Part shown: positions 1 to 64,000 of the stretch, piece by piece
Layout of the letters: every line of letters begins with the position of its first letter
Numbering within the stretch: the stretch's first letter is position 1
Source: Gammaproteobacteria bacterium
Lineage (GTDB): Bacteria; Pseudomonadota; Gammaproteobacteria; GCA-001735895
Assembly (NCBI GenBank): GCA_014382695.1
Contig: JACNJF010000084.1
Coordinates: forward strand, 1 to 64,000
Length of the DNA stretch: 64,000 nucleotides
Direction: 5' to 3'
Notes under the pieces: generated by a model
What the model was told of the DNA's origin: nothing
Databases searched by the model: none
Seen by the model: only the letters and a program-made list of their open reading frames with translations
Made by a program: the position numbers and the translations under genes

Positions 1-46
1 ATCTTAGTATTCATTCAGAACCTCCTAAATTACGACAATTATTTGA

Positions 47-126
47 GCCTAACGCGAGTGTAAGGGGCTGGCGGTTTTTGCCGGTCCCAGCGACCGAAGG
101 GAGCAACTTGACACCCTTGTTATGTG
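47..126 (-). other. integron attC recombination site (minus-strand orientation)
   Basis: On the minus strand: R'' CACATAAC ... R' GTTAGGC (consensus GTTRRRY), with internal imperfect arms GTGTCAAG / CTTACAC carrying one extra base in the 5' arm, as in attC sites; about 80 bp. Confidence 0.85.
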
Positions 127-157
127 TGTATTTATAGAAGGTACACATTGAAAGAAA

Positions 158-604
158 TTATATATACCATATTTTACTAATAATTTTACTTGCCATACGT
201 TCTGGGGAAACATATCCAAGCATCCCTAAACTAGCGTGGTATTTTTGGCATCTATATGGAAACAATCTAATACTCATGCAGCTATCTTTTGTCGATGATA
301 GAACCCTTGCTCTTTCTTCGTTGTGAAATACTCTAACACCAGTGTCATTACCAAATTTAAAAACTGCAAAAACTGTTGTTTTATACTCTCTATTAAAATC
401 ACCATCGTATACGTCAAGTAAGTCACTAGATACTTCTTGGTAACAAGATTTCTCATCTTCGCTTAGATTACGTAAAACCCCTTGAATATCTTCCTTTGCG
501 TCACCTTCAGTCAACTTAACGGGTTTTACAGTTAATACTCCGAACTTGAATAACAGATCGTTTTTAATTCGCCTGAATACATAAAACATATTGTAATCTA
601 CCAC
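158..604 (-). CDS. hypothetical protein, cassette ORF (GTG start overlapping the upstream stop; internal ATG also possible)
   Basis: 148 aa ORF overlapping the end of the 193 aa ORF; lies between two attC sites; no family recognised. Confidence 0.6.
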   Translation of the reverse strand: MVDYNMFYVFRRIKNDLLFKFGVLTVKPVKLTEGDAKEDIQGVLRNLSEDEKSCYQEVSSDLLDVYDGDFNREYKTTVFAVFKFGNDTGVRVFHNEERARVLSSTKDSCMSIRLFPYRCQKYHASLGMLGYVSPERMASKIISKIWYI

Positions 605-1179
605 AATTTCATAACAGGATAATCAGGAAGGTCTTTATCTGGTGTATAGGAAAAAAGGATATATGCTTCATTTATATTCAATGGAATTTCCCAATTGTGG
701 TTGTTGACAAATTGATTCACCCTCTTGAAGGGAAGCTTAGGCTCATCAGTGAATAAAAGTAAAAATACAGCAGAGTAAGCATCGCTATATACCGCTTCTA
801 GTGATTTTGATTTTTTATTGATAATGTTTTGAATTTCATCCAACGTGTTATCCTTATCCCAACTTACAACCTCAGAAAAATAACTCCTCTTTCCTTGAAT
901 TTGAGAATTTATTGCATCTTCATTTACAAGCTCAGTAAGCTCTAAAGCTATTTTCTCTCCTAAACTATTAAATGCCATAATATCAGGTGGATCATCTCCA
1001 TTTTTTATATTTCTAAACTTTCTACCTTCTAACGAACGTAAACCCTCAAAAAATCTAATAGCTATTGATAATTCTTTAGTTTTTTCATACTTTCTGGGAT
1101 AGTGAAAAAATGATGCATGCTTTCTTATTTGCTTTTTTACGTCCTCTATTAATTCAGTAAAAACTTTTTTCTGGCACAT
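598..1179 (-). CDS. hypothetical protein, possibly PD-(D/E)xK nuclease-like, cassette ORF
   Basis: 193 aa ORF; motif GDDPPDIMAFNSLGEKIALELTELV resembles a D-x(n)-E-x-T/K nuclease core by eye only. Confidence 0.65.
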   Translation of the reverse strand: MCQKKVFTELIEDVKKQIRKHASFFHYPRKYEKTKELSIAIRFFEGLRSLEGRKFRNIKNGDDPPDIMAFNSLGEKIALELTELVNEDAINSQIQGKRSYFSEVVSWDKDNTLDEIQNIINKKSKSLEAVYSDAYSAVFLLLFTDEPKLPFKRVNQFVNNHNWEIPLNINEAYILFSYTPDKDLPDYPVMKLW

Positions 1180-1183
1180 AATA

Positions 1184-1588
1184 TTAAGAAAAATATAAAA
1201 ACCCCGCTAACATAATAACAGCGGCGACAAAAGCTAATGTGATTCTCTCTTTCCGATCCTTCAATTTTTGAGCTGATGCTTCTTTCTGCGCATCCGAGGC
1301 ATGCTTCAAAATCCAGCTCCTTGCTTCTTCTAAAGTTAATTGGTCTTTTGATACATTAATATCGTTGTAAACGTTATTGAATGTGCCAACATCAAAACGA
1401 TTTTCAAGAACTTCACTTTTGGCGACGACCCAAAATCCTATTCTAAATGCATGAGGGCCTAACAGCTTATTTGATTCAGAATAACGCATAGAAGAATTTT
1501 TAGAGTAATAGTTGCTTTCAGGAAAAAGATCTTTCACTTCGTAAAAGAGTGATCTTATATTGTCTGATGTCACTATTTTAGATTCCAT
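1184..1588 (-). CDS. hypothetical protein with C-terminal membrane anchor, cassette ORF
   Basis: 134 aa ORF ending in ITLAFVAAVIMLAGFLYFS (single TM helix); stop lies 5 nt from the next start. Confidence 0.65.
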   Translation of the reverse strand: MESKIVTSDNIRSLFYEVKDLFPESNYYSKNSSMRYSESNKLLGPHAFRIGFWVVAKSEVLENRFDVGTFNNVYNDINVSKDQLTLEEARSWILKHASDAQKEASAQKLKDRKERITLAFVAAVIMLAGFLYFS

Positions 1589-1653
1589 ACCTTGTTTTGG
1601 ACTTAACTCGATTTTAAAAACGGACTTGTAGTCAATGATGTTAATTTTTACTG

Positions 1654-1743
1654 CACATAACGTCGCAAATCACTGGGAAATTTAGCCGTAGCGACGAAGG
1701 AGCGTAGGTTAAATTTTTCCATGTGAATTTGCCTTGTTATGTG
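1654..1743 (-). other. integron attC recombination site (minus-strand orientation)
   Basis: Perfect outer inverted repeat CACATAAC...GTTATGTG; inner arms GCAAATTCAC / GTGATTTGC with one extrahelical base in the minus-strand 5' arm; further pairing around TGGRAAA/TTTAACC. Confidence 0.9.
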
Positions 1744-1782
1744 TTTTTGAATTATGCATATGCTATTGATCTACCCAACAAT

Positions 1783-2661
1783 TCAAAGATTTCTATCATC
1801 TTCGAACGCCCGCAACCTAAAGGCATGTTGAGCATTAAAACCTTCAAAATTGAAACTGATAACATCATAAGGAATACCATTCTGAGAAGATTCATAAGAA
1901 TCTATATATCCAATACCCGTATATTCACCATTATTTATTTGAGAATCGCCACCATTTATGGCATCAGTAGGATCTATTGCCGAGCATGATGAAACCGTTA
2001 CGGTTGCTTTAATAATGCTATCTGTAATGTGCTCGTTAATAATTCCGTCAAACTGGCAACCATTTGTGTCATAGCCATTAAATGAATTAGTTATGAATGA
2101 TAAATTTATATCTTGTTTGTACCAACTAAGGTTTACTCTCTCGACACATCTTCCATTCACTATTAAACCGATGCAACTAACAGCAAAACCAAATTCCATA
2201 AAATAATTAGAAGGGGCGTTACTGAATTTGTATTTAAAATTTAGTGGTTGAGCGAAAGGGTTTAATATCTCACTTAAAGAAATCTGATTTTCGGGAAATT
2301 TTCGGAAGCTACCAAAATAAGGATTAGAGCCTCCCATATCATATGGAAACCCATACTCGTTATAAGTAACTTTAAAGTCATTACTGTCACTTTCATATGT
2401 ACCGCTTAGAGAATAATTTCTGCTTGACCCCAATAAATAAAAATCATTATTGTTATCAACAAATACTTTGCCACTTCTTAAGTTATCACTGCTGTTTTGA
2501 AAGCTAACATAGTAAATACCAGAAGTAGGTGGAATAGGAGTAGATGAAGGTATTGGACTGTTTTGATCTGCATTTGTATCAGAATCTCTCGCGCCACCAC
2601 ATGAAGTTAATGTAAATAAGGAGGTAGCAAAAAGTACATATATTGAAAATATCCTAATCAT
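1783..2661 (-). CDS. hypothetical lipoprotein, cassette ORF
   Basis: Start re-assigned to the ATG at 2661 (MIRIFSIYVLFATSLFTLTSCGG lipobox); starts right after the upstream ORF stop. Confidence 0.65.
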   Translation of the reverse strand: MIRIFSIYVLFATSLFTLTSCGGARDSDTNADQNSPIPSSTPIPPTSGIYYVSFQNSSDNLRSGKVFVDNNNDFYLLGSSRNYSLSGTYESDSNDFKVTYNEYGFPYDMGGSNPYFGSFRKFPENQISLSEILNPFAQPLNFKYKFSNAPSNYFMEFGFAVSCIGLIVNGRCVERVNLSWYKQDINLSFITNSFNGYDTNGCQFDGIINEHITDSIIKATVTVSSCSAIDPTDAINGGDSQINNGEYTGIGYIDSYESSQNGIPYDVISFNFEGFNAQHAFRLRAFEDDRNL

Positions 2662-2662
2662 G

Positions 2663-3367
2663 TTATTTATTCCTTGAATCATTATATTCTTTATAAGAGC
2701 AATTATCGTCCCATTCATGCTGAAGGTGATTTGGTAATAATACAACCAAGTTATTCTCACGTAGCTCGCTGAGCGAGCGACTTATTTGCATCATCTGGTA
2801 ACAGCTATGAAGCGCATTGTATGTGCTCATAAAAATCAAACTCTCATCCATATATTCTAGCAATTCATCGTATCGATTTTTATACTTTTCCTGGGAATGA
2901 AAATTGCCGGAATACAACAAAGTATCAATCAGATTTTTGTTAGTTTTAATGGGTCCGGGATAATCTTTACACATTAAAAGTGCGTCCCTATCCAATACTT
3001 CTTTCCAGTTATCTCTCATGTGTCGATTAAATTTTCTGACATGAATATTATTAACGTTCTCCTCCATATAACTACAAACGGAATATATGCTCATACATTC
3101 GCTTTTCATATAAAAAAGCCTTAGAGACCACACGAATGATGCAACATCAGAAATGGATATTGATTGACCCGCACACTCCCAGCGATTTCCGACAAGACGT
3201 CCACTAATATGAGAAAACATCTTTCCCTCTTTTAGAAGGCGATCTGCATGCCTGATAAATTCGCTTTTTACATACCAGAAACTTTCAGGCTTTCCATCTT
3301 CCGGACTTACCTTTGGAAATACAGTACCTGAAATGTCTATAGGTGTTTGTCCATAATTCAAACGCAT
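2663..3367 (-). CDS. hypothetical protein, cassette ORF
   Basis: 234 aa ORF starting 26 nt after a GTTATGTG cassette boundary on the minus strand; no family recognised. Confidence 0.6.
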   Translation of the reverse strand: MRLNYGQTPIDISGTVFPKVSPEDGKPESFWYVKSEFIRHADRLLKEGKMFSHISGRLVGNRWECAGQSISISDVASFVWSLRLFYMKSECMSIYSVCSYMEENVNNIHVRKFNRHMRDNWKEVLDRDALLMCKDYPGPIKTNKNLIDTLLYSGNFHSQEKYKNRYDELLEYMDESLIFMSTYNALHSCYQMMQISRSLSELRENNLVVLLPNHLQHEWDDNCSYKEYNDSRNK

Positions 3368-3392
3368 AACTAGAATATTTCACCTTTATTTA

Positions 3393-3400
3393 CACATAAC
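3393..3400 (-). other. 5' boundary of the first visible integron cassette (G^TTATGTG)
   Basis: GTTATGTG on the minus strand is the exact complement of R'' (CACATAAC) of the attC that closes this cassette at 1736-1743. Confidence 0.6.
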
Positions 3401-3426
3401 AGCGAATTCTACAGTTTCTCTGTTCA

Positions 3427-3459
3427 CCGGGTTTTACGGAAACTGTAAAACCCGGTTTT
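3427..3459 (+). terminator. terminator-like hairpin
   Basis: CCGGGTTTTAC-N7-GTAAAACCCGG followed by TTTT. Confidence 0.4.
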
Positions 3460-3870
3460 GGATTGTTTAAAACTGATCCATATTGAACGGGCAATCAAGG
3501 CCAGCAATCGAATAGAGCGGATAGTTTGACGGTGGTAATAACCCGGAATCTGTTTCATTTTGTCCGGGCTTAATAATTGTTTTTCCATGTGTTTTTAGTA
3601 TCCCTGTGGAAAGGTAGTTAATTTTTATAATTTCCATCAGATTACCGCTTTATATATGAGCAGGTCAATGGGGTATTGTTATCTGATCCTTATGGGCTGA
3701 TGAACCGCATTGCAAAATGCGGAATTGATTGCCCATCTGCTTATCTGTCATGGTCAGTTCTGGAGAGCTAAAACGGGTGTTAATCCTGTTTGCCTTGCTC
3801 CCCGCTGCAGCGACTGGCGTACCTGAAATCAGGTACACTGACCTTTCTTTCACAAAAAGGGGGAGTTCGG

Positions 3871-4224
3871 ATGTCTTATATCGATGGTTATGTGGTTGCA
3901 GTGCCTACCCGGAATAAACAGAACTATATCAAGATTGCCACGGAGGCCGCGCAGGTATTCAAGGATCATGGCGCGCTGCGCGTGATGGAAAGCTGGGCGG
4001 ATGATGTGCCTGACGGGAAGCTAACTTCGTTTCCGCTGGCGGTGCAGTGTAAGCCCGATGAGAGCGTGGTGTTTTGCTGGATCGAATGGCCGGATCGTGC
4101 AACTCGCGATCAGGGGATGAAACAGGCGATGGCAGATGCGCGGATGCAGCATGATCCGGCTAAAATGCCGTTCGATGGGCAGCGTATGATTTTCGGTGGA
4201 TTTGACAGCATCGTTGACTGCTAA
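3871..4224 (+). CDS. DUF1428 family protein
   Basis: MSYIDGYVVAVPTRNKQNYIKIA...MPFDGQRMIFGGFDSIVD pattern; start moved to the ATG at 3871 after GGGGGAG. Confidence 0.85.
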   Translation: MSYIDGYVVAVPTRNKQNYIKIATEAAQVFKDHGALRVMESWADDVPDGKLTSFPLAVQCKPDESVVFCWIEWPDRATRDQGMKQAMADARMQHDPAKMPFDGQRMIFGGFDSIVDC

Positions 4225-4253
4225 TGCGAGTGCTATCGTCGGCCTCAATTTGA

Positions 4254-4286
4254 GAGCGGGGATATGGCTGTGCCAGAGCCCCGCTC
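4254..4286. terminator. bidirectional terminator-like hairpin between convergent genes
   Basis: GAGCGGGG ... CCCCGCTC inverted repeat. Confidence 0.5.
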
Positions 4287-4295
4287 AGAAGTTTA

Positions 4296-7200
4296 TCAGC
4301 GCATCTCTTTCAGTCTGGCGTTGGAAAACCACGCGTACAACACCGGTAACACGAACAGGGTCAGAAAGGTGGCCGTGACCAGACCGCCGACGATCACCGT
4401 GGCCAGCGGGCGCTGAATCTCTGAACCGACACCGTTTGAGAGGATCATCGGAATCAGTCCGAGTGCGGCGACGATGGCGGTCATTAGTACCGGGCGCAGA
4501 CGTGATACCGCACCTTCAAATACGGCTTTGGCGATGTCTTCATTGCCGTACTCGATACGCAGATTAATCGCTTCCACCATCACCACGCCATTCAACACCG
4601 CGACCCCGAACAGAGTGATAAAGCCGATTGAGCTTGGTACCGACAGATACTGTCCAGTCAGGTACAGTGCAAAGATGCCGCCGATCATCGCCAGCGGCAG
4701 GTTAACCAGAATCAGCAATGCCTGTCCTACCGAATGGGTGGCAAAATAAAGTAGCAGAGCAATCAGACCGATCGACAGCGGTACCACGATCATCAGGCGT
4801 TGTTGTGCGCGCTGCTGATTTTCATACTGCCCGCCGATATCGACCGAATAGCCGGGTGGCAGGTCGACCTGTTCGCGCATGGCCTGACGGATGTCCGCCA
4901 CCACGCTGCCCATATCGCGGCCCTGTACATTGGCCTGAATCACCACGCGGCGTTGTACGTCATCGCGCCGCACCTGTGGCGGCCCGGATTCGATGCTGAT
5001 GGCGGCCACATCTCCGAGGCGCACCCAGGCGCCGGTCGGTGACTGCAGACGCAGATCGGCAATCGCCTGCTGGTCTTTACGAAACTCACTGTCGAGGCGC
5101 ACGTAGATATCGTAGCGTTCGTTGCCGTTGATGATCTGACCGGCTTCCACCCCGCCAAGTCCATCGCGAACCAGATCCATCACGTCGCCCACGGCGAGTC
5201 CGTAGCGTGACAGCTGACGCCGGTCCGGTCTGACCACCAGTTGTGCCTCGCCGGCGATCTGTTCCATCGCCACATCGCGCGCACCGGGGATTGCCTGCAC
5301 CACTTTTTCGATGGCCTGGCCCTGTTCGGCGAGTACCTTCAGATCCGGCCCGAACAGCTTGATCGCCAGTTGTGCCTTGACCCCGGACAGCAGTTCATCC
5401 ACACGCGTCGCGATCGGCTGGGAAAAGTTCAGCAACAGGCCGGGAAACTGTTCCAGCCTGTGCTCCATCAGTTCCTGTAGCGCGAGTCGATTACTCGCGC
5501 TGGTCCACTCGGCAGTGGGCCTGAGGCCGATATAGATTTCGATATTATTCACCGGCTCCGGATCGCCGCCGATTTCTGCCCGGCCGATACGACTGGAGGC
5601 ATAGGTGACTTCGGGGAATTCGAGCAGCATGGCTTCCAGTACTGGTGCGACACTGAGTGCGGTATCCAGGCTGGAGGAAGGGGCCAGAGTAGCGCGCAGG
5701 TTGAGGGTGCCTTCTTCCAGTTCGGGCACAAACTCGGTGCCCAGTCTGGGCAGTAATAGCAGCGCCGACAGCAGCAGCCCGAAAGCGCCGATCAGGACCA
5801 GGACTTTAAACCGCATCGCGAAACTCAGCAGCCAGCGATACAGCGTTTCCAGCACCGAGACTAGCGGGCTGGTGCGCGCGCTCAGGCCGCGCTGGAACAG
5901 GTAGCTGGCCAGCGCCGGTACCACGATCAGAGAGACCGCCAGCGAGGCGGCCATTGCGATCATGATACTCACCGCCATCGGTTGAAACATCTTGCCTTCC
6001 ACCCCTTCCAGGCTGAATAGCGGGGCGAACACCACCATGATAATGGTAACGGCGAAGAACACCGGTTTGGCAACTTCGCGTGCTGCCTCCTGAATGCGCA
6101 GCGCGACCGGCCTATCCTGCTCGACGTCGTAGGGATCGGTATCATTCAGTGCAAGGTTTTGTGCATGCTGCTGATCGTGCTGGCGATCCGGGTGGCTCAG
6201 GTGTTTGAAGATATTTTCCATCATCACCACCGCGCCATCGACCATCATACCGATCGCAACCGCCAGTCCACCGAGCGACATCAGATTGGCCGACAGACCG
6301 TAATAAGCCATTACGGTCAGCGCCATGCCGATCGATAGCGGAATCGAAATCAACACCAGTAATACGGCGCGCAGATTGAGCAGGAATAACACCAGCACGA
6401 TCACGATAAACACGAAGGCTTCGACCAGAGCGGTTACTACCGTGCTCACCGCCTTGCTGATTAAATCCGACTGATCGTAAATCGGTTCAAAGCTGACGCC
6501 GGGCGGCAACGCCTGCTGGATCAGGTTGACGCGTTCAAGGATACCGTCGATGGTAGCCTTGGTATTCGCGCCCATGCGTTTCAGTACGATGCCGGAAACC
6601 ACTTCGCCCAGTTGTTCCAGTTCGCCACTGGCGTTACGCCGCGACAGGGTAACGGCACCCTGTCGGATTTCACTGCCGAGTTCAACGGTGGCAACATCGG
6701 CTACCGTAACCACCGCGCTGGCGGATGTTTTGAGCGGAATCTGGCGTAACTCGTCCAGCCCCTGCTGGTCATGGCCGAGCCAGCCTACCGCGCGAATCAC
6801 CAGCTGTTCCTGCCCGCGATCCATATACCAGCCGCCGGCGTTTTCGTTATTTCGCTCAAGCGCTGCGACCACATCACTCTGGCTCAATTCATAGGCGAGC
6901 AGGCGGGCCGGATTGATATTCACCTGATACTGGCGCACATCACCGCCAAACGACAACACATCGGTAACCCCGTCCACCGGCATCAGCAGCAACTTGACCA
7001 CCCAGTCGTTGAGGCTGCGTAAGGCCATCACGTCATAGCCGGAACTGGCTTCGGCCAGCAGCAGGTACTGATAAACCTGACCCAGCCCCGAGGTATTGGG
7101 GCCGATTTCCGGCGTGCCGACGCCAGCCGGAATCAACTCTCTGGCCGATTGCAGGCGCTCGAACACCAGCTGGCGCGCAAAATAGATATCGGTGCCTTCA

Positions 7201-7493
7201 CGGAACACCACGGTAATTCCAGACAGTCCGGTCTTGGAAATAGAGCGTACCTCTTCCACATCGGGCAGCGCGTACATCACCGCTTCGATCGGAAAGGTGA
7301 TTAGCTGCTCGACTTCTTCCGCCGCCAGTCCGGGGGCTTCGGTATTGATCGAAACCTGTACATTGGTGACATCCGGAAACGCATCCAGATTGAGCCGGGG
7401 AATGATGAAGAAAGCCGCGACACTGAATGTCAGTAGTGCAATCACCACCATCAGACGGTTGCTGACCGCCCAGTCGATAACTCGATTTAACAT
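4296..7493 (-). CDS. heavy-metal efflux RND transporter permease (CzcA/CusA family)
   Basis: 1065 aa; RND architecture, LAVAIGMMVDGAVVMMEN in TM4, repeated domains. Confidence 0.93.
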   Translation of the reverse strand: MLNRVIDWAVSNRLMVVIALLTFSVAAFFIIPRLNLDAFPDVTNVQVSINTEAPGLAAEEVEQLITFPIEAVMYALPDVEEVRSISKTGLSGITVVFREGTDIYFARQLVFERLQSARELIPAGVGTPEIGPNTSGLGQVYQYLLLAEASSGYDVMALRSLNDWVVKLLLMPVDGVTDVLSFGGDVRQYQVNINPARLLAYELSQSDVVAALERNNENAGGWYMDRGQEQLVIRAVGWLGHDQQGLDELRQIPLKTSASAVVTVADVATVELGSEIRQGAVTLSRRNASGELEQLGEVVSGIVLKRMGANTKATIDGILERVNLIQQALPPGVSFEPIYDQSDLISKAVSTVVTALVEAFVFIVIVLVLFLLNLRAVLLVLISIPLSIGMALTVMAYYGLSANLMSLGGLAVAIGMMVDGAVVMMENIFKHLSHPDRQHDQQHAQNLALNDTDPYDVEQDRPVALRIQEAAREVAKPVFFAVTIIMVVFAPLFSLEGVEGKMFQPMAVSIMIAMAASLAVSLIVVPALASYLFQRGLSARTSPLVSVLETLYRWLLSFAMRFKVLVLIGAFGLLLSALLLLPRLGTEFVPELEEGTLNLRATLAPSSSLDTALSVAPVLEAMLLEFPEVTYASSRIGRAEIGGDPEPVNNIEIYIGLRPTAEWTSASNRLALQELMEHRLEQFPGLLLNFSQPIATRVDELLSGVKAQLAIKLFGPDLKVLAEQGQAIEKVVQAIPGARDVAMEQIAGEAQLVVRPDRRQLSRYGLAVGDVMDLVRDGLGGVEAGQIINGNERYDIYVRLDSEFRKDQQAIADLRLQSPTGAWVRLGDVAAISIESGPPQVRRDDVQRRVVIQANVQGRDMGSVVADIRQAMREQVDLPPGYSVDIGGQYENQQRAQQRLMIVVPLSIGLIALLLYFATHSVGQALLILVNLPLAMIGGIFALYLTGQYLSVPSSIGFITLFGVAVLNGVVMVEAINLRIEYGNEDIAKAVFEGAVSRLRPVLMTAIVAALGLIPMILSNGVGSEIQRPLATVIVGGLVTATFLTLFVLPVLYAWFSNARLKEMR

Positions 7494-7508
7494 GGCATTA
7501 TCTCCGCA

Positions 7509-8831
7509 TCAATGATTGTGCGGATCAAAACCGCCCTTGGCGATCTGAGAAGCGACAAAGAAAGCGCCTTCGATCACCACCCTGGTGCCTGCCGCTACGC
7601 CGTTGATTTCTCGCCATTGGCCGAGCGAACGTCCGAGGACCACTTCCTGAGCTTTAAACTGACCCGCTTCGGTTTCCACAAAAACCGTCCAGTCGCCATC
7701 GGCACTGCGCATCAGGGCGGCTTCCGGAACCGCCAGTACCGCATGTTCGGTGGTGAACACAAAGTAAACGTCGGCGAACAGGCCCGGATGCAGTCGATGG
7801 GCATCGTTGTTAACCAGCAGACGGACGACGCGGGTGCGGGTCTGCGGATCAATGGTGTGAGCCTCCTGCGCGACCCGCGCTGCAAACCATTCATTACCGA
7901 CCCTGACCTGAGCCAGGGTGCCGGTCGGCAGCTCCAGGTTGGCGGTGGGTGCCAGACGTGCTTCCACCCAGAGTTCATGCTCATCGGCCAGTTCCATCAG
8001 TGCCTGGCCGGCTTCTACGCGCTGGCCCTGATGAAAATCATCCGACAGTACCGCCCCGGAAATCGCGGCATACAGGGTGTATTCACCGAGATTCTGATTC
8101 TTTCGGGTGAGTGACTGAATCGCGTCCTGCGACAGACCATAAGCGATCAGTCTGCCATACGCGGCTTCGTAATCGGTCTGGGCGGCGATAAAACGCCGGT
8201 CACCGATGGCTTTTTTCCCCAGTTTTTCCACCCGTTGCCATTCTGCATTGGCAACCCGGAACGCGGCCTGAGATTCGGCGACGGTTTCGCTGAACAGGGT
8301 GACCAGCGGCTTGCCCTTTTCGACATGATCGCCGAGTGCGACCGAGCGTCGTAGTACCACCGAGTCGACGCGTGGTGACACCAGATAACTGGTATAACCA
8401 TTGGCCTTGATTTCACCCGGCGCATACACCTGAAAGTCCATCTGTTGCGCGCTCAGGCTTGCGACCCTGATTTTGGCCAGCGACAGTTGCTGGCGGGATA
8501 ATGCGACACCTTCTTCATGATCATCATGGCCCGCATGGCCGTGTCCATCATCGGGTTTGCCTCCAGCGATGTCATCGTGTGCGTGACGGTCGCCATTCTG
8601 ATGCGTGTCTTGCTTCGCGTCACCCATATCAAGGGTGAGTCCTCCATGTCCGGCGTGATCATGGTCAGCATGCTGATCGAGTTCCAGAGCGGGTGCCTGC
8701 CGGCTGATTAGCGTATCTTTGTGACTAGTTTCGTCATGCGCGTGATTGTGTTCCTGCTGAGCGTATAAGCTGCTGCCCAGTGGCAGCAGCAGGCTGCTGA
8801 ACAGAATTAAAGTAAGAGTATTGTTTTTCAT
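7509..8831 (-). CDS. RND periplasmic adaptor subunit (CzcB/CusB-like) with His-rich N-terminus
   Basis: 440 aa; signal peptide, His/Asp-rich stretch, then biotinyl-lipoyl/HlyD-like domain. Confidence 0.9.
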   Translation of the reverse strand: MKNNTLTLILFSSLLLPLGSSLYAQQEHNHAHDETSHKDTLISRQAPALELDQHADHDHAGHGGLTLDMGDAKQDTHQNGDRHAHDDIAGGKPDDGHGHAGHDDHEEGVALSRQQLSLAKIRVASLSAQQMDFQVYAPGEIKANGYTSYLVSPRVDSVVLRRSVALGDHVEKGKPLVTLFSETVAESQAAFRVANAEWQRVEKLGKKAIGDRRFIAAQTDYEAAYGRLIAYGLSQDAIQSLTRKNQNLGEYTLYAAISGAVLSDDFHQGQRVEAGQALMELADEHELWVEARLAPTANLELPTGTLAQVRVGNEWFAARVAQEAHTIDPQTRTRVVRLLVNNDAHRLHPGLFADVYFVFTTEHAVLAVPEAALMRSADGDWTVFVETEAGQFKAQEVVLGRSLGQWREINGVAAGTRVVIEGAFFVASQIAKGGFDPHNH

Positions 8832-8851
8832 GTGGGATCCGAATTTGGTGA

Positions 8852-10108
8852 TTATTTGAGTTGCTGAAGGGCCGCCAGGATTTGTCCGGTCTGCAGCAGC
8901 CAGTCGATATGGGCCAGCTGGTAGCGGCTATGCAGTTCGAGGCCGGCGATCAATCCTTCGTTAATCTGCTGTAGTGCGAGCAGATAGTCGGTGGTGTTCA
9001 TGTCGCCATTGCTCCACAGCGTCTTGAGCAGGGTTTCGGTGCGTTCGCTGCGTCCCTGCATGATGCGCTGCCAGTGTTCGTAGCGTTGTCGGTATTCATC
9101 CAGCGTGACCTGACTGGATTCGATCGCAAACTGCTGCTGACGGCGCAGCGCGAGATAATCCGCTTCTGCCGCAAGTACCTGCTGCTGAGCGGTTTCAGTC
9201 TCGGCGCTGTAGTTATTGCGCAGTTGCAGTGGCATCGAGAAGGAGAGTGCGAGTACCGTGTCATCACCGGCGGTTCCAGCGTTGATGCCAAAGGTCGGGT
9301 CGGCCCTGTTTTCAACCCTAGTCAGTTGCGCTGACTGCTGGGCCAGTTTCCATTCGGCGCGTGCAGCAAGCACCTCGGGAAATTGATCGACCCATTGCCC
9401 GATCTGTTCGGCATCGGCCGCAGAGCGGTCGATGGCCCCTGCAAGCTGGGTGGGTTGAAGACGTTGAGCAGACCAGTCCGGCAACTGTTGACGCAGACTC
9501 ACCTCCAGCTGTTTCAGCTGAACCACGGCCTGCGCGGTGGTATTCAGTGTTTGCGACAGACTCAGGTACACCAGTTCGGCATCCAGCTGGCCCAGATCAC
9601 CGGCCTGCTGGCGTTGTCTGACCAGTTCGATCAGGGTGCCGAGCTGGTTTTCCTGATTGCGCGCCTGTTGCGCCTGTTCACCGGCGAGCTGCCATTCGAT
9701 CAGAGTCTGTAACGCGGCGGCGGCCTTTTGTTGCAGTAACAATTGATAGGCCTGTTGTGCACTGGTCAGGCTGTGTTGCCCCTGCTGTTGGCGTGCGGCC
9801 TGTTTGTCCCACCAGTCGATGGTTTGACTAACGCCAATACGAATATTGTTATCCGAGCCTTCATGCTCAAGCTCGGTTTCCAGTTCAGGGTTATACAGCG
9901 GCTGTTGATAGCCCTGTGCGATGGCCTGGTTGATTTCGATTTTGTGTCTGGCAGCGATCAGTTCCGGGTGCTGGGTGAGCTGTTCGATCAGCCAGCCTCC
10001 CCAGCCGGACTGGGCTGTTGCGGCCACCGCAGGTCCTGAGATGGAGAAAAGGACGAGCGCAGCCAGGACGACATTTTTTTTCTGCTGTGTAATACGTACA
10101 AGATTCAT
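8852..10108 (-). CDS. TolC-family outer membrane efflux protein (CzcC-like)
   Basis: 418 aa, long Gln/Ala-rich coiled-coil repeats, directly upstream of adaptor and permease. Confidence 0.85.
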   Translation of the reverse strand: MNLVRITQQKKNVVLAALVLFSISGPAVAATAQSGWGGWLIEQLTQHPELIAARHKIEINQAIAQGYQQPLYNPELETELEHEGSDNNIRIGVSQTIDWWDKQAARQQQGQHSLTSAQQAYQLLLQQKAAAALQTLIEWQLAGEQAQQARNQENQLGTLIELVRQRQQAGDLGQLDAELVYLSLSQTLNTTAQAVVQLKQLEVSLRQQLPDWSAQRLQPTQLAGAIDRSAADAEQIGQWVDQFPEVLAARAEWKLAQQSAQLTRVENRADPTFGINAGTAGDDTVLALSFSMPLQLRNNYSAETETAQQQVLAAEADYLALRRQQQFAIESSQVTLDEYRQRYEHWQRIMQGRSERTETLLKTLWSNGDMNTTDYLLALQQINEGLIAGLELHSRYQLAHIDWLLQTGQILAALQQLK

Positions 10109-10128
10109 GATTGATAGCCCTCTGCATT

Positions 10129-10566
10129 CTACTTGCTGCTGTCAGCAGTCAGCTGCCGGCAGATTTCCGGATCAGACTGAGGGCGTACCTGCCCGCGATG
10201 AAAAGTGACCTTAATGATCGTATCAGTGGGCAGTTGCTGGTTAAACGTAGTCGAAAAGCGGATGCCACCCTGTTTCATTTCACGATGGGTTAAAAAAGGT
10301 GGGGTGTAGTCTGTTGTCGTCAGCGCGATCAGGTCATCGCTGGGTGTGCAGGCAACGATATCCAGATGCCCGGATGGCAGGCCGAAGCGGTGGAAGGCGG
10401 TCAGCAGGCCACTCACCTGCGTACCCTGTGCAGTGCCTTCTACAGAGACATCCTGCAGCTTCCATTTCTGGGCAGGTTTATCGATCAGCTCAATAGTAAG
10501 GGCTTCGTCTGCGTACGCAGCGTTAAGATACAGGGTAGTGAAAAATAGTAGGGTTAAAATTTTCAT
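10129..10566 (-). CDS. small secreted protein in the metal-efflux cluster
   Basis: 145 aa with signal peptide (MKILTLLFFTTLYLNAAYA). Confidence 0.7.
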   Translation of the reverse strand: MKILTLLFFTTLYLNAAYADEALTIELIDKPAQKWKLQDVSVEGTAQGTQVSGLLTAFHRFGLPSGHLDIVACTPSDDLIALTTTDYTPPFLTHREMKQGGIRFSTTFNQQLPTDTIIKVTFHRGQVRPQSDPEICRQLTADSSK

Positions 10567-10643
10567 GAATAAACAATCTCATCGTATAAGTCAGATGCCG
10601 GCGACCAGCGAACGGCAGGAATAGAGCTCAGGTGCAGCAGCGA

Positions 10644-11009
10644 CTAAACGATGGGAGGGCGTAGATCAGGGGAAATCAGGAAGGAGAAGTAGCTCGTGCC
10701 AGGCTCCGAGGCAGCCTGTGCGGATTGAGGAATATCGAGAGCGTGATTGCTCACACTGTTTAAAAAGAAATGCACCGCACCATGACAGTGACAGCAGTGA
10801 TGACAGTCGAATTGAGTATCTGCAACAGGGTCCTGTAGGTTCTGCTTATCTGGCTGTGACTGGGTGCTGGCAGGGTGATCGTGGGTGCTGTGATCGAACT
10901 GTAGATGTGCTGTCCCGTTCTGATGGAACTGGTGTTTGTCGGCAATAGCCGCAACCGATTGCAGCGCAATCAGGGCAACTAAAAGTAACGACAGGGATTT
11001 ACGAATCAT
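10644..11009 (-). CDS. His/Cys-rich secreted small protein, putative metal binding
   Basis: 121 aa, signal peptide, motif FDCHHCCHCHGAVH and H-rich region; first gene of the efflux cluster. Confidence 0.7.
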   Translation of the reverse strand: MIRKSLSLLLVALIALQSVAAIADKHQFHQNGTAHLQFDHSTHDHPASTQSQPDKQNLQDPVADTQFDCHHCCHCHGAVHFFLNSVSNHALDIPQSAQAASEPGTSYFSFLISPDLRPPIV

Positions 11010-11252
11010 CGGTATAACTTACAGCAGGTTTGAGTTATTGAATATGAAAACGAGCCTAGACTAACAAAGTCGGTCGCTATACTGAAGGAATCATTAAGGT
11101 AATTCATGACATAGGGCAAGTGCGGACGGCTGATGTTTAGTTGTAAACTAGTGTTTGTATAGCGATAGATCGCTGCTAAAGTCTGTCATGCCAGACTGGC
11201 TCGATATCAAATTTTGTAAGCTTTCTACTCTTAAACCCGGCGGTAACCAGGC

Positions 11253-12044
11253 ATGTATCAAGAGGAATTTCTGTACAGTCATAACAGCGTGTTAATCACG
11301 CTCGGACTGTTTATTCTGATTATTATTTTTAATGAATTCGGGTTCCGTATCGGGCGCTTTGTGCAGCATCAGACCAGCGATGAGCTGATGTCGCTGACCG
11401 GCTCGGTGCAGGCCAGCATACTCGGTTTACTGGCGTTGTTACTGGGTTTTACCTTTAGCATGTCGATGCAGCGTTTCGATAACCGGAGTCTGGCCCTGAT
11501 CGACGAAGCCAACGCGATTGGCACTGCCATCTTCAGGGTTGAACTGTTGAATGAACAATTTCAGCAGCCGACCAATAATCTGCTAAAAAAGTACATCGAC
11601 CTGCGCATTGCGATTGGCAAAACCGATCTTACCCGGCAGCAGGAACGCAATGCCTTTAACCAGCAAATTGCCCAGTTGCAGCGTGAGCTGTGGGCGATTG
11701 CGATAGAGGCTGCGAATGTTGATCCGCGTCCGGTCACCACGGGTGCTTTTATCAACTCACTGAATGCGGTATTCGATGCCCAGGGTAAGCGCAATGCCCT
11801 GCTGCATATGCATGTGCCGGAGGTCGTTCTAATCCTGCTGTTTATTGTGTTTATCGCATCGGTGGGCATTATTGGCTATTCCAGTGGGCTGGGTGGCAAG
11901 CGCATGGCGCTACCGACGGTACTGGTCGCCTTTCTGATTTCAATGATTGTATTTATTATTATCGATCTGGATCGGCCCAAGCGGGGCCTGGTTCAGGTTA
12001 ATCAGGCGGTGATGCAGGATTTGCGCCTGAGTGCTTTCGAGTGA
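11253..12044 (+). CDS. DUF4239 (bestrophin-like) membrane protein
   Basis: SLTGSVQASILGLLALLLGFTFSMSMQRFDNR motif, 4 TM. Confidence 0.75.
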   Translation: MYQEEFLYSHNSVLITLGLFILIIIFNEFGFRIGRFVQHQTSDELMSLTGSVQASILGLLALLLGFTFSMSMQRFDNRSLALIDEANAIGTAIFRVELLNEQFQQPTNNLLKKYIDLRIAIGKTDLTRQQERNAFNQQIAQLQRELWAIAIEAANVDPRPVTTGAFINSLNAVFDAQGKRNALLHMHVPEVVLILLFIVFIASVGIIGYSSGLGGKRMALPTVLVAFLISMIVFIIIDLDRPKRGLVQVNQAVMQDLRLSAFE

Positions 12045-12115
12045 GCGCGGTATTTTTTCGCTGCCGCAGGTCGTTCTGACCCGCTTTAATCAAATTAACG
12101 CTGTATAGGAAAAAC

Positions 12116-12553
12116 GTGATGAGCTGGATTAATCGATATTTACTACCCGCGCTGCTGCTGATGGCGGGCGGTTTTCGCCTGGCAGCAGCAGCCGATGATT
12201 CTCGCCAGCTGGTGCAACTGCCGCCGATGATGCAGCAGCATATGCTGTCGAACATGCGCGATCACCTGCAGGCAATCGATGAAATACTGATTGCGATGGG
12301 TAAGGATGAGCTGGATCAGGCCGCCGAGATTGCTGAACAACGGCTGGGGATGAGCTCTCTACAGTCGCACGGTGCCGGGCATATGGCGCCGTTTATGCCG
12401 GAAGCGATGCGTGCGAGCGGAACCTCCATGCATAAGGCCGCCAGTCGCTTTGCATTAAAAGCGCAGGAAGGGGAAGCGCTGGCGGCTTATCGATTACTGG
12501 CAGAGATCACTTCCAGCTGTGTTGCCTGTCATGCGGGCTTTCGTATTCAATAG
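12116..12553 (+). CDS. cytochrome c (class II/c'-like) periplasmic protein
   Basis: Signal peptide and C-terminal CVACHAGF heme motif. Confidence 0.75.
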   Translation: MMSWINRYLLPALLLMAGGFRLAAAADDSRQLVQLPPMMQQHMLSNMRDHLQAIDEILIAMGKDELDQAAEIAEQRLGMSSLQSHGAGHMAPFMPEAMRASGTSMHKAASRFALKAQEGEALAAYRLLAEITSSCVACHAGFRIQ

Positions 12554-12747
12554 ACACCCGGCTTCCAGCGCAAGAGCGATGCGTTGAGTCCCGCTGGTAG
12601 ATAAAACTGAACTGAAATACCCGGTTTATAACGCGGATCTATTGAAGTTCAAAAAGTACAGGCCTATAGTTTGCCCGATTTCAATTTTACGCCAGCCATC
12701 GTCAATAATTCTGTCGGTCACTGTTACCACCTCAAAGAAGGCCAAAG

Positions 12748-14454
12748 ATGTTTTATGCCATTAAACAAACGATAAGAAACCAGCCAACATTCGCTGATAT
12801 ACAGGCCGATATTCTGGCTGGCTTAACGGTTGGCATCATTGCACTGCCCTTATCCATGGCGCTTGCGATTGCCAGCGGTGTCGCACCCCAGCATGGGCTG
12901 TATACCGCTATCGTCGCCGGTATCCTGATTGCGCTCACCGGTGGTTCGAAGGTTAGTGTGTCCGGTCCTACCGCAGCGTTTGTGGTGGTACTGTTACCGA
13001 TTGCGCAGCAGTTTGGGCTGGGCGGGTTGCTGTTAAGCGGGTTTATGGCAGGCATCATTCTGGTTGCGATGGGCGTGGCGAAGCTCGGCAAGCTGATCGA
13101 GGTGATTCCCTATCCGGTCGTGATCGGTTTTACCACCGGCATCGGGGTGGTGATCGCGACCTTTCAGATCAAGGATTTTTTAGGGCTGACGATCACTTCA
13201 GGTGAAGGCCATTATCTGGAAAAGCTGATGGCGATTGTGCAGGCGCTTCCCACTATCCATCTGCAGGATTTGCTGATCGGCGCGCTAACCTTAAGCGTGC
13301 TGCTGCTCTGGCCGCGCATGAATTCAAAAATACCGGGCCATCTGATTGCGCTGCTGACCGGTTCTGTCTGCGCCTGGCTGGCGACTCAGCTGTTTCAGGA
13401 TTTTTCGGTCGCGACCATTGGCAGTCGCTTTCAGTATGAACTGAATGGCATCGCGGGCAACGGTATCCCACCGTTTGCGCCCGAATTTAACTGGCCGTGG
13501 AATCTTCCTGGCGGCAACGGTGAGCCAATCGGCATCAGCTGGGAGCTGATCCGTGCATTGATGCCGGCGGCGATTACGATTGCGGTGCTGGGTGCACTCG
13601 AATCGCTGTTATGTGCAGTGATTGCGGATGGCATGTCGGGCAAAAAACACGACTCCAACGACGAGCTGATCGGGCAGGGTCTGGGTAATCTGCTCGCACC
13701 TTTACTGGGCGGCATTCCGGCTACCGCTGCGATTGCGCGCACGACGGCGAACATCAAGGCGGGTGGACGCTCCCCGCTTTCCTCCGTGGTACATGGTGTG
13801 TTTATCCTGATTGCGATTCTGTCGCTATCCCCGTTGCTGTCGTATATCCCGATGGCTTCGATGGCCGCGCTGTTACTGATGGTGGCGTGGAATATGAGTG
13901 AGGTGAAGCACTTTTTCCGCACCGTGCGGGTTGCACCGGGCAGTGATGTGGCGGTGCTGATCATCTGCTTTCTGCTCACCGTATTATTCGACATGACGAT
14001 AGCGGTGGGGGTTGGTGTGAGTCTGGCCTCAATCCTGTTTATCCATAAAAGCATCAGCCTGACCACTACCACCAAGATTGAAAAGCATCATCAGGACGCG
14101 CTTGATTTACCTGAACAATTCGCGATTTATGACGTGAATGGGTCGTTGTTCTTCGGCTCCGCGCAGAAGGCCATGCGCAGCATCGCTTCGGTGACGCCGG
14201 AGGTGCGGGTGGTGATCCTGGATATGGCGGAAGTCAATATGATCGATATGAGTGCCATTATTGCGATGGAATCGATCAGCCGGAATCTGCATAAGGCCGG
14301 TGTCTCTCTGGTTATCAATCAGCTGCAACCGAGGATGATACTTAAGCTGCGTAGAGCCGGGCTGCGCAAACAGCTGGGAAAGGTGGCGTTTTCCCGATCG
14401 ATTCCTGAGGCCCTGCAAAAAGCACACAAAATGCTGCAGTATACGCCTGCCTGA
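12748..14454 (+). CDS. SulP family inorganic anion transporter with STAS domain
   Basis: 568 aa; DILAGLTVGIIALPLSMALAIASGVAPQHGLYTAI and C-terminal STAS (VVILDMAEVNMIDMSA). Confidence 0.95.
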   Translation: MFYAIKQTIRNQPTFADIQADILAGLTVGIIALPLSMALAIASGVAPQHGLYTAIVAGILIALTGGSKVSVSGPTAAFVVVLLPIAQQFGLGGLLLSGFMAGIILVAMGVAKLGKLIEVIPYPVVIGFTTGIGVVIATFQIKDFLGLTITSGEGHYLEKLMAIVQALPTIHLQDLLIGALTLSVLLLWPRMNSKIPGHLIALLTGSVCAWLATQLFQDFSVATIGSRFQYELNGIAGNGIPPFAPEFNWPWNLPGGNGEPIGISWELIRALMPAAITIAVLGALESLLCAVIADGMSGKKHDSNDELIGQGLGNLLAPLLGGIPATAAIARTTANIKAGGRSPLSSVVHGVFILIAILSLSPLLSYIPMASMAALLLMVAWNMSEVKHFFRTVRVAPGSDVAVLIICFLLTVLFDMTIAVGVGVSLASILFIHKSISLTTTTKIEKHHQDALDLPEQFAIYDVNGSLFFGSAQKAMRSIASVTPEVRVVILDMAEVNMIDMSAIIAMESISRNLHKAGVSLVINQLQPRMILKLRRAGLRKQLGKVAFSRSIPEALQKAHKMLQYTPA

Positions 14455-14634
14455 TACTGCCGTTGGCGAGGTCAAGGGGCGCCGCCAGTGCAGCAGAATC
14501 AATCGCTCAGGTTTATGCTTAAATGCTGTAGCCGTGAACCGCTGATTTATTAAAGGTTGCTTCAATATTGAGCTGAAACCCTGCTAAAGTTATTTGAACA
14601 GAAAAAAAATTGTCCGATAGATGAAAGGCTCTGC

Positions 14635-15672
14635 ATGCAGAAAATAAGAAAACGCGCTTTTGAAATACTTGATGTAGGTGCCAGAGGTGATCGCCTGAGT
14701 CGATTTATCGATATCTTCCTGATCTGTCTGATCTCGCTGAATGTACTGTCGGTGATACTGGAAACGCTGCCGTTTCTGCAGAACCGCTACCGCTTTTTCT
14801 TTTCAGGCTTTGAAACATTTTCGGTCATCATCTTCAGCATCGAGTATCTAACGCGGGTCTGGTGTGCGATCGAAAACCCTGATTCCGATCATAGCCATCC
14901 GTTCTGGGGGCGGTTGCGTTATATGCTGACGCCGATGGCGCTGATCGACCTGATTGTGATCCTGCCGTTTTATCTGACGCTGTTCATTACCGTTGACCTG
15001 CGCTTTTTGCGGGTATTGCGGTTGCTGCGGGTGTTTCGTCTGACGCGTTACTCTTCATCCATGTCGCTGCTGCTGAAGGTACTCAAGGATGAGGCGAAAT
15101 CGATTGGAGCGGCTCTGTTTGTGCTGTGTATGCTGGTCATCATGGCTTCCAGTCTGACCTATCTGGCTGAGCATGAAGCACAGCCCGAGAGCTTCAAGAG
15201 TATTCCACATGCGATGTGGTGGGCGATTATTACCATGACCAGCGTCGGCTACGGGGATGTTACTCCGGTTACCGTGCTGGGCAAGACACTGGCATCGGTA
15301 ATCAGTATCATCAGCGTCGGCCTGGTGGCGCTACCGGCCGGGATACTGGCTTCCGGCTTCAGCGAAGCGATCCATCAGCGCCGTGCACAGTTCGAAAAAA
15401 TTGTTGATAATGCACTGAAAGATGGCGTGATTACCGCAGAAGAGGAGCTGGAGCTGAAGGAGTCACGCGAAACACTGGGGCTGGATCCGGATGAAGCAGA
15501 AACCATACTCGATAGCAGTCGCAACCGTAAGATCGAAAAAGAAATCGGGCAGATGATCAGTGTGGAAGAACGCGAGATGAAAACAGCGCTCAACAACCGC
15601 TGCCCTCATTGCGGGAAAGTAGTCGACTGGCGGCATGAAAAAAGGAACCGACTGCGCGACCAGATAGAATAA
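14635..15672 (+). CDS. voltage-gated potassium channel-type ion transporter
   Basis: Selectivity filter TMTSVGYGD; S4-like RFLRVLRLLRVFRLTR; C-terminal CPHC. Confidence 0.92.
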   Translation: MQKIRKRAFEILDVGARGDRLSRFIDIFLICLISLNVLSVILETLPFLQNRYRFFFSGFETFSVIIFSIEYLTRVWCAIENPDSDHSHPFWGRLRYMLTPMALIDLIVILPFYLTLFITVDLRFLRVLRLLRVFRLTRYSSSMSLLLKVLKDEAKSIGAALFVLCMLVIMASSLTYLAEHEAQPESFKSIPHAMWWAIITMTSVGYGDVTPVTVLGKTLASVISIISVGLVALPAGILASGFSEAIHQRRAQFEKIVDNALKDGVITAEEELELKESRETLGLDPDEAETILDSSRNRKIEKEIGQMISVEEREMKTALNNRCPHCGKVVDWRHEKRNRLRDQIE

Positions 15673-15674
15673 GA

Positions 15675-16613
15675 TTAATCCTGTGACTGGGTCACTTCGA
15701 CGATCAGCCGGCGCATCCATTGATGGCCCGGATTATTCTGTAACAGCGGGCTCCAGGCCATTTTTAGCTCCATCGCTGGAATGCTGAACGGCGGTTCTCG
15801 CAGAATCACACGCGGATTCTGCTGCTTCAGGTGGGCTGCCCGGGTCGGTAACGTAACAATCAAATCTTTCTGCTCAGCCAGTAACATCGCCGCCTGATAG
15901 TGACGCGTAAAAATCGTGATGTGACGTTTTTTACCCAGTTTAGTCAGGGCTTCATCCACCCAGCCCAGGCGCTGCACATCATCTGGATCGATACCGACAC
16001 CGACGCCCATGCCGGTTTTACTCACCCACACATGCTGCGCTTCCAGATAGGTCTTCAGGTTAAAGTTATCACGAATCGGATTTTCGGCACTGAACAGACA
16101 GGTAAAGCTATCGTTCCAGATCAGCTTCTGATGAAACGACTGAGGAATACTGTCGAAGCGATTGATCACCATATCGACCTTGCCCTGTTCCACATCGAGG
16201 AAGCTGACATCACTCGGGGTCATGATATCGAGCACGATGCCGGGTGCTTCTTCACGCAGGCGGTGCAGGATACGCGGAATAATGGTGGATTCGGCGTAGT
16301 CGCTGGCCATGATGCGAAATACCCTTTCGGTGGTCGCCGGCTCAAACGCCGCTTGCGGCTGGATCGCCTTATCCACCTGAGCCAGGGCTTCGCGGATTAG
16401 TGGCTGTAACTCCAGCGCACGTTCGGTTGGTGTCATGCCCTCGCTGGTACGCACCAGCAGCGGATCATTAAACATCAGTCGCAGACGGCGCAGGCCGTTA
16501 CTCATCGCCGGTTGACTCAGGCCCAGATAGCTGGCGGCACGGGTCACGTTGCGTTCGCGCAATAGTACATCCAGGTACTCCAGCAGGTTGAGGTCGATAC
16601 GTTCGTTTTGCAT
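15675..16613 (-). CDS. LysR family transcriptional regulator
   Basis: HTH LLEYLDVLLRERNVTRAASYLGLSQPAMSNGLRRLR; divergent from aceA. Confidence 0.95.
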   Translation of the reverse strand: MQNERIDLNLLEYLDVLLRERNVTRAASYLGLSQPAMSNGLRRLRLMFNDPLLVRTSEGMTPTERALELQPLIREALAQVDKAIQPQAAFEPATTERVFRIMASDYAESTIIPRILHRLREEAPGIVLDIMTPSDVSFLDVEQGKVDMVINRFDSIPQSFHQKLIWNDSFTCLFSAENPIRDNFNLKTYLEAQHVWVSKTGMGVGVGIDPDDVQRLGWVDEALTKLGKKRHITIFTRHYQAAMLLAEQKDLIVTLPTRAAHLKQQNPRVILREPPFSIPAMELKMAWSPLLQNNPGHQWMRRLIVEVTQSQD

Positions 16614-16735
16614 GTTGGGCTCGGCGATGACTATTTGTCTGATGAATAGTAAGTATAATCGCTATTTATTTCAATTATGATGTGCAAAGCCATACTATGG
16701 CGTGGTTACCCATTCCAAACACTTAGGATTAACTT

Positions 16736-18331
16736 ATGACTCAATACAAACAAGACATCCAGACCGCCGCTAGCCTGTGCGCTCAAAACGGCGATAGCTG
16801 GAATGCGATCAATCCTGAATCTGTTGCCCGTATGCGTGCCCAGAACCGTTTCAAAACAGGTCTGGATATAGCTAAATATACCGCCGGAATCATGCGTGCC
16901 GATATGGCTGCCTATGATGCCGATTCATCTCAGTACACCCAGTCACTGGGCTGCTGGCATGGTTTTATCGGTCAGCAAAAAATGATCTCAATCAAGAAGC
17001 ATTTCGGTACTACCAAGAAGAGCTACCTCTACCTGTCCGGCTGGATGGTTGCAGCGCTGCGCTCAGAATTCGGTCCGTTACCGGATCAGTCGATGCACGA
17101 AAAAACCTCAGTTGCAGCCCTGATCGAAGAGCTTTACACCTTCCTGCGTCAGGCGGATGCACGCGTCCTGGGTGGACTGTTTCGTGAGCTCGACTCGGCC
17201 CGTGCTGCTGGCGATAACGTAAAAGAAAAAGATATCCAGAACCAGATCGATAACTTCGAAACCCACGTGGTGCCGATTGTTGCCGACATCGATGCCGGTT
17301 TCGGTAACGCCGAAGCAACCTACCTGATGGCGAAGCAGATGATCGAAGCCGGTGCCTGCTGTATCCAGATCGAAAACCAGGTATCTGATGAAAAGCAGTG
17401 CGGTCACCAGGATGGCAAGGTAACCGTTCCACATGAAGACTTCCTCGCCAAGGTACGTGCGATACGTTACGCCTTCCTTGAGCTGGGTGTCGACGATGGT
17501 GTTATCGTAGCGCGTACCGATTCCCTCGGTGCCGGCCTGACCAAGCAGATTGCCGTTTCCAACGAGCCGGGCGATCTGGGCGATCAGTACAACAGCTTCC
17601 TCGATGTGGAAGAAGTGACCCCTGAAACGATGATGAACGGTGATGTGATCATCAACCGTAACGGCAAGCTGGTACGTCCAAAGCGTCTGCCCAGCAACCT
17701 GTTCCAGTTCCGTTCGGGCACTGGCGAAGATCGCTGTGTACTGGATTGCATCACTTCGCTGCAAAACGGCGCAGACATGATCTGGATCGAAACTGAAAAG
17801 CCGCATATCGGTCAAATCGGTGGCATGGTCAATCGGGTACGTGAAGCGGTTCCGAATGCGAAGCTGGTTTACAACAATTCACCTTCCTTCAACTGGACAT
17901 TGAATTTCCGTCAACAGGTTTTCGATGCATGGAGTGAAGAAGGTAAGGATGTCTCTGCCTACGATCGTGCCAAGCTGATGAGCGTTGATTATGATGCGAC
18001 AGAACTGGCCGTTGTTGCGGATGAAAAAATCCGTACCTTCCAGGCTGATTCTTCGCGTGATGCCGGTATTTTCCATCACCTGATTACACTGCCGACTTAC
18101 CACACCGCTGCACTGTCTACCGACAATCTGGCCAAAGAATACTTCGGCGAGCAGGGCATGCTGGGCTATGTACTGGGTGTGCAGCGTAAGGAAATCCGTG
18201 AAGGGATTGCCTGCGTCAAGCATCAGAACATGTCAGGTTCTGATATGGGCGATGATCACAAGGAGTATTTCGCGGGTGAAGCCGCACTCAAAGCTGGCGG
18301 TGCCGACAACACCATGAATCAGTTTTCCTGA
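16736..18331 (+). CDS. aceA: isocitrate lyase
   Basis: 531 aa; VPIVADIDAGFGNAEATYLMAKQMIEAGACCIQIENQVSDEKQCGHQDGKVTVPHEDF (catalytic KQCGH-type region). Confidence 0.95.
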   Translation: MTQYKQDIQTAASLCAQNGDSWNAINPESVARMRAQNRFKTGLDIAKYTAGIMRADMAAYDADSSQYTQSLGCWHGFIGQQKMISIKKHFGTTKKSYLYLSGWMVAALRSEFGPLPDQSMHEKTSVAALIEELYTFLRQADARVLGGLFRELDSARAAGDNVKEKDIQNQIDNFETHVVPIVADIDAGFGNAEATYLMAKQMIEAGACCIQIENQVSDEKQCGHQDGKVTVPHEDFLAKVRAIRYAFLELGVDDGVIVARTDSLGAGLTKQIAVSNEPGDLGDQYNSFLDVEEVTPETMMNGDVIINRNGKLVRPKRLPSNLFQFRSGTGEDRCVLDCITSLQNGADMIWIETEKPHIGQIGGMVNRVREAVPNAKLVYNNSPSFNWTLNFRQQVFDAWSEEGKDVSAYDRAKLMSVDYDATELAVVADEKIRTFQADSSRDAGIFHHLITLPTYHTAALSTDNLAKEYFGEQGMLGYVLGVQRKEIREGIACVKHQNMSGSDMGDDHKEYFAGEAALKAGGADNTMNQFS

Positions 18332-18412
18332 GCCTGATTTGAACAAGTTGTGTAACAAAGGAGGCTAAGTGGAAAAACGCTTAATATAAAGCTTTTCGAC
18401 AGTCTCCAGCAG

Positions 18413-18446
18413 AAAGCCCCTGTAAGCCGTTACAGGGGCTTTTTTT
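18413..18446 (+). terminator. intrinsic terminator downstream of aceA
   Basis: AAAGCCCCTGTAA-GCCG-TTACAGGGGCTTT followed by a T run. Confidence 0.9.
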
Positions 18447-19194
18447 ATGTATTATTTTCAAAGTACAGAAAGTCAATCAGGAATACGGCGCCAAGCAGGA
18501 TGTATTTTGAATTTTTATCAATATCCTTATTAAACTTCACGCCAAAGATGTCAGCGTCGGTATAGATCTCTTTCAGGAGCCCGCCCCATTGTTTGCTGAT
18601 CTTGCCAATCTCCCGCTCAGCCCTTTTCACAAAAAAAGTCCACGGTCGGATCAAAGGGCCGTGAATGCTCATGATCTGTTTGCCTCTGCCATCCAGTACG
18701 CTAAATTTTTTATTAATAATAGAGAACTCACGCACGATAGTGCCGACCTTTATCTCAGCGCCATCTGCAATGCTCATTTTATGAAAATAAAACCGGAAAG
18801 GACGTTTTAATTCCAGAATATGGTTGTTCTGCAGGTCCCATAGATTTATTTCAAACGGACGATATGCCGATAAAAAACTGCGTGTGAGCAAACTGATCGG
18901 ACCCAGCCAGATATAACTGCATTTGGGGCATTTATCGATGGTAGTTTTAGGTTTCAGTCTGCCATACGCTATTTTTTGCATGGATACATTACAGGTGGGG
19001 CAGTTGCGTAACTTTTCTCGCGAGTCAGCTTGAGCAGGCTGTTTGCTGGTAGACGCTTGCGCTGCCGTTACGGTTTCAATTCTGAGAAGAATTTCTTCGT
19101 CGATGAGTTTTCCATGACAGCTGGAGCAGTGCAAAAAATTAAAACCTTGATTGGCGGTAGAGACCAGTTGACCACTGCAGTCAGGACATTGCAT
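18445..19194 (-). CDS. zinc-ribbon (zf-TFIIB-type) protein
   Basis: Two CxxC pairs: MQCPDCSGQL...LHCSSCHG and CPTCNVSM...KCPKCSYIWLG; start moved to the internal ATG at 19194. Confidence 0.75.
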   Translation of the reverse strand: MQCPDCSGQLVSTANQGFNFLHCSSCHGKLIDEEILLRIETVTAAQASTSKQPAQADSREKLRNCPTCNVSMQKIAYGRLKPKTTIDKCPKCSYIWLGPISLLTRSFLSAYRPFEINLWDLQNNHILELKRPFRFYFHKMSIADGAEIKVGTIVREFSIINKKFSVLDGRGKQIMSIHGPLIRPWTFFVKRAEREIGKISKQWGGLLKEIYTDADIFGVKFNKDIDKNSKYILLGAVFLIDFLYFENNT

Positions 19195-19303
19195 AGAAGA
19201 ATTCCATGTATGTAAACAGCGCATCATGCATGGCTATTTAAAGAGGGTCAATGTTTCAGCTGTGGCAGAGACATGATGTAGAGATCGTACACTCCATGCC
19301 TCA

Positions 19304-19738
19304 TCAAACAGGATAAACAATAAATTCACTGCTGCTATTCATCAGTCGAATATTTTCAATGCCCTTGATGTGGCACGCGCACTGACGTAACTGATTTAAC
19401 ATGCGCATCACCAGCATTTTATCGGAGCGATTACCCTGCGAAGAGTACTCATAATCCACCGCGATGTGGATCACTATCAGCGACTCAACGGATATCCGAG
19501 AATAAACCAGTACTGCTGCCAGCGTATCATCATCTAGTACAAATAGAGTCTGTACATCATGGAGCTTTTCAACTTTGATACGCAATCGATCCTGATCGAT
19601 ATATAAACTGGGTTGACCAAATTTTTCTACCGAATCCATTATGGTGGCGAGAGCCGTTTGTTGACCCGGATTGAAGAACATCAGTCGTTCCAGTTCTGCG
19701 CCATATTCCGGCCTTAAGTTTGAGGTGTATCTTATCAC
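19304..19738 (-). CDS. hypothetical protein
   Basis: 144 aa ORF, no overlapping better candidate; no family recognised. Confidence 0.5.
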   Translation of the reverse strand: MIRYTSNLRPEYGAELERLMFFNPGQQTALATIMDSVEKFGQPSLYIDQDRLRIKVEKLHDVQTLFVLDDDTLAAVLVYSRISVESLIVIHIAVDYEYSSQGNRSDKMLVMRMLNQLRQCACHIKGIENIRLMNSSSEFIVYPV

Positions 19739-19835
19739 GAGGTTCCTGTCCTATGAATAATTTGCCGGTACTGAAACAGGCTATCCAGGCCAATTTTAGT
19801 GGTATGCAATGTCGTCACCTGTTCTGCCTACGTGT

Positions 19836-20157
19836 CACCGGTTTAATTCCGCTTTAGCATGTCCAGTTGCTGATGTTACTTGTATTGTTCAGGTACTTTA
19901 AAAGTGCTCCTGCTAGTAAGGCTAGCGCTATAACATTAAGGCGTCAATGCCGGGTATTATGGATTGCTGCAACGGGCGTGTTTTCGGCATTTTGTTAGCC
20001 GGAATCTATCTCTGGATGGGGTGGGAATTTTAAAGTTTAGAGTGTGAAACAATTACTCGGTCAGGGACGGAAGGAAAATTGCTGGTTACCCGTTTCTGCA
20101 CTCAGGCTAAAAGCTGACGCTGAACCCCGTCGTGGTTTCAGGGCTTTAATTAGTGGG
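19836..20157. repeat. direct repeat copy 1 (322 bp, period 354 bp)
   Basis: CACCGGTTTAATTCCGC...TTTAATTAGTGGG read base by base as identical to 20190-20511. Confidence 0.97.
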
Positions 20158-20189
20158 GGGCTTTAATTAGTGGGTGTCCGGGATTTTTC

Positions 20190-20511
20190 CACCGGTTTAA
20201 TTCCGCTTTAGCATGTCCAGTTGCTGATGTTACTTGTATTGTTCAGGTACTTTAAAAGTGCTCCTGCTAGTAAGGCTAGCGCTATAACATTAAGGCGTCA
20301 ATGCCGGGTATTATGGATTGCTGCAACGGGCGTGTTTTCGGCATTTTGTTAGCCGGAATCTATCTCTGGATGGGGTGGGAATTTTAAAGTTTAGAGTGTG
20401 AAACAATTACTCGGTCAGGGACGGAAGGAAAATTGCTGGTTACCCGTTTCTGCACTCAGGCTAAAAGCTGACGCTGAACCCCGTCGTGGTTTCAGGGCTT
20501 TAATTAGTGGG
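20190..20511. repeat. direct repeat copy 2 (322 bp, period 354 bp)
   Basis: Identical to 19836-20157 by direct comparison. Confidence 0.97.
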
Positions 20512-20570
20512 TGTCCGGGATTTTCGTGGGTGTCCGGGATTTTCGGGATTTTGCTCGGGATTTTGCTGAG
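20505..20570. repeat. short tandem repeats built on GTGGGTGTCCGGGATTTT / CGGGATTTT(GCT)
   Basis: GTGGGTGTCCGGGATTTTC twice in tandem, then CGGGATTTT, then CGGGATTTTGCT. Confidence 0.9.
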
Positions 20571-20836
20571 TTGCGGTTGCGCTGTCTGGTACTGGAAGCA
20601 ATATCCCACCATAGTCGGTTGCACCAGGTATTCAGCCGCATGCCTGGTTTTGCATGACGATGCCATAAGTCGGGAACAGGCCCCTCTGTTCACCCGATAA
20701 TGAACCGTTCAAGGACTTAATATTCATATGTCTTAATACCTAAAACTGATTAAGTGAACAATTATGCTGGTGCTATACTGCATGCCTGAAAATCGGTCTC
20801 GCCGATAGTGAAAAGCTAATTTAAGAGAGAATTCGC

Positions 20837-22234
20837 ATGAAAAAAACGATGTATGAGAAAATCTGGGCCGACCATATGGTGCATGAACCTGAAGGCGAAG
20901 CTCCGATGCTGTATATAGACCGGCATCTTCTGCACGAAGTGACCAGTCCGCAGGCATTTGAAGGGTTGCGCAATGCGAGCCGGCAGGTGCGCCGCACCGC
21001 TGCGAATCTGGCGACGCTGGATCATTGCGTCCCGACCACGAATCGCGATAAGCCGATTAAGGATCCGATCGCGCGCATCCAGGTTGAAACCATGATGAAG
21101 AATTGTGCCGATACCGGTCTGCGTCTGTACGATATGGAAAGCCCGAATAACGGCATCATCCATATCGTGGTGCCGGAACATGGCTTTGTGCATCCCGGTA
21201 TGACGGTGGTGTGCGGAGATAGCCATACCGCGACGCACGGGGCATTTGGTGCGCTGGCGTTTGGTATCGGTACCTCCGAGGTGGAGCATGTGTTGTCGAC
21301 CCAGACCCTGCGCCAGAAGAAGGCTAAAACCATGCGCATCAATGTCGATGGCGAATTGTCGGAATTCTGTACCGCCAAGGATATCGCGCTTTCCATCATC
21401 GGCCACATCGGTACCGCTGGTGGCACCGGTTATGTAATCGAGTATACCGGACCGGCGATTACCGGTTTATCGATGGAAGGTCGCATGACCCTGTGTAATC
21501 TGGCGATAGAAAGTGGTGCCCGAGCCGGGCTGGTTGCACCGGACGAAAAAACCTTCGAGTTTCTGCAGGGGCGTGAATTTGCACCTAAAGCTGATGCCTG
21601 GGACGCGGCGCTAAGCTACTGGAAAAGCATCGTCACCGATGCAGGCGCAGAGTTCGACAAGGTGATCGAACTGCACGCCGATGATATTGCTCCGCAGGTT
21701 TCCTGGGGTACATCGCCCGAGCAGGTTATTGGGGTGGACAGGCAGGTACCCGACCCGAAGGATTTTGCCGACGAAGAAAAACAGCATGCCTGTGCCAGTG
21801 CGTTAAATTATATGGGTCTGCAGGCGCATACCAATATTACCGACATCAAGGTGGATTATATTTTTATCGGTTCCTGCACCAATGGTCGTATCGAAGATTT
21901 ACGCGCGGCGGCTAAAGTCGCTAAAGGTACCAAGGTGGCTAGCGGCGTTACTGCGATCGTGGTGCCGGGTTCCTACTGGGTTAAGAAACAGGCTGAACAG
22001 GAAGGTCTGGATCAGGTGTTTCTGGACGCAGGCTGGCAATGGCGCGAGCCGGGTTGCTCGATGTGTCTGGCAATGAATGGTGATGAACTGAAACCCGGTG
22101 AACGCTGTGCCTCGACCTCCAACCGCAATTTTGAAGGGCGTCAGGGCAAAGGTGGGCGTACCCATCTTGTTTCGCCAGCGATGGCAGCAGCGGCAGCAGC
22201 GGCGGGTCGATTCGTCGATATTCGCAAGCTTTAG
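20837..22234 (+). CDS. leuC: 3-isopropylmalate dehydratase large subunit
   Basis: 465 aa; aconitase-family motifs [42 protein letters not shown]. Confidence 0.97.
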
Positions 22235-22284
22235 TAAGCCACATTGACTGCGTAATCAAAATACAGAATTAACAGAGAGTAGCT

Positions 22285-22905
22285 ATGAAACCTTATACCA
22301 ATCACACCAGCATCGCCGCGTTAATGGACCGCAGTAACGTGGATACCGATCAGATTATTCCGAAACAGTTTCTGAAGAAAGTGGAGCGCTCAGGATTTGG
22401 CGTGCATCTGTTTGATGACTGGCGCTTTAACGCCGATGGCAGCGAGAATGCTGAGTTTGAATTGAATAATCCAGCCTTTAAAGGGGCCAGAATCCTCGTC
22501 ACGGGTGATAACTTCGGTTGTGGCTCTTCGCGCGAACACGCACCGTGGGCGATCGAAGACTTCGGGCTTAACACCATCATTTCGACCAGTTTTGCGGATA
22601 TTTTCTATAACAACTGCTTCAAGAATGGCATTTTACCGATCGTGGTTTCGCGCCAGGCACTGGATCAACTGATGCAGGAAATTCGCGCTAACGAGGGTGT
22701 CAGCTTTACCATCGATCTGCCCGCGCAGACGATTACTACTGGCGCCGGCAATAGTGTTGAGTTCGACATTGATGCCTTTCGTAAGCAGAACCTGCTGCTC
22801 GGTCTGGATGATATCGGCCTGACCCTTAAAAACGTGGATAAGATCGATGCCTTCGAAGCCCGCCAGCAACAGTCACATCCCTGGTTATGGACTGAGTCTG
22901 CGTAA
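22285..22905 (+). CDS. leuD: 3-isopropylmalate dehydratase small subunit
   Basis: 206 aa; VDTDQIIPKQFLK, GDNFGCGSSREHAPWAI. Confidence 0.97.
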   Translation: MKPYTNHTSIAALMDRSNVDTDQIIPKQFLKKVERSGFGVHLFDDWRFNADGSENAEFELNNPAFKGARILVTGDNFGCGSSREHAPWAIEDFGLNTIISTSFADIFYNNCFKNGILPIVVSRQALDQLMQEIRANEGVSFTIDLPAQTITTGAGNSVEFDIDAFRKQNLLLGLDDIGLTLKNVDKIDAFEARQQQSHPWLWTESA

Positions 22906-22947
22906 TGAATTCGGCGTGCATGAATCCTCTGGCTGGATGATGGTTTC

Positions 22948-24510
22948 GTGATGACGACAGGCGTCCGCCATATTGAACTGATGGATACCACCCTGCGCGA
23001 TGGCGAGCAGACTCAGGGTGTTTCCTTCACCCCGGAAGAAAAGGTCAACATCGCCAAGGCGCTATTGCAGAAGCTGGGCGTTGACCGAATCGAGGTAGCC
23101 TCGGCCAAGGTCTCGGACGGTGAAAAGCAGGCGGTTTCGAACCTCAACGTCTGGGCTGCCGAACAGGGTTATCTGGAACGCATTGAAGTGCTGGGCTTTG
23201 TGGACAATTGCCGCAGTGTAGACTGGATTGTAGAAACCGGTGGGCGCACCATGAATCTGCTGACCAAGGGCAGCGAAAATCATTGTCGCAATCAGCTCAA
23301 GCAGGAACTGGCGGAGCATGCTGCGAATATCTGTGAAACCATCGCTTACGCCGCTGGCAAAGGTCTCAGCGTGAATATGTATCTGGAAGACTGGTCGAAC
23401 GGTTACCGGGATAATCCCGCCTATGTATATGGCCTGATGGATGCGGTCAAAGACTGTGGGGTGCAGCGTTTTTTACTGCCCGATACGCTGGGGGTCATGT
23501 CACCCGCCGAAGTGACGGTGGCGATTGGCGATATGGTGTCGCGTTATCCCGCACAGAAATTTGATTTCCATGCACACAATGATTACGGGCTGGCGACGGC
23601 GAATGCGCTGGCTGCAGTAGGCGCCGGTGCCAGCGCGGTACACTGTACCCTGAATGGTCTGGGTGAGCGTGCCGGTAATGCCTCACTGGCCGAGGTTGCG
23701 GTTGCGCTGAAAGATAAAATGGGCATGCAGCTGTCGATCAATGAGCAGCACATCATTACCTTAAGCAATATGGTTGAGCGCTTTTCCGGCAAGTCTATCA
23801 GCGACAACACACCGGTGGTGGGGCGTAATGTATTTACCCAGACGGCCGGCATCCATGCTGATGGTGATCACAAGGGCGGTCTGTACGAAAGCCAGCTGAG
23901 CCCGGAGCGGTTTGCGCGCAAACGCAGCTATGCGCTGGGTAAGATGAGTGGCAAGGCTTCGCTACTTAAAAATCTGGAAAAAATGAATCTAAGCCTGAGT
24001 CCGGAGAATCAGAAAAAGGTGCTCAGGCGCATCGTTAAACTGGGTGACTCGAAACAAACCATAACCCCCGAAGACCTGCCGTTTATCATCGCCGATGTGA
24101 TGGAAAGTAGTGATTATCATCATATCAAACTGGTCAACTGCTCGATCACCAGCGGGCTCAATCTGGATTCAACGGTGAGTATTGCGGTCGAGCTGGAAGG
24201 TAAATTGCAAAAATCGACCGGTTCCGGTAATGGTGGTTTCGATGCGTTCATTAATGCGATCGACAAGATATTTGCTTCGCATGCCTACTCTTTGCCCAAG
24301 CTGGAAGATTTTGAAGTGCGCATCCCGCGTGGTGGCAATACCAATGCATTGACCGAATGCGTGATTACCTGGCAAACCAAAGGCAAAACGATCCGCACGC
24401 GAGGGGTACATGCGAATCAGGTATTTGCCGCCATCCTCGCCACTACCCGTGTGATCAATCTGCAATTACATGAGCTGGCAGCAGCGGCGCAAAAACCGGC
24501 TCAGCTCTGA
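22948..24510 (+). CDS. 2-isopropylmalate synthase / citramalate synthase family protein with LeuA dimer domain
   Basis: MDTTLRDGEQTQGVSFTPEEK and HAHNDYGLATANALAAVGAGA; 520 aa. Confidence 0.9.
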   Translation: MMTTGVRHIELMDTTLRDGEQTQGVSFTPEEKVNIAKALLQKLGVDRIEVASAKVSDGEKQAVSNLNVWAAEQGYLERIEVLGFVDNCRSVDWIVETGGRTMNLLTKGSENHCRNQLKQELAEHAANICETIAYAAGKGLSVNMYLEDWSNGYRDNPAYVYGLMDAVKDCGVQRFLLPDTLGVMSPAEVTVAIGDMVSRYPAQKFDFHAHNDYGLATANALAAVGAGASAVHCTLNGLGERAGNASLAEVAVALKDKMGMQLSINEQHIITLSNMVERFSGKSISDNTPVVGRNVFTQTAGIHADGDHKGGLYESQLSPERFARKRSYALGKMSGKASLLKNLEKMNLSLSPENQKKVLRRIVKLGDSKQTITPEDLPFIIADVMESSDYHHIKLVNCSITSGLNLDSTVSIAVELEGKLQKSTGSGNGGFDAFINAIDKIFASHAYSLPKLEDFEVRIPRGGNTNALTECVITWQTKGKTIRTRGVHANQVFAAILATTRVINLQLHELAAAAQKPAQL

Positions 24511-24627
24511 ACCGGGCATCGGGCTGTCAACGGTTATGCGCTGGCACCTTTAATTTATATAAAGTCAGGTCCAGCAAATTATTTTTAGTTTCGTACTGAG
24601 TTCGATGATCAGACTGAAATGAAGATG

Positions 24628-27423
24628 TCAGCGCAGCAAAATCTGGCTGGACTCTGGCCCCGGGTTGATATCGAGCAGCAGATAGGTTCCTTCCGATGTG
24701 CCATCAGTGCGCCATAACTCATGTCCATGCACGCCGTCCTGTGCACTGAAATAGATGCTGCTGCCACGCCTGAACAGTGATTCGGGAAAAGAGCCCGCAA
24801 CTCCTGGATAGATATCCTTCAACAGTCGAGTACCTCCAGCCGTTCCATCACTGACCCACAACTCGCGGTCATCGATCAATTGATCCTGTGCTGCACTGAA
24901 ATAAAACAGTTCATTCATACCGGCAAAAGTCTGTGAGCGAAATATATCGTTGATGGCATCGAACGCTGCCCCGATATCACCTGTCGCCAGTAGCCACCTT
25001 GCTGGTTCCCTATCAAAATCCAGTGACACATCCTTGATCAGCGAAGTAGCTGTTGCGCTGCCATTCGAAGCCCATAATTTATTTTGGCCCAGTGTAAACA
25101 GATTGTTAAAAGAGGGGTTCTGAAGAATAAACGTAAACTCGTCGTTGTGCCCGACAAACTGAGATCCAGCCTCTTCATCCGCGAATGTATAATATTTGAG
25201 CGTGCCCTGTTCGGTGCCATCGGATTTCCACAGCCCCGGGCCAGAGCCATCATCCGCGATCAGGTTAAGCATTCCATTTATCGAGGTTATGGAGTCTATG
25301 GTCTGAAACGTTTTCAGCCGAACTGTGCCCGCTGCACTGCCATCGCTGGACCACAGGCTCACATCATCATAAGAGTCTCGGGCAGAAAAGATCAGGCGAT
25401 CAGCGTAAACAGTCAGGTTCGCCGGATCAGAAGAAGCATTTCCGCTAAACAGATCCTTGAGCAGCTGAGTTCCTGTCAGCGTGCCATCCGTTTTCCACAG
25501 TTCCTGACCGGTTTCATTCTGATGTTCTTCAAAATATAAATGATTGTTAAAAGCCGTCAAGCCGCGGAAGAGGGAAAAATTCAGATTCGAGACCTTCCTC
25601 AGTTTCACAGTACCGGACTCCGTACCATCGCTACGCCACAGATAGAGGCCGTCCACCGTACTTTCTGATGCGAAGAAAAACAGTGCTCCGTTCATTACGC
25701 TCAAAGAGCGCGGGTTAGAAGAGGAAAAGCCACTAAAGATATCCCTGACCAGAGCAGTGCCCTGTTGGGTACCGTCTGTGCGCCACAGTTCGACGCCATG
25801 CACGCCATCGTTGGCAGTGAAGTAATAGGTATCGCCCACATAAGCGCCGCGCTCTGTGAGCGCGTCATCCGCAAATGCAGAGCGTGTTGCCAGATTGATA
25901 TTTGCCGCCTGCACGGAGCCTGCGAGTGTACCGTCCGAGCTCCATAACTCAAATCCGGAACTGGAGTCATCGGCACTGAAGTAGAGATGATTGTCGAGCG
26001 CAATCACATCCTGCCAGTCCGGAGGAGTGAAAGGAAAGGGTGCACCGAAGAGCAACGCCGGATTCTGATCTGTTTCAACGTCAGACTGGATGGTGGCGAT
26101 AGTTCGGGTACCCTGTTCCGAGCCATCCGATATCCACAGGCTCTGATGCATGTTCTGGTCGTTGATCTTGAAAATGACGTTGTTGCCAAAAGCCTGCAGG
26201 CCATTGTGAAGCAAACTGGCATTTTCCTGCATTATTGTCCTGATCCGCACAGTACCTGCATCCGTTCCGTCAGAGCGCCACAGATCCACCCCTTGAATTC
26301 CGCTAAACGAGGACATCAGGAAGTAGAGCTGGTCGTTGACGGTCGCCGTGGAAAAAAAGTGTGGTGTTGATGACACCTGTCTGACTAGCAACGTACCCGC
26401 TTCTGTACCATTCGAGAGCCATAACTCATTACCCCCAGAGCCTCTGGAAAAAAACATCAGCCGGTCTCCGAGCGCGCTGGGATAAAGCACCGGTGTTTGT
26501 TTTACCAGTACGGTGCCCGCAACGCTGCCATCCGTTTTCCACAGGCTGCGCTGATTTAAGGAGAAGAATATCTGTCCCCCGGCAAGCGTCAGCGAGGGCT
26601 GCGAAGGTCCAAATATATCGACTTTGTCCTGTGCTAGCAGCTGTGTTTCGGCGGCTTCACCGCTAGAAACCCACAGCTCATTTCCGCTCAGATCATTGGT
26701 CAGGATAAAAAATAATTGATCTGAAGTTGAGGCCGTCGCCGAGATACGCGTTAGCCGGGTAAAGTTATTATCGTCGACTACATGCTGGAGGTCCTTGAGG
26801 AGCAGGGTACCCGACTCAGTGCCATCCGTAACCCATAGATCACGGTCGGTGGTTGCGGTTTTAGCCGTGAAATAAAGTCGACCACCAGCCGCAACCAGGT
26901 CTTCAGGTTCGCTGGCACGTAAACCCGCGTAAAGATCGCTGATCATCATAGTGCCCGCGGCGGTGCCGTCCGATTTCCACAGTTCACGCCCGTTTACGCC
27001 ATCGTCGGCGCTGAAAAAAAGGGTTTCACCCAGCACCGTGAGATGATCCGGTGCAACGTTCGGCCTCGGGCTAATATTTTTGACCAGGCCTGTCTCACCA
27101 CTGGCAATTACATACTTCCATAGCTCTCTGCCGGAGAGGCCGTCATTCGCCACAAAATAAAGTACACCGTTGATTTCGACGAACTGCTGTGGACGCGATC
27201 CCTGTTCCAGGCGATTGATATCCTTGACCCGGTAAGTACTCGCTGAAGATCCATTCGAGCGCCACAATTCGAGTCCCGACTGACCATCATCTGCAGCGAA
27301 GTAAAACGTCTCATTCAAGTCTGATGGTGATTGATTTGCGCTATCACAACTCGCTAGGAATACAAAGAGCAATGAAATAAGGGTGTAGGTGATAGCGAGG
27401 GAATGAATTGAATGATCCTTCAC
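24628..27423 (-). CDS. ELWxxDGT repeat lipoprotein
   Basis: 931 aa; lipobox LLFVFLASCDS; about 18 ELW-S/T-DGT-type repeats counted by eye. Confidence 0.92.
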   Translation of the reverse strand: MKDHSIHSLAITYTLISLLFVFLASCDSANQSPSDLNETFYFAADDGQSGLELWRSNGSSASTYRVKDINRLEQGSRPQQFVEINGVLYFVANDGLSGRELWKYVIASGETGLVKNISPRPNVAPDHLTVLGETLFFSADDGVNGRELWKSDGTAAGTMMISDLYAGLRASEPEDLVAAGGRLYFTAKTATTDRDLWVTDGTESGTLLLKDLQHVVDDNNFTRLTRISATASTSDQLFFILTNDLSGNELWVSSGEAAETQLLAQDKVDIFGPSQPSLTLAGGQIFFSLNQRSLWKTDGSVAGTVLVKQTPVLYPSALGDRLMFFSRGSGGNELWLSNGTEAGTLLVRQVSSTPHFFSTATVNDQLYFLMSSFSGIQGVDLWRSDGTDAGTVRIRTIMQENASLLHNGLQAFGNNVIFKINDQNMHQSLWISDGSEQGTRTIATIQSDVETDQNPALLFGAPFPFTPPDWQDVIALDNHLYFSADDSSSGFELWSSDGTLAGSVQAANINLATRSAFADDALTERGAYVGDTYYFTANDGVHGVELWRTDGTQQGTALVRDIFSGFSSSNPRSLSVMNGALFFFASESTVDGLYLWRSDGTESGTVKLRKVSNLNFSLFRGLTAFNNHLYFEEHQNETGQELWKTDGTLTGTQLLKDLFSGNASSDPANLTVYADRLIFSARDSYDDVSLWSSDGSAAGTVRLKTFQTIDSITSINGMLNLIADDGSGPGLWKSDGTEQGTLKYYTFADEEAGSQFVGHNDEFTFILQNPSFNNLFTLGQNKLWASNGSATATSLIKDVSLDFDREPARWLLATGDIGAAFDAINDIFRSQTFAGMNELFYFSAAQDQLIDDRELWVSDGTAGGTRLLKDIYPGVAGSFPESLFRRGSSIYFSAQDGVHGHELWRTDGTSEGTYLLLDINPGPESSQILLR

Positions 27424-27531
27424 GGGGAGAAGTCCTTGTGATTCAAAACGGCATGCTAGCGGCGATACAGGGTACTGTCAAATCAGCGCTAGCGGCTAAA
27501 CCGGCGTTGCTGAAATGGATCGCTTTCAGGT

Positions 27532-28251
27532 TTAATCTGACAGGTAATACTCAACCGTTGATACGACGCGGATTTTCTTGATATGAGGATTGTTTTTGTC
27601 TCGTTCGCTGATACTGAACTGACCCTGCGAGGCACTTTTGATCTTGCCAAGTTTGCTGTCAGAGTCTGATGCAAATTTCTCAGCGACTTCCCTGGCCTTT
27701 CTGGTGGCCTGTTCGATCATTTCCGGTTTAATTTCATTCAGTCGGGTAAAGATATATTCGGTCTGTGATTGATAATTATCCCCGGTAAAGACAATGCCCT
27801 GCTGGCCCAGCTCCGACAATGAACTCATCACCGATCTTACCGCACCAATGTTACTGGAATAAACGGTTACGCTCTGCACCGCAGTGTAGCGGAATTCTGG
27901 TTTGGCACTATTGCCGTATTGATTGGCCGATTTATCGGTAATAGCCGGAGAGGCCAGGGTGATTTCTTCAGGACTGATGCTGTTACTGGCAAGAAAGGTC
28001 TTTATCTGTGCAGTGTTTTTCTGGATCGATTTGTACAGGCTATCCAGTTCATTGGCCGTTACTGAAAATTGAATCGGCCAGATCACAATATCGGCTTCAA
28101 ACTCCCTTTCAGACAGACCTTTTACCGTTACGCTGCGATCATACTGCTTAAATTCAAGCGCTGCTTTTCCCAGTAGATAGCCGAGGGTGCTCAATCCGGC
28201 GAATATAAAAACGCCGATGATGAAAGCACTGGCTTTGTAATTCTGTTGCAC
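27532..28251 (-). CDS. SIMPL domain-containing protein
   Basis: SVTVKGLSEREFEADIVIWPIQF..., N-terminal TM. Confidence 0.85.
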   Translation of the reverse strand: MQQNYKASAFIIGVFIFAGLSTLGYLLGKAALEFKQYDRSVTVKGLSEREFEADIVIWPIQFSVTANELDSLYKSIQKNTAQIKTFLASNSISPEEITLASPAITDKSANQYGNSAKPEFRYTAVQSVTVYSSNIGAVRSVMSSLSELGQQGIVFTGDNYQSQTEYIFTRLNEIKPEMIEQATRKAREVAEKFASDSDSKLGKIKSASQGQFSISERDKNNPHIKKIRVVSTVEYYLSD

Positions 28252-28330
28252 GAGAGTCTCCTTCGGTTGTCTGAGCCAGCTTCAGCGTATCAAGGCACGG
28301 TGAGGATTATACGACCATTATCGCGCCCAA

Positions 28331-28365
28331 CAGCCCGTGTAATTCGCCTTCGATTACACGGGCTG
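28331..28365 (-). terminator. strong inverted repeat downstream of leuB (possible terminator, no clear U-tract)
   Basis: CAGCCCGTGTAAT-N9-ATTACACGGGCTG. Confidence 0.45.
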
Positions 28366-28392
28366 CAAACGGACGCTGCTGTATCAATGCGG

Positions 28393-29493
28393 CTAAAGTT
28401 TGTTGAGTTCCTGAACCACCAGATCACCAAAGGCATCGGTATTGATCATCTTCACGCCACTGCCGGGCTTGGATAAATCGGGTGTTGAAAAGCCTTGGGC
28501 ATACACGCTCTGGATCGCTTTCCATACATTCTGTGATTCTTCCAGCATACCGAAACTGTGTTCCAGCATCATCGCGACGGAACCGATCATGGAGTAAGGG
28601 TTAGCGATATTTTTACCGGCGATATCGGGGGCGGAGCCATGTGAAGGTTCGTAATAGGCAGTGCCATCACCCAGGCAGGCAGAAGGCATCAGGCCGAGAG
28701 AGCCCAGAATGCCACCGCCCTGATCGCTCAGGATATCGCCAAACATATTTTCCATCACCATCACGTCGAACTGGTTAGGATCCAGACAGAGCAGGGTCGC
28801 AGCCGAGTCAACCAGCTGATGTCTGACTTCAACTTCCGGGTAATTAGGCGCGATTTCTTCCACGATTTGATTCCACAGTACGCTCGATTTGAGCACGTTG
28901 CTTTTATGGATATTGTGCAGCACCTTTTTGCGCTGCATCGCCTGTTTGAACGCGAAATCAATGATCTGAGCAATCTGCTTTTCATCGTATTCGAGGGTTT
29001 CGCGAACATAGCGCAGGCCCTGTTCATTCACGCCGGTTTCCTTGCTGCCGAAATACAGGCCGCCCACCAGTTCACGAATCATCAGGATATCGATGCCTTC
29101 ACCGACGATTTCGGGCTTCAGCGGCGAAAAATGGGCCAGACTCTTGGGCAGGTAGACCGGGCGCAGATTGGCATAGGTATTCAGGTGTTTGCGCAGCGGT
29201 AAAATAGCACCACGTTCGGGTTGCATATCGACCGGAATCTTCTGGGTTTCTTCGTAACTGAGGCCAACCGGGCCTTTTAAAACGGCGTCAGCTTCATCAC
29301 AGATTTTTTTAGTTTCATCCGGAAACGCATTGCCGACTTTAAAATACGCGCTGGCTCCAAAGTCTGCGTGAATCAGTTCAAACTGAATATCTTTGTTGCG
29401 GGCTTCCACGGCTTTAAGCACTTTAACCGCTTCTTTCATGCATTCCGGGCCGATGGCGTCGCCATCCAGCAGAGCAATTTTGTATTTTTTCAT
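28393..29493 (-). CDS. leuB: 3-isopropylmalate dehydrogenase (isocitrate/isopropylmalate dehydrogenase family)
   Basis: IALLDGDAIGPECMKEAVKVL, MIRELVGGLYFGSKE, NMFGDILSDQGGGILGSLGLMPSA. Confidence 0.88.
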   Translation of the reverse strand: MKKYKIALLDGDAIGPECMKEAVKVLKAVEARNKDIQFELIHADFGASAYFKVGNAFPDETKKICDEADAVLKGPVGLSYEETQKIPVDMQPERGAILPLRKHLNTYANLRPVYLPKSLAHFSPLKPEIVGEGIDILMIRELVGGLYFGSKETGVNEQGLRYVRETLEYDEKQIAQIIDFAFKQAMQRKKVLHNIHKSNVLKSSVLWNQIVEEIAPNYPEVEVRHQLVDSAATLLCLDPNQFDVMVMENMFGDILSDQGGGILGSLGLMPSACLGDGTAYYEPSHGSAPDIAGKNIANPYSMIGSVAMMLEHSFGMLEESQNVWKAIQSVYAQGFSTPDLSKPGSGVKMINTDAFGDLVVQELNKL

Positions 29494-29591
29494 AACTATA
29501 TAATTTAAAGGTTAGTGTTAATAATCAGTAAACTGTTTATCTCAGGTCGCGCTATTTTACAGTAACGGTGCGGATTCTGATTCATTTTTAT

Positions 29592-29645
29592 CATAAAAAA
29601 AGGCGGGAGTACGGCTTTCTGCGGTTAGAAAGCTGTGTCCCCGCC
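29592..29645 (-). terminator. intrinsic terminator downstream of prpE
   Basis: Minus strand GGCGGGG...AGCTTTCT-N6-AGAAAGC...CCCGCC followed by TTTTTTT. Confidence 0.8.
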
Positions 29646-29714
29646 CCGTATGCTGTGATTTTCTTGTCTGTGCAATTCGGTGATGAACCAGAGTGGTCCA
29701 TCCCCGAAACAGTT

Positions 29715-31610
29715 TTAGCTGTTGGCGTAACCCAGAGCCTGCAGCGCCGCTTTGACTTCGTCAAGGATAGCCGGGTCATCGATAGTGGCGGGCATTTTCC
29801 ACTCGGTGTTATCGGCGATGCTGACCATGGTGCCGCGCAGGATTTTTCCGGAGCGGGTTTTGGGCAGACGCTTGACGATTCGGGCCTGCTTGAACGCAGC
29901 AACCGGCCCGATCTGGTCACGCACGCGCTTGATCAGTTCCTTGATGATGTCTTCTTCAGGGCGGTCGACACCAGATTTCAGGACCACCAGGCCGAGTGGC
30001 ATCTGACCCTTGAGTGCATCGGCCACACCGATGACCGCACATTCGGCCACATCTGGATGTCCGGACAGCACTTCTTCCATCGCGCCGGTGGAGAGGCGAT
30101 GGCCGGCAACGTTGATCACGTCATCGGTACGGCTCATGATCCACAGGTAGTTATCGGCGTCCTTGAAGCCGGCATCGCCGGTCAGGTAGTAGCCTTCGTA
30201 CTTGGATAGATAGGCATCAATAAAGCGCTGATCATTGCCCCACAGGCTGGGCAGACAGGATGGTGGTAACGGCAGTTTGATGACGATATTACCCATTTCA
30301 CCGGCCGGCATCTGCGCGCCTTCTTCGGACAGAATCTGTACATCGTAGCCGGGCATCGCGACGGTTGGGGAGCCGGGCTTGATCGGCAGTTCTTCGATAC
30401 CGAGCGGATTGGCGGCAATGCCCCAGCCGGTTTCGGTCTGCCACCAGTGGTCAACCACCGGCTTGTTGAGTTTTTCACGCGCCCAGAACAGGGTGTCAGG
30501 GTCGCAACGCTCACCGGCCAGAAACAGCGACTGCATGCAGGACAGATCGTATTTTTTCAGGTACTCACCATTCGGATCTTCTTTCTTGATCGCACGGAAT
30601 GCGGTCGGTGCAGTAAATAGAATTTTAACCTTATGCTCGCTGATCACGCGCCAGAAAGCGCCCGGATCAGGTGTGCCGACCGGTTTGCCTTCGTACATGA
30701 TGGTGGTGCAGCCTTTCAGCAGCGGGGCGTAGACGATATAGCTGTGGCCAACCACCCAGCCCACATCGGAAGCGGCCCAGTACACATCACCGGGTTCAAC
30801 GTTATAGATGTTTTTCATTGACCAGTGCATGGCGACCGCATGTCCACCGTTATCACGGATTACGCCCTTGGGCTGGCCGGTGGTGCCGGAGGTGTACAGG
30901 ATATACAGCGGATCGGTCGCGGCGACGGGGACGCAGTCGGCCGGAGTGGCGGCAGCGGCTTCGCTATCCCAGTCGTAGTCGCGTCCTTGCTGCATGCTGG
31001 CCGTGGCCTGAGGTCTGGCTTTTAATACGCAGGCGGTGACCTTGTGTTTGGCCAGACGCATGGCTTCGTCCAGCAACGGCTTGTATTCAACCACGCGACC
31101 GGGTTCGATACCGCAACTGGTGCTGACGATGATATTCGGTTTGGCATCGTCGATCCGGGTGGCCAGCTCATTTGCGGCAAAGCCGCCGAATACCACCGAG
31201 TGGATTGCGCCGATACGCGCACAGGCCAGCATCGCAACCGCCGCTTCGGGAATCATCGGCATATAGATGATGACTCGATCGCCTTTTCTGGCACCGAGTT
31301 TAACCAGTACACCGGCAAAGCTGGCAACCTGCTGTTGCAGCTCTGCATAGGAAATTTTGCGTTGTTGTTTGGTAATCGGTGAATCGTAGATGATGGCGGT
31401 CTGATTGCCACGTCCGGTTTCTACATGACGATCCACGGCGTTGTAACAGGTATTGATTTCGGCACCAGGAAACCAGCGTGGAACTGGCTTTGCCTGCATG
31501 TCGAGTACCCGGTCCCATTTTTTAATCCAGTGCAGGCCTTCGGCAGCTTCGCCCCAGAAGGTTTCCGGATCGGTAATGGATTGCTGGTAAATTTCGTTGT
31601 AACTAGTCAT
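29715..31610 (-). CDS. prpE: propionyl-CoA synthetase (AMP-forming acyl-CoA synthetase)
   Basis: 631 aa; YILYTSGTTGQPKGV, WWQTETGW, KTRSGKILRGTM. Confidence 0.9.
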   Translation of the reverse strand: MTSYNEIYQQSITDPETFWGEAAEGLHWIKKWDRVLDMQAKPVPRWFPGAEINTCYNAVDRHVETGRGNQTAIIYDSPITKQQRKISYAELQQQVASFAGVLVKLGARKGDRVIIYMPMIPEAAVAMLACARIGAIHSVVFGGFAANELATRIDDAKPNIIVSTSCGIEPGRVVEYKPLLDEAMRLAKHKVTACVLKARPQATASMQQGRDYDWDSEAAAATPADCVPVAATDPLYILYTSGTTGQPKGVIRDNGGHAVAMHWSMKNIYNVEPGDVYWAASDVGWVVGHSYIVYAPLLKGCTTIMYEGKPVGTPDPGAFWRVISEHKVKILFTAPTAFRAIKKEDPNGEYLKKYDLSCMQSLFLAGERCDPDTLFWAREKLNKPVVDHWWQTETGWGIAANPLGIEELPIKPGSPTVAMPGYDVQILSEEGAQMPAGEMGNIVIKLPLPPSCLPSLWGNDQRFIDAYLSKYEGYYLTGDAGFKDADNYLWIMSRTDDVINVAGHRLSTGAMEEVLSGHPDVAECAVIGVADALKGQMPLGLVVLKSGVDRPEEDIIKELIKRVRDQIGPVAAFKQARIVKRLPKTRSGKILRGTMVSIADNTEWKMPATIDDPAILDEVKAALQALGYANS

Positions 31611-31849
31611 GGTTCTGTCTCCTCGGTCTCTGGTTTTTATAGGCGTTTAGCACGAAGCAGCACGATATAGAAAGAAGGGAAAAACAGTATTCAGATTTAA
31701 AATGAATAGCTAACGTCAATACTGCGGGTCAGGGGCTGGGCCCTGACATCCGGGTCAACCGTTACTATCAAGCTTAATCTTCGTATCCTTCGTGTGATTC
31801 GTTTTACAAATTTCTGATCGTTGTTGATCAGTTTTTTAGTTGGTATCAG

Positions 31850-32344
31850 TTATTTTAATGGTAATTCGGTGTGGCTGAGTATGATGCCATCGTGATCGGC
31901 ATACACGTAGTCGCCCGGTTTAAACGTAACCCCGGAAAAAGTAACGGACATATCGATAAAGCCCATATTCTTTTTTTCGCTTTTCTTCGGGTGAGTGCCC
32001 AGAGCTTTAACTCCGATCGGCATACGGCTGATGTCGTCGCTATCGCGGATCAGTCCATACATGATGACGCCGGCCCAGCCATTATCGACGCCTTTCTGTG
32101 CCAGCAGGTCACCCAGCATCGCACAACGTTTTGAGCCACCCGCATCGACCACGAGTACACGCCCATGGCCGGGTTCAGACAGCTGTTCACGTACTTTGGA
32201 GTTGTCTTCAAAGCATTTGATGGTGCTTACCGGGCCATAAAAAGCGGCCAGTCCGCCGAAGCTTAGATAGCCGGGTTCGACGATCTCCAGCTGATCGGAG
32301 TAATCATCGCACAGGTCTGCTGTTTTAAAGTTTATTGTGCTCAT
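31850..32344 (-). CDS. rraA: ribonuclease E activity regulator RraA family
   Basis: 164 aa; TADLCDDYSDQLEIVEPGYLSFGG, VLVVDAGGSKRCAMLGDLLA. Confidence 0.93.
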   Translation of the reverse strand: MSTINFKTADLCDDYSDQLEIVEPGYLSFGGLAAFYGPVSTIKCFEDNSKVREQLSEPGHGRVLVVDAGGSKRCAMLGDLLAQKGVDNGWAGVIMYGLIRDSDDISRMPIGVKALGTHPKKSEKKNMGFIDMSVTFSGVTFKPGDYVYADHDGIILSHTELPLK

Positions 32345-34110
32345 TCGCAGTTTTCCGTTAAAGCGTAAATGTTTTTAAATCTAATTTTGGTGGAATAGGG
32401 AAAGACATCATGATAGCGGTGATCGTGTATGTCCTGCTGCACTGATTTCCAATAGTCGGCATTAAAAAGCTCACTCGCATGCGCTACGATGAGTTTGCGC
32501 AGTTGCAGATTACCGGTCATGAATTGCAGGAACTCTTCCGGGAATACGTCGTGATCACCGATTGGATACCAGGGTTCGGATGACATTTCCTGTTCTTCGG
32601 TCATGGCTTCGGGGATATGACGGAAGTTCATATCGGTCATGAATTCGATTTCATCGTAATCGTAGAAGATGACGCGCCCATGACGCGTGACTCCGAAATT
32701 TTTCAGCAGTAGATCACCGGCGAAGATATTGGCTGCAGCCATATCCTTGATCGACTGGGCATAATCCAGCGTGACCGCTTCCAGATCCTGGATATTCGGA
32801 TTCGCCAGATACAGGTTAAGTGGCTCCAGGCGGCGTTCAATATACAGGTGACGGATGATCAGCATGTTGTCTTCGATTTCCATACTGGAGGGGATTTTAT
32901 CTTTGAACTCATCCATCAACTCTTTCGAGATCCGATCCAGCGGGAATGCGGCGTAGGAGTATTCCAGCGTATCGGCCATGCGCCCGACGCGGTCATGCAT
33001 CTTGATGATCAGGTATTTTTCCTTGACCCGTTCGCGCGTGGTTTTCTTGGGCGGCGCAAAGCGATCGTTGATGACCTTGAATACATACGGGTAGGAGGGC
33101 AGGTTGAACACGGTCATGACCATGCCCTTGATACCGGGTGCGATTTCCAGCTGATCGGAGGAATGGCGCAGATGATGCAGGAAATTTCGGTAAAATTCAG
33201 TTTTGCCCTGCTTTTGCAGGCCGATCGAGGTATAGATGTCGGCCTTCGATTTGGCCGGCAGCATACGCAGCAGAAACTCTACTACCGCGTTCGGTGTCTG
33301 CGTATCGACCATAAAGTAACTACGCGCAAAACTGAACAGGTTGGTGATGTCATCCCATTCGTGGATCAGTGCATCGACATAGATGGCCCCTTTTTCATTG
33401 TTCAACAGGGGTAGTGCGAAGGGGATAATTTCATCGCCATTTACGCCCATGCCGATGATGTAGCCTGCCTTGTTACGGAAAAAAATACAGGTCAGTATGC
33501 GGATCTGGAAATGGATACGGAATTTGAGTTTGGGCAGGATTTCCTTTTTGATGCAGCATACGATACGGCGCACATCGCGGTTCAGATCTTCGTACGGCAG
33601 CGACAGTTGATGCAGCTGTAAAATCTTGCGCACAGTGCGGGTCAGGCCGTCACGCGTGGGATAAAGCCCGATATAGGTCGGCCGCTCATCATCCATGTAT
33701 TCGGTGGAAAGCGTTGGGCGAACAAAGATATTATCGTTGTTGTAGTTGCGCCGGTGAAACAGGGTGGTGAACACCGAATTGAAAAAGGTTTCAGCCAGTT
33801 CTGGCTGTTTATGCTGATACAGCAGGTGAACATATTCTATTTTCACCTCTTTCCATAAGGCTTCGTCAAACTGTTCCAGATCGAACTGTTGTTTCAGTTC
33901 ACTGATGGCTTCATCTACGCGCTGGGTATACAGGGTAATACGTTTTTTAGCAGACTGGCTGTCCTGCGGCCAGTCACATTGTTCAAAGCGCTGACGTGCA
34001 CCACGAGTGATTTCGAGAAAGATCCGATAATGTTTATCAAAACCCTGCAGGGTAGTACGGGCGATTAACTGGGCAGCATTTTGCATATTAATAGAGCCGT
34101 GTGAGAGCAA
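32341..34110 (-). CDS. aceK: isocitrate dehydrogenase kinase/phosphatase
   Basis: 589 aa; typical AceK C-terminus DYDEIEFMTDMNFRHIPEA...EEQEMSSEPWYPIGDHDVFPEEF; start may be the internal ATG at 34086; overlaps rraA start by 4 nt. Confidence 0.95.
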   Translation of the reverse strand: MLSHGSINMQNAAQLIARTTLQGFDKHYRIFLEITRGARQRFEQCDWPQDSQSAKKRITLYTQRVDEAISELKQQFDLEQFDEALWKEVKIEYVHLLYQHKQPELAETFFNSVFTTLFHRRNYNNDNIFVRPTLSTEYMDDERPTYIGLYPTRDGLTRTVRKILQLHQLSLPYEDLNRDVRRIVCCIKKEILPKLKFRIHFQIRILTCIFFRNKAGYIIGMGVNGDEIIPFALPLLNNEKGAIYVDALIHEWDDITNLFSFARSYFMVDTQTPNAVVEFLLRMLPAKSKADIYTSIGLQKQGKTEFYRNFLHHLRHSSDQLEIAPGIKGMVMTVFNLPSYPYVFKVINDRFAPPKKTTRERVKEKYLIIKMHDRVGRMADTLEYSYAAFPLDRISKELMDEFKDKIPSSMEIEDNMLIIRHLYIERRLEPLNLYLANPNIQDLEAVTLDYAQSIKDMAAANIFAGDLLLKNFGVTRHGRVIFYDYDEIEFMTDMNFRHIPEAMTEEQEMSSEPWYPIGDHDVFPEEFLQFMTGNLQLRKLIVAHASELFNADYWKSVQQDIHDHRYHDVFPYSTKIRFKNIYALTENCE

Positions 34111-34457
34111 AAAAAGAAGTGATCAAAACTTGAAACTACCGGCACGTGATGGGCGATTTAAGTGCTGTCGACTGGCCTGCAGTGATTTGCCTGCATGGCT
34201 GGTTTGTGGATGTGTTAGCGGTTGAGCTCTAATCATAGTATGACTGTGTGCTGGATATAATTAAGGATACTAAAAAAAGAACTCAGAAATTAACTTTGAG
34301 GCCACTTAAAAGCAACCTTAATAGTAGCAGCTGCAGGCTTTTTATCTAAATACTCTGTATTGAAAATATAAATCAGTTAGTATTTATAGGCGCAAAAACT
34401 AGATGAATATGTGCGAAAGTGATTAAATAGCCAGGGTTCACCACGAGTACTAATTTA

Positions 34458-35180
34458 ATGAGCAAGTTTGTTTTCAGAGTATTGATTCTCCAGCTTTTTT
34501 TGATTGCCAGCCCGTTACAGGCACTGGAAGATCAGGGGCTTAGTTCGATCATGTCGATCATCGATAAGGCGGTGGAAGAATTCAGCAAGGTCACTCAGGA
34601 TCAGGAATTGCCCGAACCGGATAAGCTGGCCAAAACGAAATCAACTTCATCCACCATCGTTAACCTGGCACGTACTCTGGGCAAGCTGAGCTATTCACGC
34701 CTGCAATGCGGTCAGGCCGATGTGCTGGCCGAGTTTACTCAGCGCGTACAGAATATGCCGGCCGATTTCCGTGACCCGATGCGCGATGCTTTTCAGCTTG
34801 GGTTCGATAAAAGCAAGGCGGAAACCGCACTGCTTTCTGCGGATGAGTGTGAACGCCTGACCCAGTCACGTACTCTGGGTGAGAAAAAGCTGGAAGCCAA
34901 TGTCGAAGAGCTGCCGCAGGAGACGCCGCTAAAAGAGGTGGAAAAACCGAAACCGGTGGTCGACCCGAAGCTTAAGCATCTGCGCCTGGCCGAGCTGACG
35001 GGACAACTGGCCTACAAAAGAAAATTCTGCGGTGATAATAAAGTGATCAATCGCGACTTTAATGAAGTTATTTCCAACATGCCGCAGGAGTTTCAGGAAG
35101 AGGCAAAGGCGTCCTACTGGAAAGGCTATCAGCATGGCAAACGCCTGAATTCGAGCTTGAGCAAGCAGGGCTGCCTGTAA
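34458..35180 (+). CDS. hypothetical secreted protein
   Basis: 240 aa with signal peptide; two related halves (LGKLSYSRLQCGQADVLAEF / TGQLAYKRKFCGDNKVINRDF). Confidence 0.75.
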   Translation: MSKFVFRVLILQLFLIASPLQALEDQGLSSIMSIIDKAVEEFSKVTQDQELPEPDKLAKTKSTSSTIVNLARTLGKLSYSRLQCGQADVLAEFTQRVQNMPADFRDPMRDAFQLGFDKSKAETALLSADECERLTQSRTLGEKKLEANVEELPQETPLKEVEKPKPVVDPKLKHLRLAELTGQLAYKRKFCGDNKVINRDFNEVISNMPQEFQEEAKASYWKGYQHGKRLNSSLSKQGCL

Positions 35181-35217
35181 AAATCCCGATCCATAATCTT
35201 AATTGCCAGTACCCTTT

Positions 35218-35238
35218 ATCCCGTAGACGCTACGGGAT
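35218..35238. terminator. hairpin downstream of the 240 aa ORF
   Basis: ATCCCGTAG-ACG-CTACGGGAT perfect 9-bp stem. Confidence 0.4.
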
Positions 35239-35396
35239 GATGCCAGCCCATCGCATAATCCCATAGTCCATCATCCTGCTCGTGCGCTTGCAGTATGCTT
35301 ATCTATCCGACTTAGGCTTTAGTCTCTTACCTGAAATCGGTATCAATGCTATTTTCATCAGCCGATGCGAACTGCTGCTTTTTCCGATTTGAATCT

Positions 35397-37691
35397 ATGC
35401 TGTTAACAAGTCCAGTTATTAAAGCCATCCTGACCTTTTCCTTGAGTATCCTGCTGGCGGGTGTGTCGGCCTGTGGAGGTGGTGGTGGTGATAGTGCGCC
35501 GGTTGTGCCGCTCCAGTCATTCCAGCGTATCGCACATTTTCCGGTCTATCTGAATAGCCAGTATGAGCATAAAACCTCTGCGCAGATGGTGGCTGCGACG
35601 GTGGATGGCAATACGCTGGTGTATACCGACCGGGCGCTGGAAGGCATCGGGCTGGTGGATATACGGAATCCAGCGGCACCGGCTAAATCGGTTATCATCC
35701 CGCTCGGGGCTGAGCCGACGGCCGTGGTGGTGCGTGGCGACCAGCTGCTGGTGACGCTGGACACTTCACTCGATTTTGTCAATGTCAGTGGCAAACTGGT
35801 GCTGATCGATCTGATTACGCGGCAACAGCAGGGTAGCATCGAGCTGAGCGGGCAACCGGATGCGATGGCGTTATCGCCGGATGGGCGCTTTGTCGCGATC
35901 GTGATCGAAAACCGGCGTGACCCGAACCTGAATAATGGCGAATCGGTCCAGGCGCCAGCCGGTCTGCTACAGATTGTCGATGTTTCTGGCGCGCTGGCGG
36001 AGTGGGCCAGCACTGAGGTCAGCCTGACTGGGCTGGCCGGGTTGCTGGCGGATGATCCCGAGCCGGTATCGGTCGATATCAATAGCAATAATATTGCAGT
36101 AGTCACGCTACAGAAAAATAACCACATCGTACTGGTGAACTTGAGCGATGGCTCGGTGCTACGCCATTTCAGTGCCGGCCAGCTTGATTTTAAGCAGGTG
36201 GATCTGAAGCAGGATGGAGTGATTGCGATGAGCCAGAATCAGGCCGGGGTTTTACGCGAACCGGATGGCGTGCGCTGGCTCGACACCGAGCGTTTTGCCA
36301 CGGCCGATGTGAAGGGCGGTCATGGCGGGTTTACCATCTTTGATCGCAACGGCAAGGTACTGTTTGAACCCGCCGAAAACTTTAGCCACATCGTTGCACA
36401 GCACGGGCATTTCCCGGAGCGGCTGTCCGCAACCAAACGCCTGCAGTCGGAAAGCCTGGAATTTGTGCAGTATGCGGATCAGGCCTTGCTGCTGGTCGGT
36501 TTTGAGCGTGCGGGTGCGCTACTGGTATATCGCCTGAGTGCAAATAATCGCGTCGAGTTTGTGCAGCTACTGCCTTCCGGGGTGAGTCCGCATGGATTGC
36601 TCGCGCTCCCCGGGCGTGAGTTGCTGGTATCCGCCGCCAGCGACGATGATCGCAATCAACATATCCGCTCCGGCCTGACTCTCTACCAGTTACAGCAGGG
36701 TGCTGTGGCGTATCCAACGATCGTTTCCGGCACCGATGCGGATGGTCTGCCGATCGGCTTCGGCGCTTTATCCGGACTAGCCATGGATGCGCTGGATAGC
36801 TCGATTGCGTACACCTTAGCGGATGCATTTTACCGCTCCAGCCGCATCTTCGAGCTGGATATTTCGCGCTCACCTGCGCTGATCCGGCGTGCCATCGTGA
36901 TCACGGATAGCAAGGGTGTGCTGGTGGCAGAAAATGTGGGTATGGTGAATGCGGATGACGTCAACAGCGTCAATATCGATCCGGAAGGTATCACCCGTGC
37001 CGCTGCCGGCGGCTTCTGGATTGCTGCCGAAGGCAAGGGCGACTGGACTGGCAGCCCGGCTTTTGAGTATCCAAACTATCTGCTGCGCGTATCCAGCGCA
37101 GGGGTGATCGAGCAACTGGTCAAACTGCCGGATGCAGTAGCACAGCGCCAGCGCGATGCGGGTTTTGAAGGCGTGGCGTCGGTGATGGATGGCAATGTCG
37201 AGATGCTGTACGTTGCGTTTCAGGGCGAGTGGGATGGTGATACCAGCAACTTTGTGCGCATCGGCCAGTACAATACGCTCACCGATGCGTGGAAGTTTTT
37301 TAATTATGCACTGGATCGTGTTGACCCGGCGCTTGGCGGTAAGGTCGGTCTATCCGATATTTGCGCACTGAGTAATCAGGAACTCATCGTCATCGAGCGC
37401 GACAATAACAGTGGACTGCGAGCCGGCATCAAACGCCTGTATAAGTTTTCGATCGCCGGGCTGGAAGCGGAGACCGACGATGGGACTAAAAATGTACATT
37501 TTCCGGAGCTCAACAAGGTACTGGTGGTGGATCTGCTGGATCGGTTGAAAGCGACCGGCGGCGCGGTTCTGGAAAAGATCGAGGGGGTCACGCTGACGCC
37601 GGATGGGACGCTGCTGATCGTTAACGATAACGATGGTGTCGGTCGATCGAATGGAGAAACGCAGCTATTGCGCTTGAAGGGTCTGCTCTAA
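35397..37691 (+). CDS. esterase-like / phytase-like beta-propeller lipoprotein
   Basis: Lipobox LLAGVSACGGGGG; C-terminal EGITRAAAGGFWIAAEGKG...GFEGVASVMDG...IEGVTLTPDGTLLIVNDNDG typical of the esterase-like phytase family; start moved to 35397. Confidence 0.8.
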   Translation: MLLTSPVIKAILTFSLSILLAGVSACGGGGGDSAPVVPLQSFQRIAHFPVYLNSQYEHKTSAQMVAATVDGNTLVYTDRALEGIGLVDIRNPAAPAKSVIIPLGAEPTAVVVRGDQLLVTLDTSLDFVNVSGKLVLIDLITRQQQGSIELSGQPDAMALSPDGRFVAIVIENRRDPNLNNGESVQAPAGLLQIVDVSGALAEWASTEVSLTGLAGLLADDPEPVSVDINSNNIAVVTLQKNNHIVLVNLSDGSVLRHFSAGQLDFKQVDLKQDGVIAMSQNQAGVLREPDGVRWLDTERFATADVKGGHGGFTIFDRNGKVLFEPAENFSHIVAQHGHFPERLSATKRLQSESLEFVQYADQALLLVGFERAGALLVYRLSANNRVEFVQLLPSGVSPHGLLALPGRELLVSAASDDDRNQHIRSGLTLYQLQQGAVAYPTIVSGTDADGLPIGFGALSGLAMDALDSSIAYTLADAFYRSSRIFELDISRSPALIRRAIVITDSKGVLVAENVGMVNADDVNSVNIDPEGITRAAAGGFWIAAEGKGDWTGSPAFEYPNYLLRVSSAGVIEQLVKLPDAVAQRQRDAGFEGVASVMDGNVEMLYVAFQGEWDGDTSNFVRIGQYNTLTDAWKFFNYALDRVDPALGGKVGLSDICALSNQELIVIERDNNSGLRAGIKRLYKFSIAGLEAETDDGTKNVHFPELNKVLVVDLLDRLKATGGAVLEKIEGVTLTPDGTLLIVNDNDGVGRSNGETQLLRLKGLL

Positions 37692-37738
37692 CTGATGCAT
37701 ACTCAATCTGACACCTTTTATATAATTTGATCATAACC

Positions 37739-39031
37739 ATGAGCAGTGTCAGTTTCCCTCCCGCACGCCTGGCCTGGACTATCTGGGGTCTTGGAGCTGC
37801 GCTCTATCTGTTTGCCTTTTTTCAGCGCGTCGCACCGGGGGTAATGACCACCGAGCTGAGTGCTGATTTCGCTCTGACCGCGTCTGCGCTGGGCAATCTA
37901 TCGGCGTTTTATTTTTACAGCTATGTCGCGATGCAGATCCCGACCGGTATTCTGGCCGATGTGTGGGGCCCGCGCCGACTGCTCACCAGCGGGGCGATGG
38001 TGGCCGCGGTTGGCACCCTGTTTTTCGCGTTTTCCGACAGTCTGTTGCTGGCGTCGCTGGGACGCTTTCTGATTGGCGGTTCAGTGGCGGTGGCTTTTGT
38101 GTGTATGTTGAAGCTGTCGCACCACTGGTTTGTACCGCGTCAGTTTGCGCTTGCCTCCGGCCTGGCGCTATTCATCGATATTGTCGGTGCGGTGTTTGCC
38201 GGGGTACCACTGCACTGGCTGGTGGTGGATTATGGCTGGCGTCCGGTGATGGCAGTTTCCGCTGTTTTTCCGTTTCTGGTCGGTATTCTGATCTGGCTGT
38301 ATGTACGTGATGATCCAGCAGAAAAAGGCTTTCAAACCCATATTACGCATGCCGTGTCGCCACCTCAGCGTCCCTGGTCGCGCGCCATCAGCGGTCTGCT
38401 GGAAGTTTTCCGTTACCGTAATACCTGGCTGCTGATGCTGGTTCCGGGCGGTGCGGCGGGTAGTATTCTGACTTTTTCCGGCCTCTGGGGCGTACCATTT
38501 TTAACCACCCATCATGCCATGAGCAAAGGCGATGCCGCCGCCGTCTGTTCGGCGATGCTGATCGCCTGGGCCATCGGCGGGCCGGTATTTGGAGCGCTGT
38601 CCGACCGGCTGGGATTGCGCCGGCCGCTGTATATTGCCGGTAGCGCCGTCATTACGCTGTGCTGGGGATTGATTGTGCTATGGCCGGATATGCCGCTCAG
38701 CTTACTGGTGGGCGTACTGATACTGTCCGGGTTTGCCTCCGGCTGTATGATTATTGGCTTTGCGTTTGCCAAGGAGTCGGTACCGGGTCGGCTGGCGGGA
38801 ACCGTTTCCGGGGTGGTCAATATGGGGGTGATGATGGGCCCGATGTTTCTGCAGCCAGCGGTGGGCTGGATGCTGGATCGTGGCTGGCAGACCGAACTAC
38901 TGCATGGCGTCAGGGTGTTTGGGGTATCCGCCTATCAGGGTGGCTTTGTGCTGTTACTGGCATGGGCAGGCGCTTCATTGCTGCTGATCATGTTTACCCA
39001 CGAAACGGGGGCGACTCAGGCAGCACATTAG
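37739..39031 (+). CDS. MFS transporter
   Basis: 12-TM MFS pattern: GVMTTELSADFALTASALGNLSAFYFYSYVAMQIPTGILADVWGPRRLL. Confidence 0.9.
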   Translation: MSSVSFPPARLAWTIWGLGAALYLFAFFQRVAPGVMTTELSADFALTASALGNLSAFYFYSYVAMQIPTGILADVWGPRRLLTSGAMVAAVGTLFFAFSDSLLLASLGRFLIGGSVAVAFVCMLKLSHHWFVPRQFALASGLALFIDIVGAVFAGVPLHWLVVDYGWRPVMAVSAVFPFLVGILIWLYVRDDPAEKGFQTHITHAVSPPQRPWSRAISGLLEVFRYRNTWLLMLVPGGAAGSILTFSGLWGVPFLTTHHAMSKGDAAAVCSAMLIAWAIGGPVFGALSDRLGLRRPLYIAGSAVITLCWGLIVLWPDMPLSLLVGVLILSGFASGCMIIGFAFAKESVPGRLAGTVSGVVNMGVMMGPMFLQPAVGWMLDRGWQTELLHGVRVFGVSAYQGGFVLLLAWAGASLLLIMFTHETGATQAAH

Positions 39032-39193
39032 GGGACTGCCTGATTCAGCGTTGCGGCTACTGAGAGTAAACTAATGCCTGGAGCCTGTCGGACGGCGCTG
39101 GTTTTAAACAGTTGATGTTTGTTACCATGTTTATTCCGGTGTACAGGTTCGCTATGTACTACACTTAATCACCTCACACTAACCAGGGAGCAG

Positions 39194-39457
39194 ATGATGA
39201 AATTAACCAAAGTAGCACATAAAGCCGCCGCAGAAGCCAGTCAGGCACTGGGTGCCAAGTTTACCGAAGAAGAGCTGGAAATGGTCACTTCAATCATTGC
39301 CAAGGCGATGGAAAAAGCGGTGGATGAAGTGAGTAAGCAGCATGCAGAAGCCTGTGGCGATTTCCTCAACCATGAGGTTGATCTGGCGCATAAAATGCGA
39401 GAAGAAATTGAGCGTAAACGAATTGCATTACTGGCCAATCTATCCAGCCTGCGCTAG
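39194..39457 (+). CDS. small helical hypothetical protein
   Basis: Internal start MMKLTKVAHKAAAEASQALG after AACCAGGGAGCAG; Glu/Lys/Ala-rich. Confidence 0.6.
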   Translation: MMKLTKVAHKAAAEASQALGAKFTEEELEMVTSIIAKAMEKAVDEVSKQHAEACGDFLNHEVDLAHKMREEIERKRIALLANLSSLR

Positions 39458-39545
39458 GACTCGCACACGCTTAAACGAAGCCACTCCCAGGCTTCAGCGG
39501 TGCATGCCGAACACTGGCCGATGACATGACCGAGCCGTCTGATCG

Positions 39546-41168
39546 TTGATACACTATTTCTCCCCTCAGCCGGCAATTGCGGATATCCCGCCGGTGCTGC
39601 CAAACCCGTTACAGCATCATCCTCATCCACTCGCGTTGCAGGCCAGTCAGCAACTGATGCAACGGTTACAGCAGCATACAGAACTATCGAAATCACTTTT
39701 TCTGCGCGCTAACGGCAAGATGTTTGGTGTGCTGGTGGTGCGGGACGCGTGCGGAAAGTATGGCTTTCTAAGTGCCTTTTCCGGCCAGCTCAACCAGCAG
39801 TGGCTGCTGGCGGGGTTTGTGCCACCGGTGTTTGACATCGAGCAGCGGCAGCACTTGCTGGCGGCAGGGGAAGCGCGCCTGGCGCAGATGACGCATCAGA
39901 TCGAGCAGCTTGCCGGCAGTCCGGCCCGGGCCGCTTCTCTGCAGCAGCGGCTCGATCTGGAGCAGCAACAGGCAAAGGCTCAGCAGGCGTTAAAGGCGCG
40001 CCATCAGCACAATCGGCTTGAACGTCAAGCAGCGCGGGTCGCGGCTCAACTTAATGAGCCGCGCCTGCAGCAACTGTCGCTGCTAAGTCAGCACGACAAG
40101 CGTGAATGGAAGCAGTGCAAACAGTTCTGGGATGACAAGATCAGCCTGGCACAGCAGGCTTTCGAGCGTGCATTTGAGCAGCCGATAAATACCCTGATGG
40201 AACAGCGTAAAAGTCTTTCCCGGTCGCTCCACCATCAGGTATTCGATCAGTACCATCTGCACAGTTTTGGTGGTGAAACTAGCACCATGCAGGCGCTATT
40301 TGGTGAGCGGGCGCCCCCCGGTGGTGCGGGCGATTGCGCGGCGCCCAAATTGTTGCAGTATGCCCAGCGTCATTATCTAATACCGGTTGCATTAGCAGAG
40401 TTCTGGTGGGGTGCTGAGCCGCTAACAGAGGTGCGTCATCATGGCAATTTTTATCCACCGTGTCGGGGTAAATGCGAGGTTATTCTGCCCTTCATGCTAC
40501 AGGGACTGAAACTGAAACAGCGCTTTGAGGATGTACCGGATAACGCGCCTGAACCGGAGTTGGTGTATGAAGATGCGAGTTTGCTGGTACTGAATAAACC
40601 GGCCGGGATGTTATCGATACCGGGTAAACAGGCGCGTGATTCGGTATTGGGCTGGCTACAGCGGCGCTATCCGCAGGCAACTGGGCCGCTACTGGTACAC
40701 CGGCTGGATATGGCGACATCCGGATTATTACTGGTGGCCAAAACGGGTGCCGTGCATAAACACCTGCAACGGCAGTTTATCCGGCGCACGATTAAAAAGC
40801 GTTATGTGGCGATTTTGTCGCGTGCGCTCGATCAGCAGGAATGCCGCATCGAACTGCCATTACGGGTCGATCTGGATGACCGCCCACGTCAGATGGTGTG
40901 TTATCAGCATGGCCGGCAGGCGATTACGGATGTGCGTGTTATCGCAACGGATGGGCACACCAGTCGGGTCTATTTTTATCCGCTGACCGGGCGCACGCAT
41001 CAGCTGCGCGTGCACGCCGCACATGCGCTGGGACTGGCGGCGCCGATCGTGGGCGATGCGCTGTACGGTACGCAGCAGCAGAGACTGATGCTGCATGCCG
41101 AAAGGATTAGTTTTGAGCACCCGTTAACAGCGGAAAGGATAGAGCTTGCCTGCGCGGTACCGTTTTAA
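39546..41168 (+). CDS. RluA-family pseudouridine synthase with long N-terminal coiled-coil region
   Basis: 540 aa; VHRLDMATSGLLLVAKTG (RluA catalytic HRLD), LTGRTHQLRVHAAHALGLA. Confidence 0.9.
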   Translation: MIHYFSPQPAIADIPPVLPNPLQHHPHPLALQASQQLMQRLQQHTELSKSLFLRANGKMFGVLVVRDACGKYGFLSAFSGQLNQQWLLAGFVPPVFDIEQRQHLLAAGEARLAQMTHQIEQLAGSPARAASLQQRLDLEQQQAKAQQALKARHQHNRLERQAARVAAQLNEPRLQQLSLLSQHDKREWKQCKQFWDDKISLAQQAFERAFEQPINTLMEQRKSLSRSLHHQVFDQYHLHSFGGETSTMQALFGERAPPGGAGDCAAPKLLQYAQRHYLIPVALAEFWWGAEPLTEVRHHGNFYPPCRGKCEVILPFMLQGLKLKQRFEDVPDNAPEPELVYEDASLLVLNKPAGMLSIPGKQARDSVLGWLQRRYPQATGPLLVHRLDMATSGLLLVAKTGAVHKHLQRQFIRRTIKKRYVAILSRALDQQECRIELPLRVDLDDRPRQMVCYQHGRQAITDVRVIATDGHTSRVYFYPLTGRTHQLRVHAAHALGLAAPIVGDALYGTQQQRLMLHAERISFEHPLTAERIELACAVPF

Positions 41169-41274
41169 CATGACTGATAAAGTAATGTCGGCGCAGAATC
41201 CCTGAAATACATCGGGCTGTTTACGGTTTTATTAGCACGGCATTTGAATCAATGTTTAACCGGAGAAACCTATC

Positions 41275-43410
41275 GTGGAGCCGCAAGACTCTAATTTTGA
41301 TGCTGCTGTCGAGGCTCATGATCGAGAGATACAGAAGCGTAAGCTGGACATCTGGGTGGGTGCTGAACCGACCTTTACCAATCGGCTGTCGCAGAATCCC
41401 GAGTGGCTCAGCGATGCGCTGGGCAAAACCAAGTACGGCTATGCACTGGGCGTTCTTCGGCGCCTGAAACAGCAGCATGCCAACGCTCTGATCCTGCGCA
41501 CGCTGGGGCGACAGTATGCAAATGAAGATTATCCACGCTGGAATCTGGGGCTATATCAGCGCCGCGACGGGCAGCCACTCGCCATCGGGCTCCCTGCAGA
41601 TCCGTTGATCAGTGAGCACACCGCGACGGCCCAAACGCTCACCGACTTCTGGCATCAACTGCAGCCTTTACTGGATAGTGAGGGCTGGCATGCGCGCAGC
41701 TTTGAGCTGCAGCAGCCGATGGGAATGCGGATTTTATTACGCATCGATCAACAGCCATTCGATACCGATAGCCAGCGCGATCCACGCCTGGGCCGACCCT
41801 CGATACAGGATCATCCGGTACCCATCAGCGGTGCTGAGGATGATCTGGCCAGCGAGGGTTTCTATCTCGTTACCCTCGGTATGCTGGCGGATAAGCAGGA
41901 GCCGCTGCGATTCCATCCCTGTATCGAAATCCCGGCCTTTGCGACAGTGGCCCTGTTTATGGATTTTTTACAGCGCGTCGCACAGGCGGCCCAGCACAGC
42001 GGACTGCAAAGCCTGATCTGGCGAGGCTTTCCTCCACCGGTCGATGAACATATCGCGTGGACTACGATTACCCCAGATCCCGCAGTGGTCGAGGTGAATC
42101 AGGCTCCGGCAAGCTGTGTCAGCGAGTTCCTGCAATCCAACCGGCAGCTGTTTGCACTGGCTGCAGAAGAAAGTCTGGCCCCTTATCGTCTGCAGTATAC
42201 CGGTCAAATCTCGGATAGTGGTGGTGGCGGACAGTTTACCTTGGGTGGCCCTGACCCGTTACGCAGCCCATTCTTCAAAGCACCTCAGTTGTTGCCACGC
42301 CTGATACGTTATCTGAATAATCATCCGGTGCTGTCTTACTGGTTTGCGCCGTCTTATCTGGGCAGTTACAGCCAGTCGCCACGTGCGGATGAAAACGTGC
42401 GTGAGTCGTTGAGTGAGCTTGGATTGGCGCTGTACCATCTATCCAGGGTTGAGCATCCTGAGCCGGAGTTTATCTGGCGCAGCCTGAGCCCGTTTCTGGT
42501 GGATACCTCGGGCAACGCGCATCGCAGTGAACTTAATATAGAAAAGCTGTGGAACCCTTATCTGCCGGGCCGAGGTTGCCTGGGGCTGGTCGAGTTCAGA
42601 GCGTTTCGAATGTCACATGATGCCGAAAGCATGACCTCGATTGCGCTGCTATTGCGCTCCATTGTGGCAATGCTGAGTGAACGCGATGTCCGGCCTGAGC
42701 TGGTGGACTGGGGCAGTCGCCTGCATGACCGCTTTTCGCTGCCGTTTTATCTGCGCCAGGATCTGGATCAGGTGCTGCAGGAACTGGACGATGCCGGGTT
42801 GCATCCGGGTGCGGCGGTGACCCAGCGGATCGGTGATGATAGTTCCCGTCTGCTGGGGCAGATTGAGTTTAGCGGGGTACGCCTGGAAGTCAGCCAGGCG
42901 CTGGAATTCTGGCCTTTGCTGGGTGATGCGGCAACGCATACCGGGGGATCACGGCTGGTCGATGCGAGTACCAGTCGCCTGCAGGTGACACTGCGCGCCA
43001 CGGCCAACCCTGATGCTGCGACGGACCTGCGGGACTGGATATTGATGGCCGCTAGTTACCGCTTGTCGCTGCGTGCAGAACAGCACGACAATGAAACCGT
43101 TTATGTGAAGGGCGTGCGTTATCGAAGTTTCGAACCGTTTGCCGGTCTACATCCCGGCATCGGCGCGCAGGGCCCTATCGTGCTGTACCTGATTGGACCG
43201 GCAGCAGAAACCGGTTTACGTATCACTCTGCATGAATGGCAACCTCAAAGATTGCCTTACGATGGGCTGCCGGTATCGGTGGAACAGGCCAAACAACGTA
43301 TCTATGAACGCTTTGTGGTGGAACAGATCCGGCGCGCGGAATTTCCTCCGGCACTTGCCCCGCCAGCAGGTGCACAGACGGATTACTGTCTAGATTTACG
43401 GCGTTGTTAA
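41275..43410 (+). CDS. stand-alone DUF2126 protein
   Basis: LDIWVGAEPTFTNRLSQNPEWLSDALGKTKYGYALGVLRRLKQQ...LGRQYANEDYPRWNLGLYQRRDG resembles the DUF2126 region of long transglutaminase-like proteins. Confidence 0.75.
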   Translation: MEPQDSNFDAAVEAHDREIQKRKLDIWVGAEPTFTNRLSQNPEWLSDALGKTKYGYALGVLRRLKQQHANALILRTLGRQYANEDYPRWNLGLYQRRDGQPLAIGLPADPLISEHTATAQTLTDFWHQLQPLLDSEGWHARSFELQQPMGMRILLRIDQQPFDTDSQRDPRLGRPSIQDHPVPISGAEDDLASEGFYLVTLGMLADKQEPLRFHPCIEIPAFATVALFMDFLQRVAQAAQHSGLQSLIWRGFPPPVDEHIAWTTITPDPAVVEVNQAPASCVSEFLQSNRQLFALAAEESLAPYRLQYTGQISDSGGGGQFTLGGPDPLRSPFFKAPQLLPRLIRYLNNHPVLSYWFAPSYLGSYSQSPRADENVRESLSELGLALYHLSRVEHPEPEFIWRSLSPFLVDTSGNAHRSELNIEKLWNPYLPGRGCLGLVEFRAFRMSHDAESMTSIALLLRSIVAMLSERDVRPELVDWGSRLHDRFSLPFYLRQDLDQVLQELDDAGLHPGAAVTQRIGDDSSRLLGQIEFSGVRLEVSQALEFWPLLGDAATHTGGSRLVDASTSRLQVTLRATANPDAATDLRDWILMAASYRLSLRAEQHDNETVYVKGVRYRSFEPFAGLHPGIGAQGPIVLYLIGPAAETGLRITLHEWQPQRLPYDGLPVSVEQAKQRIYERFVVEQIRRAEFPPALAPPAGAQTDYCLDLRRC

Positions 43411-43480
43411 AGTGCTGCTGCAGATGTTCCAGAGGTTTACTCCGTCAGGGATGTGCGGTTTACCTGACGGATGGACGGGA

Positions 43481-44242
43481 CTACTGCTTGAGGCGATAAC
43501 CGGTCTTGAACATCCACCACACCAGTGCACTGCAAAGGCTGAGAAACAGCAGGATAACGCTCAGGCTGATGCCGACATTGACGTCTGAAACTTCAAAAAA
43601 ACTCCAGCGGAAACCGCTTACCAGATACAGCACCGGGTTAAACAGGGTGATGGTCTGCCACATCGGCGGTAGCATACTGACCGAATAAAAGGTGCCACCG
43701 AGAAACACCAGTGGAGTGATCACCAGTAGCGGCACGATCTGCAGTTTTTCAAAGTTGGTCGCCCACAGCCCGATGATAAAGCCGAACAAACTGAAAGAGA
43801 TACAGGTCAGGATCAGGAAGGTCACCATCCAGACCGGATGCGCGATCTGCAGGTCGACAAAAAAGCCGGCAGTAAGCAGGATGATCAAGCCGATAATCAG
43901 GGACTTGGTCGCTGCTGCGCCGACATAGCCGATCAGTATTTCATAGAACGAGATGGGGGCGGACATCACTTCATACACGGTGCCGGTAAACTTCGGGAAG
44001 AAGATACCAAACGACGCGTTTGAGACGCTTTGTGTCAGCAGCGACAGCATCATCAGGCCGGGTACGATGAATGAGCCGTAGGGAACCCCTTCGATGGCTT
44101 CAATGCGTGAACCGATGGCAGAGCCGAACACGATAAAATACAGTGCGGTCGACAGAACCGGGGACGCGATACTCTGAAACAGGGTGTTCCAGGTGCGCAA
44201 CATTTCGTATTTATAGATGACTTTTATGGCCTGGATATTCAT
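43481..44242 (-). CDS. ABC-2 type transporter permease
   Basis: 253 aa; 6 [39 protein letters not shown]. Confidence 0.92.
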
Positions 44243-45165
44243 CAGCGTGCGCGCACCAGGTTTACGAAGATATCCTGTAGCGAACTCTGTGTCGTGTTCA
44301 GGTCTTTCATCGACAGGCCTGCACCATGCATGGCCTGCAGCAGGGCGGTGATGCCGGTGCTGTTGCTCTGCGTATCGTAGGTATAGGTCAGCTGCTGGCC
44401 ATCGGGGGATAATTCCAGCGCATAGCTCAACATCGATTCGGGCAGGTGCTGGATCGGTTCCTTGAGCTCGATAATCAGTTTCTTTTGCCCCAGTTTTTGC
44501 ATCAGGATATGTTTTCCTTCCACCAGCAATAGCTCTCCGCCATGCATGATACCGACACGATCCGCAATTTCTTCTGCCTCTTCGATGTAATGTGTGGTCA
44601 GAATGATAGTGACGCCGGATTCACGCAGGCGATGCACGATCTGCCACATATCTTTACGTAGCTCAACATCGACACCGGCCGTGGGTTCATCCAGAAACAG
44701 AATCTGCGGCTGATGTGACAGCGCCTTGGCAATCAGCACGCGCCGTTTCATGCCGCCGGAAAGGGTGCGCAGCTCGCTGTTGCGCTTGTCATACAGCGAC
44801 AGGTCCTTGAGCAATTTTTCAAGATAGGCCGGGTCGGGCTTTTTGCCGAACAGACCTCGACTGAAACAGAGCGTATTCCACACCGTATCAAACGCCGCCA
44901 GGGTCAGTTCCTGTGGCACCAGTCCGATGCGTGAACGGGTCTGGCGAAAATCATCGATAATGTCAAAGCCATCCACCGTTACGTGGCCGTTGGTGGGTGA
45001 GACCAGCCCACAGATGATCGAAATCAGGGTGGTTTTTCCGGCCCCATTAGGACCGAGCAGGGCGAGGATTTCGCCCCTTTTAATATCCAGATTGATCTGC
45101 TTCAGGGCTTGATGCCCACCTTCATAGGTTTTGGAAAGGCCAGAAATTGAAATAATTGTTGTCAT
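44242..45165 (-). CDS. ABC transporter ATP-binding protein
   Basis: Walker [10 protein letters not shown], signature LSGGMKRR, Walker [13 protein letters not shown]. Confidence 0.96.
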
Positions 45166-45329
45166 GGCTGAATCATACTGGATAAGCGGAGGATACGGCT
45201 AGCGGCAGGCACATGTTTTATTGCGGGTTTTATCCAGATGGGTTAAGCGGTCGGTTGAAATTGTGTTGTAGCACTAAACGCTATATAGTTTTTACTTCGC
45301 TTTTAGTGCATCCTCAGGATTAAAGCCCG

Positions 45330-45596
45330 ATGAGTAAGACCCCTATATTAATCAGTGCTGTGCTGGTACTGCTAACGCTACCCGCTGTTGCCAGTGCCTT
45401 CCGTTTTCCTGAGATCAGTTTCTGCCCGTTGGGCGGGCCTCCGGGCTGGTTCAACCGCATCAGTGGTGAGCATGATCGCCGGTATTATCCACCACCAGTC
45501 ATGCCTCCCCGTTATTATCCAGCTGTGGCACCTTATGGCTGGCCGGGGCCCACTCAGGGTTACTCACCAGCCACGCCACCGATTTACTATCGATAA
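45330..45596 (+). CDS. small Pro/Tyr-rich secreted protein
   Basis: Signal peptide LISAVLVLLTLPAVASA then PPPVMPPRYYPAVAPYGWPGP. Confidence 0.55.
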   Translation: MSKTPILISAVLVLLTLPAVASAFRFPEISFCPLGGPPGWFNRISGEHDRRYYPPPVMPPRYYPAVAPYGWPGPTQGYSPATPPIYYR

Positions 45597-45622
45597 GGAG
45601 TCGCTTTGGGGCTAGTGGCTGT

Positions 45623-46030
45623 TTACGACAAGCGGTCGCGCACGCCGCGCAATACGATATCGGTATAGCCGATGATGCCGATGATTTTCTTGTTTTCCAG
45701 CACTGGCGCACGGCTCAGGCCGAAATTCTCAAACAGTCTGGTGCAGTAACGTATATCCATATCCGGGTCGACACTGATCACCGGTTTGGACATGATTTCA
45801 TAGATATTGATACGCTCAGGCGATTTATCCCGCGCCAGCACTTTTTTGGCAATATCGGATAACAGTACGAGGCCGTATTCGTCATCATCGTTACGACGGT
45901 CCACGATAAAACATTTGCTTTCCGCGAATTCGGAGGTTTTCAATACTTCGGCAACCGTCGACATACCGTTGACCAGATCGAAATCTTTCTTCATGACGTC
46001 TCTAACACGTACCAGTTGTTTCTGGCTCAT
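45623..46030 (-). CDS. CBS-domain protein
   Basis: VRDVMKKDFDLVNGMSTVAEVLKTSEFAESKCFIVD...MSKPVISVDPDMDIRYCTRLFENFGLSRAPVLENKKIIGIIGYTDIV (two CBS repeats). Confidence 0.88.
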   Translation of the reverse strand: MSQKQLVRVRDVMKKDFDLVNGMSTVAEVLKTSEFAESKCFIVDRRNDDDEYGLVLLSDIAKKVLARDKSPERINIYEIMSKPVISVDPDMDIRYCTRLFENFGLSRAPVLENKKIIGIIGYTDIVLRGVRDRLS

Positions 46031-46377
46031 AATTCTTCCTCGACTTTTTCAGTTAATTGACTCATCTGATGTGATATGCCAACCGCATCATCCACATCGA
46101 TACTAAAAGCGATACCCGTACCGGGACTTTCATCAAACTCACCGGCTTCTGCAATCGCTTCCAGTATTTCCCGGGTCAGATGTTCTTCGACCAGAAATAA
46201 AACAACATCACGTTGAGTCTCCAGACTCAGCCCGAGAAAGGTCTTGGAGGCATTCATGCCTTCGCCCCGTGCGTTGGTAATGACGGTAGAGCCGGTAGCG
46301 CCTTTTTCTCTGGCGGCATGTACGATTTTATCGGTAATCGTGTCTTCGGTTAAGGCGACAATCAGTTTAAAGTGCAT
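46027..46377 (-). CDS. P-II (GlnB)-like protein
   Basis: LIVALTEDTITDKIVHAAREKGATGSTVITNARGEGMN... matches the P-II-like fold pattern; no canonical T-loop Tyr seen. Confidence 0.75.
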   Translation of the reverse strand: MHFKLIVALTEDTITDKIVHAAREKGATGSTVITNARGEGMNASKTFLGLSLETQRDVVLFLVEEHLTREILEAIAEAGEFDESPGTGIAFSIDVDDAVGISHQMSQLTEKVEEEL

Positions 46378-47164
46378 TTCTAGTCTCTTCAGTTAAATGT
46401 TTTTTCGCGCGCAGTGCTTTCCATTCAGATATCTGAGCATAAACCATGACAGATATTATCGGGAACAGGCTGGCGAAGGCAATCAGGCCAAAGCCATCGA
46501 GTAACGGGCTACGGCCGGGAACGGTACTGGAGAGACCCAGCCCGAGAGCGGCAACCAGTGGTACGGTTACGGTTGAGGTGGTCACGCCGCCCGAGTCGTA
46601 GGCCAGCGCAATAATCATGCGCGGAGCATAAAGGGTCTGGATCACCACAAACACATAGCCGGTGATGATATACCAGTACAGTGGTGTACCGGTCACGATA
46701 CGGAAAACTCCCAGCGAAATGCCGACCGCAACCCCAATCGCGACCGCGATGCGCAGGCCCCAGATGCCGATACTACCCGCCGAAACCTGGTTCGCCTTGA
46801 TCGCGACCGCAAGCAGGGATGGCTCTGCGATGGTGGTGGAAAAGCCGATTGCGAAGGCGAATAGATAAACCCATTTATAACTCCACCAGGTAATCCCTTC
46901 GGCGGAACTGTAGGAAGCTATAAAAGCTGGGTCGGTTAACTGTTCCGCCATCAGCTTGCCCAACGGGAACAGGGCTGCTTCAAGGCCCTCCAGAAAGAAT
47001 CCCAGCCCCAGCAGCACCAGTAAAAACCCCATCAGGATTTTTTTCAGGTTGGGGATCGCCTTTCTCAATACAAACAGTTGGAAGCCGAAAATAATCAGCG
47101 CAATCGGCAGCACATCCCAGATAGTGGCGAGTATGGTATAAAACAGGTCGACCAGAATATGCAT
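46367..47164 (-). CDS. DUF1538 family membrane protein
   Basis: GFSTTIAEPSLLAVAIKAN...[48 protein letters not shown]. Confidence 0.88.
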   Translation of the reverse strand: MHILVDLFYTILATIWDVLPIALIIFGFQLFVLRKAIPNLKKILMGFLLVLLGLGFFLEGLEAALFPLGKLMAEQLTDPAFIASYSSAEGITWWSYKWVYLFAFAIGFSTTIAEPSLLAVAIKANQVSAGSIGIWGLRIAVAIGVAVGISLGVFRIVTGTPLYWYIITGYVFVVIQTLYAPRMIIALAYDSGGVTTSTVTVPLVAALGLGLSSTVPGRSPLLDGFGLIAFASLFPIISVMVYAQISEWKALRAKKHLTEETRNAL

Positions 47165-47165
47165 G

Positions 47166-47897
47166 CTAAACCACCATCCCGTAGCCCATCACAAAAATCA
47201 TCGGGGTGAGCGAGGCAAAGGCGATCAGGCCGAAGCCATCGATCATCGGGTTGCGCCCCTTGATCGAGCTGGCCAGACCGACGCCAAGAGCGGTTACCAG
47301 CGGTACCGTAATGGTGGATGTGGTAACGCCTCCAGAATCGTAGGCGATGCCGATGATTTCTTTGGGGGCAAACATGGTCATGATCACGACACCGATGTAG
47401 CCGCCAATGATCAGGTATTGCAGCGGCCAGCCCTTGATGATGCGTAATACGCCGATCAGAATGGCAAAGCCCACCGAAACCGCGACCGTGATGCGCAGTC
47501 CAAAAGCGTAAGAGGATTTGGATTCTTTACTGTCTTCAATCATGTGACCGCTGGCGGCTACCCTGGCGGCTTCATCGGCTACCGCAATCAGTGCGGGTTC
47601 GGCCACTGTGGTACCAAATCCGAGGGCAAAGGCAAACAGCAGTAACCAGAGCACACTACCTTTTTTGGCAAACGCATAGGCCATGCTTTCCCCGATCGGG
47701 AACAGTCCCAGATTAAGGCCGTGTACAAACAGGGTCAGACCGATCACTACGAACACGATACCGGTAGCGATCTCGCCGAAATTTGGGATGGGTTGCTGCA
47801 GCACAATTAACTGAAAAAAGGCGATGACGCCGATGATGGGCAGAAGATCGCGCAGACTATCCAGTAATGATTTAAGTATTGCCCTGATTGCCTTCAT
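47166..47897 (-). CDS. DUF1538 family membrane protein
   Basis: [18 protein letters not shown]...[48 protein letters not shown]; paralogous to its neighbour. Confidence 0.88.
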
Positions 47898-48078
47898 TAA
47901 TTATTTTTTGATCCTGTTTTATTGCAGGTTATTTTTAGTGTTTCAGTGCGTTGTCTGCATCAACTCGAACGATGGAAATACAGGGGGTTCCCTGATGGTT
48001 GAAGGGCCCTCTGGCTACTGAACAGCGCTAAATCTAGCATAGATTGTGAACCACCGACTTGATTGAGGGCATTTAAGT

Positions 48079-48759
48079 TTACTTCTGTTTACTCAGGTTA
48101 GCGCCATTTTTGAGATCAATCATTTCGCCAATGATCGCATATTGGCCATCTTCGGTTAGATACAAATATTTGTCATTAAACTGAATCTGATACAGTTGCT
48201 TCACCGGCGAAAGTATCGGAGTGCCGATCTCGACGCCCTGCAGGCGTTGTTTCAGATAGGCCAGATCAGGTTTTTTGTTGAGCAATCGAGCGAGGTCATC
48301 GATTGAGGGCAGGGTGTCGCCAGCGCTAAACTTGCCGCTCCATTTTTGATAGACCTCATCCGGCCATTGGGATTGAAAGTAGGCAATCACGCTATCGATC
48401 TGAGGCGCATCCAGAAGCTGTGCGAAAGGCGGCATCTGCCCACCCAGTTTCTGTCCGCCTTCGCGTATGGTGCGCTGTAGCAGGGGGAGATCGTGATGCC
48501 AGGCATGCGCCGAACCATTCAACGGTGGCGGCGGGTAATGGCCATTCGCATCGGGCTGCTGCCAGTTGCTGGTGCCTTCTGCACGGGGACCGTGGCAAAC
48601 GGCACAGTGTTGCAGAAACAGTGTCCTGCCCTGCTCCAGCTGTTGCAGGCTATACCAGCGTGTTGCAGAGGCGGCCGCCACCGACTGCGTCAGACCTGCA
48701 CCGATGAGAAGGGCAGGGATCAAAAGCTTTAAGTGCTGCACAGTTCTGATCAAGTTCAT
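48079..48759 (-). CDS. cytochrome c family protein
   Basis: Signal peptide and LFLQHCAVCHGPRAEGTSNW. Confidence 0.85.
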   Translation of the reverse strand: MNLIRTVQHLKLLIPALLIGAGLTQSVAAASATRWYSLQQLEQGRTLFLQHCAVCHGPRAEGTSNWQQPDANGHYPPPPLNGSAHAWHHDLPLLQRTIREGGQKLGGQMPPFAQLLDAPQIDSVIAYFQSQWPDEVYQKWSGKFSAGDTLPSIDDLARLLNKKPDLAYLKQRLQGVEIGTPILSPVKQLYQIQFNDKYLYLTEDGQYAIIGEMIDLKNGANLSKQK

Positions 48760-48789
48760 CGTAGGATATCCTCGGCTTAACGGGCTGGC

Positions 48790-49614
48790 TTATTGATAAC
48801 CGCTATAGCCATAAGATTTTAGATACGGGTCAAAGCTATAGCGATCGTCGGCAGACTTGATCTCTTTTAACAGCAGTTCGCACAGTTGTTTAAGTGTCGA
48901 TGCCTGTTGCATGGTCTGCTGCAGAATGCGCTCACCCTCCGCGCGACTGATATACATGGCGTATTCATGACTGATTTTTTTGATCGCTTCGGGATCAAAT
49001 TTTGGTTCTGCAAGTGAACCGGACGGGGCTGCTGCAGGGCTGCTAGTAAAAGCTCCATTCGGATTATTGACCCGCACCAGTTCGACCGCGAGTTCATAGA
49101 TATCGTGCTGCTGATGATGCTTATTAGCACGAAGTCTCAGATGCTGCAGTTCACGTGAATAGTCCTGCGACAATTTATTCACCATCTCAAAATACGATTT
49201 GGACACCAGCAGCTGATTTTCGGCCGCAAACGACATCACGCGTTCTGCATCCGTGATGCCGGAGCCAAGGCTGTTGCGTTTATGGTTCAGATCTTCCACG
49301 ATTTTAACCGGCCCCAGATTCAGCCCGAGTCGTACCTTGTAGGAGCAGTCGGGGCTGTCAGCCTGTGAAATAAACGCGTCACGCAGATTTCTGGCGATCG
49401 GGTAAAGCCGTTCCGGATCGCCCAGATAACAGATGGCCATGCCATCACCGGTATCCAGGCGGATGGTATCGCCGTCATCCAGACTTGCGATCTGGATGGA
49501 TACCAGACCCTGGAAGTGGCGCTTAACCTTGAGCTGCTGGTCGACGGGAATGGTCGAAAATTTAAATATATCGAGAAATAATACGCTGACTAACCAGGTA
49601 CGATCTTGATTCAT
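48790..49614 (-). CDS. class III nucleotide cyclase-domain protein
   Basis: SVLFLDIFKFSTIP...RLDTGDGMAICYLGDPERL retains both metal-binding Asp positions of class III cyclases. Confidence 0.75.
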   Translation of the reverse strand: MNQDRTWLVSVLFLDIFKFSTIPVDQQLKVKRHFQGLVSIQIASLDDGDTIRLDTGDGMAICYLGDPERLYPIARNLRDAFISQADSPDCSYKVRLGLNLGPVKIVEDLNHKRNSLGSGITDAERVMSFAAENQLLVSKSYFEMVNKLSQDYSRELQHLRLRANKHHQQHDIYELAVELVRVNNPNGAFTSSPAAAPSGSLAEPKFDPEAIKKISHEYAMYISRAEGERILQQTMQQASTLKQLCELLLKEIKSADDRYSFDPYLKSYGYSGYQ

Positions 49615-49749
49615 GAGTTATCCCCTGCGATGGTTCAATTGCGTGATTCAAGAACCACGCTGCGCCCATTTTTATTCTTGCTGATAAGCGCCTGATGTTG
49701 AATTCTTGGTTGTGCGCAAGTATTGCATGACCGCGCTCAGGATGCAGCC

Positions 49750-49844
49750 TTAATCCATTAGAATGATATGGCCGGTATCGATTTTTAATCCGACCGTATC
49801 ACCAGCCCGAGGCTGATGTTTTGTTGCGACTAAAGACTTCATCC
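49750..49844 (-). pseudogene. remnant of the C-terminal end of an ABC-transporter ATPase
   Basis: Minus strand TGG ATG AAG TCT TTA GTC GCA ACA AAA CAT CAG CCT CGG GCT GGT GAT ACG GTC GGA TTA AAA ATC GAT ACC GGC CAT ATC ATT CTA ATG GAT TAA = WMKSLVATKHQPRAGDTVGLKIDTGHIILMD*, resembling TOBE-type C-termini; an in-frame TGA lies just upstream. Confidence 0.45.
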
Positions 49845-49981
49845 AGCTTCAGATGTTCAGGAGTGAGTCCATCTGCTAAATCTCGAACACAAGAAAACCA
49901 CCAGGATCATAGCGCTGTCAATGCTAAAGCGGTGGCCCGAAGCGTTGCGCGTATGAATGGTTCAGCTGTTGCATAAATCAT

Positions 49982-49997
49982 GTTTCCAAAAGGAAAC
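49982..49997. promoter_or_regulatory. putative operator GTTTCCAAAAGGAAAC (site 1)
   Basis: Perfect palindrome GTTTCC-N4-GGAAAC, 9 nt upstream of TATAAT (50007-50012), overlapping the expected -35 of the XRE-cupin gene. Confidence 0.75.
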
Positions 49998-50006
49998 AAA
50001 CGTGGC

Positions 50007-50012
50007 TATAAT
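50007..50012 (+). promoter_or_regulatory. putative -10 box of the XRE-cupin regulator gene
   Basis: TATAAT 44 nt upstream of the ATG at 50056. Confidence 0.55.
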
Positions 50013-50055
50013 GCACACCTTGCGAATTCGGGATGTCCAGATTGAGCTTTATACG

Positions 50056-50649
50056 ATGAAAACAGACGCACTATTTCAACCCCTGAAGCTGGGTGAAAAG
50101 GTCCGTGAGATCCGTCTGCGTAACCGTTGGACGCTGGAAGAAGCTGGTAAGCGCGCCGGGCTGGCCAAATCGACCCTGTCCAAGATTGAAAACGAACAGA
50201 TCTCGCCCTCGTTTGATGTGGTGCAGAAACTGGCGGCCGGGCTCGGTATCGATGTGCCGCAGCTGTTTGTGTCGAGTAGCGATGCGCTGATTTCGGGACG
50301 CCGTTCCTGCACCCTGAAGGGACAGGGCAAGCCGCATCCTACCCGCACCTACGATCATGAATTGCTCGCGACTGAGCTAACGCAAAAGAAAATGGTGCCG
50401 TTTAAAAGCACTATCCATGCCCGATCATTTGATGATTTCTCGGACTGGATCAGGCACTCTGGCGAAGAATTTTTACTGGTCCTGTCCGGGGTCATTACTT
50501 TTTTCAGTGAATTCTACGAACCTGTACGACTGGAGCAGGGTGATTCGATATATTATGACGCCGGCATGGGGCATGTCTGTATTTCGGAAAGTGAACAGGA
50601 TGCCCAGATTTTATGGGTTTGTACGCCATCAGATGACCTGATGATTTGA
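50056..50649 (+). CDS. XRE-family regulator with C-terminal cupin domain
   Basis: HTH VREIRLRNRWTLEEAGKRAGLAKSTLSKIENEQISPSFDVVQKLAAGLG; cupin-like C-terminus; start moved to ATG 50056. Confidence 0.93.
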   Translation: MKTDALFQPLKLGEKVREIRLRNRWTLEEAGKRAGLAKSTLSKIENEQISPSFDVVQKLAAGLGIDVPQLFVSSSDALISGRRSCTLKGQGKPHPTRTYDHELLATELTQKKMVPFKSTIHARSFDDFSDWIRHSGEEFLLVLSGVITFFSEFYEPVRLEQGDSIYYDAGMGHVCISESEQDAQILWVCTPSDDLMI

Positions 50650-50720
50650 ATGCGCCGGGTACCCTGTCTTATAAATAGACAGTCGCATCGATTAAATGGG
50701 TTGACGGCGAAACTAAAAAT

Positions 50721-50736
50721 GTTTCCAATAGGAAAC
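50721..50736. promoter_or_regulatory. putative operator GTTTCCAATAGGAAAC (site 2)
   Basis: Same palindrome as site 1, one base different in the spacer, 31 nt upstream of gcvT. Confidence 0.8.
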
Positions 50737-50766
50737 AAAGAAGTCGTAAATGAATGAGGATTCCTT

Positions 50767-51891
50767 ATGAGTGACACCAACGAACAGATTCAACACACGG
50801 CGCTATACGACTTGCATGTCGAGCTGGACGCTAAAATGGTTCCTTTTGCGGGCTATCAGATGCCGATTCAATACCCGCTCGGCATCGTCAAGGAACACCT
50901 GCAAACACGCTCCAGCGCTGGACTGTTTGATGTTTCTCACATGGGCCAGATCCGCCTCAGGGGTGAGCATGCGGCGCAGGCCCTGGAAACCCTGATGCCG
51001 GTGGATATCGTTGGACTTGAACCGATGAAGCAACGCTATGCGCTGTTTACCAACGAGCGTGGCGGTGTGATGGATGACCTGATGGTAACGAATGCCGGTG
51101 ATCATCTGTTCGTGGTGGTCAACGCCGCCTGCAAGGAACAGGATATCAATCATCTGCGTGAGCATATCGGCGATGTCTGTGAAATCGAAGTGCTGGACGA
51201 TTATGCGCTGCTGGCACTGCAGGGCCCGCAGGCCGGAGCGGTGATGGCGCGGCTCGATAGTGCCAGTAAAGCGCTGGTCTTTATGACGGCCGCCAAGTTG
51301 GAGATCGACGGTATCGAATGCTTTGTGACGCGTTCAGGCTATTCCGGAGAAGATGGGTTTGAAATCTCGGTGCATAACGATGATGCCAGAAGACTGGCCA
51401 GAACCCTGCTGGCACAGCCGGAAGTCGAGGCGATCGGGCTGGGTGCACGGGATACGCTGCGTCTGGAAGCCGGTCTGTGTCTGTACGGACATGATCTGGA
51501 TAGCCAGACCACACCGGTAGAATCCAGCCTGTTATGGGCGCTTTCGCGCCCACGCCGTGCCGATGGCGAAAGACCGGGCGGATATCCGGGCGCGGATATC
51601 ATCATGGCGCAGATTGCGAATGGGGTTGAGCGCAAGCGCGTGGGTATTCAGGCCGAAGGGCGTATGCCGGTGCGCGAAGGCGCGATACTGATGGATGAAG
51701 ACGATAATGAAATCGGCATCGTGACCAGTGGTGGTTTCGGACCAAGCGTGAACGGGCCGATTGCGATGGGCTATGTGAAGATGCCGTACACGGCCATCGA
51801 TACCCCATTGTTTGCGCTGGTGCGCGGAAAAAAGATCCCGGTAAAGGTAGTAAAATTACCGTTTGTTAAGCAGAATTATTATCGCGGTTAG
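50767..51891 (+). CDS. gcvT: glycine cleavage system aminomethyltransferase T
   Basis: FAGYQMPIQYPLGIVKEHLQTRSSAGLFDVSHMGQIRLRG. Confidence 0.97.
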   Translation: MSDTNEQIQHTALYDLHVELDAKMVPFAGYQMPIQYPLGIVKEHLQTRSSAGLFDVSHMGQIRLRGEHAAQALETLMPVDIVGLEPMKQRYALFTNERGGVMDDLMVTNAGDHLFVVVNAACKEQDINHLREHIGDVCEIEVLDDYALLALQGPQAGAVMARLDSASKALVFMTAAKLEIDGIECFVTRSGYSGEDGFEISVHNDDARRLARTLLAQPEVEAIGLGARDTLRLEAGLCLYGHDLDSQTTPVESSLLWALSRPRRADGERPGGYPGADIIMAQIANGVERKRVGIQAEGRMPVREGAILMDEDDNEIGIVTSGGFGPSVNGPIAMGYVKMPYTAIDTPLFALVRGKKIPVKVVKLPFVKQNYYRG

Positions 51892-51923
51892 TGAGTTACA
51901 TTTTAAATCTAGAGGAATAAATA

Positions 51924-52298
51924 ATGAGCACGTTAAAATTTACAGAAGATCATGAGTGGGTATTAACCGCCGATGATGGTACCGCATTGATTGGTATCAC
52001 CGATTATGCGCAGGAGCAGCTGGGCGAACTGGTGTATATCGAATTACCCGAAGTGGGCGCAGAAGTGGAAAAGGGTGATGCGGTTGCGGTCATCGAATCG
52101 GTCAAGTCTGCCAGCGATCTGCTGATGCCGATTTCCGGAGAGATTCTGGAAGTCAACGAAGAACTGGATGGCGACCCGGGTAAGGTCAACGAAGATGCAA
52201 TGGGTGCTGGCTGGTTTCTCAAGGTCAGAATGTCGGATGAGTCAGAGCTGAGTGAACTGATGGATGCTGACAGTTATCACGATCTGCTGGAAGAGTAG
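51924..52298 (+). CDS. gcvH: glycine cleavage system H protein
   Basis: EDHEWVLTADDGTALIGITDYAQEQLG...VAVIESVKSASDL lipoyl-lysine motif. Confidence 0.98.
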   Translation: MSTLKFTEDHEWVLTADDGTALIGITDYAQEQLGELVYIELPEVGAEVEKGDAVAVIESVKSASDLLMPISGEILEVNEELDGDPGKVNEDAMGAGWFLKVRMSDESELSELMDADSYHDLLEE

Positions 52299-52347
52299 CA
52301 GGCTGGCTTCGTCATCTGAACAGACATTAGATTTTAGTGAGTGAAAT

Positions 52348-55230
<2,883 letters not shown>

Positions 55231-55257
55231 TCAATACGGTATAAAGAGGAACAGGAT

Positions 55258-55770
55258 ATGATGAAATCTCTGGTAATAACCCTGAATGGTGATGATCGTT
55301 CCGGTATTGTTGAATCGCTGTCAAAGATTATTGTGCAGCATCAGGGTGAATGGGTGGAAAGCCGCATGGCAAATCTGTCCGGCAAGTTCGCCGGAATCCT
55401 GCTGGCAAAACTGCCGGAGGAAAACTGTGATACTTTCAAGGCGACCCTGAAAGCGTCCCTGCAGGATCTGAATATTACGATCGAATCGGCCGATTCCAGC
55501 AAGGCTCAGAACCAGCAGCAATGCTACAAACTAAATCTGGTCGGCCAGGATAGACCCGGTATTATTCATCGTATTTCTTCGCTATTGGTTAAGAATGGTG
55601 CCACAGTAGAAGATCTTGAAAGCGAAGTGATCGATGCATCGATGTCGGGTGAACAGCTGTTCAAGGCGAATATCACGCTGTGTCTGGCAGAAGGTTACAC
55701 CATCGAAGCACTGGGTGAAGCGCTGGAACAGCTGGCGAATGAGCTGATCGTCGATATCGAACTGGGGTAA
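55258..55770 (+). CDS. GcvR-like ACT-domain protein
   Basis: Two ACT-like halves: SLVITLNGDDRSGIVESLSKIIVQHQGEWVES and YKLNLVGQDRPGIIHRISSLLVKNGATVEDLESE. Confidence 0.88.
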   Translation: MMKSLVITLNGDDRSGIVESLSKIIVQHQGEWVESRMANLSGKFAGILLAKLPEENCDTFKATLKASLQDLNITIESADSSKAQNQQQCYKLNLVGQDRPGIIHRISSLLVKNGATVEDLESEVIDASMSGEQLFKANITLCLAEGYTIEALGEALEQLANELIVDIELG

Positions 55771-55822
55771 AGGTTTACACGCGCTCTGTTCGTGCTGAAT
55801 CGGCGTGCTGCAAACGACAGAA

Positions 55823-55981
55823 TTAAGGAAGCTCTGAATAATTCATCCGTGAATTCTCAGGGCACGGAATTCGAAAAATGTGATTTTCGAGTTCCTCTCA
55901 AAATCAATGACTTGCAGTCATCAATTTTGGCGGCACATCCTTGTGCCGCAGGAACCTCTGAATTGATCAGAGGTTCCTTAA
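55823..55981. mobile_element. MITE-like multi-hairpin element with terminal inverted repeats
   Basis: TIRs TTAAGGAAGCTCTGA / TCAGAGGTTCCTTAA (14 of 15 match); five consecutive internal inverted repeats at 55840-55855, 55866-55895, 55900-55928, 55930-55949, 55950-55978. Confidence 0.75.
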
Positions 55982-56011
55982 CAAAACAGTTAAAAATTAA
56001 GGTGGAAAATT

Positions 56012-57268
56012 ATGTTTAGTAAGAATGATCGAATTGAAGGTTACGATAACGAACTGTGGGCCGCGATAGAGTCTGAAAACAGACGTCAGGAAGAGCATAT
56101 CGAACTGATCGCTTCTGAAAACTATACCAGCCCGCGCGTGATGCAGGCCCAGGGTTCACAGCTTACTAACAAGTACGCCGAAGGTTATCCGGGCAAGCGT
56201 TATTACGGTGGTTGTGAATTTGTCGATATTGCAGAACGACTGGCGATTGAACGCGCCAAACAGTTGTTCGGCGCGGATTATGCGAATGTGCAGCCGCATT
56301 CCGGTTCACAGGCCAATACCGCCGTGTATATGGCGCTGGTGCAACCGGGTGATACCGTGCTCGGCATGAGTCTGGCGCATGGTGGTCATTTAACCCACGG
56401 CGCGAAGCCCAACTTCTCCGGCAAAATCTATCATGCGGTGCAGTATGGATTGAACCAAGCCACCGGTGAAATCGATTACGAGCAGGTAGCGGCGCTGGCC
56501 AAAGAACATCAGCCGAAGATGATCGTCGCCGGCTTCTCTGCCTATTCACGCATTATTGACTGGCAGCGTTTTCGCGATATTGCCGATTCGGTCGGAGCCT
56601 ATCTGTTTGTCGATATGGCGCATGTGGCGGGTCTGATTGCCGCTGGTATCTATCCTAATCCGGTACCTTTTGCCGACGTGGTCACTACCACCACGCATAA
56701 AACCCTGAGAGGTCCGCGCGGCGGACTGATTCTGTGTAAGGCGAATGAAGTGCTGGAAAAGAAATTTAACTCGATCGTATTTCCCGGTATTCAGGGTGGC
56801 CCCTTAATGCATGTGATTGCCGCCAAGGCGGTCGCTTTCAAGGAAGCGCTGGAACCGGAATTCAAGGTTTATCAGCAGCAGGTGGTGGATAACGCCAGAG
56901 CGATGGTGGATGTGTTTCTGCAGCGTGGTTTCGATATTGTTTCCGGTGGCACCGATGATCACCTATTCCTGGTCGACTTCATCAAACGTGGTCTGACCGG
57001 TAAGGCAGCCGATGCGGCGCTTGGTGCAGCGAATATTACGGTCAACATGAATGCGGTACCGAACGATCCGCAGTCACCGTTTGTGACCAGTGGCATTCGT
57101 GTCGGCACCCCGGCGATTACCACACGTGGTCTGGGCGTTGCAGAATCAAAACAGCTGGCCGGCTGGATGTGTGACATTCTGGATGATCTGGAGAATAAGC
57201 AGGTTATCGAAGCGGTGAAGCTGAAGGTGCTGGAATTGTGTAAGCGCTTTCCGGTGTATCAGGCGTAA
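56012..57268 (+). CDS. glyA: serine hydroxymethyltransferase
   Basis: 418 aa; [55 protein letters not shown]. Confidence 0.98.
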
Positions 57269-57297
57269 TCAGTCTGCTGACTGCTTAGTTCAAGAGC

Positions 57298-58680
57298 ATG
57301 GCTATCAGCGTGTTCGATCTGTTTAAAATCGGTATCGGCCCTTCCAGCTCGCATACGGTAGGGCCGATGCGTGCAGCCAGAATATTTGCCGAGCTGTTGA
57401 AGCAGCAGGGCATGTTGCAACACACGGCACGCGTGCAGATTAATCTGTTCGGTTCACTGGGTGCAACCGGTAAGGGGCATGGAACCGATCGGGCCGTGAT
57501 TCTCGGATTACAGGGTGAGCAACCCGATCAGATCGATCCGCAAACCATAGAGCCCACACTGGAATGTATACGCCGCGACAAAACGCTCTGCCTGTTTTCT
57601 GAACAGTGCATCCCCTTCGATGAATCCGTCGATCTGGTTTTCCTGCCGAAAAAAAATCTGCCTTACCATACCAACGGACTTGAGTTCATTGCTCGGAATG
57701 CGCAGGGTGAATTACTCCATTCCGCGATCTATTATTCGGTCGGGGGCGGGTTTGTAGTGGAGCAAGCGGCAGCAAAAAAAGATCTTATCGATGATGGTGA
57801 TAAAACCGAGCAGGCCTATCCGTTTAATTCGATGCAACAGCTGTTGCAGTATTGTCAGCAGCACCAGCTGTCGATCAGCCAGATTATGCTGGAAAATGAA
57901 AAAGCCTGGCGTAGCGAAGCCGAGATCCGTAGCGGATTGCTTAAGATCTGGCAGGTGATGCTGGATTGCATCCGTGCCGGGTGTGCCAACGAAGGTATTT
58001 TGCCGGGCGGACTGAAGGTCCGGCGACGTGCACCCGCACTGTATCAAAAACTGCGTGATCAACAGGAGGCCGCACTGCGCGATCCGCTGACCACGATGGA
58101 CTGGGTTAATCTGTACGCGATTGCGGTGAACGAAGAAAATGCCGCCGGCGGACGTGTCGTTACCGCACCGACCAATGGCGCAGCAGGCATCATTCCGGCC
58201 GTACTCAAGTATTACGAGCGCTTTACCGCGAATGCCAGTGAAGATGGCATCGTGCGCTTTTTACTGACGGCCGGTGCTATCGGCATCCTGTATAAAATGA
58301 ATGCATCCATCTCCGGAGCCGAAGTCGGCTGCCAGGGTGAAGTTGGTTCGGCCTGTTCGATGGCGGCTGCCGGGCTTGCAGAAGTCAGCGGGGGGACGCC
58401 GGAGCAGGTTGAAAATGCGGCAGAGATTGGGATGGAACATAATCTCGGTCTGACCTGTGACCCGATCAATGGGCTGGTACAGGTTCCCTGTATCGAACGC
58501 AATGCGATGGGAGCGATCAAGGCCATCAATGCCAAACGGCTGGCGCTGAACGGCGATGGACAGCACTTCGTCTCACTCGATAAAGTGATCAGAACCATGC
58601 GTGACACCGGTCGCGATATGAAGAGTAAATACAAGGAAACCGCACGTGGTGGTCTGGCGGTGAATGTGATCGAGTGTTAG
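57298..58680 (+). CDS. sdaA: L-serine ammonia-lyase
   Basis: 460 aa; [41 protein letters not shown]. Confidence 0.97.
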
Positions 58681-58756
58681 CTTATGGCGGGCACAAGGGC
58701 GTTACCAGCTAGAGGAGTGCACGCTTATCAGCCCGTTTAAAACAAAAATAAATCTG

Positions 58757-59491
58757 ATGATTGTATGCCTGTTGATATTGAATGGCTGCGATCGTTCAAG
58801 CCCCGAAATTACACGCCTACAGGCACGCCCTGGCATACCGACTGTTGCCATCGAGTCGGGTGAGCATGCGCTTGGACTGGGTGGGATGCGGCTGGTAAAT
58901 CGCGGAGTGATCTGGCGCGATGGCGTTTTCTATGTTCCGGCGCTATCCGACACAGACAAACCGTTGCCGCTGCTGGTGTGGTTGCACGGCGGGGGTGGGC
59001 GTGCCGATGCCTTTCGCTATATGTTTCCGCTGGCGCAGGAGTCAGGCGTGGTCATTCTTGCGCTGGATGCGCGTCATAATACCTGGGATGGTATCGATAG
59101 TGGCTTCGGCCCGGATGTTGAGTTTATGGATGCCGCTTTGCAATTTATTTTTCAGCGTGTGGCGATAGATCCAGACAGAATCGCTTTGGGAGGCCTGTCG
59201 GATGGCGGGGCTTATGCACTCGCGCTAGGTCGTGCAAACGGGGATCTTTTCACCCATCTGGTCGCTTTCGCACCCGGTGGCCTTAATCCACCATCCGCGC
59301 CGATCGGGCAACCTAAAATCTTTGTTGCACATGGCACCCACGACAATGTTTACCACATATCAGGGTCCAGGCATTATATTGTGCCGCGACTGAAGAGCGC
59401 AGCTTACGATGTCAGTTTCGTTGAATTCGATGGACCGCACTGGGCTCCTGCTCCAATTGTGAGCCAGGTGCTCAAGTGGCTTAAGCAATAG
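58757..59491 (+). CDS. secreted alpha/beta hydrolase (PHB depolymerase-like esterase)
   Basis: PLLVWLHGGGGRADAFRYMFPLA, GGLSDGGAYAL nucleophile elbow, VAHGTHDNVYHISGSRH. Confidence 0.8.
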   Translation: MIVCLLILNGCDRSSPEITRLQARPGIPTVAIESGEHALGLGGMRLVNRGVIWRDGVFYVPALSDTDKPLPLLVWLHGGGGRADAFRYMFPLAQESGVVILALDARHNTWDGIDSGFGPDVEFMDAALQFIFQRVAIDPDRIALGGLSDGGAYALALGRANGDLFTHLVAFAPGGLNPPSAPIGQPKIFVAHGTHDNVYHISGSRHYIVPRLKSAAYDVSFVEFDGPHWAPAPIVSQVLKWLKQ

Positions 59492-59564
59492 CCTTGCGCC
59501 AAACTGAATACCCGCCAGGGATTTGCCCAATGGCTGGACGTAGTAAGTTTCATCCAGTTGACGG

Positions 59565-61724
59565 TTATATCTTGAACTGGCTCATTAAGCCCTGCAGCTT
59601 CGAACTTAATTCGGATAAATTGGTTCCAGAGTGTGCAATTTTGTCAGCGCCCACTACGGTTCGGTCGCCAATTTTCCTGATCTGATCGACATAGGCATCA
59701 ATCTGCGTCGATACTATCGACTGCTGTTCAGCAGCTTGCGCGATGGCGTCATTCATTTCAAAAATAGAATTCATTGCACCGGTGATTTTGGTTAAAGAGT
59801 GTGCGGCTAAAGTGGCGCGTTCGACCGTGCTACTCGCTCTGTCATTGCCTTCCTGAATGGAGCTGACGGCATATTGGGTACTTTGCTGCAATTGCTCAAT
59901 CATAGCTTCGATCTCCAGCGTAGAGTCCTGGGTGCGTCTTGCCAGCGATCTAACCTCGTCAGCAACCACGGCGAATCCACGTCCATGCTCACCCGCTCTG
60001 GCCGCTTCAATGGCGGCATTCAGGGCAAGTAGATTGGTCTGTTTGGTGATGCTTCTGATGACATCGAGCACAACGCCAATCGAAGTGCTCAATTGTTCAA
60101 GATTCAGAATTTTCTGACAGGTTTGCTCAATCTGCCCCGCTAGTTTGGTCAGGTCGGAGGCAACATCATTGACGATCTGATTACTGTGTTTGGATTCATC
60201 ACGAACCTCCAGGCTGGAAACACGCGCATTTTCTGAAATAGTGGCAATATCTCTGTTTGATTGCGTCATTTTAAGGAATGCAGTCGCAGCCCGGCGGGTT
60301 TCATTCTGTTGCTGCTGAATTTCGATGCGGGTTTCTGTGGAGATATCCTGGAGTGTTCCGGATGCCGTAAACAAACTAGTGCTGGCCGCATTTACCTGAT
60401 TGATGGCAGAACCGATTTTTTGCATAAAGTCATTGAAGTTTTGCGCAATCTTCGCAAGCTCTCTGACGTTCCCTATTTTAAGTCGCTGAGTTAAGTCACC
60501 ACTACCCTGCGCGATTTCATGAACGGCATCGGAAAGGTCCTGTAATGGCTTGCTGATGTTGCGCACGGTGAATAAGGTGAGCGCCACCAGCAGGATAAAA
60601 ACACTAAAGGTGATGCTGCTGACGAGCACATAACTGGAGTTGATCTGTTGCTGACTGTGGCGTGAAATATGCTCCCTGTTGCTGAGTACGACAGCGGATA
60701 GTTGTTCAATGGTCTGATTCATTGCGCTGGCATGAACCGCCGATACCTTGAGCAGCACATTTTGCTGTTGAGTATGATTAATTTTATCGCTCTGTATGTG
60801 ATAGATTGACCGGTCAGAGAGTATCGATAGCTGAAACAGTTTTTCCAGACTACCAGTTAAAGAGTTGCTGAGTTCAGCAAGCTCAGACTCCGACTCCAGC
60901 GATTGCCCCAGCTTCTGCACCAGCTGGCGGGTATTATCGATGTTTTGAATGATTTTATTGTTGCGCAAATTAAACAGCATATCGGCTCCAGGCGCGCTCA
61001 ATAATAGCCTGATGTCGGTGGAAAGTTTGAGTGTCATGAGCTGTATCTGGTTAATCGTCTCCAGTTGAATGGATTCTTTACGAGTGACGAGTGCGTTAAT
61101 TTGATGGCTAAGATTTGAGTTGCTGGAGGATTCAGCGGCTGTGCCAAGCAACTGTTTTAATCTGCGCGCAGTTCTGGTTTCGGCTAATCGAAGCTTGCCG
61201 CTGATTGAGCCTGTCTGCGTGTCCAGTTCATCAAGATGTTGATCGATTTCATGAACTTTTTGCTGAAGAAGACGGTCTTCCGTCAGTAGCTTATGGGTAC
61301 TTTGCAGGATTAATTGATCGGTCTGTGCATACGCCTGAAAGTGATCATCCAGCGTGTTTATGACCTGCTTAAGCTGACTATTACTGGTGGTGAGCTTTCG
61401 TAGCGATAGACTGGCCTGCTGATACTGAGCGATTAAGTTCTGGTTGAGATGAATGGCTTCCAGTTGTTCGAGCGAACGGGTTGCGAGAATTTCAGCCTGA
61501 CGACTCTGAAAGTTGACCAGGGATTCAGTGACGTTTGCACTGACTTGCTGAATCGCAGAAATATTTATCAGCTTACCCTGCTCAACCCCAAGATTGCGAT
61601 AGCTTGAGATGGTCGACAGGCTCAGTATCATGCTGGCAAGAATGCCGACGCTTGCCAGCATGATGACGAGGAAACGAATGGATAGTGTGGTGCGTATTGA
61701 AAACATACGTTTTACTCTGGGCAA
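59565..61724 (-). CDS. methyl-accepting chemotaxis protein
   Basis: 719 aa; HAMP region and MCP signalling hairpin [36 protein letters not shown]. Confidence 0.95.
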
Positions 61725-61796
61725 TGGTAAAATAGCAGGGGCAAAATATCGGAATCCGGCAGCATCCAGTCACTGTTTTTAGAGCACGCTGTAAAT

Positions 61797-62969
61797 CTAT
61801 AAATCCTTCCAGTCAAAAGAGACAAAGTGACCTCCTGAAATTCTAGTTGGCCAGACACTGTGGCTTGCCTGATGCTCTGTGGTGGAAAGCCGTTGTGCAG
61901 AACCTAGTCCCAGTTCGAATGAGCCCATTGACTCAAGACTATCGATGATCGATTCTCGATTCAGAGAAGTGGTTCTTTTAACACCCTCGACCAGTATGCG
62001 AGCGACAATATAACCCTCCAGAGATAAAAAGCCTGGCTCCAGCCTGGGTTCAAAAGCAGCAAGATGCTGTCTGAACTGTTTAACACCGGCTAACTCACTC
62101 TCAAAGTGAGGAACCACCTGGGTGACGATGACTCCCTCCGCCTGTTCGCCGAGTTCCTGCAGCAAGGGTATACTGCCGACAAAAGAGACATTCAGAAAAA
62201 GAGTTTGGGGTAAATCCTGTTTAGCCAGAGCTATAAATTTTGCACAGGGCTTATAGGCTCCCACCATGATAATGGCGCGCGGGTCGGTGCTAGAATTCAG
62301 AATGGTACTCAGAGCATCCTCTACATTCAGGGTGTTTCGCTTGTAGCGGCCCTGGATAATTTTCTGGGTATCGGTAAATCCATGCTTCTTGAGTGCGGCT
62401 ATGGCACCATTATAGCCGGCGTCACCGTAGCCATCGTTCTGAGTAAATAACGCGATCTCAGTGGGCTTGATGCCGGCTTTTAACAGACCCTCAATCATGG
62501 CCGCCGTTTCTTCCGCATAACTGGCCCTGTAGTTGATGATGTAACGATCCGGCGGCGATTTTCTGAGCAGTCCGGCACCGCTTACGGCACCTAACAGCAG
62601 GGTTTTATGTTGATTCGCGATGGGGACAGTGACCACTGCGGTTGGCGTGCCAACATTTCCAATAACGGCCACGACTTTTTCTTCGTCGATCAGTTTACGC
62701 ATATTGGTTCCGGCACGTTCCGGCTCGTAACCGTCATCCAGAGCGATCAGTTCGAGCTGTTTCCCGTTAACCCCTCCCTGCCGGTTGATGTGATTGAGGT
62801 AGGTATCAATACCGAGTTTTATATTCGCTCCCAGACCTTTGGCCGGGCCTTCCAGCGCCGTTGTCATACCAATCTTAATCGTATCGGCCATACTATTAAA
62901 AGACAGCACGATAGAAAAAAGGAGAATACTAAGTGGTTTGAAAAACCTTATCACTAGCGCATGCCTCAT
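61797..62969 (-). CDS. ABC-type periplasmic substrate-binding protein (LivK-like)
   Basis: IKIGMTTALEGPAKGLGANIKLGIDTYLNHINRQGGVNGKQLELIALDDGYEPERA. Confidence 0.9.
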   Translation of the reverse strand: MRHALVIRFFKPLSILLFSIVLSFNSMADTIKIGMTTALEGPAKGLGANIKLGIDTYLNHINRQGGVNGKQLELIALDDGYEPERAGTNMRKLIDEEKVVAVIGNVGTPTAVVTVPIANQHKTLLLGAVSGAGLLRKSPPDRYIINYRASYAEETAAMIEGLLKAGIKPTEIALFTQNDGYGDAGYNGAIAALKKHGFTDTQKIIQGRYKRNTLNVEDALSTILNSSTDPRAIIMVGAYKPCAKFIALAKQDLPQTLFLNVSFVGSIPLLQELGEQAEGVIVTQVVPHFESELAGVKQFRQHLAAFEPRLEPGFLSLEGYIVARILVEGVKRTTSLNRESIIDSLESMGSFELGLGSAQRLSTTEHQASHSVWPTRISGGHFVSFDWKDL

Positions 62970-63245
62970 ACAGCTGATCTCTGATTTTATAACTATAATC
63001 GTAATCTATTTACCCTATAAAGCAGAATTATTAGATGAATGGCTGTTTGCCGGATGAGTGCGCTGAAATAGCGGAAATTATTCAATAGGGGGTATTTGAT
63101 CCGTGCGTCTTCAGGATGGAGAAGGCTGGAGAGGATAAGCGGGCGCGAAGGCGAAAATAAATGCTCAAGTTATGGTATATGTGCTATAGGTATACCCTTG
63201 GTCTTTAGGTGTAGGGATATACATTCATTCAAGCAGTATGAGAAT

Positions 63246-64000
63246 ATGGTCAACCTGAATCAGAGCCCGCAACAACCCGTGAATCATCGTTTAAGTATTG
63301 CTTCGGCAATCCTGCGTACTCTGGCAGTCATCCTCGCGCTAAAAGTCGTTCTGATGTGGCTGTTTAACATTGCAGGCCTTGATCCGACCCAGCCCTTTGC
63401 CATTTTACTGGATTCTGTGCTGCTCGCCTTATGCTCCGCCGCACTGCTCTATTTCTGGGTATTCCGGCCGCTGTTTAACGAGCGAAGTGAGATTCAACAA
63501 AAACTCAGTTCAAGTACTGACAAGCTGGATGAGGTGCAGGCCATTGCGCTGATGGGGCATTGGGAACTCGATATCAGCGCCCAACAGGCCGACTGGTCGA
63601 AACAGATCCACCAGCTGTTCGGCACCAGCTCAACACAAATTTGCGGGCCGGCTTTACTTGAAGAGTTTGTTCATCCGGAAGACTGGCCGGTCCTGGCCGC
63701 TTCGCTGGATGCAGCGATGCATGACGGAAAAAAACATGAAATCGAATACCGCATTAATCTGGCAGATGGGCAGCAGCGCTGGATATACTGCAAAGCAAAA
63801 AGTATCGACCATAGCGTCGCTGACCCAACAAAACTGTATGGCATCGTGCAGGATATTACCGCGCGTAAAACCTCAGAGCTTGCCTTAACTGAAAGCCAGT
63901 CACGTTTAACGGAGGTGACCCAGCTGTTGCCGGGTGCCATCTACATCTCCTTACCACCCGACTTCAAGACCATCTATATCAGCTCCGGTATCCAGCACAT
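63246..64000 (+). CDS. PAS-domain sensor protein (truncated by window end)
   Basis: Manual translation from ATG 63246 (MVNLNQSPQQPVNHRLSIASAILRTL...) is open to 64000: two TM helices, then PAS-like MGHWELDIS...WSKQIHQLFG; absent from the ORF track because it has no stop in the window. Confidence 0.8.
   Translation, partial: MVNLNQSPQQPVNHRLSIASAILRTLAVILALKVVLMWLFNIAGLDPTQPFAILLDSVLLALCSAALLYFWVFRPLFNERSEIQQKLSSSTDKLDEVQAIALMGHWELDISAQQADWSKQIHQLFGTSSTQICGPALLEEFVHPEDWPVLAASLDAAMHDGKKHEIEYRINLADGQQRWIYCKAKSIDHSVADPTKLYGIVQDITARKTSELALTESQSRLTEVTQLLPGAIYISLPPDFKTIYISSGIQH

Follow-up and report, generated by a model that had tools for sequence, protein, structure and literature searches.

An integron cassette array without an adjacent integrase gene, headed by an attI of the long-integrase class, in a gammaproteobacterial draft genome

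Two integron gene cassettes and the start of a third lie at the end of a contig with no integrase gene beside them, and they raise the question of how cassettes came to be collected there. In the IntegronFinder 2.0 survey such attC clusters, the CALINs, roughly equal complete integrons in number; their definition there ignores attI, and they are viewed as probable degraded integrons (PMC9024848). CALINs may be degraded integrons or cassettes that landed elsewhere, and a profile of the attI sites of long integrases makes the question testable from sequence. The window analysed here, a stretch of 64,000 nucleotides, corresponds to bases 1-64000 of C130, a contig of 67,983 bp in a draft MAG that has 238 contigs. 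The host family is sparsely sequenced, and its named relatives are uncultured Gammaproteobacteria MAGs. The array itself is composed as follows.

1661..3399, minus strand: cassette 1, which begins TTATGTG and holds two overlapping ORFs (2663-3367 and 1783-2661), function unassigned
1654..1743, minus strand: attC of cassette 1, with R'' and R' boxes and a fold z of -4.5
53..1660, minus strand: cassette 2, which begins TTATGTG, has an exact attC R'' and holds three ORFs (1184-1588, 598-1179 and 158-604), function unassigned
47..126, minus strand: attC of cassette 2, with R'' CACATAAC, R' GTTAGGC and L boxes with one extrahelical base
1..52, minus strand: start only of cassette 3, with a TTAGGC start at 52, AGGAGG at 21-26 and an ATG at 14, cut by the contig end

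Read on the minus strand, cassette 1 begins GTTATGTG at 3400, and its attC (1743-1654) carries the R'' CACATAAC, an exact match (ACATAAC) located 1658 nt downstream of the crossover; cassette 2 begins with the same GTTATGTG at 1661. This string occurs eight times in the window against 1.6 expected, a count that none of 100 shuffles reached, and four of the eight occurrences are these cassette borders. The attC at 1654-1743 folds better than its shuffles on either strand (z about -4.5). The one at 47-126 shows no such advantage (z -0.1 to -0.5), which leaves its boxes and the exact match of its R'' as the basis of its identity. A home-made attC finder, for which chance gives 0.06 hits per kb per strand, also detected only 1654-1743; the extrahelical base and a branched loop are probably responsible for the miss of 47-126. 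A CALIN comprises at least two attC sites, and two are present here. Because base 1 of the window is the contig end, the lack of further cassettes at the left reflects a limit of the assembly. With the polarity of the array, an integrase gene would be expected at the right, where the contig continues for 64 kb, and contig C130 has no match to TIGR02249 or PF00589: no integrase is found nearby, as in a CALIN, nor beside attI, as it would be in a complete integron. Much of this had been described in an earlier, sequence-only reading. The two attC sites, the cassette borders and their common minus polarity are borne out by the boxes, the exact R'' matches and the fold of 1654-1743; the exact complementarity of each cassette start to the R'' of its own attC was found again for cassettes 1 and 2; the third cassette, leaving the left edge from position 52 with its AGGAGG and ATG, agrees with the sequence, that edge being the contig end; and the absence of an integrase from the window extends to the whole contig.

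The same reading held that no attI precedes the array and that the sequence runs straight into a DUF1428 gene. This part has to be corrected, since an attI and a platform unit of about 340 bp (approximately 3397-3756) had been overlooked. The 60 bp ahead of cassette 1 have further copies in the host genome, on contigs C238 and C156, and in relatives, as found by a DNA search with the right flank. A model built of seven copies (R1) returned 19 copies of a site of about 60-100 bp in 9 of the 41 host-family genomes, the window copy included, and a pattern scan added one further copy, heading cassettes, in a Nitrosomonas MAG in which no integron integrase scored over the cut-off. Other matches of that scan outside the host family, in the genome collection, are mostly due to chance; the Nitrosomonas one is real. 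Unambiguous cassettes follow the window, C238, G001 and Nitrosomonas copies. Those at C238 and G001 are other cassettes, placed directly after the site, with a junction that matches their attC R'' exactly. The features upstream of the cassettes in the window are these.

3397..3456, minus strand: orphan attI of the long-integrase class, matched by models R1 and R2 and the top R3 match of window positions 1-8000
3397..3756, minus strand: platform unit, common to the C238 and C156 loci of the host genome
3424..3588, minus strand: leader ORF of 54 codons, extending into attI
3639..3668, minus strand: promoter-like box TTGACC-N18-TAATCT, 268 nt before the crossover, a putative cassette promoter

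The assignment to a class of attI comes from models R2 and R3. Model R2 scores 13.8 and 21.2 bits at the attI sites adjacent to two long integrases, both matches ending exactly at the crossover. R3 is an alignment of 14 attI sites taken solely from beside long intI genes of Gammaproteobacteria, whose reading frames of 458-519 aa (any untranslated 5' part included) place about 150 residues ahead of the canonical integrase domain; it contains no host-family copy of the motif except one intI-adjacent site of genome G014. These 14 sites show two direct repeats of GANTCTGTCTAAT and a terminal ACTG^TTR. Applied to 223 kb, R3 recovered 12 loci among the host-family and Nitrosomonas copies, and it had no match at short-integrase attI controls. 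In window positions 1-8000 its top match is 3397-3454 on the minus strand (9.8 bits, E 0.009; runner-up 2.5 bits), and the alignment reaches the last model position, the crossover G^TT. The crossover falls between G3400 and T3399, with direct repeats at about 3443-3423 and 3420-3397. As in a complete integron, an attI heads the array, the window copy itself scoring low with R3. With default filters R3 found no match in the window, and a whole-genome search returned none of the three own-genome copies (C130, C238 and C156); the window copy is therefore read as a diverged attI that leans on better preserved relatives. Short integrases of the host family have an attI different from the motif, and the motif was accordingly rejected as their site. 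Their own attI (L158-L169) is common to them and conserved, with a palindrome AAAGGTCGAAGACCTTT and the ending GGCTG^TTA.

The similarity among the loci of the host genome extends well beyond attI. The window, C238 and C156 copies can be aligned for about 340 bp, as far as attI, beyond which the similarity ends. Identity between the window and C238 is 71% across 360 bp, and C156 is mostly collinear with the window unit at a weaker level, clear likeness being confined to the last 67 bp and to patches. The promoter-like box lies 267-268 nt before the crossover at all three loci and at 267-272 nt in five copies from three species, the copies of two relatives having 270 and 272 nt; it is below the threshold of a generic sigma-70 scan. 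The leader ORFs at the three loci have 54-59 codons, and in each the ATG lies 45 codons ahead of the attI-encoded FYSF. In another genome (L141 from 232, G023:C573), the frame through the attI leader continues into the ORF of the downstream gene in a fusion-like manner. No trace of intI was found in the unit at any of the three host-genome loci. On C156 the motif lies downstream of recD; it was not found downstream of recD in six relatives that have this gene, which suggests a gain on C156, the gene order around recD not being conserved among relatives.

In the sequence an attI is present, the cassettes begin exactly at its crossover and no local intI exists; several such platforms occupy unrelated loci of the host genome, and a fragment of intI lies elsewhere. 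On these grounds the array is very probably an integron without an integrase gene, its cassettes correctly oriented at an attI of the long-integrase class and preceded by a leader ORF and a promoter-like box. The cassettes would have been inserted by IntI-mediated recombination of attC with the attI of the window, and they may be transcribed from the promoter-like box of the platform.

Which integrase made the insertions is a separate matter. A search of the whole host genome for intI returned a single fragment, covering profile residues 200-315, which stands right at the beginning of contig C134, truncated by the contig edge, and does not adjoin the array. In a tree it is placed outside the clade of host-family short integrases and next to the long ones, filling only 36% of the columns; as only this fragment is present, the length class of the host integrase leans on the tree. 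In another genome (L068:1501-2600, G007:C14), an insert of about 140 bp interrupts a short-type intI, with profile residues 1-277 before the break and 283-315 after it.

Orphan sites are not peculiar to the host family. A search of 369 gammaproteobacterial genomes with R3 gave a match at E <=0.01 in 58 genomes. Of 72 matches tallied (E up to about 3e-4), 16 are located 72-181 bp from an integrase. For the other 56, no listed integrase occurs within 2 kb, although an integrase outside the list may accompany some of these and a few have a contig end shortly upstream. An orphan attI occurs together with an integrase elsewhere, again among the integrases listed, in 17 genomes. These sites bear on the strongest alternative, a version of the reading above according to which every platform once had its own intI that was deleted, leaving attI and cassettes, and nothing acted in trans. 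About 10 of the 40 orphans that we checked directly retain upstream fragments of intI in the right place and orientation, the others being without them; such intermediate relics favour loss as one route, and CALINs have been proposed to be degraded integrons (PMC9024848). On the other hand, no host-family copy has any trace of intI, and one intI-free unit with fixed spacing at three loci of the host genome would demand three identical losses, or else a single loss followed by duplication. We give this alternative slightly less than an even chance, and judge in the same way its narrower form, in which a local intI, lost afterwards, made the window insertions.

The insertions could also have been made in trans by the integrase on C134, to which we give somewhat less than an even chance. 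Contigs end within a few bases of the crossover at L066:1562 (G000:C156), L245:2368 (G378:C53) and L254:2605 (G258:C3), as if the first cassette varied in the sampled population. Together with the common intI-free unit, these contig ends favour use in trans in the host genome. A still broader proposal, which is tentative and which we consider rather doubtful, is that long-integrase integrons are multi-platform systems, in which one integrase acting in trans would serve dispersed, intI-free and self-spreading attI-promoter platforms, many CALINs then being live satellite integrons and not relics. If platforms are served in trans, a genome would have several cassette expression sites and not one.

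Insertion of cassettes into secondary genomic sites (attG) is known, and the contig without intI would agree with it; as in such insertions, the cassettes lie away from an integrase. Yet the target in the window resembles attI and is not a divergent genomic sequence: the flank has the direct repeats and the terminus seen in attI sites next to intI, and it is found again ahead of other arrays, whereas attG targets have been described as diverging from att sites (PMC12901181). Cassettes follow many of the orphan sites: at 24 of the 35 testable ones (those with GTT at the crossover, host-family copies included) a downstream attC R'' is exactly complementary to the junction, compared with 2.4 on average and at most 7 in 200 control trials. 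From the recurrence of intI-free attI sites before arrays and from these 24 sites, we infer that the array is an attI-headed CALIN and not an attG insertion, which we hold to be very unlikely. The sequence-only reading had offered a CALIN or a secondary site; the first stands as an operational label, for an attC cluster with no integrase on the contig, and the second falls with an attI directly before cassette 1 that recurs at the starts of other arrays. More generally, the long-integrase attI profile separates attI-headed arrays, with or without remnants of intI, from attG insertions.

An attC-like nature of the motif, or an unrelated dispersed repeat that IntI uses fortuitously, is highly improbable. 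The copies of the motif are dispersed and an inverted repeat was predicted on seven of them, but no consensus pairing is seen on 17 copies, and the motif was checked to be present at intI-adjacent attI sites. An attC-like hairpin or VCR-type repeat, suggested by the same prediction, was rejected, RNAalifold giving no pair on the 17 copies and the intI-adjacent attI sites having direct repeats. A transposon end or phage site was likewise rejected, with no plasmid or phage match and three coincidental viral pattern matches. Least likely of all is an assembly artefact in which a truly adjacent intI was lost or misjoined: the MAG is a draft, its intI fragment lies at a contig edge and draft genomes raise CALIN counts (PMC9024848), but the contig continues 64 kb beyond attI on the intI side, the intI-free unit is also found on C238 and C156, and in other genomes orphans are found far from the ends of long contigs (G278:C24, 183 kb).

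Compared with known systems, the array shares with the CALINs of IntegronFinder (PMC9024848) an attC array without an integrase nearby, and differs in having its own attI and promoter-like box and in the presence of several such platforms per genome. Complete chromosomal integrons with a long IntI (TIGR02249, with an N-terminal extension of about 150 aa) are alike in attI class, crossover and cassette orientation, but have the intI beside attI that is missing here. Xanthomonas CALINs occupy conserved loci, unlike attG insertions, and some lie away from ilvD, for example near secF and recD, giving integrase-less arrays at several loci per genome as in the host; one kind lies near recD, like the C156 platform (PMC12444791). 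In mobile integrons, attI pieces serve as cassette-end sites in Delta-attI-type cassettes (PMC12901181); there too attI sequence lies away from intI, but the pieces replace attC at cassette ends, while the window array is headed by a whole attI. Our literature search, which covered subscription journals little, revealed no earlier description of arrays headed by dispersed attI sites that lack intI.

As to their content, both complete cassettes of the window (53-3399) are long, 1.6-1.7 kb, with two and three tightly packed ORFs. These ORFs have no significant match in Pfam, NCBIfam or PADLOC, and possibly represent multi-gene systems of a new kind. In the Nitrosomonas array headed by an orphan attI (L123:2126-4309), the first two cassettes carry a gene for an AAA ATPase and one for a predicted pPIWI-associating nuclease.
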